From positions 17,268 to 81,267 of the forward strand of contig CAISJL010000064.1 in assembly GCA_903885665.1 (NCBI GenBank): 64,000 bases of DNA. Reading direction: 5' to 3'. Below are positions 1 through 64,000 of the stretch, piece after piece. Source of the stretch: an uncultured beta proteobacterium (GTDB lineage Bacteria > Pseudomonadota > Gammaproteobacteria > Burkholderiales > SG8-41). A program made the position numbers and the translations under genes. The first letter of the stretch is position 1. Each line of letters starts with the position of its first letter. The notes beneath the pieces are model-generated. The model was not told where the DNA came from. It did no database searches and saw only the letters and a program-made list of their open reading frames with translations.

Positions 1-203
1 TGGGCTTTGATGGCAATATGGATACAAATATCGCTATTCGTACCTTGGTGAATTCTCATGGCCAGGTGCGCCTATGGGCCGGGGGCGGAATTGTGGCGGA
101 TTCACAATGTCAGGACGAGTATCAAGAGACCTTTGATAAGGCTGCCGCTTTGCTGGCAGTTTTACAGCAAAGCACAGAGGTGGCTATTGCTGGCGGTAGC
201 TAA
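1..203 (+). CDS. pabB: Chorismate-binding enzyme, C-terminal fragment (aminodeoxychorismate synthase component I / PabB-like), truncated by window edge
   Basis: Frame from nt 3 reads GFDGNMDTNIAIRTL...WAGGGIVADS...EYQETFDKAAALL, the typical C-terminal motif of the TrpE/PabB family; stop at 201-203. Confidence 0.75.
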   Translation, partial: GFDGNMDTNIAIRTLVNSHGQVRLWAGGGIVADSQCQDEYQETFDKAAALLAVLQQSTEVAIAGGS

Positions 204-397
204 ATGGGTATTGTCTTCAAACTGCAACAAACTGCGACTATCCTTCACTTAGCGTGATTGAGTTGCGTACTGCAAGACCTTAGTCAACTACAGTATTTAG
301 ACCAACATTCACACGCTTTGGACGATGCGTCATGGTCAGCATGGATACTGATGGCTGGGGTGCGTCATATGACTAGACTTTTGAGAATGGAATTGCA

Positions 398-2320
398 ATG
401 TCGAGTGAAGATCTAGAGCCGATTGTAAATCAATCGAATAACCCGAGTTTTTTTGATGTTTTAGAGCAGCGTCTTTCGCGACGTCAGTGGTTAAGCACTG
501 TTGCTGCGGGTGCTGCAATTCAGATGATGCCGATGGCGTTTGTCGAGGCCGCCACGCCCAGCGCAGTGGGTTCAACCTTGGGCTTCCGTAGTGTTGCGGT
601 ATCTACTGCTGATCACATTCAAGTGCCAGAGGGTTATATCGCCGAAGTGTTCTATCGCTGGGGAGATGCCATTGGTCATGTCCAAGGCAATCCTGAATTT
701 AAGCCTGATGCCAGCAATAGCGCCCAAGACCAAGCGTTACAAGCCGGTATGCATCACGATGGCATTCATTTCTTCCCGTTGCCCTTGGGTAGTCAACGCT
801 CAGACCACGGTTTGCTGGTGTTAAATCATGAGTATACCGATGAAGGTTTGTTACACACCGACGGCATGGAGCCGCTGAGCGCTGAAAAAGTGTTGAAATC
901 ACAACATGCGCACGGCGTCTCAGTGATTGAGGTGCGACAGCAGGCAGGTCAATGGGTTGTGGTGCGGCCTTCAAAGTATGCGCGGCGCATTACAGCAGTG
1001 ACGCCAATGCGTATTGCAGGGCCGGCAGCCAGTGATCAAGCGATGCGCACGCAGGCTGATCCGCAAGGGCTTGAAGTATTCGGCACGATGAATAATTGTG
1101 CGCATGGCTTTACGCCATGGGGTACTTATTTGACTTGTGAGGAAAACTGGGATGGCTATTTTGTGAATGGCGGCACCATTACCGCTGATCAAAAGCGCAA
1201 TGGTATTAATGCCAAGGGTCGCAGCATTGGTTGGGATAAGTTCGATGAGCGTTTTAATGTGGCGCGCCATCCGAATGAAGCGAATCGCTTTGGTTGGGTA
1301 GTCGAGATTGATCCCTTCGACCCGCAATCGAAGCCGGTGAAACGGACAACCCTAGGTCGGTTTGGTCACGAAGGGGCAAAAACCGTATTGGCAAAAGATG
1401 GCCGCGTAGTGGTGTATTTGGGTGATGACCGAGCATTTGAATATATTTATAAATTTGTCTCGCGTGATCGTTACAACCCGCGCGATAGACGCGCTAACAT
1501 GAATTTACTGGATCATGGCACTTTGTACGTGGCGCAATTTGATGCTGATGGATCGGGACGTTGGATTGCCTTGACCCATGGTGCTAATGGACTCACCACA
1601 GAAGCAGGCTTTCAGAGTCAGGCTGATATTTTGATACGTACTCGATCCGCTGGCGATGTGGTGGGTGCAACCAAGATGGATAGGCCAGAGTGGATTGCAG
1701 TGCACCCGAACACCAATGAAGTGTATTGCACGCTCACCAACAATGCTGGACGTGGTGCAACTAGCATGCCAGGAGTAGATGCCGCCAACCCACGAGTCAA
1801 TAATGCGTTCGGTCAGATTGTACGCTGGCGAGAGGCGGGTAATGATCCTGCAGCATTAGCCCTCAATTGGGATTTATTTGTGATGGCAGGCGATGCACAG
1901 CATCCCGAAGCGGCACGACAAGGCAACATTAATGGCGATTCATTTGGCAGCCCTGATGGCTTATGGTTTGATCCGCGCGGCGTATTATGGATACAAACCG
2001 ACGTCTCCACTTCAACTTTGAATCGCGGGCATTATGAGCGATTAGGCAATAATATGATGTTGGCAGCCGATATTAAAACACGTGAGATTCGGCGCTTTTT
2101 AACAGGACCCAAAGGCTGCGAAATAACGGGGGTTATTACCACTCCTGATGCCCGCACTATGTTTATCAATATACAGCACCCAGGTGAACCCAGTAACGAG
2201 CGCAGTGATCCTAAACACCCCAAAGCGGTCAGCGCTTGGCCTGAAGGCGAGGCGGGTGGGCGCCCGCGATCAGCTACTGTGCTGATACGCAAGCGCGATG
2301 GTGGCGTCATCGGTACCTAG
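398..2320 (+). CDS. phoX: PhoX-family phosphatase (DUF839), Tat-type N-terminus
   Basis: 640 aa; N-terminal SRRQWLSTVAAGAA; VPEGYIAEVFYRWGDAI, NHEYTDE, NNCAHGFTPWGTYLTCEENWDGYF motifs typical of PhoX. Confidence 0.85.
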   Translation: MSSEDLEPIVNQSNNPSFFDVLEQRLSRRQWLSTVAAGAAIQMMPMAFVEAATPSAVGSTLGFRSVAVSTADHIQVPEGYIAEVFYRWGDAIGHVQGNPEFKPDASNSAQDQALQAGMHHDGIHFFPLPLGSQRSDHGLLVLNHEYTDEGLLHTDGMEPLSAEKVLKSQHAHGVSVIEVRQQAGQWVVVRPSKYARRITAVTPMRIAGPAASDQAMRTQADPQGLEVFGTMNNCAHGFTPWGTYLTCEENWDGYFVNGGTITADQKRNGINAKGRSIGWDKFDERFNVARHPNEANRFGWVVEIDPFDPQSKPVKRTTLGRFGHEGAKTVLAKDGRVVVYLGDDRAFEYIYKFVSRDRYNPRDRRANMNLLDHGTLYVAQFDADGSGRWIALTHGANGLTTEAGFQSQADILIRTRSAGDVVGATKMDRPEWIAVHPNTNEVYCTLTNNAGRGATSMPGVDAANPRVNNAFGQIVRWREAGNDPAALALNWDLFVMAGDAQHPEAARQGNINGDSFGSPDGLWFDPRGVLWIQTDVSTSTLNRGHYERLGNNMMLAADIKTREIRRFLTGPKGCEITGVITTPDARTMFINIQHPGEPSNERSDPKHPKAVSAWPEGEAGGRPRSATVLIRKRDGGVIGT

Positions 2321-2392
2321 TAATGTCATTGTCTAAGTAGGTATTTAATCGACATCCTTTATTTCCCTGCATTTTTTTGGGAATGGGTTGTG

Positions 2393-2428
2393 AAAACGGC
2401 AAACAGGTGGTGACTGTTTGCCGTTTTT
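2393..2428 (+). terminator. Rho-independent terminator after phoX
   Basis: AAAACGGCAAACAG-GTGGTGA-CTGTTTGCCGTTTTT: perfect 14-bp stem, 7-nt loop, T-run. Confidence 0.85.
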
Positions 2429-2475
2429 CATGCGTAAGTATAGTGCTGATCAGTCAAATAATCTGATTCGTAAAG

Positions 2476-2519
2476 CGTTCATCAAATTGTCGTAAAAATT
2501 TCATCGTTACTTCATTGGA
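2476..2519 (+). promoter_or_regulatory. Candidate degenerate Pho box upstream of btaA-like gene
   Basis: 11-bp-period units CGTTCATCAAA / TTGTCGTAAAA / ATTTCATCGTT / ACTTCATTGGA resembling CTGTCAT-N4 repeats. Confidence 0.45.
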
Positions 2520-2560
2520 GAGGGCTAGCATCAACCCATCATTTTTATCGGGAAAATAAT

Positions 2561-3835
2561 ATGCAAACGGCTATTGATCAAGGCAGTCATCCTATTCAAA
2601 ACAATCCGAACCGTGTGAATGAAGGGCGCTCCAGAGAGTTGCTCAATCATGCAGTGTTTGGTCATAAAGAAGAGGTGACAATCACAGAGCGTATTTTTGC
2701 GTATTGGTTTAGGCGCTTGGTATACACCCAGATTTGGGAGGATCCTGTGGTGGATATGGCTGCATTGAATGTGCAACCCAGTGACCATATCGTAACCATT
2801 GCATCTGGTGGTTGTAACGCGTTGTCGTATTTAACCGGAGGCGCTGCACAGGTTACGGCGGTGGACTTAAATCACGCCCACGTGTGTTTAGTGAAGCTGA
2901 AGATTGCGGCGGTGGAGGGATTAACTAATCATGCAGATTTTTTTCAACTATTTGGAATGGCAAATACTGCCGCCAATACACGCCTATATCAGCAAAAAAT
3001 AGCACATCTGCTGGACGATGATGCGCGTGAGTATTGGGAGGGTGGCCCGCTGGGCTTTAAGCGTATTCGAATGTTTGCAAAAGGGTTTTATAAGTATGGT
3101 TTGCTGGGGCAAATTATTGGGATTTTACATTTGGCCGCAAGAATTAAAGGCGTAAAATTAGAGGAATTGTTGCAGCAGCCGGATTTAGCGAGCCAGGAGA
3201 AATGGTTTGATGAAAAAGTAGCAGCAATTTTTGACTCCAAACTAGTGAAGCGTTTATGTACCAGTCCTTTGGCACTTTATAACCTAGGCATTCCCCCGAG
3301 CCAGCATCAAGCGTTGTGCGAGGACCAGCCACTACAAATGGCAGAGGTTTTGAAAGAACGTGCTCGACGGATTGCAACTGTGACTCCGGTTAGAGAGAAT
3401 TATTTCGCATGGCAAGCCTACGGACGCCGCTATGATGTGACGGGCAATAGTGCATTGCCACCGTATTTGATGCGAGAGAATTATTTCCAATTGCGAGATT
3501 CAATTAATCGTCTATCCATTACGCAGAGCAATATTCGTCAAGCATTAACGGCTTGCGCCGAGCAATCTGTAGATGCAGTGGTGTTGCTAGATGCGCAAGA
3601 TTGGATGTCGCCAACAGAGATTACTTTGCTATGGCAAGAGATTACCCGTACCGCAAAACCGGGTGCACGGGTGATTTTTAGAACTGCAGGGATAGCCTCC
3701 CCAGTGGATGCTTGCTTGACTGGCGGCCTGGAGGGGCGTTGGGTAAAAGACATTGATGTATCTGCTGAGGCGAGCTTAAAAGATCGCTCAGGGATCTATG
3801 GTGGATTTCATTTATATCGCTTGCAGGCGCAGTAA
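2561..3835 (+). CDS. btaA: DUF3419 / BtaA-like S-adenosylmethionine:diacylglycerol 3-amino-3-carboxypropyltransferase
   Basis: ERIFAYWFRRLVYTQIWEDPVVDMAALNVQPSDHIVTIASGGCNALSYLTGGAAQVTAVDLNHAHVCLVKLKIAA; BtaA-type SAM-binding region. Confidence 0.8.
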   Translation: MQTAIDQGSHPIQNNPNRVNEGRSRELLNHAVFGHKEEVTITERIFAYWFRRLVYTQIWEDPVVDMAALNVQPSDHIVTIASGGCNALSYLTGGAAQVTAVDLNHAHVCLVKLKIAAVEGLTNHADFFQLFGMANTAANTRLYQQKIAHLLDDDAREYWEGGPLGFKRIRMFAKGFYKYGLLGQIIGILHLAARIKGVKLEELLQQPDLASQEKWFDEKVAAIFDSKLVKRLCTSPLALYNLGIPPSQHQALCEDQPLQMAEVLKERARRIATVTPVRENYFAWQAYGRRYDVTGNSALPPYLMRENYFQLRDSINRLSITQSNIRQALTACAEQSVDAVVLLDAQDWMSPTEITLLWQEITRTAKPGARVIFRTAGIASPVDACLTGGLEGRWVKDIDVSAEASLKDRSGIYGGFHLYRLQAQ

Positions 3836-4869
3836 TGACGCATTGGCCAGATGCACAATTGTCGAGCTGGATTGGTAATGCTGGCGCTGAGATTGAACGG
3901 CTAGGGGTTGCGCGAATTGCCGTCACTCGCACCCAAACGCCACGCATTAAATTTGCAACCTATATTCATTCTTTACGGAGTGCATGGTTTGATTATGCGG
4001 CGCATGAGTTGGCAGATCGACAGTTTTTAGCGATGAGCATGCGGACGATGGGTTGGTTGGCAAAGCAATTAGGGCTAGATCAGGTGGTGCTTGTCGGTAA
4101 TGACCCGATATCTACAAATATATGGGATGCAAGCACCCAATTGCATATTGCTCAATTATGTAGATTGTTATTAGGGCAATGCCCTCAGCAATACATTGGC
4201 GTGCGCAACCTGGTACCTAAATATCACGCAGAACTAATGGATGCACTGAGTGCGATGGGGTTTTATCGGCTTCCGGCGCGGGTGATTTATGAATTTGATT
4301 GTCGATCTGCTCTGAAAAATAGGGCGTCTCATCTGCAACGTGATCGCACCTTGTTGCGTAAGTGTGCGCTGGAAGTGTCGATTCAAACAACACTCAACGT
4401 GTATCAGGCACGGCAACTATGTGCGCTATACAGAAGTATTTATGTAGAAAAGCACAGTGCGCTTAATCCGCAATACACTGAGCAGTTTTTTATGGATATG
4501 GTGAATTCGGGTCTTATGCAGTGTTTGTTGCTGCAGGATGTCAATGGCGTGGTCATGGCATTTGCATTAATGTATCAAGTGGAGAGCACGCTCACAGTGC
4601 CGGCATTAGGGTATGAGGTGCTGGTTAAGGGTTTGTATCGCATGTTATTTGCCGCGATTATGAACCATGTAGAGTCGCATCAGTTATTGTTAAACTATAG
4701 CTCTGGTGCTGGAGATTTTAAGCGCAAGCGCGGTGCTCAAGCGGTGTTGGAATATACCATGCTGCGCGCTCCATCACAGAATAACCGGATCAGTCGTTTG
4801 ATTTTGTCTTCAGTCGCTCAGTACGCGCATCGGGTGAGTAGTGCAAATCTAATTGCACTAGGGGCTTAA
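3835..4869 (+). CDS. GNAT/FemAB-like acyltransferase-fold protein translationally coupled to btaA
   Basis: 344 aa; TAATG overlap with upstream gene; C-terminal half (YRSIYVEKHSALNPQYTEQFF...LLLNYSSGAGDFKRKRGAQ) resembles GNAT/BioF2-like domains. Confidence 0.6.
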   Translation: MTHWPDAQLSSWIGNAGAEIERLGVARIAVTRTQTPRIKFATYIHSLRSAWFDYAAHELADRQFLAMSMRTMGWLAKQLGLDQVVLVGNDPISTNIWDASTQLHIAQLCRLLLGQCPQQYIGVRNLVPKYHAELMDALSAMGFYRLPARVIYEFDCRSALKNRASHLQRDRTLLRKCALEVSIQTTLNVYQARQLCALYRSIYVEKHSALNPQYTEQFFMDMVNSGLMQCLLLQDVNGVVMAFALMYQVESTLTVPALGYEVLVKGLYRMLFAAIMNHVESHQLLLNYSSGAGDFKRKRGAQAVLEYTMLRAPSQNNRISRLILSSVAQYAHRVSSANLIALGA

Positions 4870-4940
4870 ATTAAAAATAAAATAAAATAAAAATTAAATT
4901 TTTTAATCAGTATCTGTGTTATGCCTGTGTTATGTATTTG

Positions 4941-5010
4941 TTGCATGACAATGATGACAATGATGACAATGATGTCAATGTGATATCAATGTCATATCAT
5001 TGTCATGCAA
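4941..5010. repeat. 15-bp perfect inverted repeat enclosing 9-bp direct repeats
   Basis: TTGCATGACAATGAT (4941-4955) and ATCATTGTCATGCAA (4996-5010) are exact reverse complements; ATGACAATG x3 plus ATGTCAATG at 4945-4980. Confidence 0.9.
4978..5010 (+). promoter_or_regulatory. Candidate Pho box upstream of plcP-like gene
   Basis: Three 11-bp units ATGTGATATCA / ATGTCATATCA / TTGTCATGCAA; ATGTCAT-N4-TTGTCAT matches the CTGTCAT-N4-CTGTCAT architecture. Confidence 0.65.
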
Positions 5011-5028
5011 TGTATTTATCATCGATAC

Positions 5029-5958
5029 ATGCCTTCTGAAACAGTATTATCCAAAGTTAACCCATCCGAAACCGCGTCATCTGAAACTGCGGCCAGTGCA
5101 GAGCTTGAACCATCGATCGTTGTGCGCACAATCTGGATTTCAGATTTGCATTTAGGCACTCCTGGTTGTCAAGCAGATGCATTGTTACATTTCTTAAGAG
5201 TCACCGAATGCGAAACGTTGTATTTGGTTGGCGATATTATTGATGGCTGGCAATTGCGACGCAATTGGTATTGGCCTCAGGCCCATAACGATGTCATTCA
5301 AAAAATATTACGTAAAGCACGTAAAGGCACAAAAGTGATTTTTGTGCCAGGTAACCACGATGAATTTGCCCGTAAGTATGTTGCGCATAATTTTGGTGGC
5401 GTCGATGTGCTTGAAGATTGTATACATCAGACAGTTGATGGTCGACGCTTATGGGTTACGCATGGAGATTTATTCGATTGCGTGGCGCAATATGCCAAAT
5501 GGTTGGCGTATCTTGGCGATATGGCTTACGAATTCACTTTGAAAGTGAACCAGCGTTTTAATTCTTTGCGCGCACGCTTGGGTATGCCGTATTGGAGCTT
5601 ATCTAAATTCTTAAAATTCAAAGTGAAAGGTGCTGTTAACTACGTGGGTAATTTTGAAGAGGCGGTTGCGCATGAAGCGCGTAAACGCAATGTACATGGT
5701 GTGGTTTGCGGCCATATTCACCATGCTGAGATCAGACAGATCGATGGTATGTTGTATTGCAATGATGGAGATTGGGTAGAGAGCATGACCGCCTTGGTAG
5801 AGCATTATGATGGACGGTTAGAAATTCTGGATCACAGTGCGTATGCCAGACATTTGGAGTCGGCGGTAGTTGAAAATGAATTTGATCAGCGCTTGGTCGA
5901 TACTGGCGCTATTTCCAAAACTGCACCTGTATCGGTATCAGAAGTATTGGTTCGCTAG
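5029..5958 (+). CDS. Metallophosphoesterase of the LpxH/PlcP type (COG2908-like)
   Basis: WISDLHLGT, GDIIDGW, FVPGNHDEFAR, VTHGDLFD, VVCGHIHHAEI motifs; ATG at 5029 preferred over 5005 because 5005 lies inside the repeat/Pho-box element. Confidence 0.8.
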   Translation: MPSETVLSKVNPSETASSETAASAELEPSIVVRTIWISDLHLGTPGCQADALLHFLRVTECETLYLVGDIIDGWQLRRNWYWPQAHNDVIQKILRKARKGTKVIFVPGNHDEFARKYVAHNFGGVDVLEDCIHQTVDGRRLWVTHGDLFDCVAQYAKWLAYLGDMAYEFTLKVNQRFNSLRARLGMPYWSLSKFLKFKVKGAVNYVGNFEEAVAHEARKRNVHGVVCGHIHHAEIRQIDGMLYCNDGDWVESMTALVEHYDGRLEILDHSAYARHLESAVVENEFDQRLVDTGAISKTAPVSVSEVLVR

Positions 5959-6128
5959 GCGAGCAGCGTGTTGCTGCGCTCAGCACTAAGATAATGTATC
6001 GATTGTTGAGCTGATTTTGCGGCATAATATCAGGCTTCTGAATCTGCTAAATCTCTGCTACGCGTGGTTTGCACATCATTTAAGATGTTTGGCATGAATC
6101 TTGATTGTTATCAAATAAGGATTTAGCC

Positions 6129-6518
6129 ATGTCTGTGATTAATTTAACTGTAGAGTCTTTTCCTCGTACGATAGAGGGCGATCGTATTGTAGTCATTGAC
6201 TTTTGGGCGTCTTGGTGTGGTCCGTGTATGCAGTTTGCACCGGTGTTTGAAGCGGCCTCTGAGCGGTATCCAGACATGATCTTTGCTAAGGTCGACTCTG
6301 ATGCAGAGTCAGCGTTGTCCTCGCATTTTGCCATTCGCTCCATTCCAACTTTGATGATTTTTCGTGAAAAAATTATTGTGTTTATGCAAGCGGGCGCATT
6401 AATGCCAGCGCAACTCGATGCGGTGCTCGATCAAGTAGCGGCCTTGGATATGGACGAAGTGCGTCGTGATGTGGCTGCGCAAGAGGCCGCTCAACAACAA
6501 ACGCAGTCTCAGCAGTAA
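6129..6518 (+). CDS. Thioredoxin family protein
   Basis: VIDFWASWCGPCMQFAPVFE...IRSIPTLMIF; ATG at 6129 gives a standard thioredoxin N-terminus. Confidence 0.88.
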   Translation: MSVINLTVESFPRTIEGDRIVVIDFWASWCGPCMQFAPVFEAASERYPDMIFAKVDSDAESALSSHFAIRSIPTLMIFREKIIVFMQAGALMPAQLDAVLDQVAALDMDEVRRDVAAQEAAQQQTQSQQ

Positions 6519-6824
6519 GCTTCGATTCAGCTTGAGGTTCTGCTTTGTGCCATAGTGCCGGCTTAAAAACCCAATAAAATCAAATAGTTATTAATTGCTG
6601 CCGGCTGGTCTGCGCTGTGCGCGGCGATTACGCTAGCGCTGATTAAACCGCTAGGTGGTGATTCGCGTTAGACTATGCGACCCCAGACTGCTCAGTGTAG
6701 AGCGGGTTTGTGATGACGCCAAAGCGTTGTGTGCACAGTACCGGCATTGCATTGAGAAATTGGTGCATCGAGATGGCGCGCACTCACACCGACTTGTTGA
6801 TTGATATCGATTTTATCTTGATAC

Positions 6825-6856
6825 CTTATTCCTTTATTCCTTTATTCCTTTACTCC
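6825..6856. repeat. 8-bp tandem repeat (TTTATTCC-type), 4 units
   Basis: CTTATTCC TTTATTCC TTTATTCC TTTACTCC. Confidence 0.85.
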
Positions 6857-6911
6857 CTGATTTCCTTAATGCCTACCCCCTTAATATTTTAACGATTGCT
6901 TAGATATTCTC

Positions 6912-8147
6912 ATGAAGCGTTTATTTTATAGTTTGATTGTGTTGGCCTTATGTGTTGCTGCTGGGTTTACTTGGCAGCATTTCTCTAAATCTAAATCATC
7001 TTCAGCGGCTTCTGCACCAGCAGTAGGTGGTCCGCCACGTGGTTTACCGGTGAAGGCGGAAATGGTGCGCAAGGGTGCTATCGTCGACTCGATTAGTGCA
7101 GTGGGCACCATGCTGGCACAAGAGTCGGTGATGATTCGTCCGGAAATTGATTCGCGTATTGTGAGCATTCATTTTCAAGAAGGTCAGTTGGTGCACAAAG
7201 GTGATTTATTAGTCACATTAGATGCAGCCGAGTCCGAGGCGCAGTTGGCTTCGGCAATTGCTGCAGCCAATTTAAATCGTAGCCGCCTCAAGCGTTCTGA
7301 AGAGCTGCAAGCAAAAAACTTTATTAGCGCCCAAGCTTTAGATGAGGCGCGCGAGAACTTGAATCAAACTGCTGCGCGTGAATCTGAACTCAGAGCCAAG
7401 CTACTCAAAAGTACTATCCGCGCCCCTTTTGATGGTGTGACGGGTTTGCGTCAAGTCAGTCCGGGTGCTTATGTTAAAGCTGGTCAGGATATGGCACGCC
7501 TAGAAGGCATCGGTAGTTTGAAGTTAGACTTCCGTATCCCGGAACTGTATCTACGAAAAATCAGAGTAGGTCTTCATGTAGCGATTACGATGGATGCTTT
7601 CCCGCAAGAGTCGTTTAGCGGAGTGATTAATGCGATTGAACCGGGTATTGATGAGGCAACCCGCACGGTATTGATTCGGGCGCGTGTGGCCAATCCTACC
7701 GGACGCTTAAAGCCTGGGCTATTTGCACGGGTCGAATTGACTTTGGCGCGGCGTGAGCAGGCTTTGATCATTTCCGAGCAAGCCATTATGCCGCGTGGCA
7801 GCGAATGTTTTGTATATGTGATTGAAGAGGGTAAGGTGCGCTTGGTGCCAGTTGAATTAGGTTTACGGCGTCCGGGCGAGGTTGAAATTGTCAAGGGCTT
7901 GACTGCAGGTCAGTCGATTGTGATTGACGGTCAATTGAAGTTGCAAGATGGTGCACCGGTGATGGTCTTGCCAGCGGTTGCGGCTCATGTAGCTAACACG
8001 GTCAATACAGTTCATACGTCCAATGAAGCCAAAGCAGCCAAAGCAGCTAATGGTGCGGCTAGCGGCACCCCTGCTACCTCCCCAGCCGCAGCTACAGCGT
8101 TAGCTCATCAACCACAAGCGACTCAGCCCGCGACACGTAAGCCTTAA
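6912..8147 (+). CDS. RND efflux periplasmic adaptor subunit (membrane fusion protein)
   Basis: N-terminal TM segment; VGTMLAQESVMIRPEIDSRIVSIHFQEGQLVHKGDLLVTLD; IRAPFDGVTGLRQVSPGAYV. Confidence 0.9.
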   Translation: MKRLFYSLIVLALCVAAGFTWQHFSKSKSSSAASAPAVGGPPRGLPVKAEMVRKGAIVDSISAVGTMLAQESVMIRPEIDSRIVSIHFQEGQLVHKGDLLVTLDAAESEAQLASAIAAANLNRSRLKRSEELQAKNFISAQALDEARENLNQTAARESELRAKLLKSTIRAPFDGVTGLRQVSPGAYVKAGQDMARLEGIGSLKLDFRIPELYLRKIRVGLHVAITMDAFPQESFSGVINAIEPGIDEATRTVLIRARVANPTGRLKPGLFARVELTLARREQALIISEQAIMPRGSECFVYVIEEGKVRLVPVELGLRRPGEVEIVKGLTAGQSIVIDGQLKLQDGAPVMVLPAVAAHVANTVNTVHTSNEAKAAKAANGAASGTPATSPAAATALAHQPQATQPATRKP

Positions 8148-8149
8148 TC

Positions 8150-11100
8150 ATGTTTTTACCAGAAATCTCTGTGAAGCGTCCCGTACTGGCTACGGTGATG
8201 AGTTTGATGATCACCTTGATTGGGATCATCTCATTTGACCGATTAACTGTGCGTGAGTATCCGAAAATAGACGCCCCTGTTGTGTCTGTGCGTACGGTAT
8301 ATACTGGTGCCAGCCCGCAAGTCATTGAGTCGCAAGTCACACAACCCCTAGAGGATAGTATTTCGGGGATTGAGGGGGTCAAAACCCTAAAGTCAGTCAG
8401 CCGCGAAGAGGTGAGTCAAATCACAGTTGAGTTTACCAATGACCGTGATCCAGATTTGGCCGCTAATGATGTGCGTGATCGTGTCTCGCGTGCTCGCGGA
8501 CGATTGCCTGATGAAGTCGATGAACCCATCATTGCCAAGATTGAGGCCGATGCACAAGCGATTTTGTGGTTGCGCTTATTCTCTGATCAACACAGTGCGA
8601 TTGAAATCTCTGATTATGCAGACCGCTTTGTCGCGGATCGCCTAAAGACTTTGCCCGGTGTGGCATCGGTCATTATTGGTGGTGAGCGTCGCTATGCCAT
8701 GCGTATATGGTTAGATCGGCAACGCCTGGCGGCCTATGCGTTGACTCCGCAAGATGTAGAGGATGCTTTGCGGCGCCAAAACATAGAAGTGCCCTCTGGC
8801 CGTATCGAGAGTCAACAACGTGAGTTTACAGTGCTCTCGGAGAGTGATTTGCGCTCACCGGAGCAGTTTAAACAACTGATTATTCGTGACGTTAAGGGCT
8901 ATCCAGTGCGGCTCGGTGATGTGGGGAGTGCGGAGTTAGGCGCTCAAGATGAGCGTAACATTTTACGTGTGAATGGTAACCCTGCGGTGGGCTTGGGTAT
9001 TGTCAAGCAGTCGACTGCGAATACTCTGGGGGTTGCGCAAGCGGTTAAAAATGAGTTGCCAAAAATTGCTGCCGCACTCCCGCCTGGTATGCAAATTGGT
9101 GTGGCATTTGATACCTCAATATTTATTGATAAGTCGATTAAATCAGTCTATTCAGTGATGGCAGAGTCGTTGTTGTTGGTAGTGTTGGTCATCTTTATAT
9201 TTCTACGCTCGGCGCGCGCTACTTTGATTCCTTTTATCACAATCCCCGTGTCTTTGATTGGCGCCTGTTTCTTGATTTGGATCATGGGATTTTCGATTAA
9301 TGTGCTCACTTTGTTAGGTATCGTGCTAGCAGTCGGTTTGGTGGTGGATGATGCTATTGTGGTGCTCGAGAATATTCACCGCCATATTGAAGATGGGATG
9401 TCGCCGACTGCTGCAGCCTTGCAAGGTGGGCGCGAGATCGCATTTGCTGTGGTAGCGATGACAGTGACCTTGGCTGCAGTGTTTGCTCCCCTGGCCTTTG
9501 CTACCGGTAATACAGGGCGTTTATTTCTAGAGTTTGCGCTAACAGTGGCTGCTGCCGTGGTGGTCTCGGGCTTTGTCGCACTAACCCTGACCCCGATGAT
9601 GTGCGCGAAACTACTGCGTCATGAAACCGATCATGGCCGTTTTTATAATGCGCTAGAGGTGTTTTTTAAAGCGCTCTCAGGTGCTTATGAACGACTGTTA
9701 CGGTGGTGCCTATCGCATCGGCTCACGGTGGTTTTGGTGTTCATTGGAGTGGCTGCTGGTGGTGCAGTATTGTTTACGACGATCAAATCGGAACTCTCTC
9801 CGCTTGAGGATAGAGGATTTTTCTTGGGCATTATGGTTGGCCCTGAGGGTGCGACTAAAGAATATACCGATGCGTATGCGCGCGTATGGGAGGATATTTA
9901 TAAAGACGTACCTGAGATTGATTCTTATTTTGTGGTGGTTGCACCAGGTCTAGAGCGTCCCAATCCAGTAAACTTTGCGCTCTCTTTTGTTGGACTAAAA
10001 GACTGGACTGCGCGTAGTCGTAAGACGCAAGAGATTACCGCGTCGATTGGTCCGAAGATGTTTGCAACTATGCCTGGAGTGTTAGCATTTCCGGTAAATC
10101 CCCCGTCCTTAGGGCAGAGTTTTCGTAATCCACCGATTCAATTTGTGGTGCAAGGTAATTCTTACGAGCAACTAGATCAGAGAGTCAATGCCTTGATGGC
10201 CAAAGCGCGTAGCGGCCCTTATCTGGTTAATATTGATAGTGACTTGAAGTTAAATAAACCACAATTATCGGTGACTATTGATCGAGAGAAAGCGTCATCT
10301 TTAGGTGTTCAAGTCGAGACTATTGGCCGCACGCTTGAGACACTGTTAGGAGGCCGTCAAGTCACGCGCTTTAAGCGTGAAGGCAAGCAATACGATGTGA
10401 TTGTGAAGCTCGAAGATAAAGATCGGCGTCAACCCACTGATTTAACGTCTATTTATGTGCGTGGTCAAAACGGTAGTATTACGCAGTTGTCAAACGTGGT
10501 GTCAGTAAAGGAGACGGTAGCGCCTAAAGAGCTCAATCACTTTAATCGCCTTAGGGCTGCAATTATTTCTGCCAATATTGCACCAGGTTATACCTTGTCG
10601 GAGGCTTTGACCTTTATGGAAAGCGCTGCCGCAGAAGTGTTAACGCCAGAATATCAAACTGCGCTTGATGGACAGTCGCGTGAATTTCGAGAGTCGGGTA
10701 AGCAGTTGTATTTAATTTTCATATTAGCTTTGGGTTTTATTTATCTGGTATTGGCGGCGCAGTTTGAGAGCTTCAGAGGCCCATTAGTGATTATGTTGAC
10801 TGTCCCATTGGCCATGACGGGTGCTTTGCTAACGATTAAACTATCCGGCGGGACCATCAATGTGTACAGCCAGATTGGTTTGGTTATGTTGATTGGCTTG
10901 ATTACTAAAAATGGTATTTTAATTGTTGAGTTTGCCAATCAGTTGCGCGATCAAGGTAGAAGCAAGATTGAGGCTTTAGTAGAAGCTAGCGCATTGCGCT
11001 TGCGGCCAATTCTGATGACAACTGCTGCGACTGTATTGGGCGCGGTACCACTCGCCTTGGCAGTAGGCGCGGGCTCCGAGTCTAGAGCTGCAATTGGTTG

Positions 11101-11203
11101 GGTGATTGTGGGTGGGATGTCAGTGGGTACTTTATTTACCTTATTTATGATTCCCGTGGCCTATACGTTTATTATGGGTGAGCGCGCTGTAGCCGAAGTT
11201 TGA
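8150..11203 (+). CDS. RND efflux permease (AcrB/MexF superfamily)
   Basis: 1017 aa; ISVKRPVLATVMSLMITLIG; GIVLAVGLVVDDAIVVLENIHRH; VPLAMTGALLTIKLSGGTINVYSQIGLVMLIGLITKNGILIVEFANQ. Confidence 0.95.
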   Translation: MFLPEISVKRPVLATVMSLMITLIGIISFDRLTVREYPKIDAPVVSVRTVYTGASPQVIESQVTQPLEDSISGIEGVKTLKSVSREEVSQITVEFTNDRDPDLAANDVRDRVSRARGRLPDEVDEPIIAKIEADAQAILWLRLFSDQHSAIEISDYADRFVADRLKTLPGVASVIIGGERRYAMRIWLDRQRLAAYALTPQDVEDALRRQNIEVPSGRIESQQREFTVLSESDLRSPEQFKQLIIRDVKGYPVRLGDVGSAELGAQDERNILRVNGNPAVGLGIVKQSTANTLGVAQAVKNELPKIAAALPPGMQIGVAFDTSIFIDKSIKSVYSVMAESLLLVVLVIFIFLRSARATLIPFITIPVSLIGACFLIWIMGFSINVLTLLGIVLAVGLVVDDAIVVLENIHRHIEDGMSPTAAALQGGREIAFAVVAMTVTLAAVFAPLAFATGNTGRLFLEFALTVAAAVVVSGFVALTLTPMMCAKLLRHETDHGRFYNALEVFFKALSGAYERLLRWCLSHRLTVVLVFIGVAAGGAVLFTTIKSELSPLEDRGFFLGIMVGPEGATKEYTDAYARVWEDIYKDVPEIDSYFVVVAPGLERPNPVNFALSFVGLKDWTARSRKTQEITASIGPKMFATMPGVLAFPVNPPSLGQSFRNPPIQFVVQGNSYEQLDQRVNALMAKARSGPYLVNIDSDLKLNKPQLSVTIDREKASSLGVQVETIGRTLETLLGGRQVTRFKREGKQYDVIVKLEDKDRRQPTDLTSIYVRGQNGSITQLSNVVSVKETVAPKELNHFNRLRAAIISANIAPGYTLSEALTFMESAAAEVLTPEYQTALDGQSREFRESGKQLYLIFILALGFIYLVLAAQFESFRGPLVIMLTVPLAMTGALLTIKLSGGTINVYSQIGLVMLIGLITKNGILIVEFANQLRDQGRSKIEALVEASALRLRPILMTTAATVLGAVPLALAVGAGSESRAAIGWVIVGGMSVGTLFTLFMIPVAYTFIMGERAVAEV

Positions 11204-11361
11204 TGATTGCAACTTTATGTTTGCTGCTTAGCGATTCTACCTTTGCGATTACAGCTTAATTATGGCGTCCCAATCATTCAAGCTAATGTCTGTGACACGT
11301 GTTCAAGAAAATTCTTTATGATATGGTTTGATTATATTTAACTGGATGAGGGTGTTCAACG

Positions 11362-11970
11362 ATGAATGATAGACGCGCAGAGACGAGTGTTGCGATTAAT
11401 GAGCTTGTTGCAACACGCTGGAGCCCGCGCGCATTTGATGCAACCCGTGGGGTGAGTGGCGCACAATTATCCGCGTTGCTAGAGGCAGCGCGGTGGGCGC
11501 CTTCATGTGTGGGTGCAGAGCCGTGGCGTTTTTTAGTATGGAATCGTGCGACTGATGCAGCGGGTTGGCAGCAAGCGTTTGATACGCTCTCAGAGAACAA
11601 TCGCAAATGGGCGGATCGCGTTCCGGTGTTGATGTTAGTGTGCACTGGCGCCACTTTTGAGCACAATGGTCAGCCGAATCGTTGGGCTCAATATGATGCG
11701 GGTATGGCGGCATTGTCCTTGTCGCTAGAGGCAGTGCATCAAGGTTTGGCGACCCATCAAATGGGTGGTTTTGATGCGGCGCGTGCGCGTGCGGCTTTTG
11801 CAGTGCCAGAAGATTTTTTACCCATGACCATGATTGCGGTGGGTTATCAAGCACCTGCCGAGTCTCTCACTGATATGGATATACGTCATAAAGAATTAAA
11901 GCCTCGGGGCCGTAAGCCGCTCGCGGAGCGCTTCTTTGGTGGTCAGTGGGGCGCATCATTAAAACTATAA
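11362..11970 (+). CDS. Nitroreductase family protein
   Basis: ATRWSPRAFD...ALLEAARWAPSCVGAEPWRFLV; AVGY near C-terminus. Confidence 0.85.
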   Translation: MNDRRAETSVAINELVATRWSPRAFDATRGVSGAQLSALLEAARWAPSCVGAEPWRFLVWNRATDAAGWQQAFDTLSENNRKWADRVPVLMLVCTGATFEHNGQPNRWAQYDAGMAALSLSLEAVHQGLATHQMGGFDAARARAAFAVPEDFLPMTMIAVGYQAPAESLTDMDIRHKELKPRGRKPLAERFFGGQWGASLKL

Positions 11971-12129
11971 GGCTGTTTAGCAATGACTAGCAAGCTTGGG
12001 TCTTAAGCTACTGCGGCTAAATAAGTTAATAAATCTTTCAGAGGCTTAGGTTTTAGGGGCGTAGGTTTTAAATCAGTTGGGTATTTACTAATTTAATTCA
12101 GTTCATTTTATGTCGCTTAAGCGGATTGA

Positions 12130-13140
12130 TTACTCGAGTTTAATACCCGCAGTTTGTATGACTTTACGCCAGCGATTAGTTTCGTTACGGATGATGGCTT
12201 CTAATTCCTGTGGCGTCGTATGTGCCGGTTCTACACCTTGGCTAGCGTAGAGTTGAGCGATGTCACTGCTGGAGACAATCTCGACGATTGCGCGGTGTAA
12301 TTGTGTGACTATCGGTGTTGGCGTGCGGCGTGGCGCGAACAGACCATACCATGTGCCTAAATCAAATCCAGGGTAAGTCTCGTTTAGGGTCGGCGTATCT
12401 TTGATGGCGTCTGTGCGTTGCTTGGCACCGGTGGCCAATAACCGTAAGCGACCACCTTGTACATGAGGTTGCACAGTGGGCAGGCTTGAGAACATGGCAT
12501 GTACGCGTCCCGAAATTAAATCGGTTAATGCAGGTGCAGTGCCTTTGTAAGTGACATGCAAGAGATCAATGCCGCCGAGTTGTTTGAGTAGTTCCATGCC
12601 GAGATGACCAGTGCCCCCTGTTTGAACCGAGGCGTAGTTGAGTTGTCCTGGCCGTTGTTTGGCGTAAGTCACTAATTCGCTCACTGTGTTTATGGGGAGT
12701 TTGGCGTTGATAATTAACACTTGAGGACTATCCACCACTTTGCTAATCGGCATAAAGTCGATTAATGGTTGGTAGGGTAAGTTAGTCATCAACAAGGGTA
12801 GGATCACCAATTGTCCAGGCGTGCCAACAAATAAGGTGTGTCCATCGGGGTTGGACTTGGCCACAATATCGGTGCCGATGACACCTGCGCCACCGGCGCG
12901 ATTGTCGACGATCACTTGTTGGATATAGCGTTTTTGCAGGCGCTGCGCGATTGCGCGGGCTACATAGTCGGTCGGCCCGCCCGGGGTATAGGGCACTACT
13001 AAGCGTATAGGTTTGGTCGGGTAGGCTTGGGCGGAAATTGGTGTGGAGCAACTCAAGCCGTAGAGTAAACCCCCAATAATTACAAGGCAAAGCACGCTAA
13101 GACGCTGTATGTGATGATCGAAGGCTGACATGGGGAACAC
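12130..13140 (-). CDS. Bug/TctC-family tripartite tricarboxylate transporter substrate-binding protein
   Basis: YPTKPIRLVVPYTPGGPTDYVARAIAQRL...VDNRAGGAGVIGTDIVAKSNPDGHTL. Confidence 0.93.
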   Translation of the reverse strand: MFPMSAFDHHIQRLSVLCLVIIGGLLYGLSCSTPISAQAYPTKPIRLVVPYTPGGPTDYVARAIAQRLQKRYIQQVIVDNRAGGAGVIGTDIVAKSNPDGHTLFVGTPGQLVILPLLMTNLPYQPLIDFMPISKVVDSPQVLIINAKLPINTVSELVTYAKQRPGQLNYASVQTGGTGHLGMELLKQLGGIDLLHVTYKGTAPALTDLISGRVHAMFSSLPTVQPHVQGGRLRLLATGAKQRTDAIKDTPTLNETYPGFDLGTWYGLFAPRRTPTPIVTQLHRAIVEIVSSSDIAQLYASQGVEPAHTTPQELEAIIRNETNRWRKVIQTAGIKLE

Positions 13141-13189
13141 TCCGCATGAGTAGAATGAGCATCTATCCTAGCACATGCGGCCTTATGAT

Positions 13190-15868
13190 TTATTGCGCCC
13201 ACGGTGGTGTGGGGTTCACCGTGATTGCATATTGTATGAGTGCCTTCTCTACGCTGTTGGTGGCCACAGCCCCTGCTTCTTGCAACGCGCTCAAGGCTGC
13301 AATGACGATATGGTGGCGATCGACTTCGAAGTGACGACGCAGACTCTCGCGGCTGTCACTGCGGCCGTAGCCATCAGTGCCCAAGGTGATATAGGGTTGT
13401 TTGATAAAGGCGCGTATCAATTCAGGCACAGCACTCACATAATCAGATACGGCAATCACAGGCCCTGTATGTTGCTGGAGTTGTTGTGCGATGTGACTCT
13501 GCGTTGGTTTGGCATTGGGATTGAGGCGCTGTGTTCTAGTGCAGTCCATACCATCACGTCGTAACTCACTCCAGCTCGTGACACTCCAGACGTTCGCTGT
13601 AATCGCCCAGTCTTGGGTTAATAATGCGGCTGCTGCAATTGCTTCGCGTAACAGGGCGCCACTACCCATGAGTTGAATTTGTGCCTCAGGGTGTGCTTGG
13701 TACAGGTACAAACCTTTGAGAATGTCAGCGGCGCAATCAGCAGGCATTGGTGGTTGCACATAGCTTTCATTCATGACAGTGATGTAATAGAACACGTCCT
13801 CTTGTGCGTCTAGCATGCGACGACTGCCATCGGCGATGATAGTCGCCACTTCATAGCCAAAGGCCGGATCCCAAGCGCGACAGTTCGGGACGGTGGCGGC
13901 AATTAATTGCGAGGACCCATCTTGGTGTTGTAAACCCTCCCCGGAGAGCGTGGTGCGACCCGCGGTGGCGCCAATTAAAAAGCCTCTAGAGCGACAGTCA
14001 CCGGCTTGCCAAATTAGATCACCAACGCGTTGGAAGCCAAACATCGAATAAAAAATATAGAACGGCAGCATGGCGGTGCCGTGTACGCTGTAGCTCGTGG
14101 CAGCGGCAATCCATGACGACATGGCGGCGGCTTCGTGAATACCTTCTTCTAGAATCTGACCATCTTTGGCTTCCTTGTAATAGAGTAATTCGTCGCGGTC
14201 CTCGGGTTCGTAGAGTTGCCCAAACGGTGAGTAAATAGCCACTTGCCGAAATAGAGATTGCATGCCAAAGGTGCGTGCTTCGTCGGCAACAATGGGTACA
14301 ATTTGTTTGCCGATATGCGAATCCTTGAGAAGCTGCGCTAAGATTTTGACAAAGCTCATGGTGGTGGATTCATCGCGCTCATGCGAGCCTTCAGTGCTGC
14401 GATGTAGTTGCGCTAAGCTCGGCGTTTGGAGTCGCGTAGCCGTAGTCACACGCTGTGGTAGATAGCCACCCAGAGCGGTGCGGCGAGCGTGTAGGTAGCG
14501 CATTTCGGGGCTGTCTGCGGCAGGTTTCCAGAATTTGAGTGCGCAGACATCGGCGTCTGGTATCGGCAACGCGAAGCGATCGCGAAAGGCAAGCAGTGCA
14601 TCATCCTCCAATTTTTTTTGTTGATGAGCGCCCATCTTGCCTTGCCCCCAGTGTCCCATCCCATAGCCTTTTTTAGTTTGCGCCAAAATAACGGTGGGGC
14701 GACCTTGGTGCCGTATGGCGGCTTGATAGGCGGCGTTGATTTTAATTGGGTCATGACCACCACGGCGTAAGCGATCAATGTCTTCGTCGGAGAGGTGTGC
14801 GACGAGTGCTTGTAGTTCGGGATCTTTGTTAAAGAAGTGCTCGCGATTAAAACGGCCGTCAGTGGCCGCGTATTTTTGAAACTCGCCATCCACAGTTTCG
14901 TGCAAGCGCCGCAAAATCAAGTTTTCGCTATCGCGGGCAAACAAGGGATCCCATTCTGAGCCCCACAGTAATTTAATCACGTGCCAGCCAGCGCCGCTAA
15001 ATAGACCTTCGAGCTCTTGGATAACCGAGCCATTGCCACGCACGGGTCCGTCTAGGCGTTGTAGATTGCAGTTGATGACAAAGATTAAGTTATCTAAGCC
15101 TTCGCGTGCGGCAATTGATAAACCGCTGAGTGATTCGGGTTCATCCATTTCGCCGTCACCAATAAAGGCCCAGACTTTGCGGCCGCTGGTGGGTTGGATG
15201 TCGCGATGTTCAAGGTAGCGCATAAAGCGCGCTTGATAAATTGCATTGACTGGGCCCAGGCCCATAGAGGCGTTAGGAAATTGCCAAAAGTCTGGCATCA
15301 AATAGGGATGGCAATACGAAGATAAGCCGGTGCCTGGGCCTTGTGTTTCGCGCCTGTAGTTTTCGAGTTGGGCGTCACTTAAACGTCCTTCTAACCACGC
15401 ACGAGCGTAGACCCCAGGGGCGGCGTGCGGCTGAAAGAATACCGCGTCCCCGTGCTGACCGGCTTTGAAGTAGTGATTAAAGCCCACTTCGAATAAGTCG
15501 GCGATGGAGGCATAGGTGGCGATATGACCGCCTAATTCAGCCTGGCCGCGATTGGCGCGAACCACCATGGCAAGTGCGTTCCAGCGCACTAGAGCGGAGA
15601 TTCGCGTCTCTAATTCGAGGTTGCCCGGGAATGGGGTTTGGGCTGCCAGTGGAATGCTGTTGCAATAGGGCGTATTGAGCACTGGTGGCATCGCCACACC
15701 TTTGGTGCGGGCAGTGTCCAGGAGCTTGCGTAGCATGAAGGTGGCGCGATCGCTGCCGCTGGTGCGGATCAGGGAGTCAAAGGCTTGCAGCCAATCTTGC
15801 GTTTCTGTGGGATCAGGGTCAGCGGGTATGGCACGCCAGAACGTGGCGGCAGCGTGAGCGTCAGACAT
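13190..15868 (-). CDS. Homodimeric pyruvate dehydrogenase E1-type (AceE/MdeB-like) 2-oxoacid dehydrogenase
   Basis: 892 aa; GDGEMDEPESLSGLSIAAREGLDNLIFVINCNLQRLDGPVRGNGSVIQELEGLFSGAGW; GEGLQHQDGSSQL; no E2/E3 gene adjacent. Confidence 0.9.
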   Translation of the reverse strand: MSDAHAAATFWRAIPADPDPTETQDWLQAFDSLIRTSGSDRATFMLRKLLDTARTKGVAMPPVLNTPYCNSIPLAAQTPFPGNLELETRISALVRWNALAMVVRANRGQAELGGHIATYASIADLFEVGFNHYFKAGQHGDAVFFQPHAAPGVYARAWLEGRLSDAQLENYRRETQGPGTGLSSYCHPYLMPDFWQFPNASMGLGPVNAIYQARFMRYLEHRDIQPTSGRKVWAFIGDGEMDEPESLSGLSIAAREGLDNLIFVINCNLQRLDGPVRGNGSVIQELEGLFSGAGWHVIKLLWGSEWDPLFARDSENLILRRLHETVDGEFQKYAATDGRFNREHFFNKDPELQALVAHLSDEDIDRLRRGGHDPIKINAAYQAAIRHQGRPTVILAQTKKGYGMGHWGQGKMGAHQQKKLEDDALLAFRDRFALPIPDADVCALKFWKPAADSPEMRYLHARRTALGGYLPQRVTTATRLQTPSLAQLHRSTEGSHERDESTTMSFVKILAQLLKDSHIGKQIVPIVADEARTFGMQSLFRQVAIYSPFGQLYEPEDRDELLYYKEAKDGQILEEGIHEAAAMSSWIAAATSYSVHGTAMLPFYIFYSMFGFQRVGDLIWQAGDCRSRGFLIGATAGRTTLSGEGLQHQDGSSQLIAATVPNCRAWDPAFGYEVATIIADGSRRMLDAQEDVFYYITVMNESYVQPPMPADCAADILKGLYLYQAHPEAQIQLMGSGALLREAIAAAALLTQDWAITANVWSVTSWSELRRDGMDCTRTQRLNPNAKPTQSHIAQQLQQHTGPVIAVSDYVSAVPELIRAFIKQPYITLGTDGYGRSDSRESLRRHFEVDRHHIVIAALSALQEAGAVATNSVEKALIQYAITVNPTPPWAQ

Positions 15869-15914
15869 GGTCAGTCCCTTTGCTGTTCGTGGTGATGAGG
15901 CTATAGCGTGTTTT

Positions 15915-15977
15915 GGGAATTACGGGAATTACGGGAATCACGGGACTTATGGGACTTATGCGGGTTATGGCGGTTAT
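15915..15977. repeat. 9-bp tandem repeat (GGGAATTAC/GGGACTTAT-type), about 7 units
   Basis: GGGAATTAC GGGAATTAC GGGAATCAC GGGACTTAT GGGACTTAT GCGGGTTAT GGCGGTTAT in the divergent intergenic region. Confidence 0.9.
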
Positions 15978-16101
15978 GGGTGGTGCGGGTAGTCGTGTAG
16001 CTATGCTACGCCGAAGTGCTCAGAATAGGGTTTCGTATATGTTTGTTATTTTGGTTATTTTTAGCATATTATGTTTCTTTAAATAATTTTAACAATATAA
16101 A

Positions 16102-16656
16102 ATGCTTAAAAAACTGAAAGTAAAGAATTCTAATTCTGGCGTCTCTGGCCTGCCGCCGACCCGCCTCGAATTAGACGCGATTGATTGGCATATTTTGGCG
16201 CTGTTGCAAGCCGATGCGCGGGTCTCTAACGTTGATTTGGCGCGAGCCGTCCATTTGTCGCCTTCACCTTGTTTGGCACGGGTGCGGCGATTGGAAGAGG
16301 CTGGTTTAATTAGTCGCTATGCCACGCTACTCAATCCACTAGCGCTTGGTTTGACGGTATCGGTGTTTATTCAAGTGCGGCTGGAACGCCAAGTCGAGTT
16401 GGCGTTAGATGCTTTTGAGCAGGCGATTGCCGAGCGCCCCGAAGTCATGGAGTGCTATTTAATGACGGGGGATGCTGACTATATGTTGCGGGTGGTGGTG
16501 GCTGATGTGCAGGCGTTACAGCGTTTTATTATCGAATGCTTGGCTAAGATCCCGGGCGTGGGCAATTTGAAGTCGAGCTTTGCCCTCAAGCAGGTGAAAT
16601 ATCAAACTGCCCTACCCTTGCCCAATCAGTCCGCGTATAGCGGACTGGGTGCCTAG
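16102..16656 (+). CDS. Lrp/AsnC family transcriptional regulator
   Basis: [58 protein letters not shown]. Confidence 0.93.
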
Positions 16657-16925
16657 CGCCGTTTGGCGAAAGCGGGGCGTGCGGCTTGGGGTGGGCCAGC
16701 CCGCTCGTCTTTATGACGAAAGCTGATCCGGCCTTTATTTAAGTCGTAGGGTGAAATTTCGATGGTGACCCGATCGCCTGCCAGAATTCGAATCCGGTGT
16801 TTGCGAATTTTGCCCGAGGCGTAGGCCGTGACTGGATGGCCGTTTTCTAGCAATACGCGAAACATGGTGTTGGGGAGCACTTCATCAATCACCCCTTCAT
16901 ATTCGACCATTTCTTCTTTAGACAT
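16653..16925 (-). CDS. infA: Translation initiation factor IF-1
   Basis: [64 protein letters not shown]. Confidence 0.95.
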
Positions 16926-16971
16926 TAGCGGCTCCCCATCGTAGATTGTGGGCGTTTCGCCCTAAGCAGAC

Positions 16972-17184
16972 TTATACTGCCGCCAAGTTGACTGCAGCAG
17001 CTCGACCGTCGGCGCCATGTTCAATGTCGAATGTAACTTGTTGATTCTCAAGGAGTGTTTTCATGCCCGCGCGTTCAACCGCTGAGATATGTACGAACAC
17101 ATCCTTGGATTGATCTTGGGGTTGGATGAAGCCGAAGCCTTTGGTGGCGTTGAAAAATTTGACTGTGCCGGTGGTAGTGGCCAT
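16972..17184 (-). CDS. Cold-shock domain protein
   Basis: [67 protein letters not shown]; the listed 124-aa ORF extends 5' of the likely start. Confidence 0.93.
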
Positions 17185-17402
17185 ATGATGTACTCTCCGC
17201 AGTGTGGGGGTGATTTGTCCGAGATTGGACGGGGTCACCAGACCAATTGGAGAAGACCAAACAGAGACGCCCAGCGAAGGGCACGAAGAGTAGACTGACA
17301 TCCAACTGCCGGCGCGCAGTATGGGCTTGCTGAGTTCTATTTGCAAGGACTATCCAGATCAGTCAGGATGCGATATTCGCGGTTTACTCATAAGGAGCTT
17401 GT

Positions 17403-18011
17403 ATGAAACTGTACTATTCACCTGGTGCCTGCTCATTAACCCCGCATATTGTGTTGCGTGAAGCAGGTTGTATCTTCGAATTGATTCGGGTTGATCTGGC
17501 AGCCAAAAAGACTGCCAATGGCGAGGACTTTTGGGCGATTAACCCTAATGGTTATGTTCCAGCCCTGCAATTAGATAACGGCGACGTATTGAGTGAGGTG
17601 TCGGTGATTTGTCAGTATTTGGCAGATCACAATCCTGCGGCCGCCTTAGCGCCTGCGGCCGGCACCATGGCGCGTTATCATTTGCTGGAATGGTTAAACT
17701 TTATTGCCACCGAGGTGCATAAGTCGATTGGTGCGCTGTTTAATCCTAAAATGACGCCAGAGATGAAGCTGGTTCAAATCGCTTTGATTGAGCGTCGGCT
17801 CAAGCCGCTAGAACAATATTTGGCAGATCGGTTGTTCATCATGGGCGATCATTTCAGCGTTGCGGATGCGTATTTGTTTAATGTGATTAACTGGGCGCCG
17901 CGGCATCAGATGGATTTGGCGCAGTGGCCACATATTCAGGCGTTTGTCGCTCGGGTCGCGGCGCGCCCTCATGTGCAGGCCGCATTGCGAGAAGAAGGGC
18001 TGATCCGCTAG
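17403..18011 (+). CDS. Glutathione S-transferase
   Basis: MKLYYSPGACSLTPHIVLREAG...NPNGYVPALQLDNGDVLSEVSVICQYLAD. Confidence 0.92.
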   Translation: MKLYYSPGACSLTPHIVLREAGCIFELIRVDLAAKKTANGEDFWAINPNGYVPALQLDNGDVLSEVSVICQYLADHNPAAALAPAAGTMARYHLLEWLNFIATEVHKSIGALFNPKMTPEMKLVQIALIERRLKPLEQYLADRLFIMGDHFSVADAYLFNVINWAPRHQMDLAQWPHIQAFVARVAARPHVQAALREEGLIR

Positions 18012-18087
18012 GCCGGCACGAAACTTTAGATTTAACTAATTGATTTTTAATTATTTTTTAATATTAGCGTCATCGTTTGGAGGAGTC

Positions 18088-18963
18088 ATGAATCAAATGT
18101 TGCAAGAAGATTTACTCGCCTTAGCATCGAATCGTCAAACCCTGAGTCGGCGCGAGTTTGTGGCCGGCACTATGGCAGCGGGTTTTGCTTTGGCCGTGCA
18201 ACCGGTTGCCGCCCAGACCATGCTGGTGACTGACGCCACAGGTCTGACTGCCGGTATGGTCAGCATTCCCACCAGCGCTGGAGATATTCCCGCTTATAGA
18301 GCGCAGCCCGCCAACGGTAGCAGCTTGGCTACGGTGCTTGTGGTGCAAGAGATTTTTGGCGTGCATGAACATTTGCGTGATGTGTGTCGGCGCTTTGCGA
18401 AATTAGGCTATCAGGCAATCTCGCCCGAGATGTTCTATCGTCAAGGTGATGTCTCAACACTAAAAGACAATAAAGAGATTTTTGATCAGGTCGTGAGTAA
18501 AGTATCCGATCAGCAAGTACTGGCTGATTTGGATGCTACTGTGGCCTGGGCTGGGCAAAACGGCGGCGATGGCAAGCGCTTAGGGATTACGGGTTTTTGT
18601 TGGGGCGGTCGCGTGGTGTGGTTATATGTGGCACACAATAAGCATGTGAAAGCGGGTGTGGCTTGGTATGGGCGACTCGCGGGGCCGGTCAGTGCAATGA
18701 CGCCTAAGCATCCACTCGATGTGGTGGCGCAAATTAACGCCCCGGTGCTTGGTTTGTATGGTGGTGCAGATGCCGGTATCCCACTCACATCTGTGGATCA
18801 AATGAATGCCGCACTCAAGGCGCAAGCTAAGCCTTCAGGCATTCATGTTTATCCTGACGCGCCTCACGCATTTCATGCAGACTATCGTCCGAGCTATCGC
18901 CGGTCAGAAGCAGAAGATGGCTGGCGGCGAGCGACCGAGTGGTTTAAGAAGCATGGTGTTTGA
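18088..18963 (+). CDS. Dienelactone hydrolase family protein with Tat-like signal
   Basis: TLSRREFVAGTMAAGFALAVQPVAAQ; VVQEIFGVHEHLRDVCRRFAKLGY; GITGFCWGGR; ATG 18088 preceded by GGAGG. Confidence 0.88.
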   Translation: MNQMLQEDLLALASNRQTLSRREFVAGTMAAGFALAVQPVAAQTMLVTDATGLTAGMVSIPTSAGDIPAYRAQPANGSSLATVLVVQEIFGVHEHLRDVCRRFAKLGYQAISPEMFYRQGDVSTLKDNKEIFDQVVSKVSDQQVLADLDATVAWAGQNGGDGKRLGITGFCWGGRVVWLYVAHNKHVKAGVAWYGRLAGPVSAMTPKHPLDVVAQINAPVLGLYGGADAGIPLTSVDQMNAALKAQAKPSGIHVYPDAPHAFHADYRPSYRRSEAEDGWRRATEWFKKHGV

Positions 18964-19002
18964 TTGAGTAGAGTCTGATCAGACTAGAGCTTAATTGATT
19001 AG

Positions 19003-19055
19003 AAACTATGTGCCTAGGGCAGCCGTTTGGTTTGCCCTAGCTGATCTAATAGTTT
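19003..19055. other. Extended inverted repeat between convergent genes, possible bidirectional transcription end
   Basis: AAACTAT...ATAGTTT outer arms and CTAGGGCA...TGCCCTAG inner arms; no strong T-run. Confidence 0.45.
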
Positions 19056-19085
19056 GAATGTATTGAATATATTCAATAGAGTGCT

Positions 19086-19835
19086 TTAGTGACTTGCTCG
19101 CATCAGCAAGGATGTCCCAGTCAGAATCAGTATGCAACCAATGATGCGAATAATGTGTTCGCGGCTGAGGTTGAGGTGGAGGCGGCTTCCGGTGCGCAAG
19201 CCGAGCACCATGAAGGGCAGCAAGGCTACGGCAGCTAAGACGGAGGCAGGTGAATATAGGCCGGCAATCGCAAACAAAATGATACGTGGCACTGTGGTAA
19301 ACATAAATAACATGGGCATGGTGGCGCGAATTTGGTCGGGGTTAGCGCCGCGGCCATTGAGGTAGAACACGTATATTGGCCCTCCAATCCCGAAGGTCGC
19401 TGATACCGCACCTGCGCACAGTCCGATTGGAGCGCTTACCCAGCGCGGCACACGGATGCCTTGGCCGCGAAAAATTAAATAATAGCCGCCAAACACTAAT
19501 ACCAATATACCGAGGCTGCCCATCAATAATTCAGCGGGGATATAGACAAGGACATAGACGCCACTGAGAGTGCCGATCGCTATGAACGGCAGTAGAGGCA
19601 GGATTTCGCTGCGCATACCTTCGAGACGTAACTGAATGCCCATGCTGAAGGCGGCTACGCATTCAATCATGACCACAAAGGGCACTACAAACTGGATGGG
19701 TAAGAAATGCGCGAGTAATGGCATGGTAATCAATGTGGAACCGAAGCCGGTCAGGCCATAGACCACATAACCCATAAAGACAATTAAAGGCGCGCACAGC
19801 AGAATTTGTGGTTGCAGCAGTTCGGAGATCGGCAT
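19086..19835 (-). CDS. TauE/SafE family sulfite exporter-like membrane protein
   Basis: Multi-TM; YGLTGFGSTLITMPLLAHFLPIQFVVPFVV; GAVSATFGIGGPIYVFYL. Confidence 0.88.
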   Translation of the reverse strand: MPISELLQPQILLCAPLIVFMGYVVYGLTGFGSTLITMPLLAHFLPIQFVVPFVVMIECVAAFSMGIQLRLEGMRSEILPLLPFIAIGTLSGVYVLVYIPAELLMGSLGILVLVFGGYYLIFRGQGIRVPRWVSAPIGLCAGAVSATFGIGGPIYVFYLNGRGANPDQIRATMPMLFMFTTVPRIILFAIAGLYSPASVLAAVALLPFMVLGLRTGSRLHLNLSREHIIRIIGCILILTGTSLLMRASH

Positions 19836-19931
19836 GGTCTCGAGTATAACCAGTACAATACGCCAGTCTCAAGTCAGGCTGGCGTCATCGAGCAGTCTGA
19901 TTTTGTTTAAGGGTTTAACTAGGAGTCGTGT

Positions 19932-20585
19932 ATGACCCAATTTATTTTAATTCGCCATGGCGAAACCGTATGGAATACCGAGCGGCGGATGCAAGGTCAG
20001 CAGGACAGTCCGTTGACTCCACGCGGGCTATGGCAGGCCGAGCAATTGGGTTTGCGCTTGCAGCAGGAGTCGATTCATGCCCTCTACGCCAGTGATCTGC
20101 CGCGTGCTTATCGCACGGCGCAAGCCATTGCTGATGTGACAGGACATGCGATTGTGATGGATGAGCGTTTGCGTGAGCGGCACTTTGGCGTGTTTGAGGG
20201 GATGACGTATGCTGACATGGTGACAACCCATCCGCAGATTTATCAACAGTTTAAGGCGCGCGACCCCAATTACGCTGTGCCCGGTGGTGAGAGCCCGGCA
20301 GCTTTTGATCAGCGTATTCGCGCCACCTTGGAGGAGATTGGCGCGCGTCACCCTGAGCAAACCGTTGCAATTGTCACTCATGGTTTGGTGCTGGATATTG
20401 CTTACCGCGTGGCGCAAGGCCTAGATTTGGTTGCAGAGCGACCCGTGCCTCTAGTGAATGCCAGCTTGAATTGGTTCGACTGGGATGGCGAGCGGTGGCA
20501 CGCTGGTCGCTGGGGCGACGCTGATCATTTGGGGCCAGACGGTGTGACTATTCATCAGCCAGGTAGTTTTATGCGGGAGGCTTAA
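19932..20585 (+). CDS. Histidine phosphatase family protein (phosphoglycerate mutase-like)
   Basis: FILIRHGETVWNTERRMQGQQDSPLTPRG...LRERHFGVFEGM...VTHGLVLDI. Confidence 0.92.
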   Translation: MTQFILIRHGETVWNTERRMQGQQDSPLTPRGLWQAEQLGLRLQQESIHALYASDLPRAYRTAQAIADVTGHAIVMDERLRERHFGVFEGMTYADMVTTHPQIYQQFKARDPNYAVPGGESPAAFDQRIRATLEEIGARHPEQTVAIVTHGLVLDIAYRVAQGLDLVAERPVPLVNASLNWFDWDGERWHAGRWGDADHLGPDGVTIHQPGSFMREA

Positions 20586-20713
20586 TGGCTGAGATGAACT
20601 GTCGAGGCAGGTCGTCTGGCGGGGCTGCAAAGGTCTGGGTGTGCCGTTTAAAAAACCATTTAATATCAGGTAGTTATGAACTCTTATACGGATTGCGCTA
20701 ACAACGCTTGACG

Positions 20714-21361
20714 ATGAACGCGACTCAATCGATTCCCGTGGTGTTGATTCACGGTCTGTGGATGCGCACCTGGTGGCTGGGTGTATTAGCGTGGCGTCTG
20801 CGTTGTCGTGGTTTGGTTGTGCATTTATGGCGATATCAAAGTTGGCGTGCTCGTTTAGACGATAGTGCTGCACAGTTGGCGGCGTATTGCCAAGAGTTAG
20901 GCGTGCCTGCAGTGCATATCGTTGGCCATAGCTTGGGTGGCTTAGTGGCCGTGACCATGCTTGCCAAACACCCCAGTATTCAGTGCCCGCGATTGGTGAT
21001 GATCGGCTCACCCTATGGGGGTAGTTGTTCAGCTCAGGCCTTGATGCAATGGCCGGGTGGGGGTTGGTGTTTGGGGCGCAGTATTCGCGAGTGGCTATCG
21101 CAGACTCCGCCGCTACTCCGCAGTCAGACGCAGCTTGGTGTGATTAGTGGCGTATGGGGCGTTGGTCTAGGCCGTCTGTTGGCGCCGAACTTGAGTCAAC
21201 CCCATGATGGTGTGGTGAGCTTAGAGGAGACACGTGTAGTGGGCGCTCAGGATACGTTTCAGCATGCATCGAGTCATATGAGTTTAATATTTTCAGCACC
21301 TGTGGCTCAGCAATGCGCTAATTTTCTAGAGCATGGGGTGTTTGCCCCGGTAGTGACTTGA
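20714..21361 (+). CDS. Alpha/beta hydrolase (lipase-like)
   Basis: IPVVLIHGLWM; VHIVGHSLGGLVAVTML; ATG 20714 two codons inside the listed TTG start. Confidence 0.8.
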   Translation: MNATQSIPVVLIHGLWMRTWWLGVLAWRLRCRGLVVHLWRYQSWRARLDDSAAQLAAYCQELGVPAVHIVGHSLGGLVAVTMLAKHPSIQCPRLVMIGSPYGGSCSAQALMQWPGGGWCLGRSIREWLSQTPPLLRSQTQLGVISGVWGVGLGRLLAPNLSQPHDGVVSLEETRVVGAQDTFQHASSHMSLIFSAPVAQQCANFLEHGVFAPVVT

Positions 21362-22431
21362 TGCGTGACTGCTTGATCCACGCAATCCGTAGAATAGCCC
21401 TAGTGCTAGTGTTTGCTAGTCAATGGGGCTGCGCTTCCTGGTCTTATTACGGTCAGGCCGTAGTGGGTCAAGCCGAGTTATGGCAACGTCAATCACCGAT
21501 TGCTACGGTGATGCGCGACCCGCAAACTTCGCCCGCCTTGCGGGCGCGTCTGCAACAGGCTCAGCAGATTCGGGATTTTGCTGTACGTGAACTCGGTTTG
21601 CCAGACAATCAAAGTTATCGGCGTTATGCTGATCTAGGTCGACCCTTTGTGGTGTGGACAGTGTTTGCGGCCCCTCCCTTATCCCTAAGCCCGCGCCAGT
21701 GGTGTTATCCGATTGCCGGTTGTGTCGGTTACCGCGGTTTCTTTACGGCGGATAGCGCGCGTGCCTTTGCCGAAGAATTGCGGCAAGCAGGTGATGATGT
21801 GTATGTCGCGGGGGTGCCGGCCTATTCAACATTGGGTTGGTTGGCTGATCCGTTATTAAACACGTTTATTGATTATCCAAAGTCAGAGTTAGCGCGTTTG
21901 TTATTCCATGAGCTAGCGCATCAGTTGATTTACCTTCGAGATGACTCTGGTTTTAATGAATCGTTTGCGACTGTGGTTGAGACCGTGGGTGTGGCGCGGT
22001 GGTTAGCGGATCAAGCCAATCCTCAGCTCGAGGCGCAAGCGCTAGCGTTGACCCAAGCGCGTCGTCGTTTTCAAGATGAAATGACCAATACCCGCATCCT
22101 ACTAGAGCAAATTTATACAAGCACCGCAGCTGACAGTGAGCAATTAACGCAAAAAGCACAAGTGCTCAAGGCTGTGCAAGAGCGCTATCGCCTTCAACAG
22201 GTAGTAGCGGCCAGACCGAATGCCGAGCATTGGTTTAGACAACCGCTGGGCAACGCGCATTTTGTGGCAGTCACGATGTATCATCAACAAGTCTCGGCCT
22301 TCAATGCCTTGCTGGTGAATCACCAAGGGGATTTGGAACGCTTTTATCAAGCAGTACGCGAGCTCGCCCAATTGCCACTAGGGGAACGTTTGCAGCGCCT
22401 CACCGCATTGCGTGAGCAACACCATGAGTAG
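21361..22431 (+). CDS. Predicted aminopeptidase-like lipoprotein (COG4324-like)
   Basis: Lipobox-like QWGCAS; ARLLFHELAHQLIYLRDDSGFNESFATVVE zinc-peptidase motif; TGATG overlap with upstream gene. Confidence 0.8.
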   Translation: MRDCLIHAIRRIALVLVFASQWGCASWSYYGQAVVGQAELWQRQSPIATVMRDPQTSPALRARLQQAQQIRDFAVRELGLPDNQSYRRYADLGRPFVVWTVFAAPPLSLSPRQWCYPIAGCVGYRGFFTADSARAFAEELRQAGDDVYVAGVPAYSTLGWLADPLLNTFIDYPKSELARLLFHELAHQLIYLRDDSGFNESFATVVETVGVARWLADQANPQLEAQALALTQARRRFQDEMTNTRILLEQIYTSTAADSEQLTQKAQVLKAVQERYRLQQVVAARPNAEHWFRQPLGNAHFVAVTMYHQQVSAFNALLVNHQGDLERFYQAVRELAQLPLGERLQRLTALREQHHE

Positions 22432-25400
22432 AAACTCACGCCCTAGAGCACCGACTCAGCGCAGCGCTCTAGATATCGAACAGCGTCTGCGGAATCGACC
22501 GCCGATTGTCTACCCCGATGAACTGCCTGTGGTGGCGCGGCGCCAAGATATTGCGGAGGCCATTCGGACTCATCCGGTAGTGATCGTGTGTGGTGAGACT
22601 GGTTCGGGTAAGACCACGCAGTTGCCCAAAATTTGTCTGGAGTTGGGGCGGGGTGTGCGAGGCCTGATTGGGCATACGCAACCGCGACGCATAGCAGCGC
22701 GCACAGTGGCGGCGCGGATTGCCCAAGAATTAAACAGTCCTTTGGGGCAAGCCGTTGGATATAAAGTGCGCTTTGCCGATCAGCTATCGGTGCAGACCTA
22801 CATTAAGTTGATGACTGATGGGATCTTGTTGGCAGAGACCCAAGGTGATCCACTGTTACAAGCCTACGACACCTTAATTATTGATGAGGCGCATGAGCGC
22901 AGTTTAAATATTGACTTTCTGTTGGGCTACTTGCAAAGAGTATTAGCTCAGCGCGATGATTTGAAAGTGATTGTCACCTCAGCCACCATTGATGCGAGCC
23001 GCTTTGCGCAACACTTCTCGCACCAAGGCAAACCTGCGCCCGTGATTGAAGTCTCAGGCCGTACCTATCCAGTGGAGGTTCGCTATCAGCCCTTGGGTGA
23101 TGATCAGAGTAAAGATAAGGAGAAAGATAAAGATAAAGATAAAGAAGAGGACGAGGACGAGGATTTAGAGAGTGCTACGGTAGCAGCAGTGTGTGGTTTG
23201 TGGCGCGAGCGTAGTGATGGCGATGTATTGGTGTTCTTGCCTGGTGAACGTGAGATTCGGGATTTGGCTGAAGCCTTGCGCATTGTGGTGAATCAAGGCT
23301 TAACGCTTAAAGGCGCGGAGATTTTGCCACTCTACGCTCGGTTATCGTTTGAGCAGCAATCTCGAGTATTTAAATCTAGCGGTGCGCGGCGCATCGTATT
23401 AGCCACTAATGTGGCTGAAACATCGCTTACAGTGCCAGGTATTCGTTATGTGGTCGATGCCGGTCTGGCGCGTGTGAATCGCTATAGTTATCGTAATAAG
23501 GTTGAGCAGTTACAAATTGAAAAAATTGCGCGCGCTTCCGCAGACCAACGCGCAGGACGTTGCGGTCGTCTGGGTGCAGGGATTGCGATTCGTTTATATG
23601 CTGAGGCTGATTATTTAGCGCGTCCGCAGTACACGGATCCGGAGATACTGCGATCCTCTCTTGCGCATGTGATTTTAAGAATGAAGGCGCTAGGCATAGG
23701 TGAGGTAGAGAGCTTCCCATTTCTAGAGGCGCCAACGCCGCGAATGATAGCCGATGGTTATCAGCTGTTAGCTGAGTTAGGTGCGATTAATAAAGCACAG
23801 AAACTGACCGCCGTAGGTTGGCAATTAGCGAAGTTTCCGATTGACCCGCGGTTAGCGCGGATGATTATTGCGGCTCACAAAGAGTCGTGCTTGGCAGAAG
23901 TTTTGGTAATTACCGCAGCGTTGTCGATTCAAGATCCGCGAGAGCGCCCCTATGAGCACACCGAAGCGGCTGATCGTGCGCATGCCCAGTTTGCGGAGGA
24001 TAAGTCTGATTTTTTAAGCTATTTGAAAATATGGCAATTTTTTAATCAAGCCAATGCCGAGCGCCAATCTCAGCGTCAGTTGTCACAAGTGCTGGCTTCG
24101 GCGTTTTTGTCGCAACGCCGCTTGCGGGAGTGGCGTGATGTGCATTCGCAATTGCAAACGCTGATCGCAGAGATGGATATGACGGTGAATACGCTTGCGG
24201 CCAAGCCAGAGCAAATCCATCGCGCACTATTGGCGGGCTTGTTAGGGAATATTGGGTTAAAAAGTGAAGAAGGTGATTATCTCGGGGCGCGGGGTATTCA
24301 TTTTATTGTTTTTCCAGGCTCAGGTTTACGCCGCGCCCAACCCAAGTGGGTGATGGCTGGTGAACTAGTAGAGACTACACGTTTGTATGCGCGGGTTGCT
24401 GCGCGGATTGAACCCGAGTGGATAGAGCCATTGGCGCGCGACTTAGTGGATCGTCATTACTTTGATCCGCACTGGGAGTCTGAACGTGCGATGGTCACCG
24501 CGTTTGAGCGAGTCACCCTCTACGGGTTGACGATTATCGCTAAACGTCGAGTGCACTTTGGTGCTGTCAATCCACAGCAGGCTCGGGAGATATTTATTCG
24601 AAGTGCATTAGTTGCAGGCGACTATAAAACCAGTGCCGAATTTATTCAATACAATCAGCAATTAATTACAGCGGTTCAAGAGTTAGAGCACAAAGCGCGT
24701 AAGCGTGATGTTTTGGTCAGTGATGAAGTAATATTTGCCTTCTATGATGCGTTGGTGCCGCAGGATATTGTCAATGGCGCGGGCTTTGAGCGTTGGCGCC
24801 GTGAGGTAGAGGCACGTGATGCGGCGCATTTGAAATTGACGCGTGAGTATTTGATGCTTCATGCCGCCGAAACAATCACAGAGACGCAGTTTCCAGATGT
24901 GCTGCGGGTGGGTGAGTTTGATGTACGGCTACGTTATCGCTTCGATCCAGGTCATGTGCTCGATGGCATTACTGCTACCATCCCCCTCGCCTTGCTGAAT
25001 AAATTACCGGCAGCCCCACTAGAGTGGTTAGTGCCTGGGATGATTCGCGATAAAGTGGCCTATGCGTTTAAGTCGCTACCTAAGCAATGGCGTCGTCATC
25101 TAACGCCTGGCACAGAACATGTCACACGATTCTTAGAGACAGAGGGTGCTGCTCACGGATTGCTCAGTGAAGCGATTGCCCGTTATGCATCACGTGCGTC
25201 AGCAACGCCACTTGTCCCTGCGCAAGCTGCAGCGATTGATTATCCATTACATTTGCGTTGCCATTATCAGGTCGTTGATGAAGCAGGTGCAGAGTTGGCG
25301 GCAGGACGAGATTTGTATGCTCTGCAGCAGCAGTTAGGAGAGGCTGCACAACTCACCTTTAGTGATACGAGTACAGGTCTTGAGCGCCAAAACATTCGCG

Positions 25401-26260
25401 CTTGGGATTTTGGCGATTTGCCCGAGAGCATAACGTTTACCCGTGCTGGTCGTCAGGTCATTGGTTATCCTGCGTTGGTCGATGCAGAAGACAGTGTTGA
25501 GATTCGATTATTTGATGTCTTGATCAGCGCTGATCAGGCCATGCGTTCAGGGGTATTGCGCTTGATGCGCTTAGCACTAAAAGAACAGATGCGGCAATTA
25601 GATAAATCACTCAAAGGTATCGATCAAGCTGCTTTGCAATTACGGGCCTTGATCAATCCGGATGTATTGCGTGCGGATTTAATTGCAGCGATTTGTGACC
25701 GCGCATTCATTGGTGAGGATCCGCTACCCCGTGAGGCTAAATCGTTTGAAGCGCAAATCAAGCGTGCGCGTACGCGCTTGCCGGCGGTTAGTGAAGCAGC
25801 ATGCCGAATCGTGAGCAGTGTTGCCGATGTACAGCATCAACTAGCGCTGGCCTTGGGTGCGGCTACAGGGTCGCTGGCGCGTCCCGCGAATAATATTCGG
25901 CAACAATTACAGCATTTAATTTATCCGGGGTTTCTCACTCAAACACCCTGGCCACAGCTCAGTCATATCACGCGTTATCTGCAGGCGATGCGTATGCGCT
26001 TGTCTAAATATCCGGCAAATATCGAGCGCGACGCCAAGCATACGGCGAGTATTGCGGAAGTATGGAATCGTTATGATATGCGTCGCGACCAGCAAGCGCG
26101 TGCTGGCATTGAGGATCCGCGGATGATCGAGTATCGCTGGCAGATTGAGGAATTGCGTGTTTCGTTATACGCGCAAGAGCTGCGCACCCCTTATCCGGTA
26201 TCGTACAAGCGTTTGGATAAGTTGTGGCAGACGATGGTGCAGTCGGTGGTAACCAAGTAG
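22424..26260 (+). CDS. hrpA: ATP-dependent RNA helicase HrpA (DEAH box)
   Basis: VCGETGSGKTTQLPKICLELGRG, DEAHERSLNIDFLLGYL, VTSATIDASRFAQHF; start overlaps the upstream stop. Confidence 0.95.
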   Translation: MSRNSRPRAPTQRSALDIEQRLRNRPPIVYPDELPVVARRQDIAEAIRTHPVVIVCGETGSGKTTQLPKICLELGRGVRGLIGHTQPRRIAARTVAARIAQELNSPLGQAVGYKVRFADQLSVQTYIKLMTDGILLAETQGDPLLQAYDTLIIDEAHERSLNIDFLLGYLQRVLAQRDDLKVIVTSATIDASRFAQHFSHQGKPAPVIEVSGRTYPVEVRYQPLGDDQSKDKEKDKDKDKEEDEDEDLESATVAAVCGLWRERSDGDVLVFLPGEREIRDLAEALRIVVNQGLTLKGAEILPLYARLSFEQQSRVFKSSGARRIVLATNVAETSLTVPGIRYVVDAGLARVNRYSYRNKVEQLQIEKIARASADQRAGRCGRLGAGIAIRLYAEADYLARPQYTDPEILRSSLAHVILRMKALGIGEVESFPFLEAPTPRMIADGYQLLAELGAINKAQKLTAVGWQLAKFPIDPRLARMIIAAHKESCLAEVLVITAALSIQDPRERPYEHTEAADRAHAQFAEDKSDFLSYLKIWQFFNQANAERQSQRQLSQVLASAFLSQRRLREWRDVHSQLQTLIAEMDMTVNTLAAKPEQIHRALLAGLLGNIGLKSEEGDYLGARGIHFIVFPGSGLRRAQPKWVMAGELVETTRLYARVAARIEPEWIEPLARDLVDRHYFDPHWESERAMVTAFERVTLYGLTIIAKRRVHFGAVNPQQAREIFIRSALVAGDYKTSAEFIQYNQQLITAVQELEHKARKRDVLVSDEVIFAFYDALVPQDIVNGAGFERWRREVEARDAAHLKLTREYLMLHAAETITETQFPDVLRVGEFDVRLRYRFDPGHVLDGITATIPLALLNKLPAAPLEWLVPGMIRDKVAYAFKSLPKQWRRHLTPGTEHVTRFLETEGAAHGLLSEAIARYASRASATPLVPAQAAAIDYPLHLRCHYQVVDEAGAELAAGRDLYALQQQLGEAAQLTFSDTSTGLERQNIRAWDFGDLPESITFTRAGRQVIGYPALVDAEDSVEIRLFDVLISADQAMRSGVLRLMRLALKEQMRQLDKSLKGIDQAALQLRALINPDVLRADLIAAICDRAFIGEDPLPREAKSFEAQIKRARTRLPAVSEAACRIVSSVADVQHQLALALGAATGSLARPANNIRQQLQHLIYPGFLTQTPWPQLSHITRYLQAMRMRLSKYPANIERDAKHTASIAEVWNRYDMRRDQQARAGIEDPRMIEYRWQIEELRVSLYAQELRTPYPVSYKRLDKLWQTMVQSVVTK

Positions 26261-26311
26261 ACACGACTGCGTGGGCTAGCCGTGTCTGAGGAGTGCTAAG
26301 GCTTAAAAACT

Positions 26312-27100
26312 TTAAGTGCTGCGACGTGCAATGAAGTCCAAAGCGACTGCGGCAGTGCGATCAGGATCAGTGCCGGCTGCGTGATAGCCATCGATCGGTA
26401 GAATAGCTAATTCTGAATGGGGTATGGTTTTTTGCCAACTTTCAAATATGCCACGACCACGGCGTGCAGTATCAGTGCCAATGACTAATACAGGGCATTG
26501 GATTTTTTTGATGTCTTCCCGAATATCAATACCGCTGACCCAGCGCATGTAGGCATATACAGTAGACATTGGGGTGCGACCCATCATGTCAGACCACCAA
26601 TCAATGCCGGCTTGGGGCATGCTGCTACCCATACGCTCGCGTTGTGTGCGTAGTGCCCAACTGCGCACGCCATCTCGTTCCATCTCGGGAATCCAACCGT
26701 CAGCATTCGGTGGTGTGACCGGTGAGCAAGATACAGTGATCGTGTTCACGAGTTCGGGATGCTGAGCAGCGAGCGATAGCACACTAATGCCCCCACTTTT
26801 ACCGCCAACCACGTGCACGCGACCATTGCCAATCGATTTAATAATAGCAACTAGATCAGCAACATAGCGGGCAGTGTCTAGAGGGTAATCTTTAGGTACT
26901 GGGGTGGATTGACCAAACCCGCGTTGATCAATACGAATCATGCGGTAGCGTCTGGAAAAGTGGGGCACCCAAGCTCGCCAAGCTTCGGTGCACTCAGTAA
27001 AGCCGTGCACAAATAAGACTGTTTCTGGATTGGTCCAGGCGTCGGTATGATCATCAATAATGTAATTAAGTTTGCAATCAGGTAGATCAAGAGTTGGCAT
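26312..27100 (-). CDS. Alpha/beta hydrolase
   Basis: ETVLFVHGFTECTEAWRAWVPHFSRRYRMIRIDQRGFGQS; VVGGKSGGISVLSLA. Confidence 0.85.
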   Translation of the reverse strand: MPTLDLPDCKLNYIIDDHTDAWTNPETVLFVHGFTECTEAWRAWVPHFSRRYRMIRIDQRGFGQSTPVPKDYPLDTARYVADLVAIIKSIGNGRVHVVGGKSGGISVLSLAAQHPELVNTITVSCSPVTPPNADGWIPEMERDGVRSWALRTQRERMGSSMPQAGIDWWSDMMGRTPMSTVYAYMRWVSGIDIREDIKKIQCPVLVIGTDTARRGRGIFESWQKTIPHSELAILPIDGYHAAGTDPDRTAAVALDFIARRST

Positions 27101-27223
27101 ACAATTCCTTAGGGATTGGTGAGTTTGGTAAGCGATTGATGAGATTAGTAAGTGATTGATATCTTGAAGAATGAATAGGTAATAGAGAGTAATAAAGTAG
27201 ATGAATGGTGTGGCAATTTAGTG

Positions 27224-28345
27224 TTAATGACTGCCAGACTGGATGCCATTTTCTTTGATGATTTTTGCCCACTTTTGTAAATCATTACGAATAATTGCTT
27301 CGAACTCAGCAGGTGTATTGCCTACGGCAGTAGCGCCTTCTGAATTCAGCATATGTGAGAATTCTGCTGTACGCACAACTTTGACAATCTCTTGATTAAG
27401 CCGGTCAATGATTGCTTTGGGAGTGCCGCGGGTGGTGAGTATGCCATTCCAACCACGCGCTTCGTAACCGGGTAGTGTCTCGGCAATTGCTGGGACATCG
27501 GGTAATACGCTGAGACGTTGTTTGGCACCTACACCGAGTGCGCGAATCCGACCTGCTTTTACTTGCGGGGAAACAGTGCCAGCAGAGCCGATTAAATAAA
27601 AATCTACTTCGCCCGAGATCACTGCAGTGAGGGCTTGTGGCGCACCTTTATAGGCGACTTGCGTAAATTGAATGCCAGCCATGACGCGTAGTAGTTCAGC
27701 GGCGAGTGAGCCCATGCTGCCAGCACCAACCGAGCTGTGATTTAACTGCTTAGGCTTGGCTTTTGCCAGATCGATTAGTTCTTTGACGCTACGCGCAGGA
27801 GATTGTTGTCCAACAATCAGCACAGGCGCAACCGCACTCACCAATGTGATCGGGGCAAAGGCCTCAGCCGTGTTGTAGGGGATGTCTGGATAGAGGCTGG
27901 GATTCACTGGGTGGGAGGGGATAACCATCAGCAGGGTATAGCCATCAGGCACTGCTTTTGCCACGATGGCAGAACCGACGATGCCGCTGGCGCCTGGGCG
28001 ATTATCGATAACGACTTGTTGCCCTAGGCTCTCGGAAATCTTCGGCGTGATGGTGCGGCCAATAATGTCCGTAATGCCACCGGCACCACTAGGAATAATC
28101 ATGCGAATAGGCCGTGTAGGGTAATCGGCCGCAAAGACAGGCGACTGTATCCATAAGAAGCAACAGATAGCAATCAATAGGGTGATACAATAGCGGCCAT
28201 TTGCAAAACTGATTGGCGTTTGTGATGAGTGCGAAGTCAATCGGAGATCCTTTGAATACGGTTGCTGATGCGGGATTGTAAAATAATATGTATAGCACGT
28301 GTATATAGAAGTGTCGGCTAATCGTAATAGTGACGGGCTCAGCAA
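27224..28345 (-). CDS. Bug/TctC-family substrate-binding protein
   Basis: YPTRPIRMIIPSGAGGITDIIGRTI...VIDNRPGASGIVGSAIVAKAVPDGYTLL; N-terminus of the listed ORF probably over-extended. Confidence 0.9.
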   Translation of the reverse strand: MLSPSLLRLADTSIYTCYTYYFTIPHQQPYSKDLRLTSHSSQTPISFANGRYCITLLIAICCFLWIQSPVFAADYPTRPIRMIIPSGAGGITDIIGRTITPKISESLGQQVVIDNRPGASGIVGSAIVAKAVPDGYTLLMVIPSHPVNPSLYPDIPYNTAEAFAPITLVSAVAPVLIVGQQSPARSVKELIDLAKAKPKQLNHSSVGAGSMGSLAAELLRVMAGIQFTQVAYKGAPQALTAVISGEVDFYLIGSAGTVSPQVKAGRIRALGVGAKQRLSVLPDVPAIAETLPGYEARGWNGILTTRGTPKAIIDRLNQEIVKVVRTAEFSHMLNSEGATAVGNTPAEFEAIIRNDLQKWAKIIKENGIQSGSH

Positions 28346-28491
28346 CTATAGGCTAGTTGTTAGCCAAATTGTAATATAATCAGTTGCTTATAGTTTTCGA
28401 ATTGGTCGGATCTGGTGGTTTTAGTGCTGTCTGCTATCTGATGGCGTATAGTTTGGTGAATTGTAGTATCACTTTTTGAATAGGATGGATT

Positions 28492-29481
28492 ATGCAGATG
28501 TTTCGTGTGCAGCAGGTTTTAGTCGTTTTGTGGAATGTTCTGATGTTCTCTGGCCACAGCTTTGCGCAAACTGATATGGCTAAAGATTACCCCAGTAAAC
28601 CAGTGCGTTTTATTTCGCCGTTTACGCCGGGAGCGGGAACGGATGCGACAGCGCGTACTTTGGCAAAATACATGGGCGATACTTTGCAGCATCAATTTGT
28701 CGTTGATAACCGAACGGGGGCATCTGGTTCTATTGGTGTTGAAATGACTGCGCAAGCGCCTGCGGATGGTTACACGATTTGTTTGATATCGGCATCGCAT
28801 AGCGTGAATTCTGGCACTAACCCAAACTTAAGTTATAACCTCGGTAAAGATTTGCAAGGCGTCTCGCAAGCAACCTCTTTATTTTATTCAGTGTATGTCA
28901 ACCCTAAGGTGCCAGTTAAATCAATTAATGAATTGATTGCTCACGCTAAAGCTAACCCAGGCAAGTTGATGTTCAGTTCTTCGGGCACTGGTGGCTTACA
29001 ACATTTTGCTGGTGAGATGTTTAATTACATGGCCAAAGTGCAGATGATTCACGTGCCGTATAAAGGCACTGCATCTGGTGTGGTTGCTAATCTGGCCGGT
29101 GATGTGCAAGTTGGTTTTGGTACATTGTTTGGTGTGCGTGCGCACATGCAAACGGGCCGTTTGCGGGTGTTGGCAATCACAGCAGCGAAGCGTTCACCAG
29201 CGATACCTGAATTACCAACGGTTGCTGAGTCAGGTATTCCTGGCTATGAGGTTGATCAATGGTATGGTGTGATTACAGGGGTACGAGTGCCTAAGCCGAT
29301 TGTGTATAAGTTGCGCAATACTATTGTTGAGGCACTTAAAGACCCGGAGATTGCTAAACGCTTAGCCGCTGAAGGTTCAACTGCTGTGGGTTCAACTCCG
29401 GAGCAATTCACTAATCATATTCGTTCTGAAATGGCGAAATGGAAAAAGTTAGCAAAAGCCGCTAAGATGGAATTACATTAA
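28492..29481 (+). CDS. Bug/TctC-family substrate-binding protein
   Basis: YPSKPVRFISPFTPGAGTDATARTLAKYM...VDNRTGASGSIGVEMTAQAPADGYT. Confidence 0.93.
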   Translation: MQMFRVQQVLVVLWNVLMFSGHSFAQTDMAKDYPSKPVRFISPFTPGAGTDATARTLAKYMGDTLQHQFVVDNRTGASGSIGVEMTAQAPADGYTICLISASHSVNSGTNPNLSYNLGKDLQGVSQATSLFYSVYVNPKVPVKSINELIAHAKANPGKLMFSSSGTGGLQHFAGEMFNYMAKVQMIHVPYKGTASGVVANLAGDVQVGFGTLFGVRAHMQTGRLRVLAITAAKRSPAIPELPTVAESGIPGYEVDQWYGVITGVRVPKPIVYKLRNTIVEALKDPEIAKRLAAEGSTAVGSTPEQFTNHIRSEMAKWKKLAKAAKMELH

Positions 29482-29570
29482 TTGTTTGCAACAGTTGATC
29501 GTAGTGCCGTATTGAGAATAATTTTTAAAATAATTTTAGAATAATGATAATGACTCTATAGGAGAAGACG

Positions 29571-30578
29571 ATGATACCGAGCATCAATTGTAGTAGTTTA
29601 TGGTCTGGGCAGATGTTGACCTTAGTGGTGCTTGGTATCATCCAGTGTGTGACAGGTACGGTAGCACTTGCAGCGCATGCTGCTAGCTACCCTAGTCGGC
29701 CGGTGCGTCTGATTGTGCCGTTTCCACCGGGTGGCAGTAATGATATTGTTGGTCGTCTGGTGGGCGCTGGTCTGGGTGAACGTTTAGGCAAGCAAGTCGT
29801 GATTGATAATCGTGCTGGTGGTAATTCGATTATAGGCACAGAAATGGCAACCCTAGCGCAGCCCGATGGATATACCTTGCTGGTGATTTCAACCTCATTT
29901 ACGACCAACCCAATTATTCACAAACTGCCTTACGATTCGCGTAAATCATTGGACTGGGTAGCGATGTTAGGTGTAGGCCCGAATGTCTTGGCTGTAAACC
30001 CAAGTTTTCCTGCAAAATCTGTCGCCGAGCTCATTGCAATGGCTAAGGCTAAACCCGATGCAATTATTTATGCATCGACTGGTGTTGGTAGCAACGCCCA
30101 CTTTGGCACTGAATTATTGAAGCATTTAACCGGCACTAAAATGCATCATGTGCCTTATAAAGGAGGCGGTCCTGCGTTGCTAGCTACAGTGGCAGGTGAA
30201 GCCAATATTTGTTTATCATCTTTAATCCAAGCCATTGGGCATTTGCGTTCTGGTAAGTTGCGTGGCTTAGCGACGAGCGGTGCCAAGCGCAGTGTGACCT
30301 TACCTGATATGCCCACAATTGCTGAGGCTGGTGTGCCTGGCTATGACACCGCTAATTGGTGGGGTGTAGCAACGCCTAAGGGTACGCCAACAGCGATTAT
30401 TCAACGAATCAATGCTGAAATTAAAGTGGTTCTCGATCACCCTGATACCGCAAAGCGAATGATTAATGAAGGTGCAGAACCGGCGACCAAGACGCCAGCA
30501 GAGCTTGGAGTGTTCGTGAATGCTGAGATGGACAAATGGATTAAAGTCGCAAAGATTGCTGGAATACGTGGTGAATAA
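29571..30578 (+). CDS. Bug/TctC-family substrate-binding protein
   Basis: YPSRPVRLIVPFPPGGSNDIVGRLVG...VIDNRAGGNSIIGTEMATLAQPDGYTLL. Confidence 0.93.
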   Translation: MIPSINCSSLWSGQMLTLVVLGIIQCVTGTVALAAHAASYPSRPVRLIVPFPPGGSNDIVGRLVGAGLGERLGKQVVIDNRAGGNSIIGTEMATLAQPDGYTLLVISTSFTTNPIIHKLPYDSRKSLDWVAMLGVGPNVLAVNPSFPAKSVAELIAMAKAKPDAIIYASTGVGSNAHFGTELLKHLTGTKMHHVPYKGGGPALLATVAGEANICLSSLIQAIGHLRSGKLRGLATSGAKRSVTLPDMPTIAEAGVPGYDTANWWGVATPKGTPTAIIQRINAEIKVVLDHPDTAKRMINEGAEPATKTPAELGVFVNAEMDKWIKVAKIAGIRGE

Positions 30579-30692
30579 AATAGAGTTTAATGCGTTAGTA
30601 TTTTTTGTTATCTAGGGCCTTAGAATAGTCTGTGTTAGCAAGTTTGTGTTGCATAACTTCGTTTGCCTATCACGGAGAGTATTTTTGTGTAG

Positions 30693-31691
30693 TTATTCAG
30701 CACGTATGCCGGTGAGTTGTACAATCCGCGCCCATTTTTGCAGATCTTGTTTGAGAAAAATTTGAAACTCTGCAGGTGTAGAGGCAGTAATTTCAGCAGC
30801 TTCATTGATTAGTCTGGTTCTTACTTCAGTGCGAGCCAGAGCGGTTTGCGCTTCTCGGTGCAATCGATGGGTAATGAATTTAGGTGTGAGTGGTGGTGCA
30901 ACAATACCAAACCAGTTAATCACTTCAAAGCCAGTCACCCCCGACTCGTCTACTGTGGGTATTTCAGGCAGATGGCTTGCTCGCTTTAGACTGGTGACAG
31001 CGAGTAGTTTGAGTTTGTTCGCACGCCCTAGACTTAACACGGTAATGGGGCCTGCAAATTGAAATGCGACCTGACCTGATAGCACCTCGCTAGTGGCAAG
31101 AGCAGCCCCTTTATACGGTACATGGGTGGCAGAAATGCCAGCCATGATGGTGAATAAAGCGCCAGACATATGGCCACCACTGCCATTGCCGGCAGAGCCA
31201 TAGAGTATTGTTTTTGATTTTGCTAATTGAATTAACTCAGGCAATGTTTTGACAGGCAAGCCATTGTGCGCGGCCAATACTAGTGGTGACCAGCTCACTT
31301 GGGTGATTGCAGTGTTATCAGTAACAGGTGAATAAGACGATTGAGTGCGCATTGCCGCATTGGTGGTATAGGAGGTGTAGACCATGCTAATGGTATGCCC
31401 ATCGGGTTTTGCAGCTGCAATCATCTCTGCAGCAATCACGCCACCAGCTCCGCCACGGTTATCGACAACAAAGGGTTTTCCCATTTGTTCGGTAAAGCGC
31501 GGTCCGAGCAGTCTTGCTGTCATATCGACTGTGCCTCCAGGTGGTGCAGGCACCAAGAATCGAACTGGTCGACTGGGGTAAGCTGCATCACCCGCTGCTA
31601 AGGCCAAGCTTTGGCTCAGTGCAAGCGCGAGCGATGTGACGATACTACGGAGTTGCTGGTGGTGGGTGTATCTGAGTGCAATACCTGGCAT
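30693..31691 (-). CDS. Bug/TctC-family substrate-binding protein
   Basis: YPSRPVRFLVPAPPGGTVDMTARLLG...VVDNRGGAGGVIAAEMIAAAKPDGHTI. Confidence 0.93.
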   Translation of the reverse strand: MPGIALRYTHHQQLRSIVTSLALALSQSLALAAGDAAYPSRPVRFLVPAPPGGTVDMTARLLGPRFTEQMGKPFVVDNRGGAGGVIAAEMIAAAKPDGHTISMVYTSYTTNAAMRTQSSYSPVTDNTAITQVSWSPLVLAAHNGLPVKTLPELIQLAKSKTILYGSAGNGSGGHMSGALFTIMAGISATHVPYKGAALATSEVLSGQVAFQFAGPITVLSLGRANKLKLLAVTSLKRASHLPEIPTVDESGVTGFEVINWFGIVAPPLTPKFITHRLHREAQTALARTEVRTRLINEAAEITASTPAEFQIFLKQDLQKWARIVQLTGIRAE

Positions 31692-31699
31692 GGATAGTC

Positions 31700-33442
31700 C
31701 TATGATTTAGGGTGTTGTAGAGCTGCTAAGCGTTGCGACCAGTCTTTGGGTAGTTCGATGCGTTTGCTAGTGCGTGTGCCTTGCGAATGGTTGGCCATAT
31801 AGCCGCGTGATTGATTGCGACCGGGGTCACCGGCCACCACTATACCAATATGTTTGGCAGCGACGATCATACGAACTAGTCGATCAGGGTCGCTGGACGC
31901 GATGTAATCGGGTTGCAGCAAACCTTCTTTCACCAAGCCCTCAAAGTCAAGTGCAAGACCTCCGGTTTTAGTTGCGTAATGCTTCATTGTAGAGGCAGGC
32001 ATCGTTGCTTGCTGTACCAAAAAGTCGCGCAATTGATCTTTGCTCCATTCTTTTGCGATCACCTTGGCAATGCTTGGGCCTATGACCAAAACAGAGTGCC
32101 AATAGCCACGCTTCAACCCGGAATATGCCCAATATGAAAATGCACCATAGATCGCATCGACAAACTGTTGTGCATGACCGGCTGCAGTAGTGCCTGAACT
32201 ATAGGTGGGTGGTGAGATACACACCACGCTTTGGATGGTGACCACATTGTCATCAGCGGCAAATCCCAGATCTTCACCGAAGGTTGGCCAACCAATATCG
32301 CGTGACCATTCCTCATCTTCTGCAAGAGCGACATTGAAGGTATAGCCAATGCTACCTTTGTCGCCATCACCAGGTGCAATACGATAGCCACATATATTGC
32401 GCATATATAAGCGTAAGAAGCGACCAATGCTGGAATTAGCTTGGCGACCAATCCGCATGACGCCAGCGCCATGATTGATATCTAATGTTTTAATAATAGG
32501 GCCGCTGATAATCACCAAGGGCTCCCAAGCCGGCGTGGAACCAGCGTCTTCGATTCTAAATTGAGGATCTGCAATAACCTCGACAATCGCAATTAAAACC
32601 GGCATATATTCGGGGCGGCAACCAGCCATTACGCCATTAATGGCGATACTGAGAATAGTGGCTTCGCGGCCTTCTTGCGGTAACGTGCCTAGGAGATCAT
32701 TGCGGTCACGCGCAGTAAAGGCGAGAAATGCAGCGACTGCCTCTTGGGTTGGAGGAATGATAGGTAGGCCATCACTCCACAACTGATGATGAAAATATTC
32801 TTCTACTTCGGGCAGTGTGCCTGAGAACACAACGCTGCCCGGTAGCGGATCTGCGGGTGGTTGATGGATGGTTGTCTCAGCGATTCTTGGCTGAGTCAGG
32901 CCAGTAATAACAGCTGGCAGTAAATGCGCTTCAACTTTGCGCCGCAGCTCGGCATCGCTATCTACCATAGGGGCGCCTGGATATTCGGCGACTGGTAATG
33001 TCAAACCTAGTCCTTTGCTCACCAAGGCGGCTTGACGCATAAAACTAGAGCCAATAATGGTGACACTGGGGATGCCGGCTTTTTCTGCTGCTGCACTAGC
33101 CCGCAACACGGCGGGCGTACAGCTGCCTCAAGCACCAATACCAGAGATCACTGCATCGCAGCCGAGCGAGCGTAATTTATCCGCTAAGCCTGCAACAATC
33201 TCACGATCTTGATTGCCATGGGTGTTGCCAAAATGGGTATGATCGACAAAGCGAATGCCAGGGTAGCGTTGTTGCAAATGCTCGCGCAGGATGGCATACA
33301 TCTCATCGCCGCGAAAGATTAAATCCCATAGTTCTGCAACAACCTTACCAGATAAGTCGGGGATTGCAGGGGCTGCACCCGTTGCGTTGACTGCCCGTTT
33401 AGCTAATGGCCATAACACATCAAATTGTCCACCGTTACTCAT
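31700..33442 (-). CDS. UGSC-motif selenoprotein: single CDS read through an in-frame TGA (Sec), with a large C-terminal domain
   Basis: Listed ORFs 33128-33520 and 31700-33109 are in the same frame; ...DAVISGIGA-[TGA]-GSCTPAVLRASAAAEKAGIPSV...; ATG at 33442 preceded by AAGGAG; 580 aa including one Sec. Confidence 0.85.
33090..33123 (-). promoter_or_regulatory. Candidate bacterial SECIS element
   Basis: GCUGUAC-GCCCGC-[CGUGUU]-GCGGGC-UA-GUGCAGC: 6-bp perfect upper stem, 7-bp lower stem, 2-nt bulge; G at apical loop position 2; loop starts 17 nt after UGA (33130-33128). Confidence 0.8.
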
Positions 33443-33524
33443 TATAAATACTCCTTGAAAATTTCTTAAAAAAATACTGAGTTGCTTATCGTAATGTGTT
33501 GCGTAAATTGTTGATAGCAATACG

Positions 33525-34502
33525 CTATTGTGCTTGTATGCCTGCAGCCTTTACCGCACGTGTCCATTTGGCTAATTCGGTGCGAATAATGGCTGCAAAT
33601 TGTTCAGGTGTGCCTGTAGCGACATCGGCGCCAAAACTAGCCAGCTTGTCTTTGACTTCGGTTTGACGCAGCGCGGAATTAATATGTTCGTTGAGGCGCT
33701 TGATGATCGCAGGCGGCGTGCCAACAGGCGCCAGATAACCAAAGAACCCACTGGCTTCATACTCAGGCACAGCAGCTTCTTTGACGGTTGGGATGTCGGG
33801 TGCGCTGGGGTGACGTTGCGCGCCTGTGAGTGCCAGCACTTTGACTTTGCCGGAGCGAACAAACGGAATAGCAGACGATAAGCTAGCAAACATAATATGC
33901 ACTCGACCGACCATTAAATCGGTGATTGCCTCAGTAGCCCCTTTGTAGGCAACATGTACAACTTTAATGCCAGTCATGCTGTGAAATAGTTCACCAGATA
34001 AATGCACCGCTGTGCCCACACCAGAGGAGGCAACATTGAGTTCGCCGGGACGCGCGCGCGCATAGTCGATGTAGTCTTTGAGTGTTTTAATCGGTAAGGT
34101 TGGTGCGGCAAGCACAGCATACTGACTGGTAGCTACACGGGCCACAGGTGCGAAGTCACGAACCGGGTCGTAAGGGAGCTTGGAGTAGAGGGCAGGGTTA
34201 ATTGCTAGCACTCCAGTAGTGCCAAACAAAAGGGTGAGGCCGTCAGGTGCGGCGCGAGCGACTATTTCAGCGGCAATACTACCGGCAGCGCCTGCGCGAT
34301 TGTCGATAATCATCATTTGCTTGAGTGCTTCATTGGCAGCTGGGCTAATCGCACGAGGAATAATGTCGCCGGCACTTCCTGGAGGAAAGGGCGCAATGAC
34401 TCGGATCGGGCGACCGCTAAAGGCGGTGTTAGGGGATTGTGCGTAACTCGTGCAGGCAAGGAATAACAATGAAAGCGGCAGTAGTTTCCAGATTATGAAC
34501 AT
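33525..34502 (-). CDS. Bug/TctC-family substrate-binding protein
   Basis: GRPIRVIAPFPPGSAGDIIPRAI...IIDNRAGAAGSIAAEIVARAAPDGLTLL. Confidence 0.93.
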   Translation of the reverse strand: MFIIWKLLPLSLLFLACTSYAQSPNTAFSGRPIRVIAPFPPGSAGDIIPRAISPAANEALKQMMIIDNRAGAAGSIAAEIVARAAPDGLTLLFGTTGVLAINPALYSKLPYDPVRDFAPVARVATSQYAVLAAPTLPIKTLKDYIDYARARPGELNVASSGVGTAVHLSGELFHSMTGIKVVHVAYKGATEAITDLMVGRVHIMFASLSSAIPFVRSGKVKVLALTGAQRHPSAPDIPTVKEAAVPEYEASGFFGYLAPVGTPPAIIKRLNEHINSALRQTEVKDKLASFGADVATGTPEQFAAIIRTELAKWTRAVKAAGIQAQ

Positions 34503-34993
34503 TGAATATACTCAGTTTAGTGTATCGAGAGGAGGTTCTATGAATGCATCTAGATATTAGGTGACTGGCGCAGCACTCGCAATCGAAAATTCCATATTAA
34601 TGCACGGTACGCTTAGATCCTTGGTTATGGATTGACAGTGTGCAATGCTTGGGCGAACATCAGAGATGACAGTCTCCAATAGTTCGCATCATGAGCGGCG
34701 GCATGATAATCGTGGCTAGGATGCTTAAAATAGCAAAATATCTAGTATTTACTAGAGAAATGAATACCAGATAGCGATCTCGAGCAGCAATGGCTTGTAT
34801 TTACGTTTATGCATTAGTGCATTAGTGTGTCAGTACATCAACTATTGTTGCAATTATTCGAGCGGTATCGTTAAAAATACAAATCGTATGGCTGACTGTA
34901 TGGCTGTTTAACTATGTCAATGTATCACTGCATGTTCAGCGCCAAGATCAAAGTTGTAATGAATGATGTGTTGAATGACCGTTTGGAGAGTTT

Positions 34994-36145
34994 ATGAATT
35001 TTCACTTGAGCGAAGCGCAACAAATGTTTCGTGATTCGGTTGCGGCTTTTGCGCGTAAAGAGTTAAGCGAAGGCGCTTTGGAGCGTGCGCATAATCCACA
35101 CTTCCCCCATGAAATTGCCCACAAGATGGCAGCTGCAGGTCTCTTAGGCATTACATTGCCTGAAGCCGATGGTGGTGCAGGTGGCACTGTAATGGATGCA
35201 GTGTTAGCGATCGAAGAAATTGCAAAACATTGTCCACGTAGTGCGGATGTGATTCAAGAGGGTAATTTTGGCGCGATACGGGTATTGGCACATTTTGCTA
35301 ATGCCGATCAAAAACAGCGTTATTTAGCGCCATTGTTACGTGGCGAGGAAGTCATTGCCGTTGCAATGACTGAACCCGGTGCGGGTTCAGCAACCACAGA
35401 CTTGGTGACCAGTGCCACACCAGAGGGTGCTGGCTACCGAATCAATGGTAGTAAGGTATTTCCTAATCCGCATGCTGACCAATATTTAGTCTATGTGCGT
35501 TATGGACCTGGGGTTGGTGGGATTGGTTCGGTAATGCTGAGACGTACAGCGCCAGGATTTAGCACCGGTAAGCCCTCTAAATTCATGTCGGGTAATGATT
35601 GGGCAACATTGTATTTTGATAATGTCTATGTACCCCCTGAGGATGTATTGTTGGGCCCTGGTGGTTTCAAAAAACAAATTGCGGGATTTAATGTGGAGCG
35701 TGTGGGTAATGCATCGCGGTCGTTAGCCTATGGCCGCTACTGTTATGAAGCAGCCCGCACTTATGCCATGACCCGCACCCAATTTGGCCGACCATTATGT
35801 GAGTTTCAAGGTCTGCAATGGAAATTTGCAGATATGAAAATGAAGCTCGACGCTGCACAGTTGTTGTTATATCGCGCTGCCAGCAATGCGGACCGTGGTT
35901 TCCCTTCGGCTGATGAGACGACTGTTGCTAAGTTGATGTGCAATATATCGGGCTTTGAGGTTGCCAATGAGGCAATGCAAGTCATGGGTGGTTTGGGTTA
36001 CACCCAAGAGACTTTGGTTGAGTATTGTTTGCGGCGCTCTCGTGGTTGGATGATCGCCGGTGGTTCAATTGAGATGATGAAAAATCGATTGGCTGAAATT
36101 GTATTTGACAGAAGGTTCTCGCAACGCCCGCCGCGTACTGCATAA
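34994..36145 (+). CDS. Acyl-CoA dehydrogenase family protein
   Basis: VIAVAMTEPGAGSATTDLVTSAT; YAMTRTQFGRPLCEFQGLQWKFADM; QVMGGLGYTQE. Confidence 0.93.
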   Translation: MNFHLSEAQQMFRDSVAAFARKELSEGALERAHNPHFPHEIAHKMAAAGLLGITLPEADGGAGGTVMDAVLAIEEIAKHCPRSADVIQEGNFGAIRVLAHFANADQKQRYLAPLLRGEEVIAVAMTEPGAGSATTDLVTSATPEGAGYRINGSKVFPNPHADQYLVYVRYGPGVGGIGSVMLRRTAPGFSTGKPSKFMSGNDWATLYFDNVYVPPEDVLLGPGGFKKQIAGFNVERVGNASRSLAYGRYCYEAARTYAMTRTQFGRPLCEFQGLQWKFADMKMKLDAAQLLLYRAASNADRGFPSADETTVAKLMCNISGFEVANEAMQVMGGLGYTQETLVEYCLRRSRGWMIAGGSIEMMKNRLAEIVFDRRFSQRPPRTA

Positions 36146-36191
36146 GTATTTAAGCGCTAATTTTTTGTTTAATACAGCTAAGAGGGTTGAT

Positions 36192-37178
36192 ATGAGATTA
36201 ATGCGATGGTGCGTGATCGGTGGATTATTCATGTTTGCTACCGCTATTTGGGGGCAAACAGTTGCAACCAATACTGCAGTCTATCCGACGCGTGCGCTCA
36301 GGATGATTATGCCGTTTCCCCCAGGTGGACCTACCGATATATTAGGTCGATTATTAGCGCAACGTTTGGGTGAAGCCTTAGGGCAGAATGTGATGGTGGA
36401 TAATCGTGCGGGTGGCGGGGGTGCCATTGGTGGTGTTGCTGCCGCGCGTTCAGCTCCCGATGGTTATACTTTGTTTTTGGGGGGAATTACGACATTAGGT
36501 TCGGGGCCGTTTATTCATAAAGCATTGCCCTACGACCCACTCAAAGACTTTCATACGGTGACGCAGGCCACATTGCAACCCTTGTTACTAACAACACACC
36601 CTTCGTTCCCGGCAAGATCAGTGAAAGAATATATTGCCATTGCCAAAAAGCGACCAGGTGAAATTAATTACGCAAGCTCTGGGCCCGCTGGTTCGGGACA
36701 TCTTGGTGGTGAGTTATTTAACTATGTCATGCAAATTAAATTAGTGCATGTGCCTTACAAAGGGGCGCCCCCTGCATTACAAGATTTGGTTGCAGGACAA
36801 GTGCAGTCGATGTTTGGAACAATGTTGGCAACCGTACCGGTAGTCCGTAATGGTAAGGTGCGCGCTCTAGCGATTACCGGATCAAAGCGCTCTATTGCGT
36901 TGCCAGATGTTCCTACGTTTACAGAGCAAGGCTATCCGCAATATGATGCCAGTTCATGGAATGGCATATTGGTGCCTGCTGGCACGCCGCGTCCTATCAT
37001 CGATCGCCTACATACGGAGTTAGTCAAAATCATTCGTGACCCAAAGGTTTTGGAGCGATTAATTAATGATGGTCCAATTCCGGTGGGTAATACGCCTGAG
37101 GAATTCACAGCATTTATTAAGATTGAACAAGCCAAATGGAGTAAAGTGATACGCATGGCTAATATTCGTATTGAGTAG
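36192..37178 (+). CDS. Bug/TctC-family substrate-binding protein
   Basis: YPTRALRMIMPFPPGGPTDILGRLLAQRL...MVDNRAGGGGAIGGVAAARSAPDGYTL; ATG 36192 starts the signal peptide. Confidence 0.92.
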   Translation: MRLMRWCVIGGLFMFATAIWGQTVATNTAVYPTRALRMIMPFPPGGPTDILGRLLAQRLGEALGQNVMVDNRAGGGGAIGGVAAARSAPDGYTLFLGGITTLGSGPFIHKALPYDPLKDFHTVTQATLQPLLLTTHPSFPARSVKEYIAIAKKRPGEINYASSGPAGSGHLGGELFNYVMQIKLVHVPYKGAPPALQDLVAGQVQSMFGTMLATVPVVRNGKVRALAITGSKRSIALPDVPTFTEQGYPQYDASSWNGILVPAGTPRPIIDRLHTELVKIIRDPKVLERLINDGPIPVGNTPEEFTAFIKIEQAKWSKVIRMANIRIE

Positions 37179-37234
37179 TTTTTGCATTAAATAATTGTAA
37201 TATTGTAATTTTTATCAATTAGAAACAAATCACT

Positions 37235-39358
37235 ATGACTAAGCATGAAGACCCATTTGCCGCCGACCGTGATCAACTCGGCAGTGCTTTATTTACCCCG
37301 CGTAGCGTTGCATTGGTTGGGGCCTCTGCAGACCCATCTAAACTCGCCTCTCGTCCGCAGCGCGTGTTGCGTAAACACGGTTTCACCGGAACAATTATTC
37401 CAATTAATCCGGCACGCACTGAGATAAACGGTGATCGTGCTTATCCGAGCCTGGCGAGCGTGCCAGAAAAAATTGATCACGCATTTATTATGGTGCCTTC
37501 TGCGGCAGTACCCGGGGTGATTGATGATTGTGTAGAAGCAGGGGCCAAAGTTGCCACAATATTTACTGCAGGTTTTGCAGAATTAGGTGAGGCAGGCCGA
37601 CGTGTGCAAGACGCTATGGTTGAAAAAGCACGTCAAGGTGGAGTGCGTTTAATTGGCCCTAATTGCTTGGGTGTGGTGAATGTCAGTGGCCATACCGTAT
37701 TGTCTGCAAATGCAGTGTTGGAGAGTGAAACCTTACACTCTGGCCATTTAAGCTTAGTGTCGCAAAGCGGTTCGATGATGGGCGCGATTGTGTCACGCGC
37801 GCAGACCCGTGGTTTAGGGTTTTCAAAGCTAGTGTCAGTAGGCAATGAGTGTGATGTGGGCGTGGGGGAGATTGTGGATTGCATGGTAGATGACCCCGCA
37901 ACGCGTTGCATTATGTTGTTCTTGGAGACCTTTAGGGATGCGCCACGCTTAGGACTGGCGGCGCGCAGAGCGTATGCGCTAGGTAAGCCAGTGATTGCCT
38001 TTAAGCTTGGACGCTCAGCAGTGGGTCGTCAGATAGCCACTACCCACACCGGTGCCATTGTGGGTGCGGATGATGTAGCCAATGCTTTTTTTAAGGATAA
38101 CGGCATCATTCGGGTTGAAACATTCGAGGCGCTGTATGAAACCGCACAATTAGTCACTGGTTTTAAACCGCCCAAGGGTAAGCGGGTTTCGGTGCTGACC
38201 GGAACCGGTGGTGCCGCTGCAATGGTGGTCGATCGTTTGGGTTTGACGGGGATTGATGTAGTAGGGCCTACGCCGAAAATCATGGCTGATTTGGCATTGC
38301 AAAACATTCAAGTCTCAGATGCACCACTGATTGATATGCCTATGGGCAGAGGCGAAGGCAAGGTGTATTCAACCATTATTAACGCGCTAATGGATTCAGA
38401 GCATTGTGATGCGGTTGTGGCTGTGCAAGGTTCAACGGCAACGCAAAATCCAGAGTCAGTGCGGCAACGGATGTTAGCGGCAACATTGGGAGCAAAGCCA
38501 TTAGCGATTTTCTTGGCACCGCAGGCCGATACGGCGTTGCGAATTTTGCAAGATAGCAATGTTGCTGCATTTCGTACGCCAGAGGCTTGTGCGGATGCAG
38601 TGCGGGCTTACTGCGAATGGCAAGTACCCACAGATCACCCTGGAATCGATCCTCAGGTATTGAAGTCACTAAACACAACACTCCAGTCAATTGTCGGTGC
38701 GCCTATGCATGAGCAAGCAGCGGCATCAGCGCTTTCTGTTTTAGGGATTCCCTTTGCGCCAAGCCAAGTGATTGCGGGTGGTGTCGAGTCTGTAGCGCTA
38801 CAGTTTCCAGTGGTCGCTAAAATTCTATCGGCTGATATTCCGCACAAGACAGAGGTTGGTGGAGTGGTATTAAATATCGTTGATGCCATTGAGTTACGCA
38901 CGACGGTAGACGCCATGTTGGCGCGCATTGCTCAATCTAATCCGCAGGCCCATATCGAAGGCGTGCTTGTACAATCGATGGCGCGCGGTATTGCTGAAGT
39001 GATTGTTGGCTATCGCCGTGATCCTGATGTGGGGCCAGTGGTGATGGTTGGGGTCGGTGGCGTAATGGCCGAGTTGGGTGGTGGACATGCCGTGCGCTTG
39101 GCGCCAGTGACCTTGGCAGAAGCGCACAAGATGATTGATGAGGTGCCGGGTTTTGCCTTGTTACGGGGTTACCGCAATCAACCTAAAGGCGATTTAACAG
39201 CCTTGGCACAGGTGATTCATCAGTTGTCGTTACTGGCTTGTGTAGACACATGTGTAGTTACGGAGGCAGAGATTAATCCCTTACTCGTGAAGTCTGATGG
39301 CGTGCTTGCTGTCGATGCGTTGTTGGTGACTGCGGCGCTTAATAAGGAAACTATATGA
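37235..39358 (+). CDS. ADP-forming acyl-CoA synthetase family protein (CoA-binding, ligase and ATP-grasp domains)
   Basis: FTPRSVALVGASADPSKLASRPQRVLRKHGF; RLIGPNCLGVVN; LVSQSGSMMGAIVSRA; FPVVAKILSADIPHKTEVGGVVLNI. Confidence 0.9.
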   Translation: MTKHEDPFAADRDQLGSALFTPRSVALVGASADPSKLASRPQRVLRKHGFTGTIIPINPARTEINGDRAYPSLASVPEKIDHAFIMVPSAAVPGVIDDCVEAGAKVATIFTAGFAELGEAGRRVQDAMVEKARQGGVRLIGPNCLGVVNVSGHTVLSANAVLESETLHSGHLSLVSQSGSMMGAIVSRAQTRGLGFSKLVSVGNECDVGVGEIVDCMVDDPATRCIMLFLETFRDAPRLGLAARRAYALGKPVIAFKLGRSAVGRQIATTHTGAIVGADDVANAFFKDNGIIRVETFEALYETAQLVTGFKPPKGKRVSVLTGTGGAAAMVVDRLGLTGIDVVGPTPKIMADLALQNIQVSDAPLIDMPMGRGEGKVYSTIINALMDSEHCDAVVAVQGSTATQNPESVRQRMLAATLGAKPLAIFLAPQADTALRILQDSNVAAFRTPEACADAVRAYCEWQVPTDHPGIDPQVLKSLNTTLQSIVGAPMHEQAAASALSVLGIPFAPSQVIAGGVESVALQFPVVAKILSADIPHKTEVGGVVLNIVDAIELRTTVDAMLARIAQSNPQAHIEGVLVQSMARGIAEVIVGYRRDPDVGPVVMVGVGGVMAELGGGHAVRLAPVTLAEAHKMIDEVPGFALLRGYRNQPKGDLTALAQVIHQLSLLACVDTCVVTEAEINPLLVKSDGVLAVDALLVTAALNKETI

Positions 39359-40320
39359 GATTGCATTGCTATCTGAGCGTTTTAATTGGATGGTGTTTGT
39401 TCGGTTTGAGTGAAGTGGTCTTCAGTGCAGACTATCCGGTGAAGCCGATTCGTTTTATTTCGCCGTTTTCACCGGGTGGTGGCACGGATACTGTTGGACG
39501 TGCGCTAGCGGCTCGCTTGGCTGAGTTAATTGGAAAGCCGGTGATTGTCGATAATCGCCCTGGTGCTGAAGGCAGTATTGGTACTGAGTTGGGGGCGCGA
39601 TCGCCTGCTGATGGTTATACGATTTTAGTGGCTAATTTAGGGACGCTCGCGATAAACCCGAATTTGCGTCAAGTTGCATTTGATCCATTACGTGATTTTG
39701 CGCCGATTACCCAAACTACGGCATCGTCTACGGTATTGGTAGTATTGCCCACGATGGGCGTGCGCACTGTTAAAGAGTTTGTGGCTTTGATGAAGTCTAA
39801 GCCGATGAACTATGGCGCTAGCTCATCAGCGACGTTTTTGCCCATGGAGATGTTCAAGCAGTTGGCAAAGTTTGAGATGACTCATGTGCCCTACAAAGGT
39901 ACAGGGCCTTCGATCACTGCAATGTTAAGTGGCGAAGTGCAAGCCATGTTTGGCGGTTCGATTGTCACTACACCACAAGTCAAGTCAGGTCGATTACGCG
40001 CCTTGGCAGTTGCGGGTGATCGGCGTGCCAGAGCGCTACCCGATGTGCCGACGATTGCAGAGTCTGGTTATCCCGGTTATGAAGCCAATAGCTGGAATGG
40101 GTTGGTAGCACCTGCCGGAACCCCTCGCCCAATCATTAACCGTTTAAATGCGGCATTGATAAAAATTTTGGCGATGCGAGAGATGATTGATTATATGGTT
40201 GCTGATGGTGCAGAGCCTCAGAGTAGTACGCCCGAGGAGTTTGCGAGTTATATTCGTTCAGAGCATGCCAAATGGGCTAAGGTGATTCGAGCCGCTAATA
40301 TCAAGAAAGATCAGCTTTGA
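39355..40320 (+). CDS. Bug/TctC-family substrate-binding protein
   Basis: YPVKPIRFISPFSPGGGTDTVGRALAARL...VDNRPGAEGSIGTELGARSPADGYTI; ATGA overlap with upstream synthetase. Confidence 0.93.
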   Translation: MRLHCYLSVLIGWCLFGLSEVVFSADYPVKPIRFISPFSPGGGTDTVGRALAARLAELIGKPVIVDNRPGAEGSIGTELGARSPADGYTILVANLGTLAINPNLRQVAFDPLRDFAPITQTTASSTVLVVLPTMGVRTVKEFVALMKSKPMNYGASSSATFLPMEMFKQLAKFEMTHVPYKGTGPSITAMLSGEVQAMFGGSIVTTPQVKSGRLRALAVAGDRRARALPDVPTIAESGYPGYEANSWNGLVAPAGTPRPIINRLNAALIKILAMREMIDYMVADGAEPQSSTPEEFASYIRSEHAKWAKVIRAANIKKDQL

Positions 40321-40325
40321 GCGTA

Positions 40326-41705
40326 ATGCCCGAAGAGGGGCTTGGACTGGGTGCGACTAGACGTTTTGCACAGCATATTGCTGAAACAAAATTTTCACAG
40401 CTATCGCCTTTGGTAATACATGCGGCTAAGCGTGCATTACTTGATTTTATGACGTGCGCCGTATCAGGGTCTGCGATGCCAGTCTCGAAGGCATTGTTAG
40501 CGTATTTTCAGGAGAGCGATGCGACGCGGATTGCAACCGTGATCGGTAGTGGCGAGCGACTCTCGGCTGCTAATGCCGCGCTAGTCAATGGTGCGAATAC
40601 CCATGGCCTAGACTTTGATGACGGCCATACTCATGGTTCAGCGCATCCATCCGGTGCTATTTTTCCTGCAGTTCTAGCTGCTGCCGAGCAGCATCAATCC
40701 TCTCCGCAGGCGATTTTGCTTGCTGCAGTGATTGGCTACGATGTCATGACTAGAATTGCCTCGGCAATGCACCCAGTGAGCGCGCAACGCGGTTGGCATA
40801 ACACACCCGTATCTGGCGTCTTTGGTGCGACTGCTGCCGTGGCCTCCATTTTGCAATTGGACGCTGCCGCCAGCCAACATGCGCTCGGTTTGGCAGGGGG
40901 GTTTGCTGGGGGTATTCGAGAGTATTTAGAAGAAGGTGCGGAAATTAAACGCTTGCACCCAGGCAAGGCGGCACGCGATGGTTTGCTGTGTGCAGAGTTC
41001 GCCGCACGTGGTATTACGGGCTCGAGCAAGGTGTTAGAGGGTCGCTATGGATTGTTCAATGTTTTTGTTGGTGGTCAGGTTAAATGGGACCGTTTATTTG
41101 AAGGTCTAGGTGAGCGCTACGAAATCAATCAAGTCTATTTCAAGCCCTACCCATGTTGTCGCCATTATCATTCCGTAGTTCAGGCGCTATTGACGCTGCG
41201 CGAGCAGCATGGCTTTAATGCTGCAGATGTGAAGCGTATGGAAATTGGTTTGTACGCGGTTGGTGTGCATGGCCATGATCACAAGCATTGTGAAAATTTA
41301 TTAGATTCGCAAATGAGCGCGCCTTGTGCTGCTGCGCTTGCTATAGTCGATGGTGGCTTGGCCGCACATCAATTTTTACCGGATAGCGTACAGCGACCTG
41401 CAGTGAGTCGACTGATCGATCTCGCAGCGGTGAACATAGATCCTGAATGTGAACGTATATATCCGCAACGGCGCTCTGGTGCAGTCAGTGTGACTTTGCA
41501 AAATGGGCAAACTGTTCAGATGAGAATACTTGATCCTAAAGGTGAAGGGGATAACCCCATGACAGATGCAGATTTGGAGCAAAAGTTTTTGGTAAATTGC
41601 ACCCCCTTGATAGGTGCTGTCAGAGGCCAACGCCTATTAGAGGCAATATGGAATTTCGACCAGATGCGTGATAGCCAAGAATTATTTGACTGGCCCCAGA
41701 CCTAG
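40326..41705 (+). CDS. MmgE/PrpD family protein
   Basis: TKFSQLSPLVIHAAKRALLDFMTCAVSG; ANTHGLDFDDGHTHGSAHPSGAIFPAVLA; VYFKPYPCCRHYHSVVQALLTL. Confidence 0.92.
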   Translation: MPEEGLGLGATRRFAQHIAETKFSQLSPLVIHAAKRALLDFMTCAVSGSAMPVSKALLAYFQESDATRIATVIGSGERLSAANAALVNGANTHGLDFDDGHTHGSAHPSGAIFPAVLAAAEQHQSSPQAILLAAVIGYDVMTRIASAMHPVSAQRGWHNTPVSGVFGATAAVASILQLDAAASQHALGLAGGFAGGIREYLEEGAEIKRLHPGKAARDGLLCAEFAARGITGSSKVLEGRYGLFNVFVGGQVKWDRLFEGLGERYEINQVYFKPYPCCRHYHSVVQALLTLREQHGFNAADVKRMEIGLYAVGVHGHDHKHCENLLDSQMSAPCAAALAIVDGGLAAHQFLPDSVQRPAVSRLIDLAAVNIDPECERIYPQRRSGAVSVTLQNGQTVQMRILDPKGEGDNPMTDADLEQKFLVNCTPLIGAVRGQRLLEAIWNFDQMRDSQELFDWPQT

Positions 41706-41799
41706 TGATTTGAGCGAACTGCAGTCGATTTTAATATGTCGATTGCAGAAGTAGCAGTGATTTTTTATAGTGATTTATTTTTAATGAGAGAGAGTTGTT

Positions 41800-42717
41800 A
41801 TGAGTGCTGGAATTGTAGAAGGCAAGGTTGTTATTGTGACGGGTGCAGGTCGTGGTATTGGTCGTGATATTGCTAAACTGATGGGTAAAGAGGGTGCCAA
41901 GGTTATTGTGAACGACATTGGTGCTTCGCTAGAGGGTGCGGGTCTGGATGCAACACCAGCTGATCAAGTGGTTGCTGAGATTCGTGCTACAGGTGGTGAG
42001 GCGATTGCAAGCTATGACAGCGTTGCAGATTGGGATAGTGCGCAGCGCATTGTGCAAGCAGCAGTAGATACCTATGGTCGGATTGACAGCGTAGTCAATA
42101 ATGCCGGTATTTTGCGCGATATTATTTTCCATAAAATGTCATTTGAAGATTGGGATCAAGTGATTAAGGTAATTTTATATGGCGCATTTAATATGAGTCG
42201 TGCCGCTGCTACGCATTTTCGTAATCAGAATAGCGGTAGCCTAGTGCAAATGATTTCAAACTCTGGCTTGGCAGGTAATGTAGGACAGGCTAATTATGGG
42301 GCTGCCAAAGCAGGTATGGTGATGTTGTCAAAGACTATTGCTTTGGATATGCAACGCTATAACGTGCGTTCGAATTGTATTGCACCGTCTGCTTGGACGC
42401 GGATGACTGGATCAATTCCTGCCAATACACCAGATAAAGCAGCTCGCGTTGCGCAACGGCAGTTAGTAACCCCAGATAAAAATGCACCTTTGGCAGTATT
42501 TTTGGCCAGCGATGCAGCACATGAGGTGAATGGACAAATTTTTTACTCGCGCATGAATGAAATATTTTTAGCGAGCCAGTCCAGGCCGATTCGTGGTGTG
42601 CATCGTAGCGATGGCTGGACGCCACAGGCGATTGCTGATCATGCGCTACCGGCATTAAGGCCATCTTTCTTTGCGCTGGAGCGCAATCAAGATGTGTTTA
42701 GTTGGGATCCGATCTAG
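41800..42717 (+). CDS. Short-chain dehydrogenase/reductase
   Basis: VVIVTGAGRGIGRDIAKLMGKEGA; SVVNNAGILRD; YGAAKAGMVMLSKTIALDM. Confidence 0.93.
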   Translation: MSAGIVEGKVVIVTGAGRGIGRDIAKLMGKEGAKVIVNDIGASLEGAGLDATPADQVVAEIRATGGEAIASYDSVADWDSAQRIVQAAVDTYGRIDSVVNNAGILRDIIFHKMSFEDWDQVIKVILYGAFNMSRAAATHFRNQNSGSLVQMISNSGLAGNVGQANYGAAKAGMVMLSKTIALDMQRYNVRSNCIAPSAWTRMTGSIPANTPDKAARVAQRQLVTPDKNAPLAVFLASDAAHEVNGQIFYSRMNEIFLASQSRPIRGVHRSDGWTPQAIADHALPALRPSFFALERNQDVFSWDPI

Positions 42718-42735
42718 CCGTATTCAGATCGTGTT

Positions 42736-43785
42736 GTGATGGGTGCTGGTCAATCAAAGGAAATGCTAATGAATCCACTAATCTGTGTCTGGTTTATGCA
42801 GGTTACTAGCGTATGTCGCCGTTTTGCGATGATGCTTGCAGCGGTCTTGTGTAGCGGCATTCTCATGAACAGCGTATCCGCACAACACTTTCCAACAAAA
42901 CCTGTGCGGATCATCGTCGGCTTTGGTATCGGTGGGGCCACAGACATTGTGGCACGCACTTTGGCACAAAGCCTAGCAGCCGATTGGAAACAAAATGTTT
43001 TGGTTGATAATCGTCCAGGGGCAAGTGGAATGATTGCAGCAGAAATGGTTGCCAAGGCGCCAGCCGACGGTTACACCTTGATGATCACGCCACAAACTAG
43101 TCTTGCGGTTGCCCCTGCGCTCTATGGTAAAGCGCCTTATGATAGTTTGCGTGATTTCACCACCATTACCTTGACTGGTTATACGCCATTGCTAATGGTG
43201 GTGCATCCATCGCTACCAGCTAGAACATTTAAGGAATTTATTGCGCTTGCAAAACGCAGTAAAGAGCCTTTGACCTTTGGTTCGGGTGGGGTCGGTTCGT
43301 CGCCGCACATGGCTGGTGAATTGATGCGAGCACAGCTTGGCATTCGCATCACTCATATACCTTATAAGGGTGAAAATCCAGCGCTAGCCGATACGGTAGG
43401 TGGGCAAATTCCGATGATGTTTGGTAATCTGCCGGTCGCGTTGCCGCAAACCAATAGCGGTCGATTGCGGGGTTTAGCGAATACTTGGAGTGTGCGCTCA
43501 CCCTTGGCACCTAATATTCCAACAGTTGCTGAATCTGGTTTTAAGGACTACGCCATTGCTACCTGGTTTGGTTTGTTAGGGCCAGCCAATATGTCACCTG
43601 TGCTCACTATGCGTATTCAACGTGATACCGCTAGACTATTTAATGTGCAGGCGACTAAAGACAAATTAACGGGCATGGGTGTTGATTTGGTATTAAATAC
43701 CCCCGAGCAGTTTCGTGAGTATCTGCGTGGCGAGTTGGTGCGTTATAGCAAAGTCATTAAAGATGCGGATATTAAGGCAGAATAA
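42736..43785 (+). CDS. Bug/TctC-family substrate-binding protein (true start probably about 30 nt downstream of listed ORF start)
   Basis: FPTKPVRIIVGFGIGGATDIVARTLAQSL...VDNRPGASGMIAAEMVAKAPADGYTL. Confidence 0.9.
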   Translation: MMGAGQSKEMLMNPLICVWFMQVTSVCRRFAMMLAAVLCSGILMNSVSAQHFPTKPVRIIVGFGIGGATDIVARTLAQSLAADWKQNVLVDNRPGASGMIAAEMVAKAPADGYTLMITPQTSLAVAPALYGKAPYDSLRDFTTITLTGYTPLLMVVHPSLPARTFKEFIALAKRSKEPLTFGSGGVGSSPHMAGELMRAQLGIRITHIPYKGENPALADTVGGQIPMMFGNLPVALPQTNSGRLRGLANTWSVRSPLAPNIPTVAESGFKDYAIATWFGLLGPANMSPVLTMRIQRDTARLFNVQATKDKLTGMGVDLVLNTPEQFREYLRGELVRYSKVIKDADIKAE

Positions 43786-44655
43786 GTGAATCATTCTGTC
43801 GCAAAGCCGCGCATTGGTGTGATTGGTCTGGGTGCATTAGGTGAGCCGATCAGCGCCTTATTACTGCAAGCGGGGTACTCTATAGCGGTATATGACGTGC
43901 GCGCAGAGCCGATGCAAAAGTTGCAGGCGCTTGGCGCGACAGCGTGCGCTCATCCCGCTCAGCTGGCACAGTGCAGTGAGCTTATTTTTTCTTTTGTGAC
44001 CGATGCCGCTCAAACGCAGAGGGTGATAGCAGGTGAGTCTGGCATTTTAAATCACCTCCGTGCGGGCACTGTGTTTGCCACCGGTAGCACCCTTGGTATC
44101 GACTCGGTACGGCAGTGTGCGCAGATGCTGGCTACACAGGGTAGCGAGTTACTGGACATGCCCATCTCAGGGGGTATTGTCGCCGCGCGCGCTGGACAAT
44201 TGAGTTTAATGGTGGGGGGTGCAGCTGAGACTGTAGAGCGTTTGCGTCCAATATTGACAGTCTTTGCAAGCGACATTACTCACACTGGTGGGGTAGGCAC
44301 TGGCCAGGCCGCAAAATTAGCGCATCAACTCGTATTTGGTGTGCAGGTCGTTGCTTTGCTCGAGGGCTTAGCTGTCGCTGCTGCTGGTGGCGTGAAGCCC
44401 GCAATCATGCGTCAGGTGTTGGGTCAGGGTTTGGCCAATAGCGCGGTATTGCAAGCATGGCCAGATCTCGGGCCGCGTTGGAAGGGCATGTTGCAACCCT
44501 TGGATGAGGGCATGCCGCTTCCGAATTTACGTAAAGATTTACATTTGGTGGCTGCACTTGCTCAGCGCTTAGGTGTGGCAACCCCATTGCTCACACAGGC
44601 CTCAATCATTGCTGATAGCGGTACTGCAACAGGTAGCCAAGATCCTGATTTGTAG
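43786..44655 (+). CDS. NAD(P)-dependent 3-hydroxyisobutyrate dehydrogenase-like protein
   Basis: RIGVIGLGALGEPISALLLQAGYSIAVYDV; DMPISGGIVAARAGQLSLMVGG; GTG start abuts upstream TAA. Confidence 0.9.
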   Translation: MNHSVAKPRIGVIGLGALGEPISALLLQAGYSIAVYDVRAEPMQKLQALGATACAHPAQLAQCSELIFSFVTDAAQTQRVIAGESGILNHLRAGTVFATGSTLGIDSVRQCAQMLATQGSELLDMPISGGIVAARAGQLSLMVGGAAETVERLRPILTVFASDITHTGGVGTGQAAKLAHQLVFGVQVVALLEGLAVAAAGGVKPAIMRQVLGQGLANSAVLQAWPDLGPRWKGMLQPLDEGMPLPNLRKDLHLVAALAQRLGVATPLLTQASIIADSGTATGSQDPDL

Positions 44656-44910
44656 TGTTGCTTTGGTTGTAAAAAATGCTGACCCGGGTCGTTGGATGTG
44701 GTGTCGATGTGGTGCTTCTCCTGGGAAAAATTAAAATTTAAAATTAAATAGTGAACATTAAATAGTAGTCATGTTAAGGCGTTCAGTTACAAATCGAATG
44801 TCATTGTGTTTGCATGCGGTTTTCATCAAAATCTGACCCTGCCGTGTCATCATAGGAGTTTGCATTTTTGCTGACCTGTTGCGCCTTGTGGCGCTTGCAG
44901 TGATTAATTA

Positions 44911-44964
44911 ATGATTCACATGAATCAAATGATTAAAATGAATCAAATGAATCAAATGAATCAA
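44911..44964. repeat. 9-bp tandem repeat (ATGAATCAA-type), 6 units
   Basis: ATGATTCAC ATGAATCAA ATGATTAAA ATGAATCAA ATGAATCAA ATGAATCAA. Confidence 0.9.
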
Positions 44965-45031
44965 TAGGTTATAGATTTTTATTAGGATTCCGCAAGGGAT
45001 TATCCGAAGTCATTACTATGGTTAAACAATT

Positions 45032-46234
45032 ATGGATGTCGATGTCATTGTGATGGGTGCCGGTGCTGCTGGCATGATGTGCGCAGCAACTGCGGGCCAA
45101 CGTGGTCGGCGAGTGCTATTAGTTGATCATGCGCCGCGATTGGCCGAGAAAATTCGGATCTCGGGCGGCGGTCGGTGTAACTTTACCAATCGCGATATTC
45201 GGCCCGAGGCGTTTTTGTCGCGCAACCCACATTTTTGCCGATCAGCCTTGTCGCGGTATAGCGCTCAAGATTTTATTGAGTTAGTTGAACGTCACGGCAT
45301 TGCGTACCATGAGCGTGAGTTAGGGCAGTTATTTTGTAATGACAGTGCCCAACAAATTATTACGATGTTGCGTGCTGAATGTGATGCGGCAGCAGTGCAG
45401 TGGTTAATGCCTGCTGCGATTGTTGCGGTCGAGCATTATTCAGCGGATGGCCAAGATGGATACCAGGTGACCACGGCTCAGGGGACTTATACTGCGCAGT
45501 CGCTGGTGGTGGCAACGGGCGGCTTATCGATTCCTAAAGTGGGGGCAACGCCTCTGGGTTTGCGGATTGCCGAGCAGTTTGGGTTGGCGATTGTGCCACC
45601 GAAGCCGGCTTTAGTGCCTTTGGCAGCAGATCCTGAATGGTTGGCGCGCTTTGGTGTGTTGGCCGGATCATCGTTTACCGCGCGCACTGCTTGTGCTGAG
45701 GATAGGCTAGCACCGCGGTTTCGAGAGGCAGCCTTAATTACCCATCGTGGGTTGTCAGGACCTTCGATTTTGCAGATCTCGTCCTATTGGCAACAGGCGG
45801 GCGGCCGCGGTTCGATTCTGATCGACTTATTACCCGATTGTGATGTCGAGGCTTGGTTAGCCTTGCATAGGCGCGATGCACAACTATTTAGTGCGCTATT
45901 GAGTGAGCATTTGCCGCGCCGCTTTGCCACGAGTTTTGCCGAGGTGTATGGTTGGACGCAGTCGATGGCGCAGTTATCCAACACCACTGTCGCTACGATT
46001 GCGCAGACCCTCAAAGCTTGGCGTATCCAACCTTCGGGAAGTCTAGGCTATTCGAAAGCCGAGGTGACTCTGGGCGGAGTCGATACCCAAGAACTGGCTC
46101 AGCAAACCATGATGGCGCGGCGCGCGCCAGGCCTGTATTTTATTGGTGAAGTAGTTGACGTGACGGGTTGGCTCGGGGGGTACAATTTTCAATGGGCATG
46201 GTCGTCCGGTTATGTTGCAGGTATGGCTGCTTAA
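45032..46234 (+). CDS. HI0933/YhiN-like FAD-dependent oxidoreductase
   Basis: DVIVMGAGAAGMMCAATAGQRGRRVLLVDHAPRLAEKIRISGGGRCNFTNRD; C-terminal GEVVDVTGWLGGYNFQWAWSSG. Confidence 0.92.
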   Translation: MDVDVIVMGAGAAGMMCAATAGQRGRRVLLVDHAPRLAEKIRISGGGRCNFTNRDIRPEAFLSRNPHFCRSALSRYSAQDFIELVERHGIAYHERELGQLFCNDSAQQIITMLRAECDAAAVQWLMPAAIVAVEHYSADGQDGYQVTTAQGTYTAQSLVVATGGLSIPKVGATPLGLRIAEQFGLAIVPPKPALVPLAADPEWLARFGVLAGSSFTARTACAEDRLAPRFREAALITHRGLSGPSILQISSYWQQAGGRGSILIDLLPDCDVEAWLALHRRDAQLFSALLSEHLPRRFATSFAEVYGWTQSMAQLSNTTVATIAQTLKAWRIQPSGSLGYSKAEVTLGGVDTQELAQQTMMARRAPGLYFIGEVVDVTGWLGGYNFQWAWSSGYVAGMAA

Positions 46235-46283
46235 AATTAAAACCGTAAAACCGTTATTGACCTTTCATCGTTTCAGCATTCAC

Positions 46284-48461
46284 TTATTTGAGTAAGCGCA
46301 TTACTTGGCTTGATTCGGCAGCGCGTATCAGTGCGGCTGCATCTTCTGCCAATAAAAATCCCTCGGCCATTGCGCGTGCTGCTGCTTTTTTAACCGCCGC
46401 CAGATAACCAGCACCATTGCCATAGCGCTCCTCTAGCGAGAGTCGGGTGTCAGCCTTCGCTTCGCGTTCGGCACGCGTGACTGCAAAGGGTACCATGCCG
46501 CCGGTATAGCTGCAGATTTGTCCTTGGTGGAAGGGTTGCTGGCCACTTGCAGTGACGTTCCATCCTAAATAGGTGCCTAAGGGCGCATCTCTTAAAACCA
46601 CTGGAACGCCGCCCAGTTCATTGCCGTCGGCGTCGACTTTCGGCACTAACATCGGTAGGGTTTGTTTGATGTGTGGCGGAATTTGAGTGGGTATGCCACT
46701 GGCTTCGTTAGGGTCGAATTGCGGCCCCCAATCATAGTCAAGTAGTGGGTTGATGAAGTCGGCTTCCGGTATTGTTGGGCGAAGTCCTGGTAATACTGGA
46801 AAGCCCATAGCGGTTTTGTTCGGTGCAACCAATAAGCCAGCAGCGAGTGTGGGGTAACGGTTAGCGGGCGGTTCGATGTTGCGCGTTACCCATTGACGAA
46901 AGTGATGTCGAATTGCATTGATGGTTTCATCGTGGGGTAGTGGGTTGGCAGGCAGAATTGCATGTCCCCATTGATTGCCAGAGCAACTGACTGGCTTGGC
47001 AGTTTGATGAGTAAGGGCGAGGCTGGTGTCAAATCCACCAACACCGCCACCATGGCTGCTGCTGCCGATGTAGTAGCGGCGCACATTGTTGGGTATGGGA
47101 ATGTCTTGGGTCGCAGAGGTGCCAACCCACTCTGGGCCTAGTTTTAGACCCCAGATTTCAGCGGCACCAAAATGCTCAATAATTTTGGGGCAAGTCTGGG
47201 TGGCGAGACAGCGGTCTTGAATGCTGCGGGTAGGTAGGCTACGTGCAGTGTCGGGGTAAGGGCTCCACCATTGCGGCCCTTCGCTGCCGGCTTGATACAG
47301 TTCTAACACACCATCAGGTTGCGCCCACCGGAAATTTAGCGCAATGCGGCGGCCTGCAATAATCGGCCACATACCATCGTGTACGATGCGTCGTGCTTCA
47401 TCTTGATTAAAGCCTAAGTGTAGCCAACCACGTAAGTAGTTCCCCGATTGGGAGCGGCCGCGTGCGATGCTGTGGGTGACTCGACCGGCGATTGGGTTAG
47501 CGGTGCCAAAGTCATCGCTGTTTGCGTGTTTAAAAAAGCTTGCAACATCCCGCCACGCCGCAAAGCCGACCCCTAATGGATAGGGGTCGCGTGCGGTGTA
47601 GACCACTTGATAGAGTTTGTTTGGATTAAAGCCACCTTTGAGGCAAATCTTGACGGGTAGTTGTGTGAGTGCCTGTGGTTGTTCAAAAGTACCGCCACCA
47701 CAGAACGCCCAGTCGCTGGCTGCAATCTTGACCTCACCGCTGATGACACCGGCGGTTGATTCGTGGTCACGTGATACGAGCTGTGCCGCAGAGGTGTCGA
47801 GCGTTGCCGGGAAGTAAGGTACGGGGTTGGTTTGGACGATTAATGGTTGTGCGTCCAGTCCGCTTCGATTGATGATGCGTGCAAATACAGAGCCAGTAAT
47901 ACTGCTGCCATCGGCTTGTTTGGCAACGGGTAGTTGTAGCCAGTGGTTGGCATTGACTTGCATGGTGCTGCGTACGGTGGTGCCCAGCGTATTGCTGAGG
48001 CCGGCGTTATCGCCTTGCCAGGCACTGGCTAGACCGATATCACCTGCAGCAATTTCTTGACTGGCAATGCCGACTGGGCGACCGCGATTCGGAACGTCGT
48101 GCCAAAGTAAGCCGCTGGCCTTATTGAGATCGACTGGCTTAGTGATCACAAAGCTGGCGACATAGCGTACTTTGCCATCGCTATCGCGGGAGAGGTTAAT
48201 GTCTTGGACGATGGCGTTGAGGGGGTCTTTGGGGTCGAGTTCGCCAAACGCGCGTCCTGAAAGCTGTTCGTAGGCGCCAACGCTGCCGTTGGGCGGGCAT
48301 TGCCCTGCTTTACAGAAAGCTGGGGAGATGGTTTGGTCGATGACAATCTTGGTGACGCGGGCTTGTGTCGTGGTGCTGATTACGCCAAGGCAGAGTATGA
48401 GTGGTAGGCTGAAATGGAGTAGCGGGCTGGCGCATCGTGTAATGAGTAGGCTAGGTGTCAT
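46284..48461 (-). CDS. Secreted alpha/beta hydrolase domain-containing protein, function unknown
   Basis: 725 aa; signal-like N-terminus; IARGRSQSGNYLRGWLHLGFNQDE nucleophile-elbow-like motif; YYIGSSSHGGGVGGFDTSLAL. Confidence 0.7.
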   Translation of the reverse strand: MTPSLLITRCASPLLHFSLPLILCLGVISTTTQARVTKIVIDQTISPAFCKAGQCPPNGSVGAYEQLSGRAFGELDPKDPLNAIVQDINLSRDSDGKVRYVASFVITKPVDLNKASGLLWHDVPNRGRPVGIASQEIAAGDIGLASAWQGDNAGLSNTLGTTVRSTMQVNANHWLQLPVAKQADGSSITGSVFARIINRSGLDAQPLIVQTNPVPYFPATLDTSAAQLVSRDHESTAGVISGEVKIAASDWAFCGGGTFEQPQALTQLPVKICLKGGFNPNKLYQVVYTARDPYPLGVGFAAWRDVASFFKHANSDDFGTANPIAGRVTHSIARGRSQSGNYLRGWLHLGFNQDEARRIVHDGMWPIIAGRRIALNFRWAQPDGVLELYQAGSEGPQWWSPYPDTARSLPTRSIQDRCLATQTCPKIIEHFGAAEIWGLKLGPEWVGTSATQDIPIPNNVRRYYIGSSSHGGGVGGFDTSLALTHQTAKPVSCSGNQWGHAILPANPLPHDETINAIRHHFRQWVTRNIEPPANRYPTLAAGLLVAPNKTAMGFPVLPGLRPTIPEADFINPLLDYDWGPQFDPNEASGIPTQIPPHIKQTLPMLVPKVDADGNELGGVPVVLRDAPLGTYLGWNVTASGQQPFHQGQICSYTGGMVPFAVTRAEREAKADTRLSLEERYGNGAGYLAAVKKAAARAMAEGFLLAEDAAALIRAAESSQVMRLLK

Positions 48462-48606
48462 GGTCGTAGGCGTGTTGGGGTCGGTGGAGTGAGTTGAGAG
48501 TCATTGTTCAGGAGGGTTATTAGTAGAATGATTAGTGAGAAATATTATTGAGAGTTTATTGAGAGTTGTTAGAGAAAATTGTTGGGGACAATATGTTATG
48601 AGGAGG

Positions 48607-48684
48607 TATTAGGGAGAATTATTGGGGAGAATTGTTAGGGGGAGTTATTGGGGATAATTATTAAGGTGAATTGTTAAGTTCAGT
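48607..48684. repeat. 13-bp tandem repeat, 6 units, with more decayed units upstream
   Basis: TATTAGGGAGAAT TATTGGGGAGAAT TGTTAGGGGGAGT TATTGGGGATAAT TATTAAGGTGAAT TGTTAAGTTCAGT. Confidence 0.9.
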
Positions 48685-48867
48685 TTTGGTGGGTTGTTCT
48701 TTTTTTAGAAGGAGGCATATTGTTGTGATTGTGGCGAGTGCCCCTGAATGGCTATAACAGTTGCGAACAACAATAGCCAAAAAGCGTCCGTGAGGCAAGC
48801 ACCTTAAAAATCATTTAACTATTTGATTTTAATTAATTTTTTAATTTATTTTAATTTGTGGTGTTAT

Positions 48868-49509
48868 TTATTGTGGGTCTGCAATTGCTGCCACTAGACC
48901 GCGTTTGGCAAACTCCAGATAGAGTTGGCGGCAGATCCAGGCATCGGTTGCAGCGTAAATATGTTGGGCGGGGGTGAGCTCTGGTTTGGACCAGTTGGTG
49001 GTTTTCTCACCTTTAGGAATGCGCAGGTCAAGAAATAGCCCGGCCAGATTTCTAACGCCGGTTTGGGCGTAGTCGTGGCGTTTGGCAATAGTGCCTAGAT
49101 CGAGGATGTGGGTGGGCACTACCGGGAATACGCCGTTGAGCATGCGCAAGTCGTGGGCGAGGGCCACCCCAGTTTTAATGATGCATGGGTTTTGGAGCAG
49201 CGCGGTAAGAACAGGATAGCAGGCGGTCAGGCGCAATGGAAACAGATACACTTGTTGTTGGGTTGCGACTTGCACTAGGCTGGGGTGATAGAACTCGCCT
49301 TTGCGAAACGCGGGTCGCGTTTCGGTGTCAAAGCCCACGATACGCTCTTGTTGTAGGTCGGTCGCGGCACGGGATAAGCTAGCGGCGTCATCTACCCATA
49401 AGATAGGGCCTTCGTAGCGGCCTAGCGGTAAGGTAGCGAGCTGCTCGCGACTGATGGCGCGCGGCTCAGTGGTGGTTGTGCTTAGGTCGGCAGATGATGG
49501 GGTAGGCAT
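48868..49509 (-). CDS. 3'-5' exonuclease (DEDD, RNase D-like)
   Basis: IVGFDTETRPAFRKGEFYHPSLVQVATQQQVYLF; IIKTGVALAHDLRML; HIYAATDAWICRQLY. Confidence 0.88.
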   Translation of the reverse strand: MPTPSSADLSTTTTEPRAISREQLATLPLGRYEGPILWVDDAASLSRAATDLQQERIVGFDTETRPAFRKGEFYHPSLVQVATQQQVYLFPLRLTACYPVLTALLQNPCIIKTGVALAHDLRMLNGVFPVVPTHILDLGTIAKRHDYAQTGVRNLAGLFLDLRIPKGEKTTNWSKPELTPAQHIYAATDAWICRQLYLEFAKRGLVAAIADPQ

Positions 49510-49645
49510 GGGTTCACATGCTACCGCATAAGTGGATAATTTTGATATTTTTTAAAATGGTTTCAAATTTTTCTAATTCTTCTAATTTTTTTAAATGAGT
49601 TCAAATGATTTCAAATGATTTTACAGGGTTTCATTTTTTTGAATT

Positions 49646-50467
49646 TTGTTAAGGAGTGTATTGTTGTCAAGACAAAAGCTTGCTAAGCAATGCGCGTGGA
49701 TCTGGATAGCGGCAGCGGGGCTACTCCTGTTGCAAGGCTGCGTGTCGCTAGTGGCGCGTCCGACGCTCCCATCCTATAGCGCGTTGCCAATGATAGAGCA
49801 GGCTTCGCCGAATGTGGGGGAGCGTCGTCCGAGCTTTGTAATTTTGCACCACACCACCAACAATACGGTAGAGGAGGCCTTGCTCACATTGACCCATCCT
49901 CTGCGCGAAGTCAGCGCCCATTACTTAATAGCGCGTGATGGTCGGGTGTTTTATTTGGTTGATGAACTAAAGCGGGCTTGGCATGCGGGTGATGGTTATT
50001 GGGGTGGGCATCGCGATTTAAATTCAGCCTCGATTGGGATTGAACTCGATAATAACGGTCGAGAGCCTTATGCCAAAGCTCAAATCGATGCGTTGTTAGG
50101 GCTATTGGACGATGTCGTGCAGCGTTGGAATATACCGAGATCAAATATCCTGGGGCACGGTGATATTGCGCCAGGGCGAAAGGTGGACCCCAGTGCTCGG
50201 TTTCCGTGGAGGCATTTAGCCAGCGCTGGTTTCGGTTTGTGGTGCAATACAGAGTTGCTACCACCGCCACCTGCTGACGCAATTGAGGATGGTTTATTAT
50301 TGGCAGCCTTAGGTTACGATGTGTCGCGCTTGCCTGCAGCGCGTGCTGCTTTTCGACGTCATTGGTTGGCTACTTTGGTCGTCGATGCGGATCAACTGCA
50401 GCCACTCTCTGCGGAGCAGCGTAGTCTTGTGCAGTGCTTGTTGGCGCAGCGGCAAGCGCGTGAGTAG
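49646..50467 (+). CDS. N-acetylmuramoyl-L-alanine amidase (Amidase_2), lipoprotein
   Basis: LLLQGCVSL lipobox; SFVILHHTTNNTVEEAL; SAHYLIARDGRVFYLVDELKRAWHAGDGYWGGHRDLNSASIGIEL; LGHGDIAPGRKVDPSARFPW. Confidence 0.9.
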   Translation: MLRSVLLSRQKLAKQCAWIWIAAAGLLLLQGCVSLVARPTLPSYSALPMIEQASPNVGERRPSFVILHHTTNNTVEEALLTLTHPLREVSAHYLIARDGRVFYLVDELKRAWHAGDGYWGGHRDLNSASIGIELDNNGREPYAKAQIDALLGLLDDVVQRWNIPRSNILGHGDIAPGRKVDPSARFPWRHLASAGFGLWCNTELLPPPPADAIEDGLLLAALGYDVSRLPAARAAFRRHWLATLVVDADQLQPLSAEQRSLVQCLLAQRQARE

Positions 50468-50657
50468 CGTCAATGGTTAATCGGAGTGGGTCCGTAGTGC
50501 TGGGCCCATAGCACTGGGTCAATGTCAGTCAGTATTGCTGATTGAGTATCAGCGAATTAATTTTAGTGATTCAATTTTAGTGATTCAGTTTTGGTCAGTT
50601 GGTGTGGCCGAATATATTTAATTAAATACAGATTATCAAATCAAATAAGGGCTTGAG

Positions 50658-51326
50658 ATGGCCATACGCTTAGGGTTAATGGTGCCAGAAAACAATACCA
50701 CCATGGAGCCAGAGTTATTACAATGGTTACCAGGAGCGAGTTGCCGAACGCTACGCATACCGCGTGGCAAGGGCTTGCTTGGGCCGGCTGAGATTCCTGC
50801 TTACATAGAGCAGGCAATTCAGCTAGCCCGTGACTACGATCCGCAACACACAGACATTGTGGCCTATGGCTGCACCGCGGCGGGGTTTATCGGTGGGCCT
50901 GCACAGGATGCAGCGATTCAGGCCCGCTTGGTGCAGATGACTGGGCGACCAGTAGTCACTACTGCCAGCGCCATGATTGCCGTATTGCAAGATATTGGTG
51001 TGCGTCGAATTGCGGTAGTCACCCCTTATTTAGACTTAGTCAATGAGCGCTTGTGTGGGTATTTGGCGGCGTCAGGGATTCATGTCGAGCATTTAGCTAG
51101 TTTTAAAGCGCAGACTGTTGATGAGTTAGCAGCGATTACACCCGCGCAAATTAAGGCCTTGGCACACACCACCATGACTGAGAGTGCCGAGGCCTTGTTT
51201 ATTGCGTGCTCACAGCTGCCCACCCACGACATTGTGGCAGAATTGGCTAGTGCCTTTGGCGTGCCCGTATGGTCGTCAATTAAAGCCACAGCTTGGCATG
51301 CTCAACGTGTGCTGAGTGCAGGATAG
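50658..51326 (+). CDS. Asp/Glu racemase / maleate isomerase superfamily protein
   Basis: IRLGLMVPENNTTMEPELLQWLPG; DIVAYGCTAAGFIGG; RIAVVTPYLDLVNERL; ALFIACSQLPTHDIV. Confidence 0.87.
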   Translation: MAIRLGLMVPENNTTMEPELLQWLPGASCRTLRIPRGKGLLGPAEIPAYIEQAIQLARDYDPQHTDIVAYGCTAAGFIGGPAQDAAIQARLVQMTGRPVVTTASAMIAVLQDIGVRRIAVVTPYLDLVNERLCGYLAASGIHVEHLASFKAQTVDELAAITPAQIKALAHTTMTESAEALFIACSQLPTHDIVAELASAFGVPVWSSIKATAWHAQRVLSAG

Positions 51327-51363
51327 TCGGCATTTTTTTTCAGATCGGCTGTAAATAGCATTT

Positions 51364-51482
51364 GCGGTAAAAGAGTTTGTGCGGATGAAAGAGTGTGTGA
51401 AGTGAAAGAGTTTTTGGAGCGAAAGAGCTTTGGAGTAAAAGATCTGTGCAGTAAAAGAGCGCATGCAGTAAAAGATTGTCAG
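51364..51482. repeat. Degenerate tandem repeat, 14-18-bp units with core GTAAAAGAG, about 7 units
   Basis: GCGGTAAAAGAGTTTGT / GCGGATGAAAGAGTGTGT / GAAGTGAAAGAGTTTTTG / GAGCGAAAGAGCTTTG / GAGTAAAAGATCTGTGCA / GTAAAAGAGCGCATGCA / GTAAAAGATTGTCA. Confidence 0.8.
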
Positions 51483-51549
51483 TTCAATACCATACAATAA
51501 AAAAATATATTTCAAAAAAAATCAAGAAGTTACAACCAAGGAGTGGGCA

Positions 51550-52539
51550 ATGTATTCATGGATGATGCGTGTGCTGTTTGCGCTGGGCGTGGTGGCCATG
51601 TTGGCCGTGAAAGGGGTATCGGCCCAGACTGTTAATTTGGCGTTTCCAACCAAACCGATCCGTGTGGTGGTGCCGTTTCCGCCAGGAGGTGGGGTAGACA
51701 TCGTGGCGCGTTTAATAGGCCCGAAACTGGCGGCACAGTATGGACAACAACTGATTGTTGAAAATCGGGCAGGAGCCTCCGGTATTATCGGCACTGAGTT
51801 TGCGGCGCGCGCAGCCCCTGATGGCTATACCTGGGTGTTGGCAACGTTGGGTAATTTAGCGGTGAACAAACATCTGTATGCCAGTATGACGGTAGACCCA
51901 CTGCGTGATTTGGCATCAGTCACTCATGTCGTGGATGTGCATTTTGTGATGGTGGCGCATCCGTCTTTACCGGCTAAAAATATTAAGCAATTAATTGCCT
52001 TCGCTAAACTGCGCCCTGGTCAGATTATTTTTGCATCTTCGGGGGCGGGTGGTGCGCCGCATTTGGGCGGTGAGTTGTTTAATCGCCTCGCTGGGGTGAA
52101 GATGACGCATGTGGCCTACAAGGGGAGCGGTCCGAGCTTTGCTGATTTGCTTGGTGGTCATGTGTCCTTGACTTGCGATAGCGTGTTGCAATCGCTGCCC
52201 TACATCCAATCGAAAAAATTGATCCCCTTGGGCTTGCTAGGCGCGCGTCGCGCTGCAGCCTTGCCCGATGTGCCGACCATTGCGGAGCAAGGCGTCACCG
52301 GTTACGAATTAACCAATTGGTTTGGCATGGCAGTGCCTGCAGCAACGCCTAAAAACCTGATTGCTAAAATTAATTCTGATTTGGTGAAGGTCCTGCAAGA
52401 GAATGAAATACGCGAAAAAATTGGCGCGATGGGGGCAGATGTCATTGCCGACTCGCCAGAGCAGTTTGCTAAATTCTGGCGTGATGAGTCAGACAAGTGG
52501 GCGCGGGTGATCAAAGAGGCCAATATCCGCGCAGAGTAA
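51550..52539 (+). CDS. Bug/TctC-family substrate-binding protein
   Basis: FPTKPIRVVVPFPPGGGVDIVARLIGPKL...VENRAGASGIIGTEFAARAAPDGYTW. Confidence 0.93.
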   Translation: MYSWMMRVLFALGVVAMLAVKGVSAQTVNLAFPTKPIRVVVPFPPGGGVDIVARLIGPKLAAQYGQQLIVENRAGASGIIGTEFAARAAPDGYTWVLATLGNLAVNKHLYASMTVDPLRDLASVTHVVDVHFVMVAHPSLPAKNIKQLIAFAKLRPGQIIFASSGAGGAPHLGGELFNRLAGVKMTHVAYKGSGPSFADLLGGHVSLTCDSVLQSLPYIQSKKLIPLGLLGARRAAALPDVPTIAEQGVTGYELTNWFGMAVPAATPKNLIAKINSDLVKVLQENEIREKIGAMGADVIADSPEQFAKFWRDESDKWARVIKEANIRAE

Positions 52540-52764
52540 GCGTGGCGTTGAACTGAGCAGTATTAGCGATGCTGCTCAGTGGGCGTAAATACCTTGATAT
52601 TAATTAAGTTACAACTAAATACTGTGATACAACATGCAGTGATGCTGCATACGCTGATATTTAGAATTACATCTTGTAGGGATTCATACAACAGCAGTGG
52701 TCATTGAGATCGATTAATTACTTTAATAATTATTCTATTAGTTGCCTGACCTTATTCAGTGACT

Positions 52765-53472
52765 TTAATGACCTAGACCCTTCAGCAAGCCCAAAGCTTG
52801 ATCCATTGCAAACTGATAAGTTGACGCACTCCAGGCTTTTTCGTTATCGCGCATCATAAAGCCGTGCAACACCCCAGGGAAAATATGCACGTTAATATGC
52901 GCTAGGTTAGCAGTTTTAGCGACATAAGCGGCTTGCACTTCAGGCGGTGCTGCATAATCTTGATCGCCCCAGATGATACACACGGGTTTGTTTAGACCGT
53001 CGAGTTCTTCGATGAAATCTTTAAATTGCGTGCCGTGGCAGGACATGCCCGCGTCATAACCCAAGCGCTTGGGGCCAATAATCGCGTAGGGGCCGCCGAA
53101 GCAAAAACCCATAGTCATCGCTCTGCCATTGTGCTGTGGCAGTTGCTGCACCCTGCTTAAGGTGTCGCGCATATCGTATTCGCCAGTCTTTAGCACCGGC
53201 AGACGTGGCTGACCACGCCCGGGGTTACGTGGGTCGTCTCGCGATAAGGGGCCGGGCACGGTACGCCAAAATAGATCAGGGGCGGCAGCAATATAGCCGG
53301 CACTGGCAAAGGCGTCAGCGATGTCGCGGATTTCTTTGGTGACCCCGTGAATCGCGCAGGCGAGCACAATCGCTGGGGTTTTAGTGGCTTGGGCAGGCAA
53401 GCTGAGGTAGCAATCAAACGCAGTGCTGGCGCCGGGCTCAGTCGATTGAATCTGAATGGTTGTTCCGTTCAT
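52765..53472 (-). CDS. Dienelactone hydrolase family protein
   Basis: AIVLACAIHGVTKEIRDIADAFASAGYIAAAPDLFWR; MTMGFCFGGPYAI; FPGVLHGFMMRD. Confidence 0.88.
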   Translation of the reverse strand: MNGTTIQIQSTEPGASTAFDCYLSLPAQATKTPAIVLACAIHGVTKEIRDIADAFASAGYIAAAPDLFWRTVPGPLSRDDPRNPGRGQPRLPVLKTGEYDMRDTLSRVQQLPQHNGRAMTMGFCFGGPYAIIGPKRLGYDAGMSCHGTQFKDFIEELDGLNKPVCIIWGDQDYAAPPEVQAAYVAKTANLAHINVHIFPGVLHGFMMRDNEKAWSASTYQFAMDQALGLLKGLGH

Positions 53473-53518
53473 GATTGCTCCTTGTTTTTAATGCTTGTTT
53501 TAAATGATGGTTGAATGA

Positions 53519-53863
53519 TTAATCAATCGCCAGCAGTTCAACTTCAAATACTAAGGTGGCGTTGGGGGGGATTACGCCGCCGGCGCCGCGCGCACCATAG
53601 CCAAGTTCGGGTGGAATCGTTAGGTTGCGGGTGCCGCCGACTTTCATGCCTTGCACGCCTTCGTCCCAACCCTTGATCACGCGCCCTTCGCCCAATGGAA
53701 ACACAAAAGGGTCGTTGCGATCTTTGCTCGAGTCGAATTTGCTACCGTCGGTAAGTAAGCCAGTGTAATGCACAGTCACTTCCATGCCGGCAGCTGCTTC
53801 TGCGCCGTCGCCAATGACGAGGTCTTCGATAATGAGGCCGCTAGGGGTGGTGATGCTGGTCAT
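53519..53863 (-). CDS. FKBP-type peptidyl-prolyl cis-trans isomerase
   Basis: [83 protein letters not shown]. Confidence 0.96.
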
Positions 53864-53936
53864 GAGGGGTTCCGTTTTCAGTGAGTTTAAAAGTTTAGCA
53901 TTATGCCGTGAGTCGCCATCGGGGGAAACTGCCGCG

Positions 53937-54581
53937 TTACCGCGTCTGGGGCGGGCGTGTGATTTGATTTTGGGTTTGCGTTTGTAGCCATTGTTGGTAG
54001 CGGGGGGTGCTGAGGGTAATAGAGCCCCAATCCACAGCGTTGGTGGTGCCTAAAAATTGGACCTCATGGGTTTTAAACGTCCAATCGGCAAATTTAGACG
54101 GCAGCCGCGCCCGCAGTGCTTTGATTTTTTCGGAGCGACTGCGGATGGGCGGGCCGTATTTGGCCTCTAGCATTTTGAGGGCGGTGACTTGTGCTTCTAT
54201 GCCCCAGGTATTGACCAGAATGGCTTCGATCACGCCTTGGATGGTGGTCACCGACATCTCGCCGCGGGCCCAGGGCGTGCTGGAGGAGCTGGGGTAGAAC
54301 ACGTGATAGCCCATCACGCCTTCGCTGAGGCTATGGCTGAGGTTGCGATCGTAACAAACGCGCTGAGTCATGGTATCTTCACCGCGACCGCATGCCGGCG
54401 CTTGAAAGCGGGTGTTGAGTTCTACACCAAAGAAAGTGGTTGCCGGGTCGGCTGCATAGGTTGTTCCTAAGTTTCTGATTATTAACATTAAAGTAATGAC
54501 AATGCAGTGCCAGTATGGGCGCTGATGAGGGTTTGAGTGGGTATTGAATGGGAGTGTTATGGCGCGTAAGGGTTTGATCAT
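53937..54581 (-). CDS. Hypothetical secreted protein
   Basis: Signal-like N-terminus ending [19 protein letters not shown]; internal ATG 54581 preferred because the longer ORF overlaps the GIY-YIG gene. Confidence 0.6.
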
Positions 54582-54623
54582 GGCAGTGTCATCGGTGGCT
54601 GAGGGTGTTGGGATGGGCCGTGC

Positions 54624-54914
54624 GTGGTGACTACGGCAGAGTGCATGTGGTGGGTTTATATGGTGCGCTGTAGTGATGGTAGTTTGTATACAGGTATTGC
54701 GCGTGATGTGGCACGGCGAGTTGGCGAGCATAATGGCAGTGGCAAGCGTGCTGCGCAGTATACGCGTTCGCGTCAGCCCGTGGTGTTGGTGTACCAAGAG
54801 TCGGTGAGCGACCGTTCTACGGCCAGCCGCCGTGAGTATCAAATAAAACAGCTCAATAGAGCGCAAAAATTACAATTGATCGAGGCTGATGCACCAGTCA
54901 GTCAGACGAAATAA
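54624..54914 (+). CDS. GIY-YIG nuclease family protein (ATG at 54645 also plausible as start)
   Basis: WWVYMVRCSDGSLYTGIARDVARRVGEHNGSGKRAAQYTRSRQPVVLVYQES. Confidence 0.93.
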   Translation: MVTTAECMWWVYMVRCSDGSLYTGIARDVARRVGEHNGSGKRAAQYTRSRQPVVLVYQESVSDRSTASRREYQIKQLNRAQKLQLIEADAPVSQTK

Positions 54915-55910
54915 TTGAGGGGTGAGCCTATGTCAGTATGGTGGCGGCAACTGTGGTGGCGAGCGGGGCTTATTTGCGGTGCGTTGTGCTATACGCATGT
55001 GGGCTATAGCGCTAGTGGCTATCCGCAACGACCGATCCGGATGGTGGTTGGTTTGCCGGCTGGGGGTAGCACGGATGTGATGGGGCGGATTGTTGCTACT
55101 CGTTTAGGTGAGCGCTTGGGTCAGCCAGTGGTGGTCGATAATCGGCCGGGTGCGAATGGGATTATTGGGATTACGGTGGCTGTGCAGTCGCAGCCCGATG
55201 GGCATACCTTGGTGATGGCTGCTGGTTCTTGGGGCACGATTGGCACCCTTTATAAATTACCGTTTGATTTGCAGCGGGATTTAGCTGCTGTGGCGTTTGT
55301 GGGCACCTCACCTTATGTGTTGGTGGTGCAGTCGGTGTTGCCAGTCAAAAACATGGCAGAACTCGTTGCTTATGCTAAGGCGCATCCAGGTCAATTAAAT
55401 TATGCGGCATCGACCCCGGGTTCATTACAACGACTAGCCGGTGAGTTACTCAAACGTAATAGCGGCATTGATATGTTGTATGTACCTTATAAAGGCACTG
55501 GCGCGGTGATTCCTGATTTATTGGGTGGGCGTTTGGATGCGGCGATTGATAATGTATTGGTGATGGCGCCGTTTATTCGCAAAGGACAGTTGCGTGGGAT
55601 TGGTGTAACTAGTATTAAGCGCTCAGTGGTATTTCCTGAATTGCCCACGCTGGCGGAGACGGGTGTGCCCAACTTTAATGCGGTGGGCTGGTTTGGTTTG
55701 TTTACCCAAGCTAAAACGCCGCAACCCATTGTTGACCGACTCAATCTAGAGGTCTCGGGCTTATTGCGTGAATCGGCGGTTCGCGATCGTCTACTGGCGC
55801 AAGGTGCCGAGCCGCAGCCTGGTAGTGCGCAGGACTTACGTGCACACCTTGCGCGCGAAATTGAGACTTGGCGTAAAGTGATTGTGGAGGCCGGTATCAA
55901 GGCTGATTAA
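54915..55910 (+). CDS. Bug/TctC-family substrate-binding protein
   Basis: YPQRPIRMVVGLPAGGSTDVMGRIVATRL...VDNRPGANGIIGITVAVQSQPDGHTL. Confidence 0.93.
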   Translation: MRGEPMSVWWRQLWWRAGLICGALCYTHVGYSASGYPQRPIRMVVGLPAGGSTDVMGRIVATRLGERLGQPVVVDNRPGANGIIGITVAVQSQPDGHTLVMAAGSWGTIGTLYKLPFDLQRDLAAVAFVGTSPYVLVVQSVLPVKNMAELVAYAKAHPGQLNYAASTPGSLQRLAGELLKRNSGIDMLYVPYKGTGAVIPDLLGGRLDAAIDNVLVMAPFIRKGQLRGIGVTSIKRSVVFPELPTLAETGVPNFNAVGWFGLFTQAKTPQPIVDRLNLEVSGLLRESAVRDRLLAQGAEPQPGSAQDLRAHLAREIETWRKVIVEAGIKAD

Positions 55911-56073
55911 TTTAGATTAAATTCGATTATATTTTTTGTTTTTTTGTATTTTTTTAAGCTTATATTTAAATATTTTTAAAGCTGTTTAAATCTGATTGCT
56001 CGAGAGTTGAATGCCGTTCAATACCTGTAAGTGCTGCCTGTAATGAGCAGTGTGTAACCATAACTGAGGTGAT

Positions 56074-56775
56074 TTGATGTTTGATAGTAATCATGCGCAA
56101 GCAGCAACAGATGTATTTTTGGCAATTCAGACGCGACGTTCAGTCCGCGCATATACACCACAATTGGTGTCACCAGAAGTATTGCTAGAGGTGATTGATG
56201 CCGGACGTCACGCGCCCAGTGGTTCTAACTTACAGCCCTGGCAAGTGTATGTGTTAACGGGGCAAACCCTGCAACGCGTGAGTGCTGCGATTCAACGGGC
56301 TTTTTTATCAGAGGAGCCCGGGCATCAGCGCGACTATGCGTACTACACCGAGCAAATTGTTGAACCCTATCTCTCACGTCGCCGTGCGTGTGGCTGGGGT
56401 TTGTATCAGACGTTGGGCATAGGTCGCGGCGACCATGAGAAGTCGCGCGCTTATCGGGCGCGGAACTATAATTTTTTTGGCGCGCCAGTTGGTCTAGTAT
56501 TTACGATCGATCGTGACTTAGAGCGGGGTAGTTGGTTAGATTACGGCATGTTCATGCAGACATTGATGTTGGCAGCACGGGCGCGCGGGCTGCACACTTG
56601 TGCTGAAGCATCGATTGCTAGTTTTCCTGATATTGTGCGGCGTGAGTTGGCGATCACGCATGATCAGGTTGTGGTCGCGGGTATGGCCATGGGGTATGCA
56701 GATGAAACTGCAGTGGTGAATCAGTTTCAGCCGCAACGGATTGCGGTTGAGGAATACGCTCGGTTTTTAGATTGA
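56074..56775 (+). CDS. Nitroreductase family protein
   Basis: AIQTRRSVRAYTPQLVSPEVLLEVIDAGRHAPSGSNLQPWQVYVLTG; VVAGMAMGYAD. Confidence 0.93.
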   Translation: MMFDSNHAQAATDVFLAIQTRRSVRAYTPQLVSPEVLLEVIDAGRHAPSGSNLQPWQVYVLTGQTLQRVSAAIQRAFLSEEPGHQRDYAYYTEQIVEPYLSRRRACGWGLYQTLGIGRGDHEKSRAYRARNYNFFGAPVGLVFTIDRDLERGSWLDYGMFMQTLMLAARARGLHTCAEASIASFPDIVRRELAITHDQVVVAGMAMGYADETAVVNQFQPQRIAVEEYARFLD

Positions 56776-56880
56776 ACGAATCAGATTAAAAGAATCGGAT
56801 TAAAAGAATCAGATTGAAGGATTTAGACTGAACTATTTGGATTGAATGATTTGGATTGAATGATTTGGATTGAATGATTT
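56769..56880. repeat. 14-bp tandem repeat, 8 units, beginning inside the nitroreductase stop region
   Basis: AGATTGAACGAATC AGATTAAAAGAATC GGATTAAAAGAATC AGATTGAAGGATTT AGACTGAACTATTT then GGATTGAATGATTT x3. Confidence 0.93.
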
Positions 56881-56906
56881 AGATTGTACAAAACTGGCGA
56901 GCTCGA

Positions 56907-57500
56907 CTAGTTGCGTCGCCCTGTCCACGCCCGAATCAGTAAGTAGCCACCGACCATCCCGCCTAAGTGCGCAAAGTGAGCAACGCCGGCCATGGTGCCT
57001 GTGACACCAAAGAATAATTCTGCAGCACCATACAAGGATACAAAAACCCATGCCGGCATGGGGATCGGTGGAAACAGCGGAATGATTTTATGGTGGGGAA
57101 ACAGCATGCCGTAGGCGAGCAGCAATCCAAAGACCCCACCCGATGCGCCAACTGTAGGAATGGCAGGGCCTTGGGTGACGAGTGCAAATAGCAGTTGCAC
57201 GATGGCGGCCGAGAATACGCACCCTATGTAATACAGCAGAAAGCGGCGCTCGCCAAAGACTCGTTCCAAGTGTTCGCCAAACATATACAAAGCGAACATA
57301 TTAAACGCAAGGTGAAAGATGTCGCCGTGTAAGAACCCATAGGTAACGACTTGCCAAGGCCAGAACCGCACATCGTATTCGATGGGTGTTTCGAGTGGCC
57401 ATAAGGCTAGCCAGCGGATAAGGGCATCGCCTGCTATCCATTGCAGTGCAAAGCCGCAAATGTTGGCAAATAGCAGGATGCGGGTGACAGAATTAAGCAT
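56907..57500 (-). CDS. Rhomboid family intramembrane serine protease
   Basis: FHLAFNMFALYMFGEHLERVFGERRFLLYYIGCVFSA; VGASGGVFGLLLAYGMLFP; HFAHLGGMVGGYLL. Confidence 0.93.
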   Translation of the reverse strand: MLNSVTRILLFANICGFALQWIAGDALIRWLALWPLETPIEYDVRFWPWQVVTYGFLHGDIFHLAFNMFALYMFGEHLERVFGERRFLLYYIGCVFSAAIVQLLFALVTQGPAIPTVGASGGVFGLLLAYGMLFPHHKIIPLFPPIPMPAWVFVSLYGAAELFFGVTGTMAGVAHFAHLGGMVGGYLLIRAWTGRRN

Positions 57501-57760
57501 GGCCGCATAGTACTACGAATTGACCAGTGTGCGAACGTGGCATCACAGCACCCGATATGCCTATAGGTGTCCATATATATCGATATACACCCATATTACA
57601 TATATAACCCCATATACCCACATATACCCGAAAATCCTCATCATTGAGCGTGCTGTGGCATGCCGCGTACCAAGACAGTGGTTTCGCACAGTGATTTTTA
57701 GAATCATGCGCTGAAAAGCATTCTGAGGAATGCCAGGTGAGGCGTGCTGGCTGATGAATA

Positions 57761-58912
57761 CTAGAGGGCGCTTAACACCGGCGGTAGTAGAGGCGTGAGC
57801 TTGCTGCGCTCTGCAGTTGCGCTGCCATTGAGTGCGTAACCGAGAAGCTTGCCGTCAGCCCCCATAAACAAGGATTTAACCCCTTCGCTGGAGGCCTCGA
57901 TTTGCCATTCGCCAACTGCACCTGCGGCCGGTGGTGAGACGATGGTGGGGCATGCGGGTGTTTTGACCATCACGGGCATGGCTGGAAATACTGTTGCTGT
58001 GTGCTTGTCATTGAGTGTTTGTGCTAGCGCACGCATTGCATTCATGATCGGCATGACATAGGGCAAGACCAAGCCTTCTATTTCAGCGCAATCGCCTAGT
58101 GCGTAGACGTTTGGCGCATTGGTCTCTAAGTGTCGGTTCACGACAATCCCACGGTTTACAGTGATGCCTGATTGAGCAGCTAGTGCAGTGCGAGGCTTTA
58201 AGCCTACGGCTGATAGCACGAGGTCTGTCTCTAAGGTGTGTTGATTGGCAAGGGTGACGGTATATCCAGACGCGTTGTTGTTGATGCTGGCAACGCTTGT
58301 GCCTAAGTGGAAATTGACGCCGAGGCCGCTCAACTTTTCTTGGAGGTGGCTGCTACCCGCTGGAGGGAGTAGTCGACCCAGAGCTTGGGGTGCTAAGTCG
58401 ATTAGGTCGACTTGATAACCAGCAACGGCTAAGTCGTTGGCAAACTCACAACCAATTAAGCCAGCACCAATAATGGCAATGCGTTTTTTCTGTTCAATGC
58501 GTTGCCGAAATTCTGTGTATTCATCTAAATCATTGACGGTGAATACATCGGCGGCACCATCGCCGGTAAGCGGCAACTGAATTTGATCTGCACCGAGGGC
58601 CAATACTAATTTGGAATAGGCCAGACGCTCCTCGCCAATATGCAATGTTTGCGTGGCGGTATCGATATGTTCGACTGTGGTGTGGGGACGCACGGTGGCG
58701 TTGAGTTGGATTGCCATTTGCTCGGGGCTATTGAGCGCGATGGCTGCGGGCTCTTTTTTTGCAGATAAGGCATTTGATAGCATGGGCTTTGAGTAGAAGC
58801 GGCCGCTATCCGTTGCAATAATGGTTATCGCTATTTCAGGATTTAATTTCCGTAATTCTTTAGCAGTGTTATAGCCGGCTAAACCTGCGCCAATAATGAT
58901 GATAGAGTTCAT
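57761..58912 (-). CDS. FAD-dependent rubredoxin reductase-like oxidoreductase
   Basis: IIIIGAGLAGYNTAKELRKLNPEIAITIIATDSGRFYSKPMLSNAL; RIAIIGAGLIGCEFANDLA; VYALGDCAEI. Confidence 0.88.
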   Translation of the reverse strand: MNSIIIIGAGLAGYNTAKELRKLNPEIAITIIATDSGRFYSKPMLSNALSAKKEPAAIALNSPEQMAIQLNATVRPHTTVEHIDTATQTLHIGEERLAYSKLVLALGADQIQLPLTGDGAADVFTVNDLDEYTEFRQRIEQKKRIAIIGAGLIGCEFANDLAVAGYQVDLIDLAPQALGRLLPPAGSSHLQEKLSGLGVNFHLGTSVASINNNASGYTVTLANQHTLETDLVLSAVGLKPRTALAAQSGITVNRGIVVNRHLETNAPNVYALGDCAEIEGLVLPYVMPIMNAMRALAQTLNDKHTATVFPAMPVMVKTPACPTIVSPPAAGAVGEWQIEASSEGVKSLFMGADGKLLGYALNGSATAERSKLTPLLPPVLSAL

Positions 58913-59046
58913 GGTGTGCTCGAAGTCAATAAGACGCGTATGGTATCAAAGTCCGGCGGTCAGACAAAATCATTGTGGCGCTGTAGTGTGGCACTCTAGT
59001 GTGATGCTGTAGTTTGGAGCGACTACAGCATCACAGATCGCCACCA

Positions 59047-59229
59047 TTAAGCGACTTTGAGAGTCATTTCAAAATCAGCCTTGGCGACACCACAATCTGG
59101 GCAAGTCCAGTTGTCAGGGATATCAGACCAACGTATACCAGCGGCAATCCCATGCTCTGGATCGCCGATGGCTTCATTGTAGATGTAACCACAGACAATA
59201 CATTCCCATACTTGTAATGATGAATTCAT
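59047..59229 (-). CDS. Rubredoxin
   Basis: MNSSLQVWECIVCGYIYNEAIGDPEHGIAAGIRWSDIPDNWTCPDCGVAKADFEM (CxxCG...CPDCG). Confidence 0.96.
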   Translation of the reverse strand: MNSSLQVWECIVCGYIYNEAIGDPEHGIAAGIRWSDIPDNWTCPDCGVAKADFEMTLKVA

Positions 59230-59239
59230 GTGAATGCTC

Positions 59240-59716
59240 CTAGGCGTTGACCCGCGCCAAAGTGGCACGGTAGTGGTTGGCATGACGTTCTTCTACTTTT
59301 GCTAGGGCCGCAAAGCGTTTGGCAGCTTTAGCCAGTGTTTGTTGAAAGCGATCAGCGTGCGCTCTAGACTCAGCAATTTGCTCGTCTAACTCTTTGACCG
59401 CGATTTGGTTGCCTTCCTTTTCAGCCAAGTGGCGAAACTGTGGATACATTTCGGTGTATTCGTAGGTTTCACCGGCAATGGCCATATCAAGCACTTTAGC
59501 GGGATTTAACTCGCTCGCAGGGTAGAGCAAGTCCAGGTGTCCTAGTGCATGTTGCACTTCTTGGGCTGCAGTCTCTTCAAACACCTTGGCGGTTTCTTCG
59601 TCGCCGTGGGCGCGACTGATGCGCGCGAAATACAAATACTTAATATGCGCCATCGACTCTCCGGCGAACGCTGCTTCGATATTTTTGATCGTGATTGATT
59701 CGGGTTTCATCATCAT
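59240..59716 (-). CDS. Rubrerythrin (ferritin-like diiron domain only)
   Basis: NIEAAFAGESMAHIKYLYFARISRAHGDEETAKVFEETAAQEVQHALGHLDLL; no C-terminal rubredoxin domain. Confidence 0.9.
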   Translation of the reverse strand: MMMKPESITIKNIEAAFAGESMAHIKYLYFARISRAHGDEETAKVFEETAAQEVQHALGHLDLLYPASELNPAKVLDMAIAGETYEYTEMYPQFRHLAEKEGNQIAVKELDEQIAESRAHADRFQQTLAKAAKRFAALAKVEERHANHYRATLARVNA

Positions 59717-59895
59717 CTCCTAGTTGATTTACACAACGCATTGGGTAACGCGTGAAGGCAATGATAGAGATGAGGAGGGTGTGAATCTAATTGATTGTCA
59801 CTAGCGCAGTGATAGCCCTAGGCTATTGCGCTGCCAGTGGCAGTGCATATTAAATAACTATATGATTTTAAATAATTTTATATGATTTTAAATTA

Positions 59896-60834
59896 TTAAA
59901 TACTTTTATTGGCGCTATAGGGAGCGCTTTTCATTTCGCATGCAGCTACCGCTGCACGTAATGTATCTAAAATCAAGGCGTGTGGAAAACCCGAGCGGTA
60001 GGCCAGCACGACTTGTCGATCAGGTGCGGGTGCCGAGAAGGGGATGTAACGTAGCAAGTCATTGGTATGGCGGGTGGCGGGCACCGCAGAAGATGGCAAT
60101 ACGGTAAGCCCCATGCCAGAGGCAACCATTAAGCGAATGGTTTCCAGGGAGGACCCTGCTACGGTTTTCTGAAGTGAGCCAGGGCTGCCAACTGCCCGAT
60201 TTAATGCCGGACAAGCATCGAGAATGTGATCTCGGAAGCAATGTCCGGTGCCCAGTAGTAGTAATTGTTCATTGGCGAGCTCTTCGGCTGCAATGGTCTT
60301 GCGTTTGGCCCAAGCATGAGTCTTTGCCAAAGTGACCACAAACGGCTCGTCGTAGAGCGCAATGGTTTTGATGCCAGTGCTATCAAAGGGCAGTGCGAGA
60401 ATAGCTACATCAATGTCTCCGCTCTTTAATAGGTCGATCAGGACATGTGTGTAATTCTCTTCGAGAATAAGCGGCATGGCAGGGGCGCGTTGATGCAATA
60501 TGGGGACTAGTCGCGGTAATAAATAAGGTGCGATGGTGAAGATAATACCTAAGCGGAGTGGTCCATCCAGTGGGTCGCGCGCGGCGCGCGCAATGGTTTT
60601 TATTTTTTGGGCTTCAGCTAGGGTTATTTCAGCTTGTTGAATGACTAATTGCCCTGCTGGCGTGACGGTGATGTCTGGGTTGCCACGTTCAAATAAGGCG
60701 ATGCCGAGTTCATCTTCTAGTTTTTTAACGGCAATTGACAGCGTAGGCTGACTGACAAAACAAGCATCTGCAGCACGACCAAAATGCCGCTCTCGTGCCA
60801 CGGCAATAATATAGCGAAGTTCAGTGAGTGTCAT
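59896..60834 (-). CDS. oxyR: OxyR-like LysR family regulator
   Basis: TLTELRYIIAVARERHFGRAADACFVSQPTLSIAVKKLEDELG; redox Cys signature LLLGTGHCFRDHILDACP. Confidence 0.88.
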   Translation of the reverse strand: MTLTELRYIIAVARERHFGRAADACFVSQPTLSIAVKKLEDELGIALFERGNPDITVTPAGQLVIQQAEITLAEAQKIKTIARAARDPLDGPLRLGIIFTIAPYLLPRLVPILHQRAPAMPLILEENYTHVLIDLLKSGDIDVAILALPFDSTGIKTIALYDEPFVVTLAKTHAWAKRKTIAAEELANEQLLLLGTGHCFRDHILDACPALNRAVGSPGSLQKTVAGSSLETIRLMVASGMGLTVLPSSAVPATRHTNDLLRYIPFSAPAPDRQVVLAYRSGFPHALILDTLRAAVAACEMKSAPYSANKSI

Positions 60835-60875
60835 AACAGTGCGCTAGTAGACGATGAAGAACGGTTTGACGCAGT

Positions 60876-61604
60876 TTATTTGTATTTCTTGGTCATCAGA
60901 TCGGCGACGCTGATGCCAGCGTCGATATCTGCTTTACGTTTGGAGTCGCCAGCATCGATTTTGAGTGCGACTTCTAATACCTGCGCAGCTTTATCATGGG
61001 GAATGATCGCAACGCCAGCATCATCTGCACACACAATATCACCGGGTCTGACAGCAACACCACATATTTGCACTGTGCCGTTGACTTCGACTGTTTGCAT
61101 GCGCCACTTGCCGGTGATCGGGGTGAAGCCTTTGCACCACACTGGCCAATCCATGGTGCGGTATTGATCGGGGTCGCGCACTGTTGCATCGACAATAGCA
61201 CCGATAAATCCTTGGCGTTTGGCAATGGTTGCTGATTGACCGCCCATGTTGGAGCAGCCCATGACCCCTTCGATGACTAGAACATCGCCGTGTTCGGCGA
61301 GGTTGTGCGCTTCAGTCTCGCCTTGAGTGTTGATTTTATCTTGTGCAGCTTTGTGAGTCTGGACGTCACGGGCAATATTACGCACGGTTACTGCAGGGCC
61401 AACGATGCGCTTGCCTAAATTCACTGGTGGCAACACATAGCCAGGAATGAGCGCCACAATGCCTAGCTCATCGCAGGCATCTGAGAGCGTACCGGTTAAG
61501 TCGATGAGATTACGGAGGCTATCTAAAATGGCTGTCGGAACGCGGGGGATTTCAAGGGTGCGAATCGCTTCACGTGGTAGCCGACCTAGGGTTGTTTTAG
61601 CCAT
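60876..61604 (-). CDS. RraA-family protein (HMG/CHA aldolase-like)
   Basis: LTGTLSDACDELG...GPAVTVRNIARD...GDVLVIEGVMGCSNMGGQSATIAKRQGFIGAIVDATVRDPDQY; CADDAGVAIIP. Confidence 0.87.
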   Translation of the reverse strand: MAKTTLGRLPREAIRTLEIPRVPTAILDSLRNLIDLTGTLSDACDELGIVALIPGYVLPPVNLGKRIVGPAVTVRNIARDVQTHKAAQDKINTQGETEAHNLAEHGDVLVIEGVMGCSNMGGQSATIAKRQGFIGAIVDATVRDPDQYRTMDWPVWCKGFTPITGKWRMQTVEVNGTVQICGVAVRPGDIVCADDAGVAIIPHDKAAQVLEVALKIDAGDSKRKADIDAGISVADLMTKKYK

Positions 61605-61667
61605 TGTCTTGTCCTTTTGCGAAAAATAAAATAGTAAAAATAGTAAATTTAGGGTTGCGCGTCATTA

Positions 61668-61731
61668 CGGTTGAGATATTTTAGGATTGAGATATTTTAG
61701 AGTTGAGCGTTTTTAGGATTAAGCATCTCAA
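61668..61731. repeat. 16-bp tandem repeat, 4 units
   Basis: CGGTTGAGATATTTTA GGATTGAGATATTTTA GAGTTGAGCGTTTTTA GGATTAAGCATCTCAA. Confidence 0.88.
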
Positions 61732-61741
61732 TGAATCATGG

Positions 61742-64000
61742 TTAGCCGCAAGTGCCGGTATAGCCGCAAGCGGTGCAATAATCACAACCGTCTTTACGGA
61801 TCATGGTTAGATTGCCGCACTCAGGGCAGCGCCCACCTTTCATCACGCGTGGACCTTGATTGTCATTGTTTTGTGGGGTCTCGAGAATGCCCATTTGCGT
61901 TAGGGGTGCACCATCAGCGTCTAGAATACCCAGCATTTGATAGCGATGCAGAATCAATCTGGCTAAATAAGCAATTGTCGAGGGGAAGGTCGATTGTTGT
62001 CTGATGCCAGGCACAAACGCCATGAAGTCGCCCAGTGGCTCGGGAAAGTCTAAAAGCTTTTTCAACTTCATGCCTATCCATGCCGGATCCATGACTCGCA
62101 TGTCGAGAGATAAAATTTTACTCAAGCCATCGAGTGCGCGTGGATACTCACCAGATAGCCACATCGAGTAGGGGCGTGTGACGCTGGGATGTTGTTCTGA
62201 ATTGGGGAGAGTGATTTCTTTAAGACCTAAAACAAAATCATCACCAGTACGCGGATTAAGAATGTCGACAGTCCAAGACATCGTGCCATCGGTTCCAGTC
62301 TTAGGTTCTTTAAGTGAGAACATGGCATCTAAAACCGGGGTTTCAGATTGCCCAAATAAAGGGGTGCCGGGGTTGGTGAGGCCGCCGAGTTGATCAACGC
62401 GCCAGCGCACCACTTGGGCGAATGCGGCTACCACTGAGGGCATACGTTTGGTCTCGCCATTCGGTGGGAAGGCCATATCAAAGGGCTCGTCACCGCCAGC
62501 TTTTGCGAGAGTATCCAGTTTTAATTGTAGCCAACTCGGGTCGCTTGCCCGCATATCCATAGATAAAGTTTTAGCCACTGCACCTAAGCCGCGCGGTTGT
62601 TCGCTGCCATTCACCCATACTTCAAACGCATGGGGTTGAAGGTGTTCAACATGCCCCACAAATACCGCAAACGCGCCGTGGGGGTGTTCAATCATATAAG
62701 TCCATGCAGGGTTGCCAGCAGTCATGGCCGGGCGACTAGGCCAACGGAGGCTGGATAAGACTGGGGCTGGTAGGGTTTGTATGCGTATGCGACGATTCAC
62801 ATCATCAATCCGAAAATCTTGCGGCGCTTTGTCTTTTTCAGAGCCGGAAGGGGTGACTGATAATACCGAGCCTAAGATGCCATTAGGGCGGTAGGTGGCT
62901 AGACCTTTGAGGCCAGATTGCCAAGCCCTGAAATAGAGATCTTGAAAATCGGCATAGGGGTAATCTTCAGGAACATTAACGGTTTTAGAAATGCTGGTAT
63001 CGACAAACGGTGCAACAGCAGCAACCATTGATTCATGCGCGTGAGCTGAGATTTCAAGTGCCGTGACGAACCATTCTGGTAACTGGGTGGTATTGCCGCC
63101 CATGGCACGCCATAGACGCCATGCGTGATCCTCTACAGCAAATTCACGCATGGTATTGTCAGGCATACGTTTCTTGCGTGTGTAGGTCCAAGAAAAAGGC
63201 GGCTCGATACCGTTGGAGGCATTATCGGCAAAGGCCAGGCTGATGGTGCCAGTCGGTGCGATGGATAGTAGATGGCTATTACGAATACCATGTTTGCGGA
63301 TTTGTTGCTTGACCTCGTCGGGTAGGCGTGCAGCAAAGCTCGAACCGGATAAGTAGAGATCGGCATTAAATAAAGGAAATGCACCGCGTTCGCGCGCGAG
63401 GTTGGCTGAAGCGATGTAAGCGTGATCGCGTAGTGCAGCGGAGATGTCTGCTGCCATTTGGCGGGCCTCTTCGGTATCGTAGCGTTTGCGTAGCATGATT
63501 AATGCGTCACCAAGCCCGGTGAATCCCAAGCCTACGCGGCGTTTTGCATTTGCCTCAGCGAGCTGTTGTGGCAGCGGCCAAGCAGTCACATCCAGTACGT
63601 TGTCGAGCATACGAACGGCAACTGTCACCACTTGCTCGAAGTGTTTGTAGTCAAAGCTTGCGTTCTCAGCAAACGGATTGCGTACAAAGCGAGTGAGGTC
63701 AACCGAACCTAAGCAGCAGCAGCCGTAAGGTGGCAGTGGTTGTTCTGCGCAAGGATTGGTAGCTTCGATGCTTTCGCAGTAGTTAAGGTTGTTATCACGA
63801 TTCATGCGATCTAAGAACAATATGCCAGGTTCTGCATGATCATAGGTTGAACGCATAATTTGCTCCCAAAGCTCGCTGGCGGGGAGTTTGCGATAGACCC
63901 ATTGCCCATCGTCGCGTTGCCACGCGCCATTGCCTAACTGTTGTGCATTGGGTTTGGCGCGATGCACGAGTTCAACGTCTAAATTTTTGGACACAGCTTC
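61742..64000 (-). CDS. nrdJ: Adenosylcobalamin-dependent (class II) ribonucleoside-diphosphate reductase, C-terminal portion, 5' end outside window
   Basis: NPCAEQPLPPYGCCCLGSVDLTRFV; SIAPTGTISLAFADNASNGIEPPFSWTYTRKKRMPD; C-terminal CPECGNLTMIRKDGCDYCTACGYTGTCG; open to window edge. Confidence 0.9.
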   Translation of the reverse strand, partial: EAVSKNLDVELVHRAKPNAQQLGNGAWQRDDGQWVYRKLPASELWEQIMRSTYDHAEPGILFLDRMNRDNNLNYCESIEATNPCAEQPLPPYGCCCLGSVDLTRFVRNPFAENASFDYKHFEQVVTVAVRMLDNVLDVTAWPLPQQLAEANAKRRVGLGFTGLGDALIMLRKRYDTEEARQMAADISAALRDHAYIASANLARERGAFPLFNADLYLSGSSFAARLPDEVKQQIRKHGIRNSHLLSIAPTGTISLAFADNASNGIEPPFSWTYTRKKRMPDNTMREFAVEDHAWRLWRAMGGNTTQLPEWFVTALEISAHAHESMVAAVAPFVDTSISKTVNVPEDYPYADFQDLYFRAWQSGLKGLATYRPNGILGSVLSVTPSGSEKDKAPQDFRIDDVNRRIRIQTLPAPVLSSLRWPSRPAMTAGNPAWTYMIEHPHGAFAVFVGHVEHLQPHAFEVWVNGSEQPRGLGAVAKTLSMDMRASDPSWLQLKLDTLAKAGGDEPFDMAFPPNGETKRMPSVVAAFAQVVRWRVDQLGGLTNPGTPLFGQSETPVLDAMFSLKEPKTGTDGTMSWTVDILNPRTGDDFVLGLKEITLPNSEQHPSVTRPYSMWLSGEYPRALDGLSKILSLDMRVMDPAWIGMKLKKLLDFPEPLGDFMAFVPGIRQQSTFPSTIAYLARLILHRYQMLGILDADGAPLTQMGILETPQNNDNQGPRVMKGGRCPECGNLTMIRKDGCDYCTACGYTGTCG

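Follow-up and report, generated by a model that had tools for sequence, protein, structure and literature searches.

A UGSC fusion selenoprotein of a betaproteobacterium and its probable kinship with proline and glycine reductases

Introduction

PrdB and GrdB enzymes are known from anaerobes, and the mechanism of proline reductase as described includes pyruvoyl activation. In D-proline and glycine reductase selenocysteine (Sec) is described as bonding through its selenium to a carbon of the substrate, after which a thiol breaks this bond to give a selenenylsulfide (PMC10298544). For fluoroacetate, whose C-F bond is cleaved, a GrdB-like protein has been proposed as the agent, and in Cloacibacillus multiple substrate-specific B proteins are encoded beside transporters (PMC10838667), much as the UGSC copies described below lie beside solute receptors. 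GrdB, with models about 430 positions long, has GrdE, GrdA and GrdC as partners, and a clostridial prdB plasmid also carries selA, selB and selD, a packaging with a Sec reductase comparable to the linkage reported here.

The UGSC gene family is itself already known. The UGSC protein and its fusion with a domain termed 'Unknown_1' were reported in 2008 by Zhang and Gladyshev (PMC2398784), and the description given there is of a fusion like the present one, with a UGSC motif, mostly Sec, and a second conserved domain. According to two papers (PMC2398784, PMC13188914), UGSC is among the most abundant selenoproteins of aquatic metagenomes and was the most frequent family in nonmarine samples, UGSC-containing proteins being prominent in aquatic samples in the first of them. 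A table in a 2016 survey gives UGSC counts of 26 and 33, taken here as 26 organisms and 33 genes (PMC5029168); the gene described here is one of about 11 copies in a single genome. That genome belongs to a betaproteobacterium with about a dozen selenoprotein genes, which lies outside the three selenoprotein-rich groups named in the same survey.

Placement near PrdB and GrdB, together with the likely reductase and the receptor context, would give the abundant UGSC family a testable chemistry. Further, annotation pipelines break UGSC genes; on plasmids of Acidovorax and Paracoccus the copies are annotated as hypothetical proteins of truncated length. The open-access passages on UGSC consulted here make no mention of a PrdB/GrdB relationship. 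What appears to be new is the functional placement, the linkage to sel loci, a candidate for the reductase and the expansion in copy number.

One gene read through a UGA codon

In the window, the whole 64,000-nucleotide stretch of DNA analysed, two listed open reading frames, 33128-33520(-) and 31700-33109(-), lie in one common frame and are separated by a single break, a TGA at 33130-33128. An earlier note on this DNA had taken them for one gene, and reading through the TGA bears this out: a single open frame results, with the TGA as its only in-frame stop, at codon U105 of a U-G-S-C motif (U105-G-S-C108), and with a product of 580 aa encoded at 33442-31700 on the minus strand and terminated by TAG at 31702-31700. 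The ATG at 33442, with AAGGAG 8 nt before it, is likely the true start. The GTG listed as the start of the second frame is codon V112 inside the RNA hairpin described below, and is therefore probably not a real start (Table 1).

The assignment to the UGSC-type selenoprotein family, also made in the earlier note, stands: the first 180 residues match Pfam UGSC (PF24696) at 86.5 bits against a cut-off of 25, with the U/C-G-x-C motif present. The NCBIfam equivalog UGSC_fam (NF041046) scores 46 bits, under its 125-bit cut-off, and the protein thus falls in the same superfamily as a divergent subfamily.

Table 1. Features of the selenoprotein locus in window coordinates
Feature	Position	Strand	Remark
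UGSC/C-terminal-domain fusion selenoprotein gene, 580 aa, Sec at residue 105	31700..33442	-	
Ribosome-binding site AAGGAG, 8 nt before ATG 33442	33451..33456	-	read from sequence
In-frame UGA, selenocysteine U105	33128..33130	-	TGA conserved in all close relatives
Cys108 codon, partner cysteine in U-G-S-C, invariant	33119..33121	-	aligns with second Cys of PrdB
SECIS hairpin, inner stem GCCCGC/GCGGGC at 33116-33099, 6-nt loop CGUGUU	33090..33123	-	
UGSC domain, residues 1-183, predicted alternating beta/alpha fold, PrdB/GrdB-like around Sec	32894..33442	-	
C-terminal domain, about residues 204-580, probably 'Unknown_1'	31703..32833	-	
TctC/Bug solute receptor, 82 bp upstream of selenoprotein gene	33525..34502	-	PF03401 243 bits
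TctC/Bug solute receptor, starts 8 bp past selenoprotein stop	30693..31691	-	PF03401 190 bits

Selenocysteine machinery and the SECIS hairpin

The Sec machinery that the earlier note proposed to look for is complete in this genome, with tRNA-Sec (selC) found at 75.6 bits, SelA at 557, SelB at 434 and SelD at 411. The genes for selA, selB and tRNA-Sec are clustered on a single contig. The selD gene, on a different one (contig 50 of the genome, locus L018), carries one in-frame TGA of its own and so encodes a selenoprotein too. Both selA and UGSC fusions are present in four other genomes of the same genus. More widely, selA exceeds its cut-off in 28 of 31 genomes with a UGSC-TGA gene versus 5 of 25 others, for which the computed p-value of 8e-8 overstates independence, since the comparison set was partly picked by UGSC presence and ancestry is shared. 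In eight genomes the distance from selA to a UGSC or partner gene is at most about 6.5 kb, in five at most about 250 bp, and in Paracoccus selB is a few genes from UGSC.

A SECIS hairpin sits immediately 3' of the UGA and is conserved in relatives. Across 46 genes, mean folding energy in a 45-nt window reaches its minimum at the UGA, at -20.5 kcal/mol versus an average of -12.7 kcal/mol (sd 2.0) over the scanned stretch of the same genes. Codons 110-114 read CCC GCC GTG TTG CGG in 21 divergent genes, with CTG at Leu113 in two, so that codon entropy over these residues is 0, 0, 0, 0.45 and 0 bits; 66 other invariant residues have a mean of 1.25 bits and none is zero. In the second main subfamily the stem differs in sequence and in the amino acids encoded, yet 97% of cells are paired, and covariation is 0.316 versus 0.139 when shuffled. 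The inner stem of the window's own subfamily is nearly invariant and consequently adds little covariation. An Rfam search of the locus reached no SECIS-type family. SelB would recognise the hairpin behind the UGA, leading to insertion of Sec at residue 105.

Conservation, cysteine homologues and paralogues

The TGA occupies the Sec column in all 29 full-length aligned relatives, at 25-66% identity to the window protein, and C108 is invariant among them; a column so widely shared means that the reading frame is not a matter of chance. Cysteine replaces Sec in natural homologues, as C-G-S-C in Haloterrigena, Halalkalicoccus and Variovorax and as C-G-L-C in one genome without detectable selA (that genome being 75% complete), so that the comparison of the UGA column suggested in the earlier note yields TGA in the close relatives and Cys elsewhere. 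One protein, from a record named as a Chitinophaga pinensis MAG (L084), is closely similar to a betaproteobacterial one (L082), for which reason its taxonomic label is doubtful.

The competing view that the TGA is a real stop, or that the gene is a pseudogene or the TGA a sequencing error, with two separate products, can draw on the ordinary use of TGA as a stop in this genome, where it ends 33 of 249 ORFs of at least 200 aa, and on the draft state of the assembly (187 contigs, 99.97% complete, 3.09% contamination). The same TGA in every full-length relative and in all own paralogues, the conserved hairpin with its frozen synonymous sites and the Cys homologues at the Sec site nevertheless make this view highly improbable. 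Sequencing error in particular, which the earlier note had raised, is excluded by independent relatives with the same TGA and hairpin, and reassignment of TGA is ruled out by its ordinary use as a stop elsewhere in the genome. Residue 105 is encoded as Sec, and the product is almost certainly a selenoprotein.

In a profile search of the genome 11 UGSC domains exceed the cut-off, every one of them with a single TGA, and one further UGSC fragment is present; several of the matches lie at contig ends, and the safe count is thus 10-11 distinct genes. This count rests on the profile search and not on a single-protein scan of the contigs, which recovers four loci only. A tree built from 32 fusion proteins includes six full-length copies from this genome. 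They are placed separately, most of them beside copies from other genomes or families; the expansion is thus old, and its members have probably specialised.

Relation to proline and glycine reductases

Members of the UGSC alignment match the GrdB, GrdF, GrdH and PrdB models, the window protein doing so in the Sec region, and the GrdB model is matched by 17 of 31 UGSC members (best E 1.7e-6). Within Pseudomonadota the GRDB family (PF07355) is represented only by Cys-type PrdB-like proteins, which served as a bridge: the UGSC profile aligns with five of them at E 3e-5, with these plus annotated PrdB proteins at 94% probability and E 1.3e-7 (U on U, C on C), and with PrdB alone at 91% and E 8.8e-7, all E-values being those of a single comparison and not of a database search. 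The PrdB proteins added were from Peptoclostridium, Terrisporobacter, Ligilactobacillus, Acetoanaerobium and Enterococcus, and the C-terminal domain, used as a negative control, gave 0.7%. In the alignment 'DAVISGIGAUGSCTPAVLRASAAAEKAGIPSVTII' of UGSC stands against 'DGVLLTAGUGTCHRSAVLVQRAIEEAGIPTVIIA' of PrdB, so that the U-G-T-C or C-G-T-C active site of PrdB is in register with U-G-S-C and the 'GIP' strand behind the Sec helix is common to both. On these profiles the UGSC domain very probably belongs to the PrdB/GrdB superfamily as a distant relative.

Homology to PrdB/GrdB spans only about 90 residues around Sec, a PrdA-like partner is lacking, an unrelated C-terminal domain is fused, and UGSC, unlike PrdB, is found here in Pseudomonadota and haloarchaea. 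The UGSC protein is not PrdB itself, the D-proline reductase equivalog TIGR04483 giving 17 bits, far under its 300-bit cut-off. None of GrdE, GrdA and GrdC was recognised in the searches made here; the GrdA search of this genome gave no match, and the control genomes were silent too. The Cys-type PrdB/GrdB-like proteins (L085-L089), with NCPVCHQ or NCPICHQ motifs, occur in a few Pseudomonadota genomes, and the Roseomonas and Haematobacter plasmid copies are annotated as glycine/sarcosine/betaine reductase selenoprotein B family.

In the AlphaFold model (pLDDT 87, pTM 0.90) strands and helices alternate, and Sec follows directly after a strand and before a helix. Many Rossmann-like proteins appear among the 50 PDB fold matches listed for this model, and thioredoxin, DsbA and peroxiredoxin do not; as modelled, the UGSC fold looks Rossmann-like, not thioredoxin-like. 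This bears on whether UGSC is instead a thioredoxin-like thiol/selenol oxidoreductase engaged in stress defence or disulfide exchange, as the UxxC motif and a thioredoxin reductase (TrxR)-like neighbour might suggest, and as would fit the thioredoxin-like fold called likely in PMC2398784 and PMC13188914. Such a fold is unsupported by the predicted model or the fold search, profile similarity points to PrdB/GrdB, and a set of eleven paralogues next to solute receptors does not look like defence, all of which leaves the oxidoreductase rather unlikely.

The C-terminal domain

The C-terminal domain is probably the 'Unknown_1' of Zhang and Gladyshev, matched by description. It matches no Pfam or NCBIfam family, and searching PDB sequences gave no relevant match, whether the query was the whole protein or a profile of UGSC, of the fusion or of the C-terminal domain. 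At loci L064-L066 the two domains are encoded by separate, adjacent, overlapping genes, and the fusion thus looks like a joined gene pair. Solo copies of the domain also occur (L095:4167-5231, L057, L030 and L033), and in the stretch retrieved around the L095 copy no UGSC gene was recognised. These copies hint at an independent role for the domain. A PrdA-type pyruvoyl partner was considered for it and set aside, as it has no profile similarity to PrdA.

Among PDB fold matches, class I fumarases come out best for the C-terminal model (E about 1e-4; 16 chains fall below 1e-3). This raises the possibility that the Sec or Cys nucleophile works with no net reduction, for example in a lyase, hydratase or isomerase that has organic acids as substrates and in which the C-terminal domain is a fumarase-like partner. 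The match is weak, however, with TM-scores about 0.2 and rmsd about 17 A, and identity as a fumarase was rejected on these values; the domain has only one well-conserved Cys and not a three-Cys Fe-S site, and the TrxR-like partner suggests a redox cycle. A non-reductive enzyme of this kind is accordingly unlikely.

Gene neighbourhood

TctC/Bug receptors stand on both sides of the window gene in the same direction. Such a receptor lies within three genes of 9 of the 10 own UGSC loci versus 25 of 74 background genes (p 0.001); TctC genes are abundant throughout, making up 12 of the genome's 147 background ORFs and 11 of the 51 ORFs in the window, and the linkage is therefore enriched yet not specific. 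UGSC relatives in other betaproteobacteria likewise have TctC neighbours, and in Halalkalicoccus TRAP/TAXI transporter genes lie near UGSC.

A gene for a TrxR-like flavoprotein with a conserved CxxC adjoins selB in this genome and in relatives (L107:10924-11826, L130, L131, L137, L125). The UGSC fusion of Variovorax comes straight after a TrxR-like gene and a TctC gene, and in Haloterrigena a homologue of the flavoprotein gene follows the UGSC and C-terminal genes. The flavoprotein is a candidate for a dedicated reductase of the selenoproteins in this group.

Proposed function

In light of these relations, the balance tips slightly towards a genuine selenoprotein that carries out PrdB/GrdB-type, Sec-dependent reductive cleavage of imported organic acids, with copies differing in substrate; reductive C-X cleavage, taken by itself, has about an even chance. 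Whereas the coding of Sec, the hairpin, the profile relationship to PrdB/GrdB and the gene neighbourhoods are observed, the scheme that follows, from its chemistry and reductant to the class of substrate and the part given to the C-terminal domain, is inferred by analogy with PrdB and GrdB. The C-terminal domain would assist in binding or activating a small organic acid taken up by the cell, Sec105 would attack a carbon with a leaving group, and Cys108 would resolve the selenium-carbon adduct, releasing the reduced product and leaving a selenenylsulfide. A dithiol system, probably by way of the TrxR-like flavoprotein encoded beside selB, through which NADPH electrons would pass, could then regenerate the enzyme. 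The roughly 11 copies may differ in substrate, with uptake by way of the neighbouring TctC receptors. The main weakness of the reductive-cleavage reading is that no pyruvoyl-type partner was recognised and that the C-terminal domain has no convincing relative. The short span of the homology around the Sec and the restriction of known PrdB and GrdB enzymes to anaerobes also count against it.

More broadly, and more tentatively, UGSC might represent an unrecognised class of enzymes that has radiated and that carries out reductive cleavage with the help of Sec, having a second domain built in, a TrxR-like reductase of its own and dedicated solute receptors. Such a class would be a Pseudomonadota counterpart of glycine and proline reductase, possibly in aerobes, and would let betaproteobacteria attack a wide range of organic acids in solution; the bonds cleaved might be C-N, C-O or C-halogen.

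MmgE/PrpD, tried as a linked enzyme, is not enriched near UGSC genes. Positions 27224-43785 of the window hold a dense cluster of TctC/Bug receptors together with acyl-CoA dehydrogenase, ADP-forming acyl-CoA-ligase-like, MmgE/PrpD, SDR and hydroxyisobutyrate-dehydrogenase-like genes, and are read as an organic-acid catabolism island.
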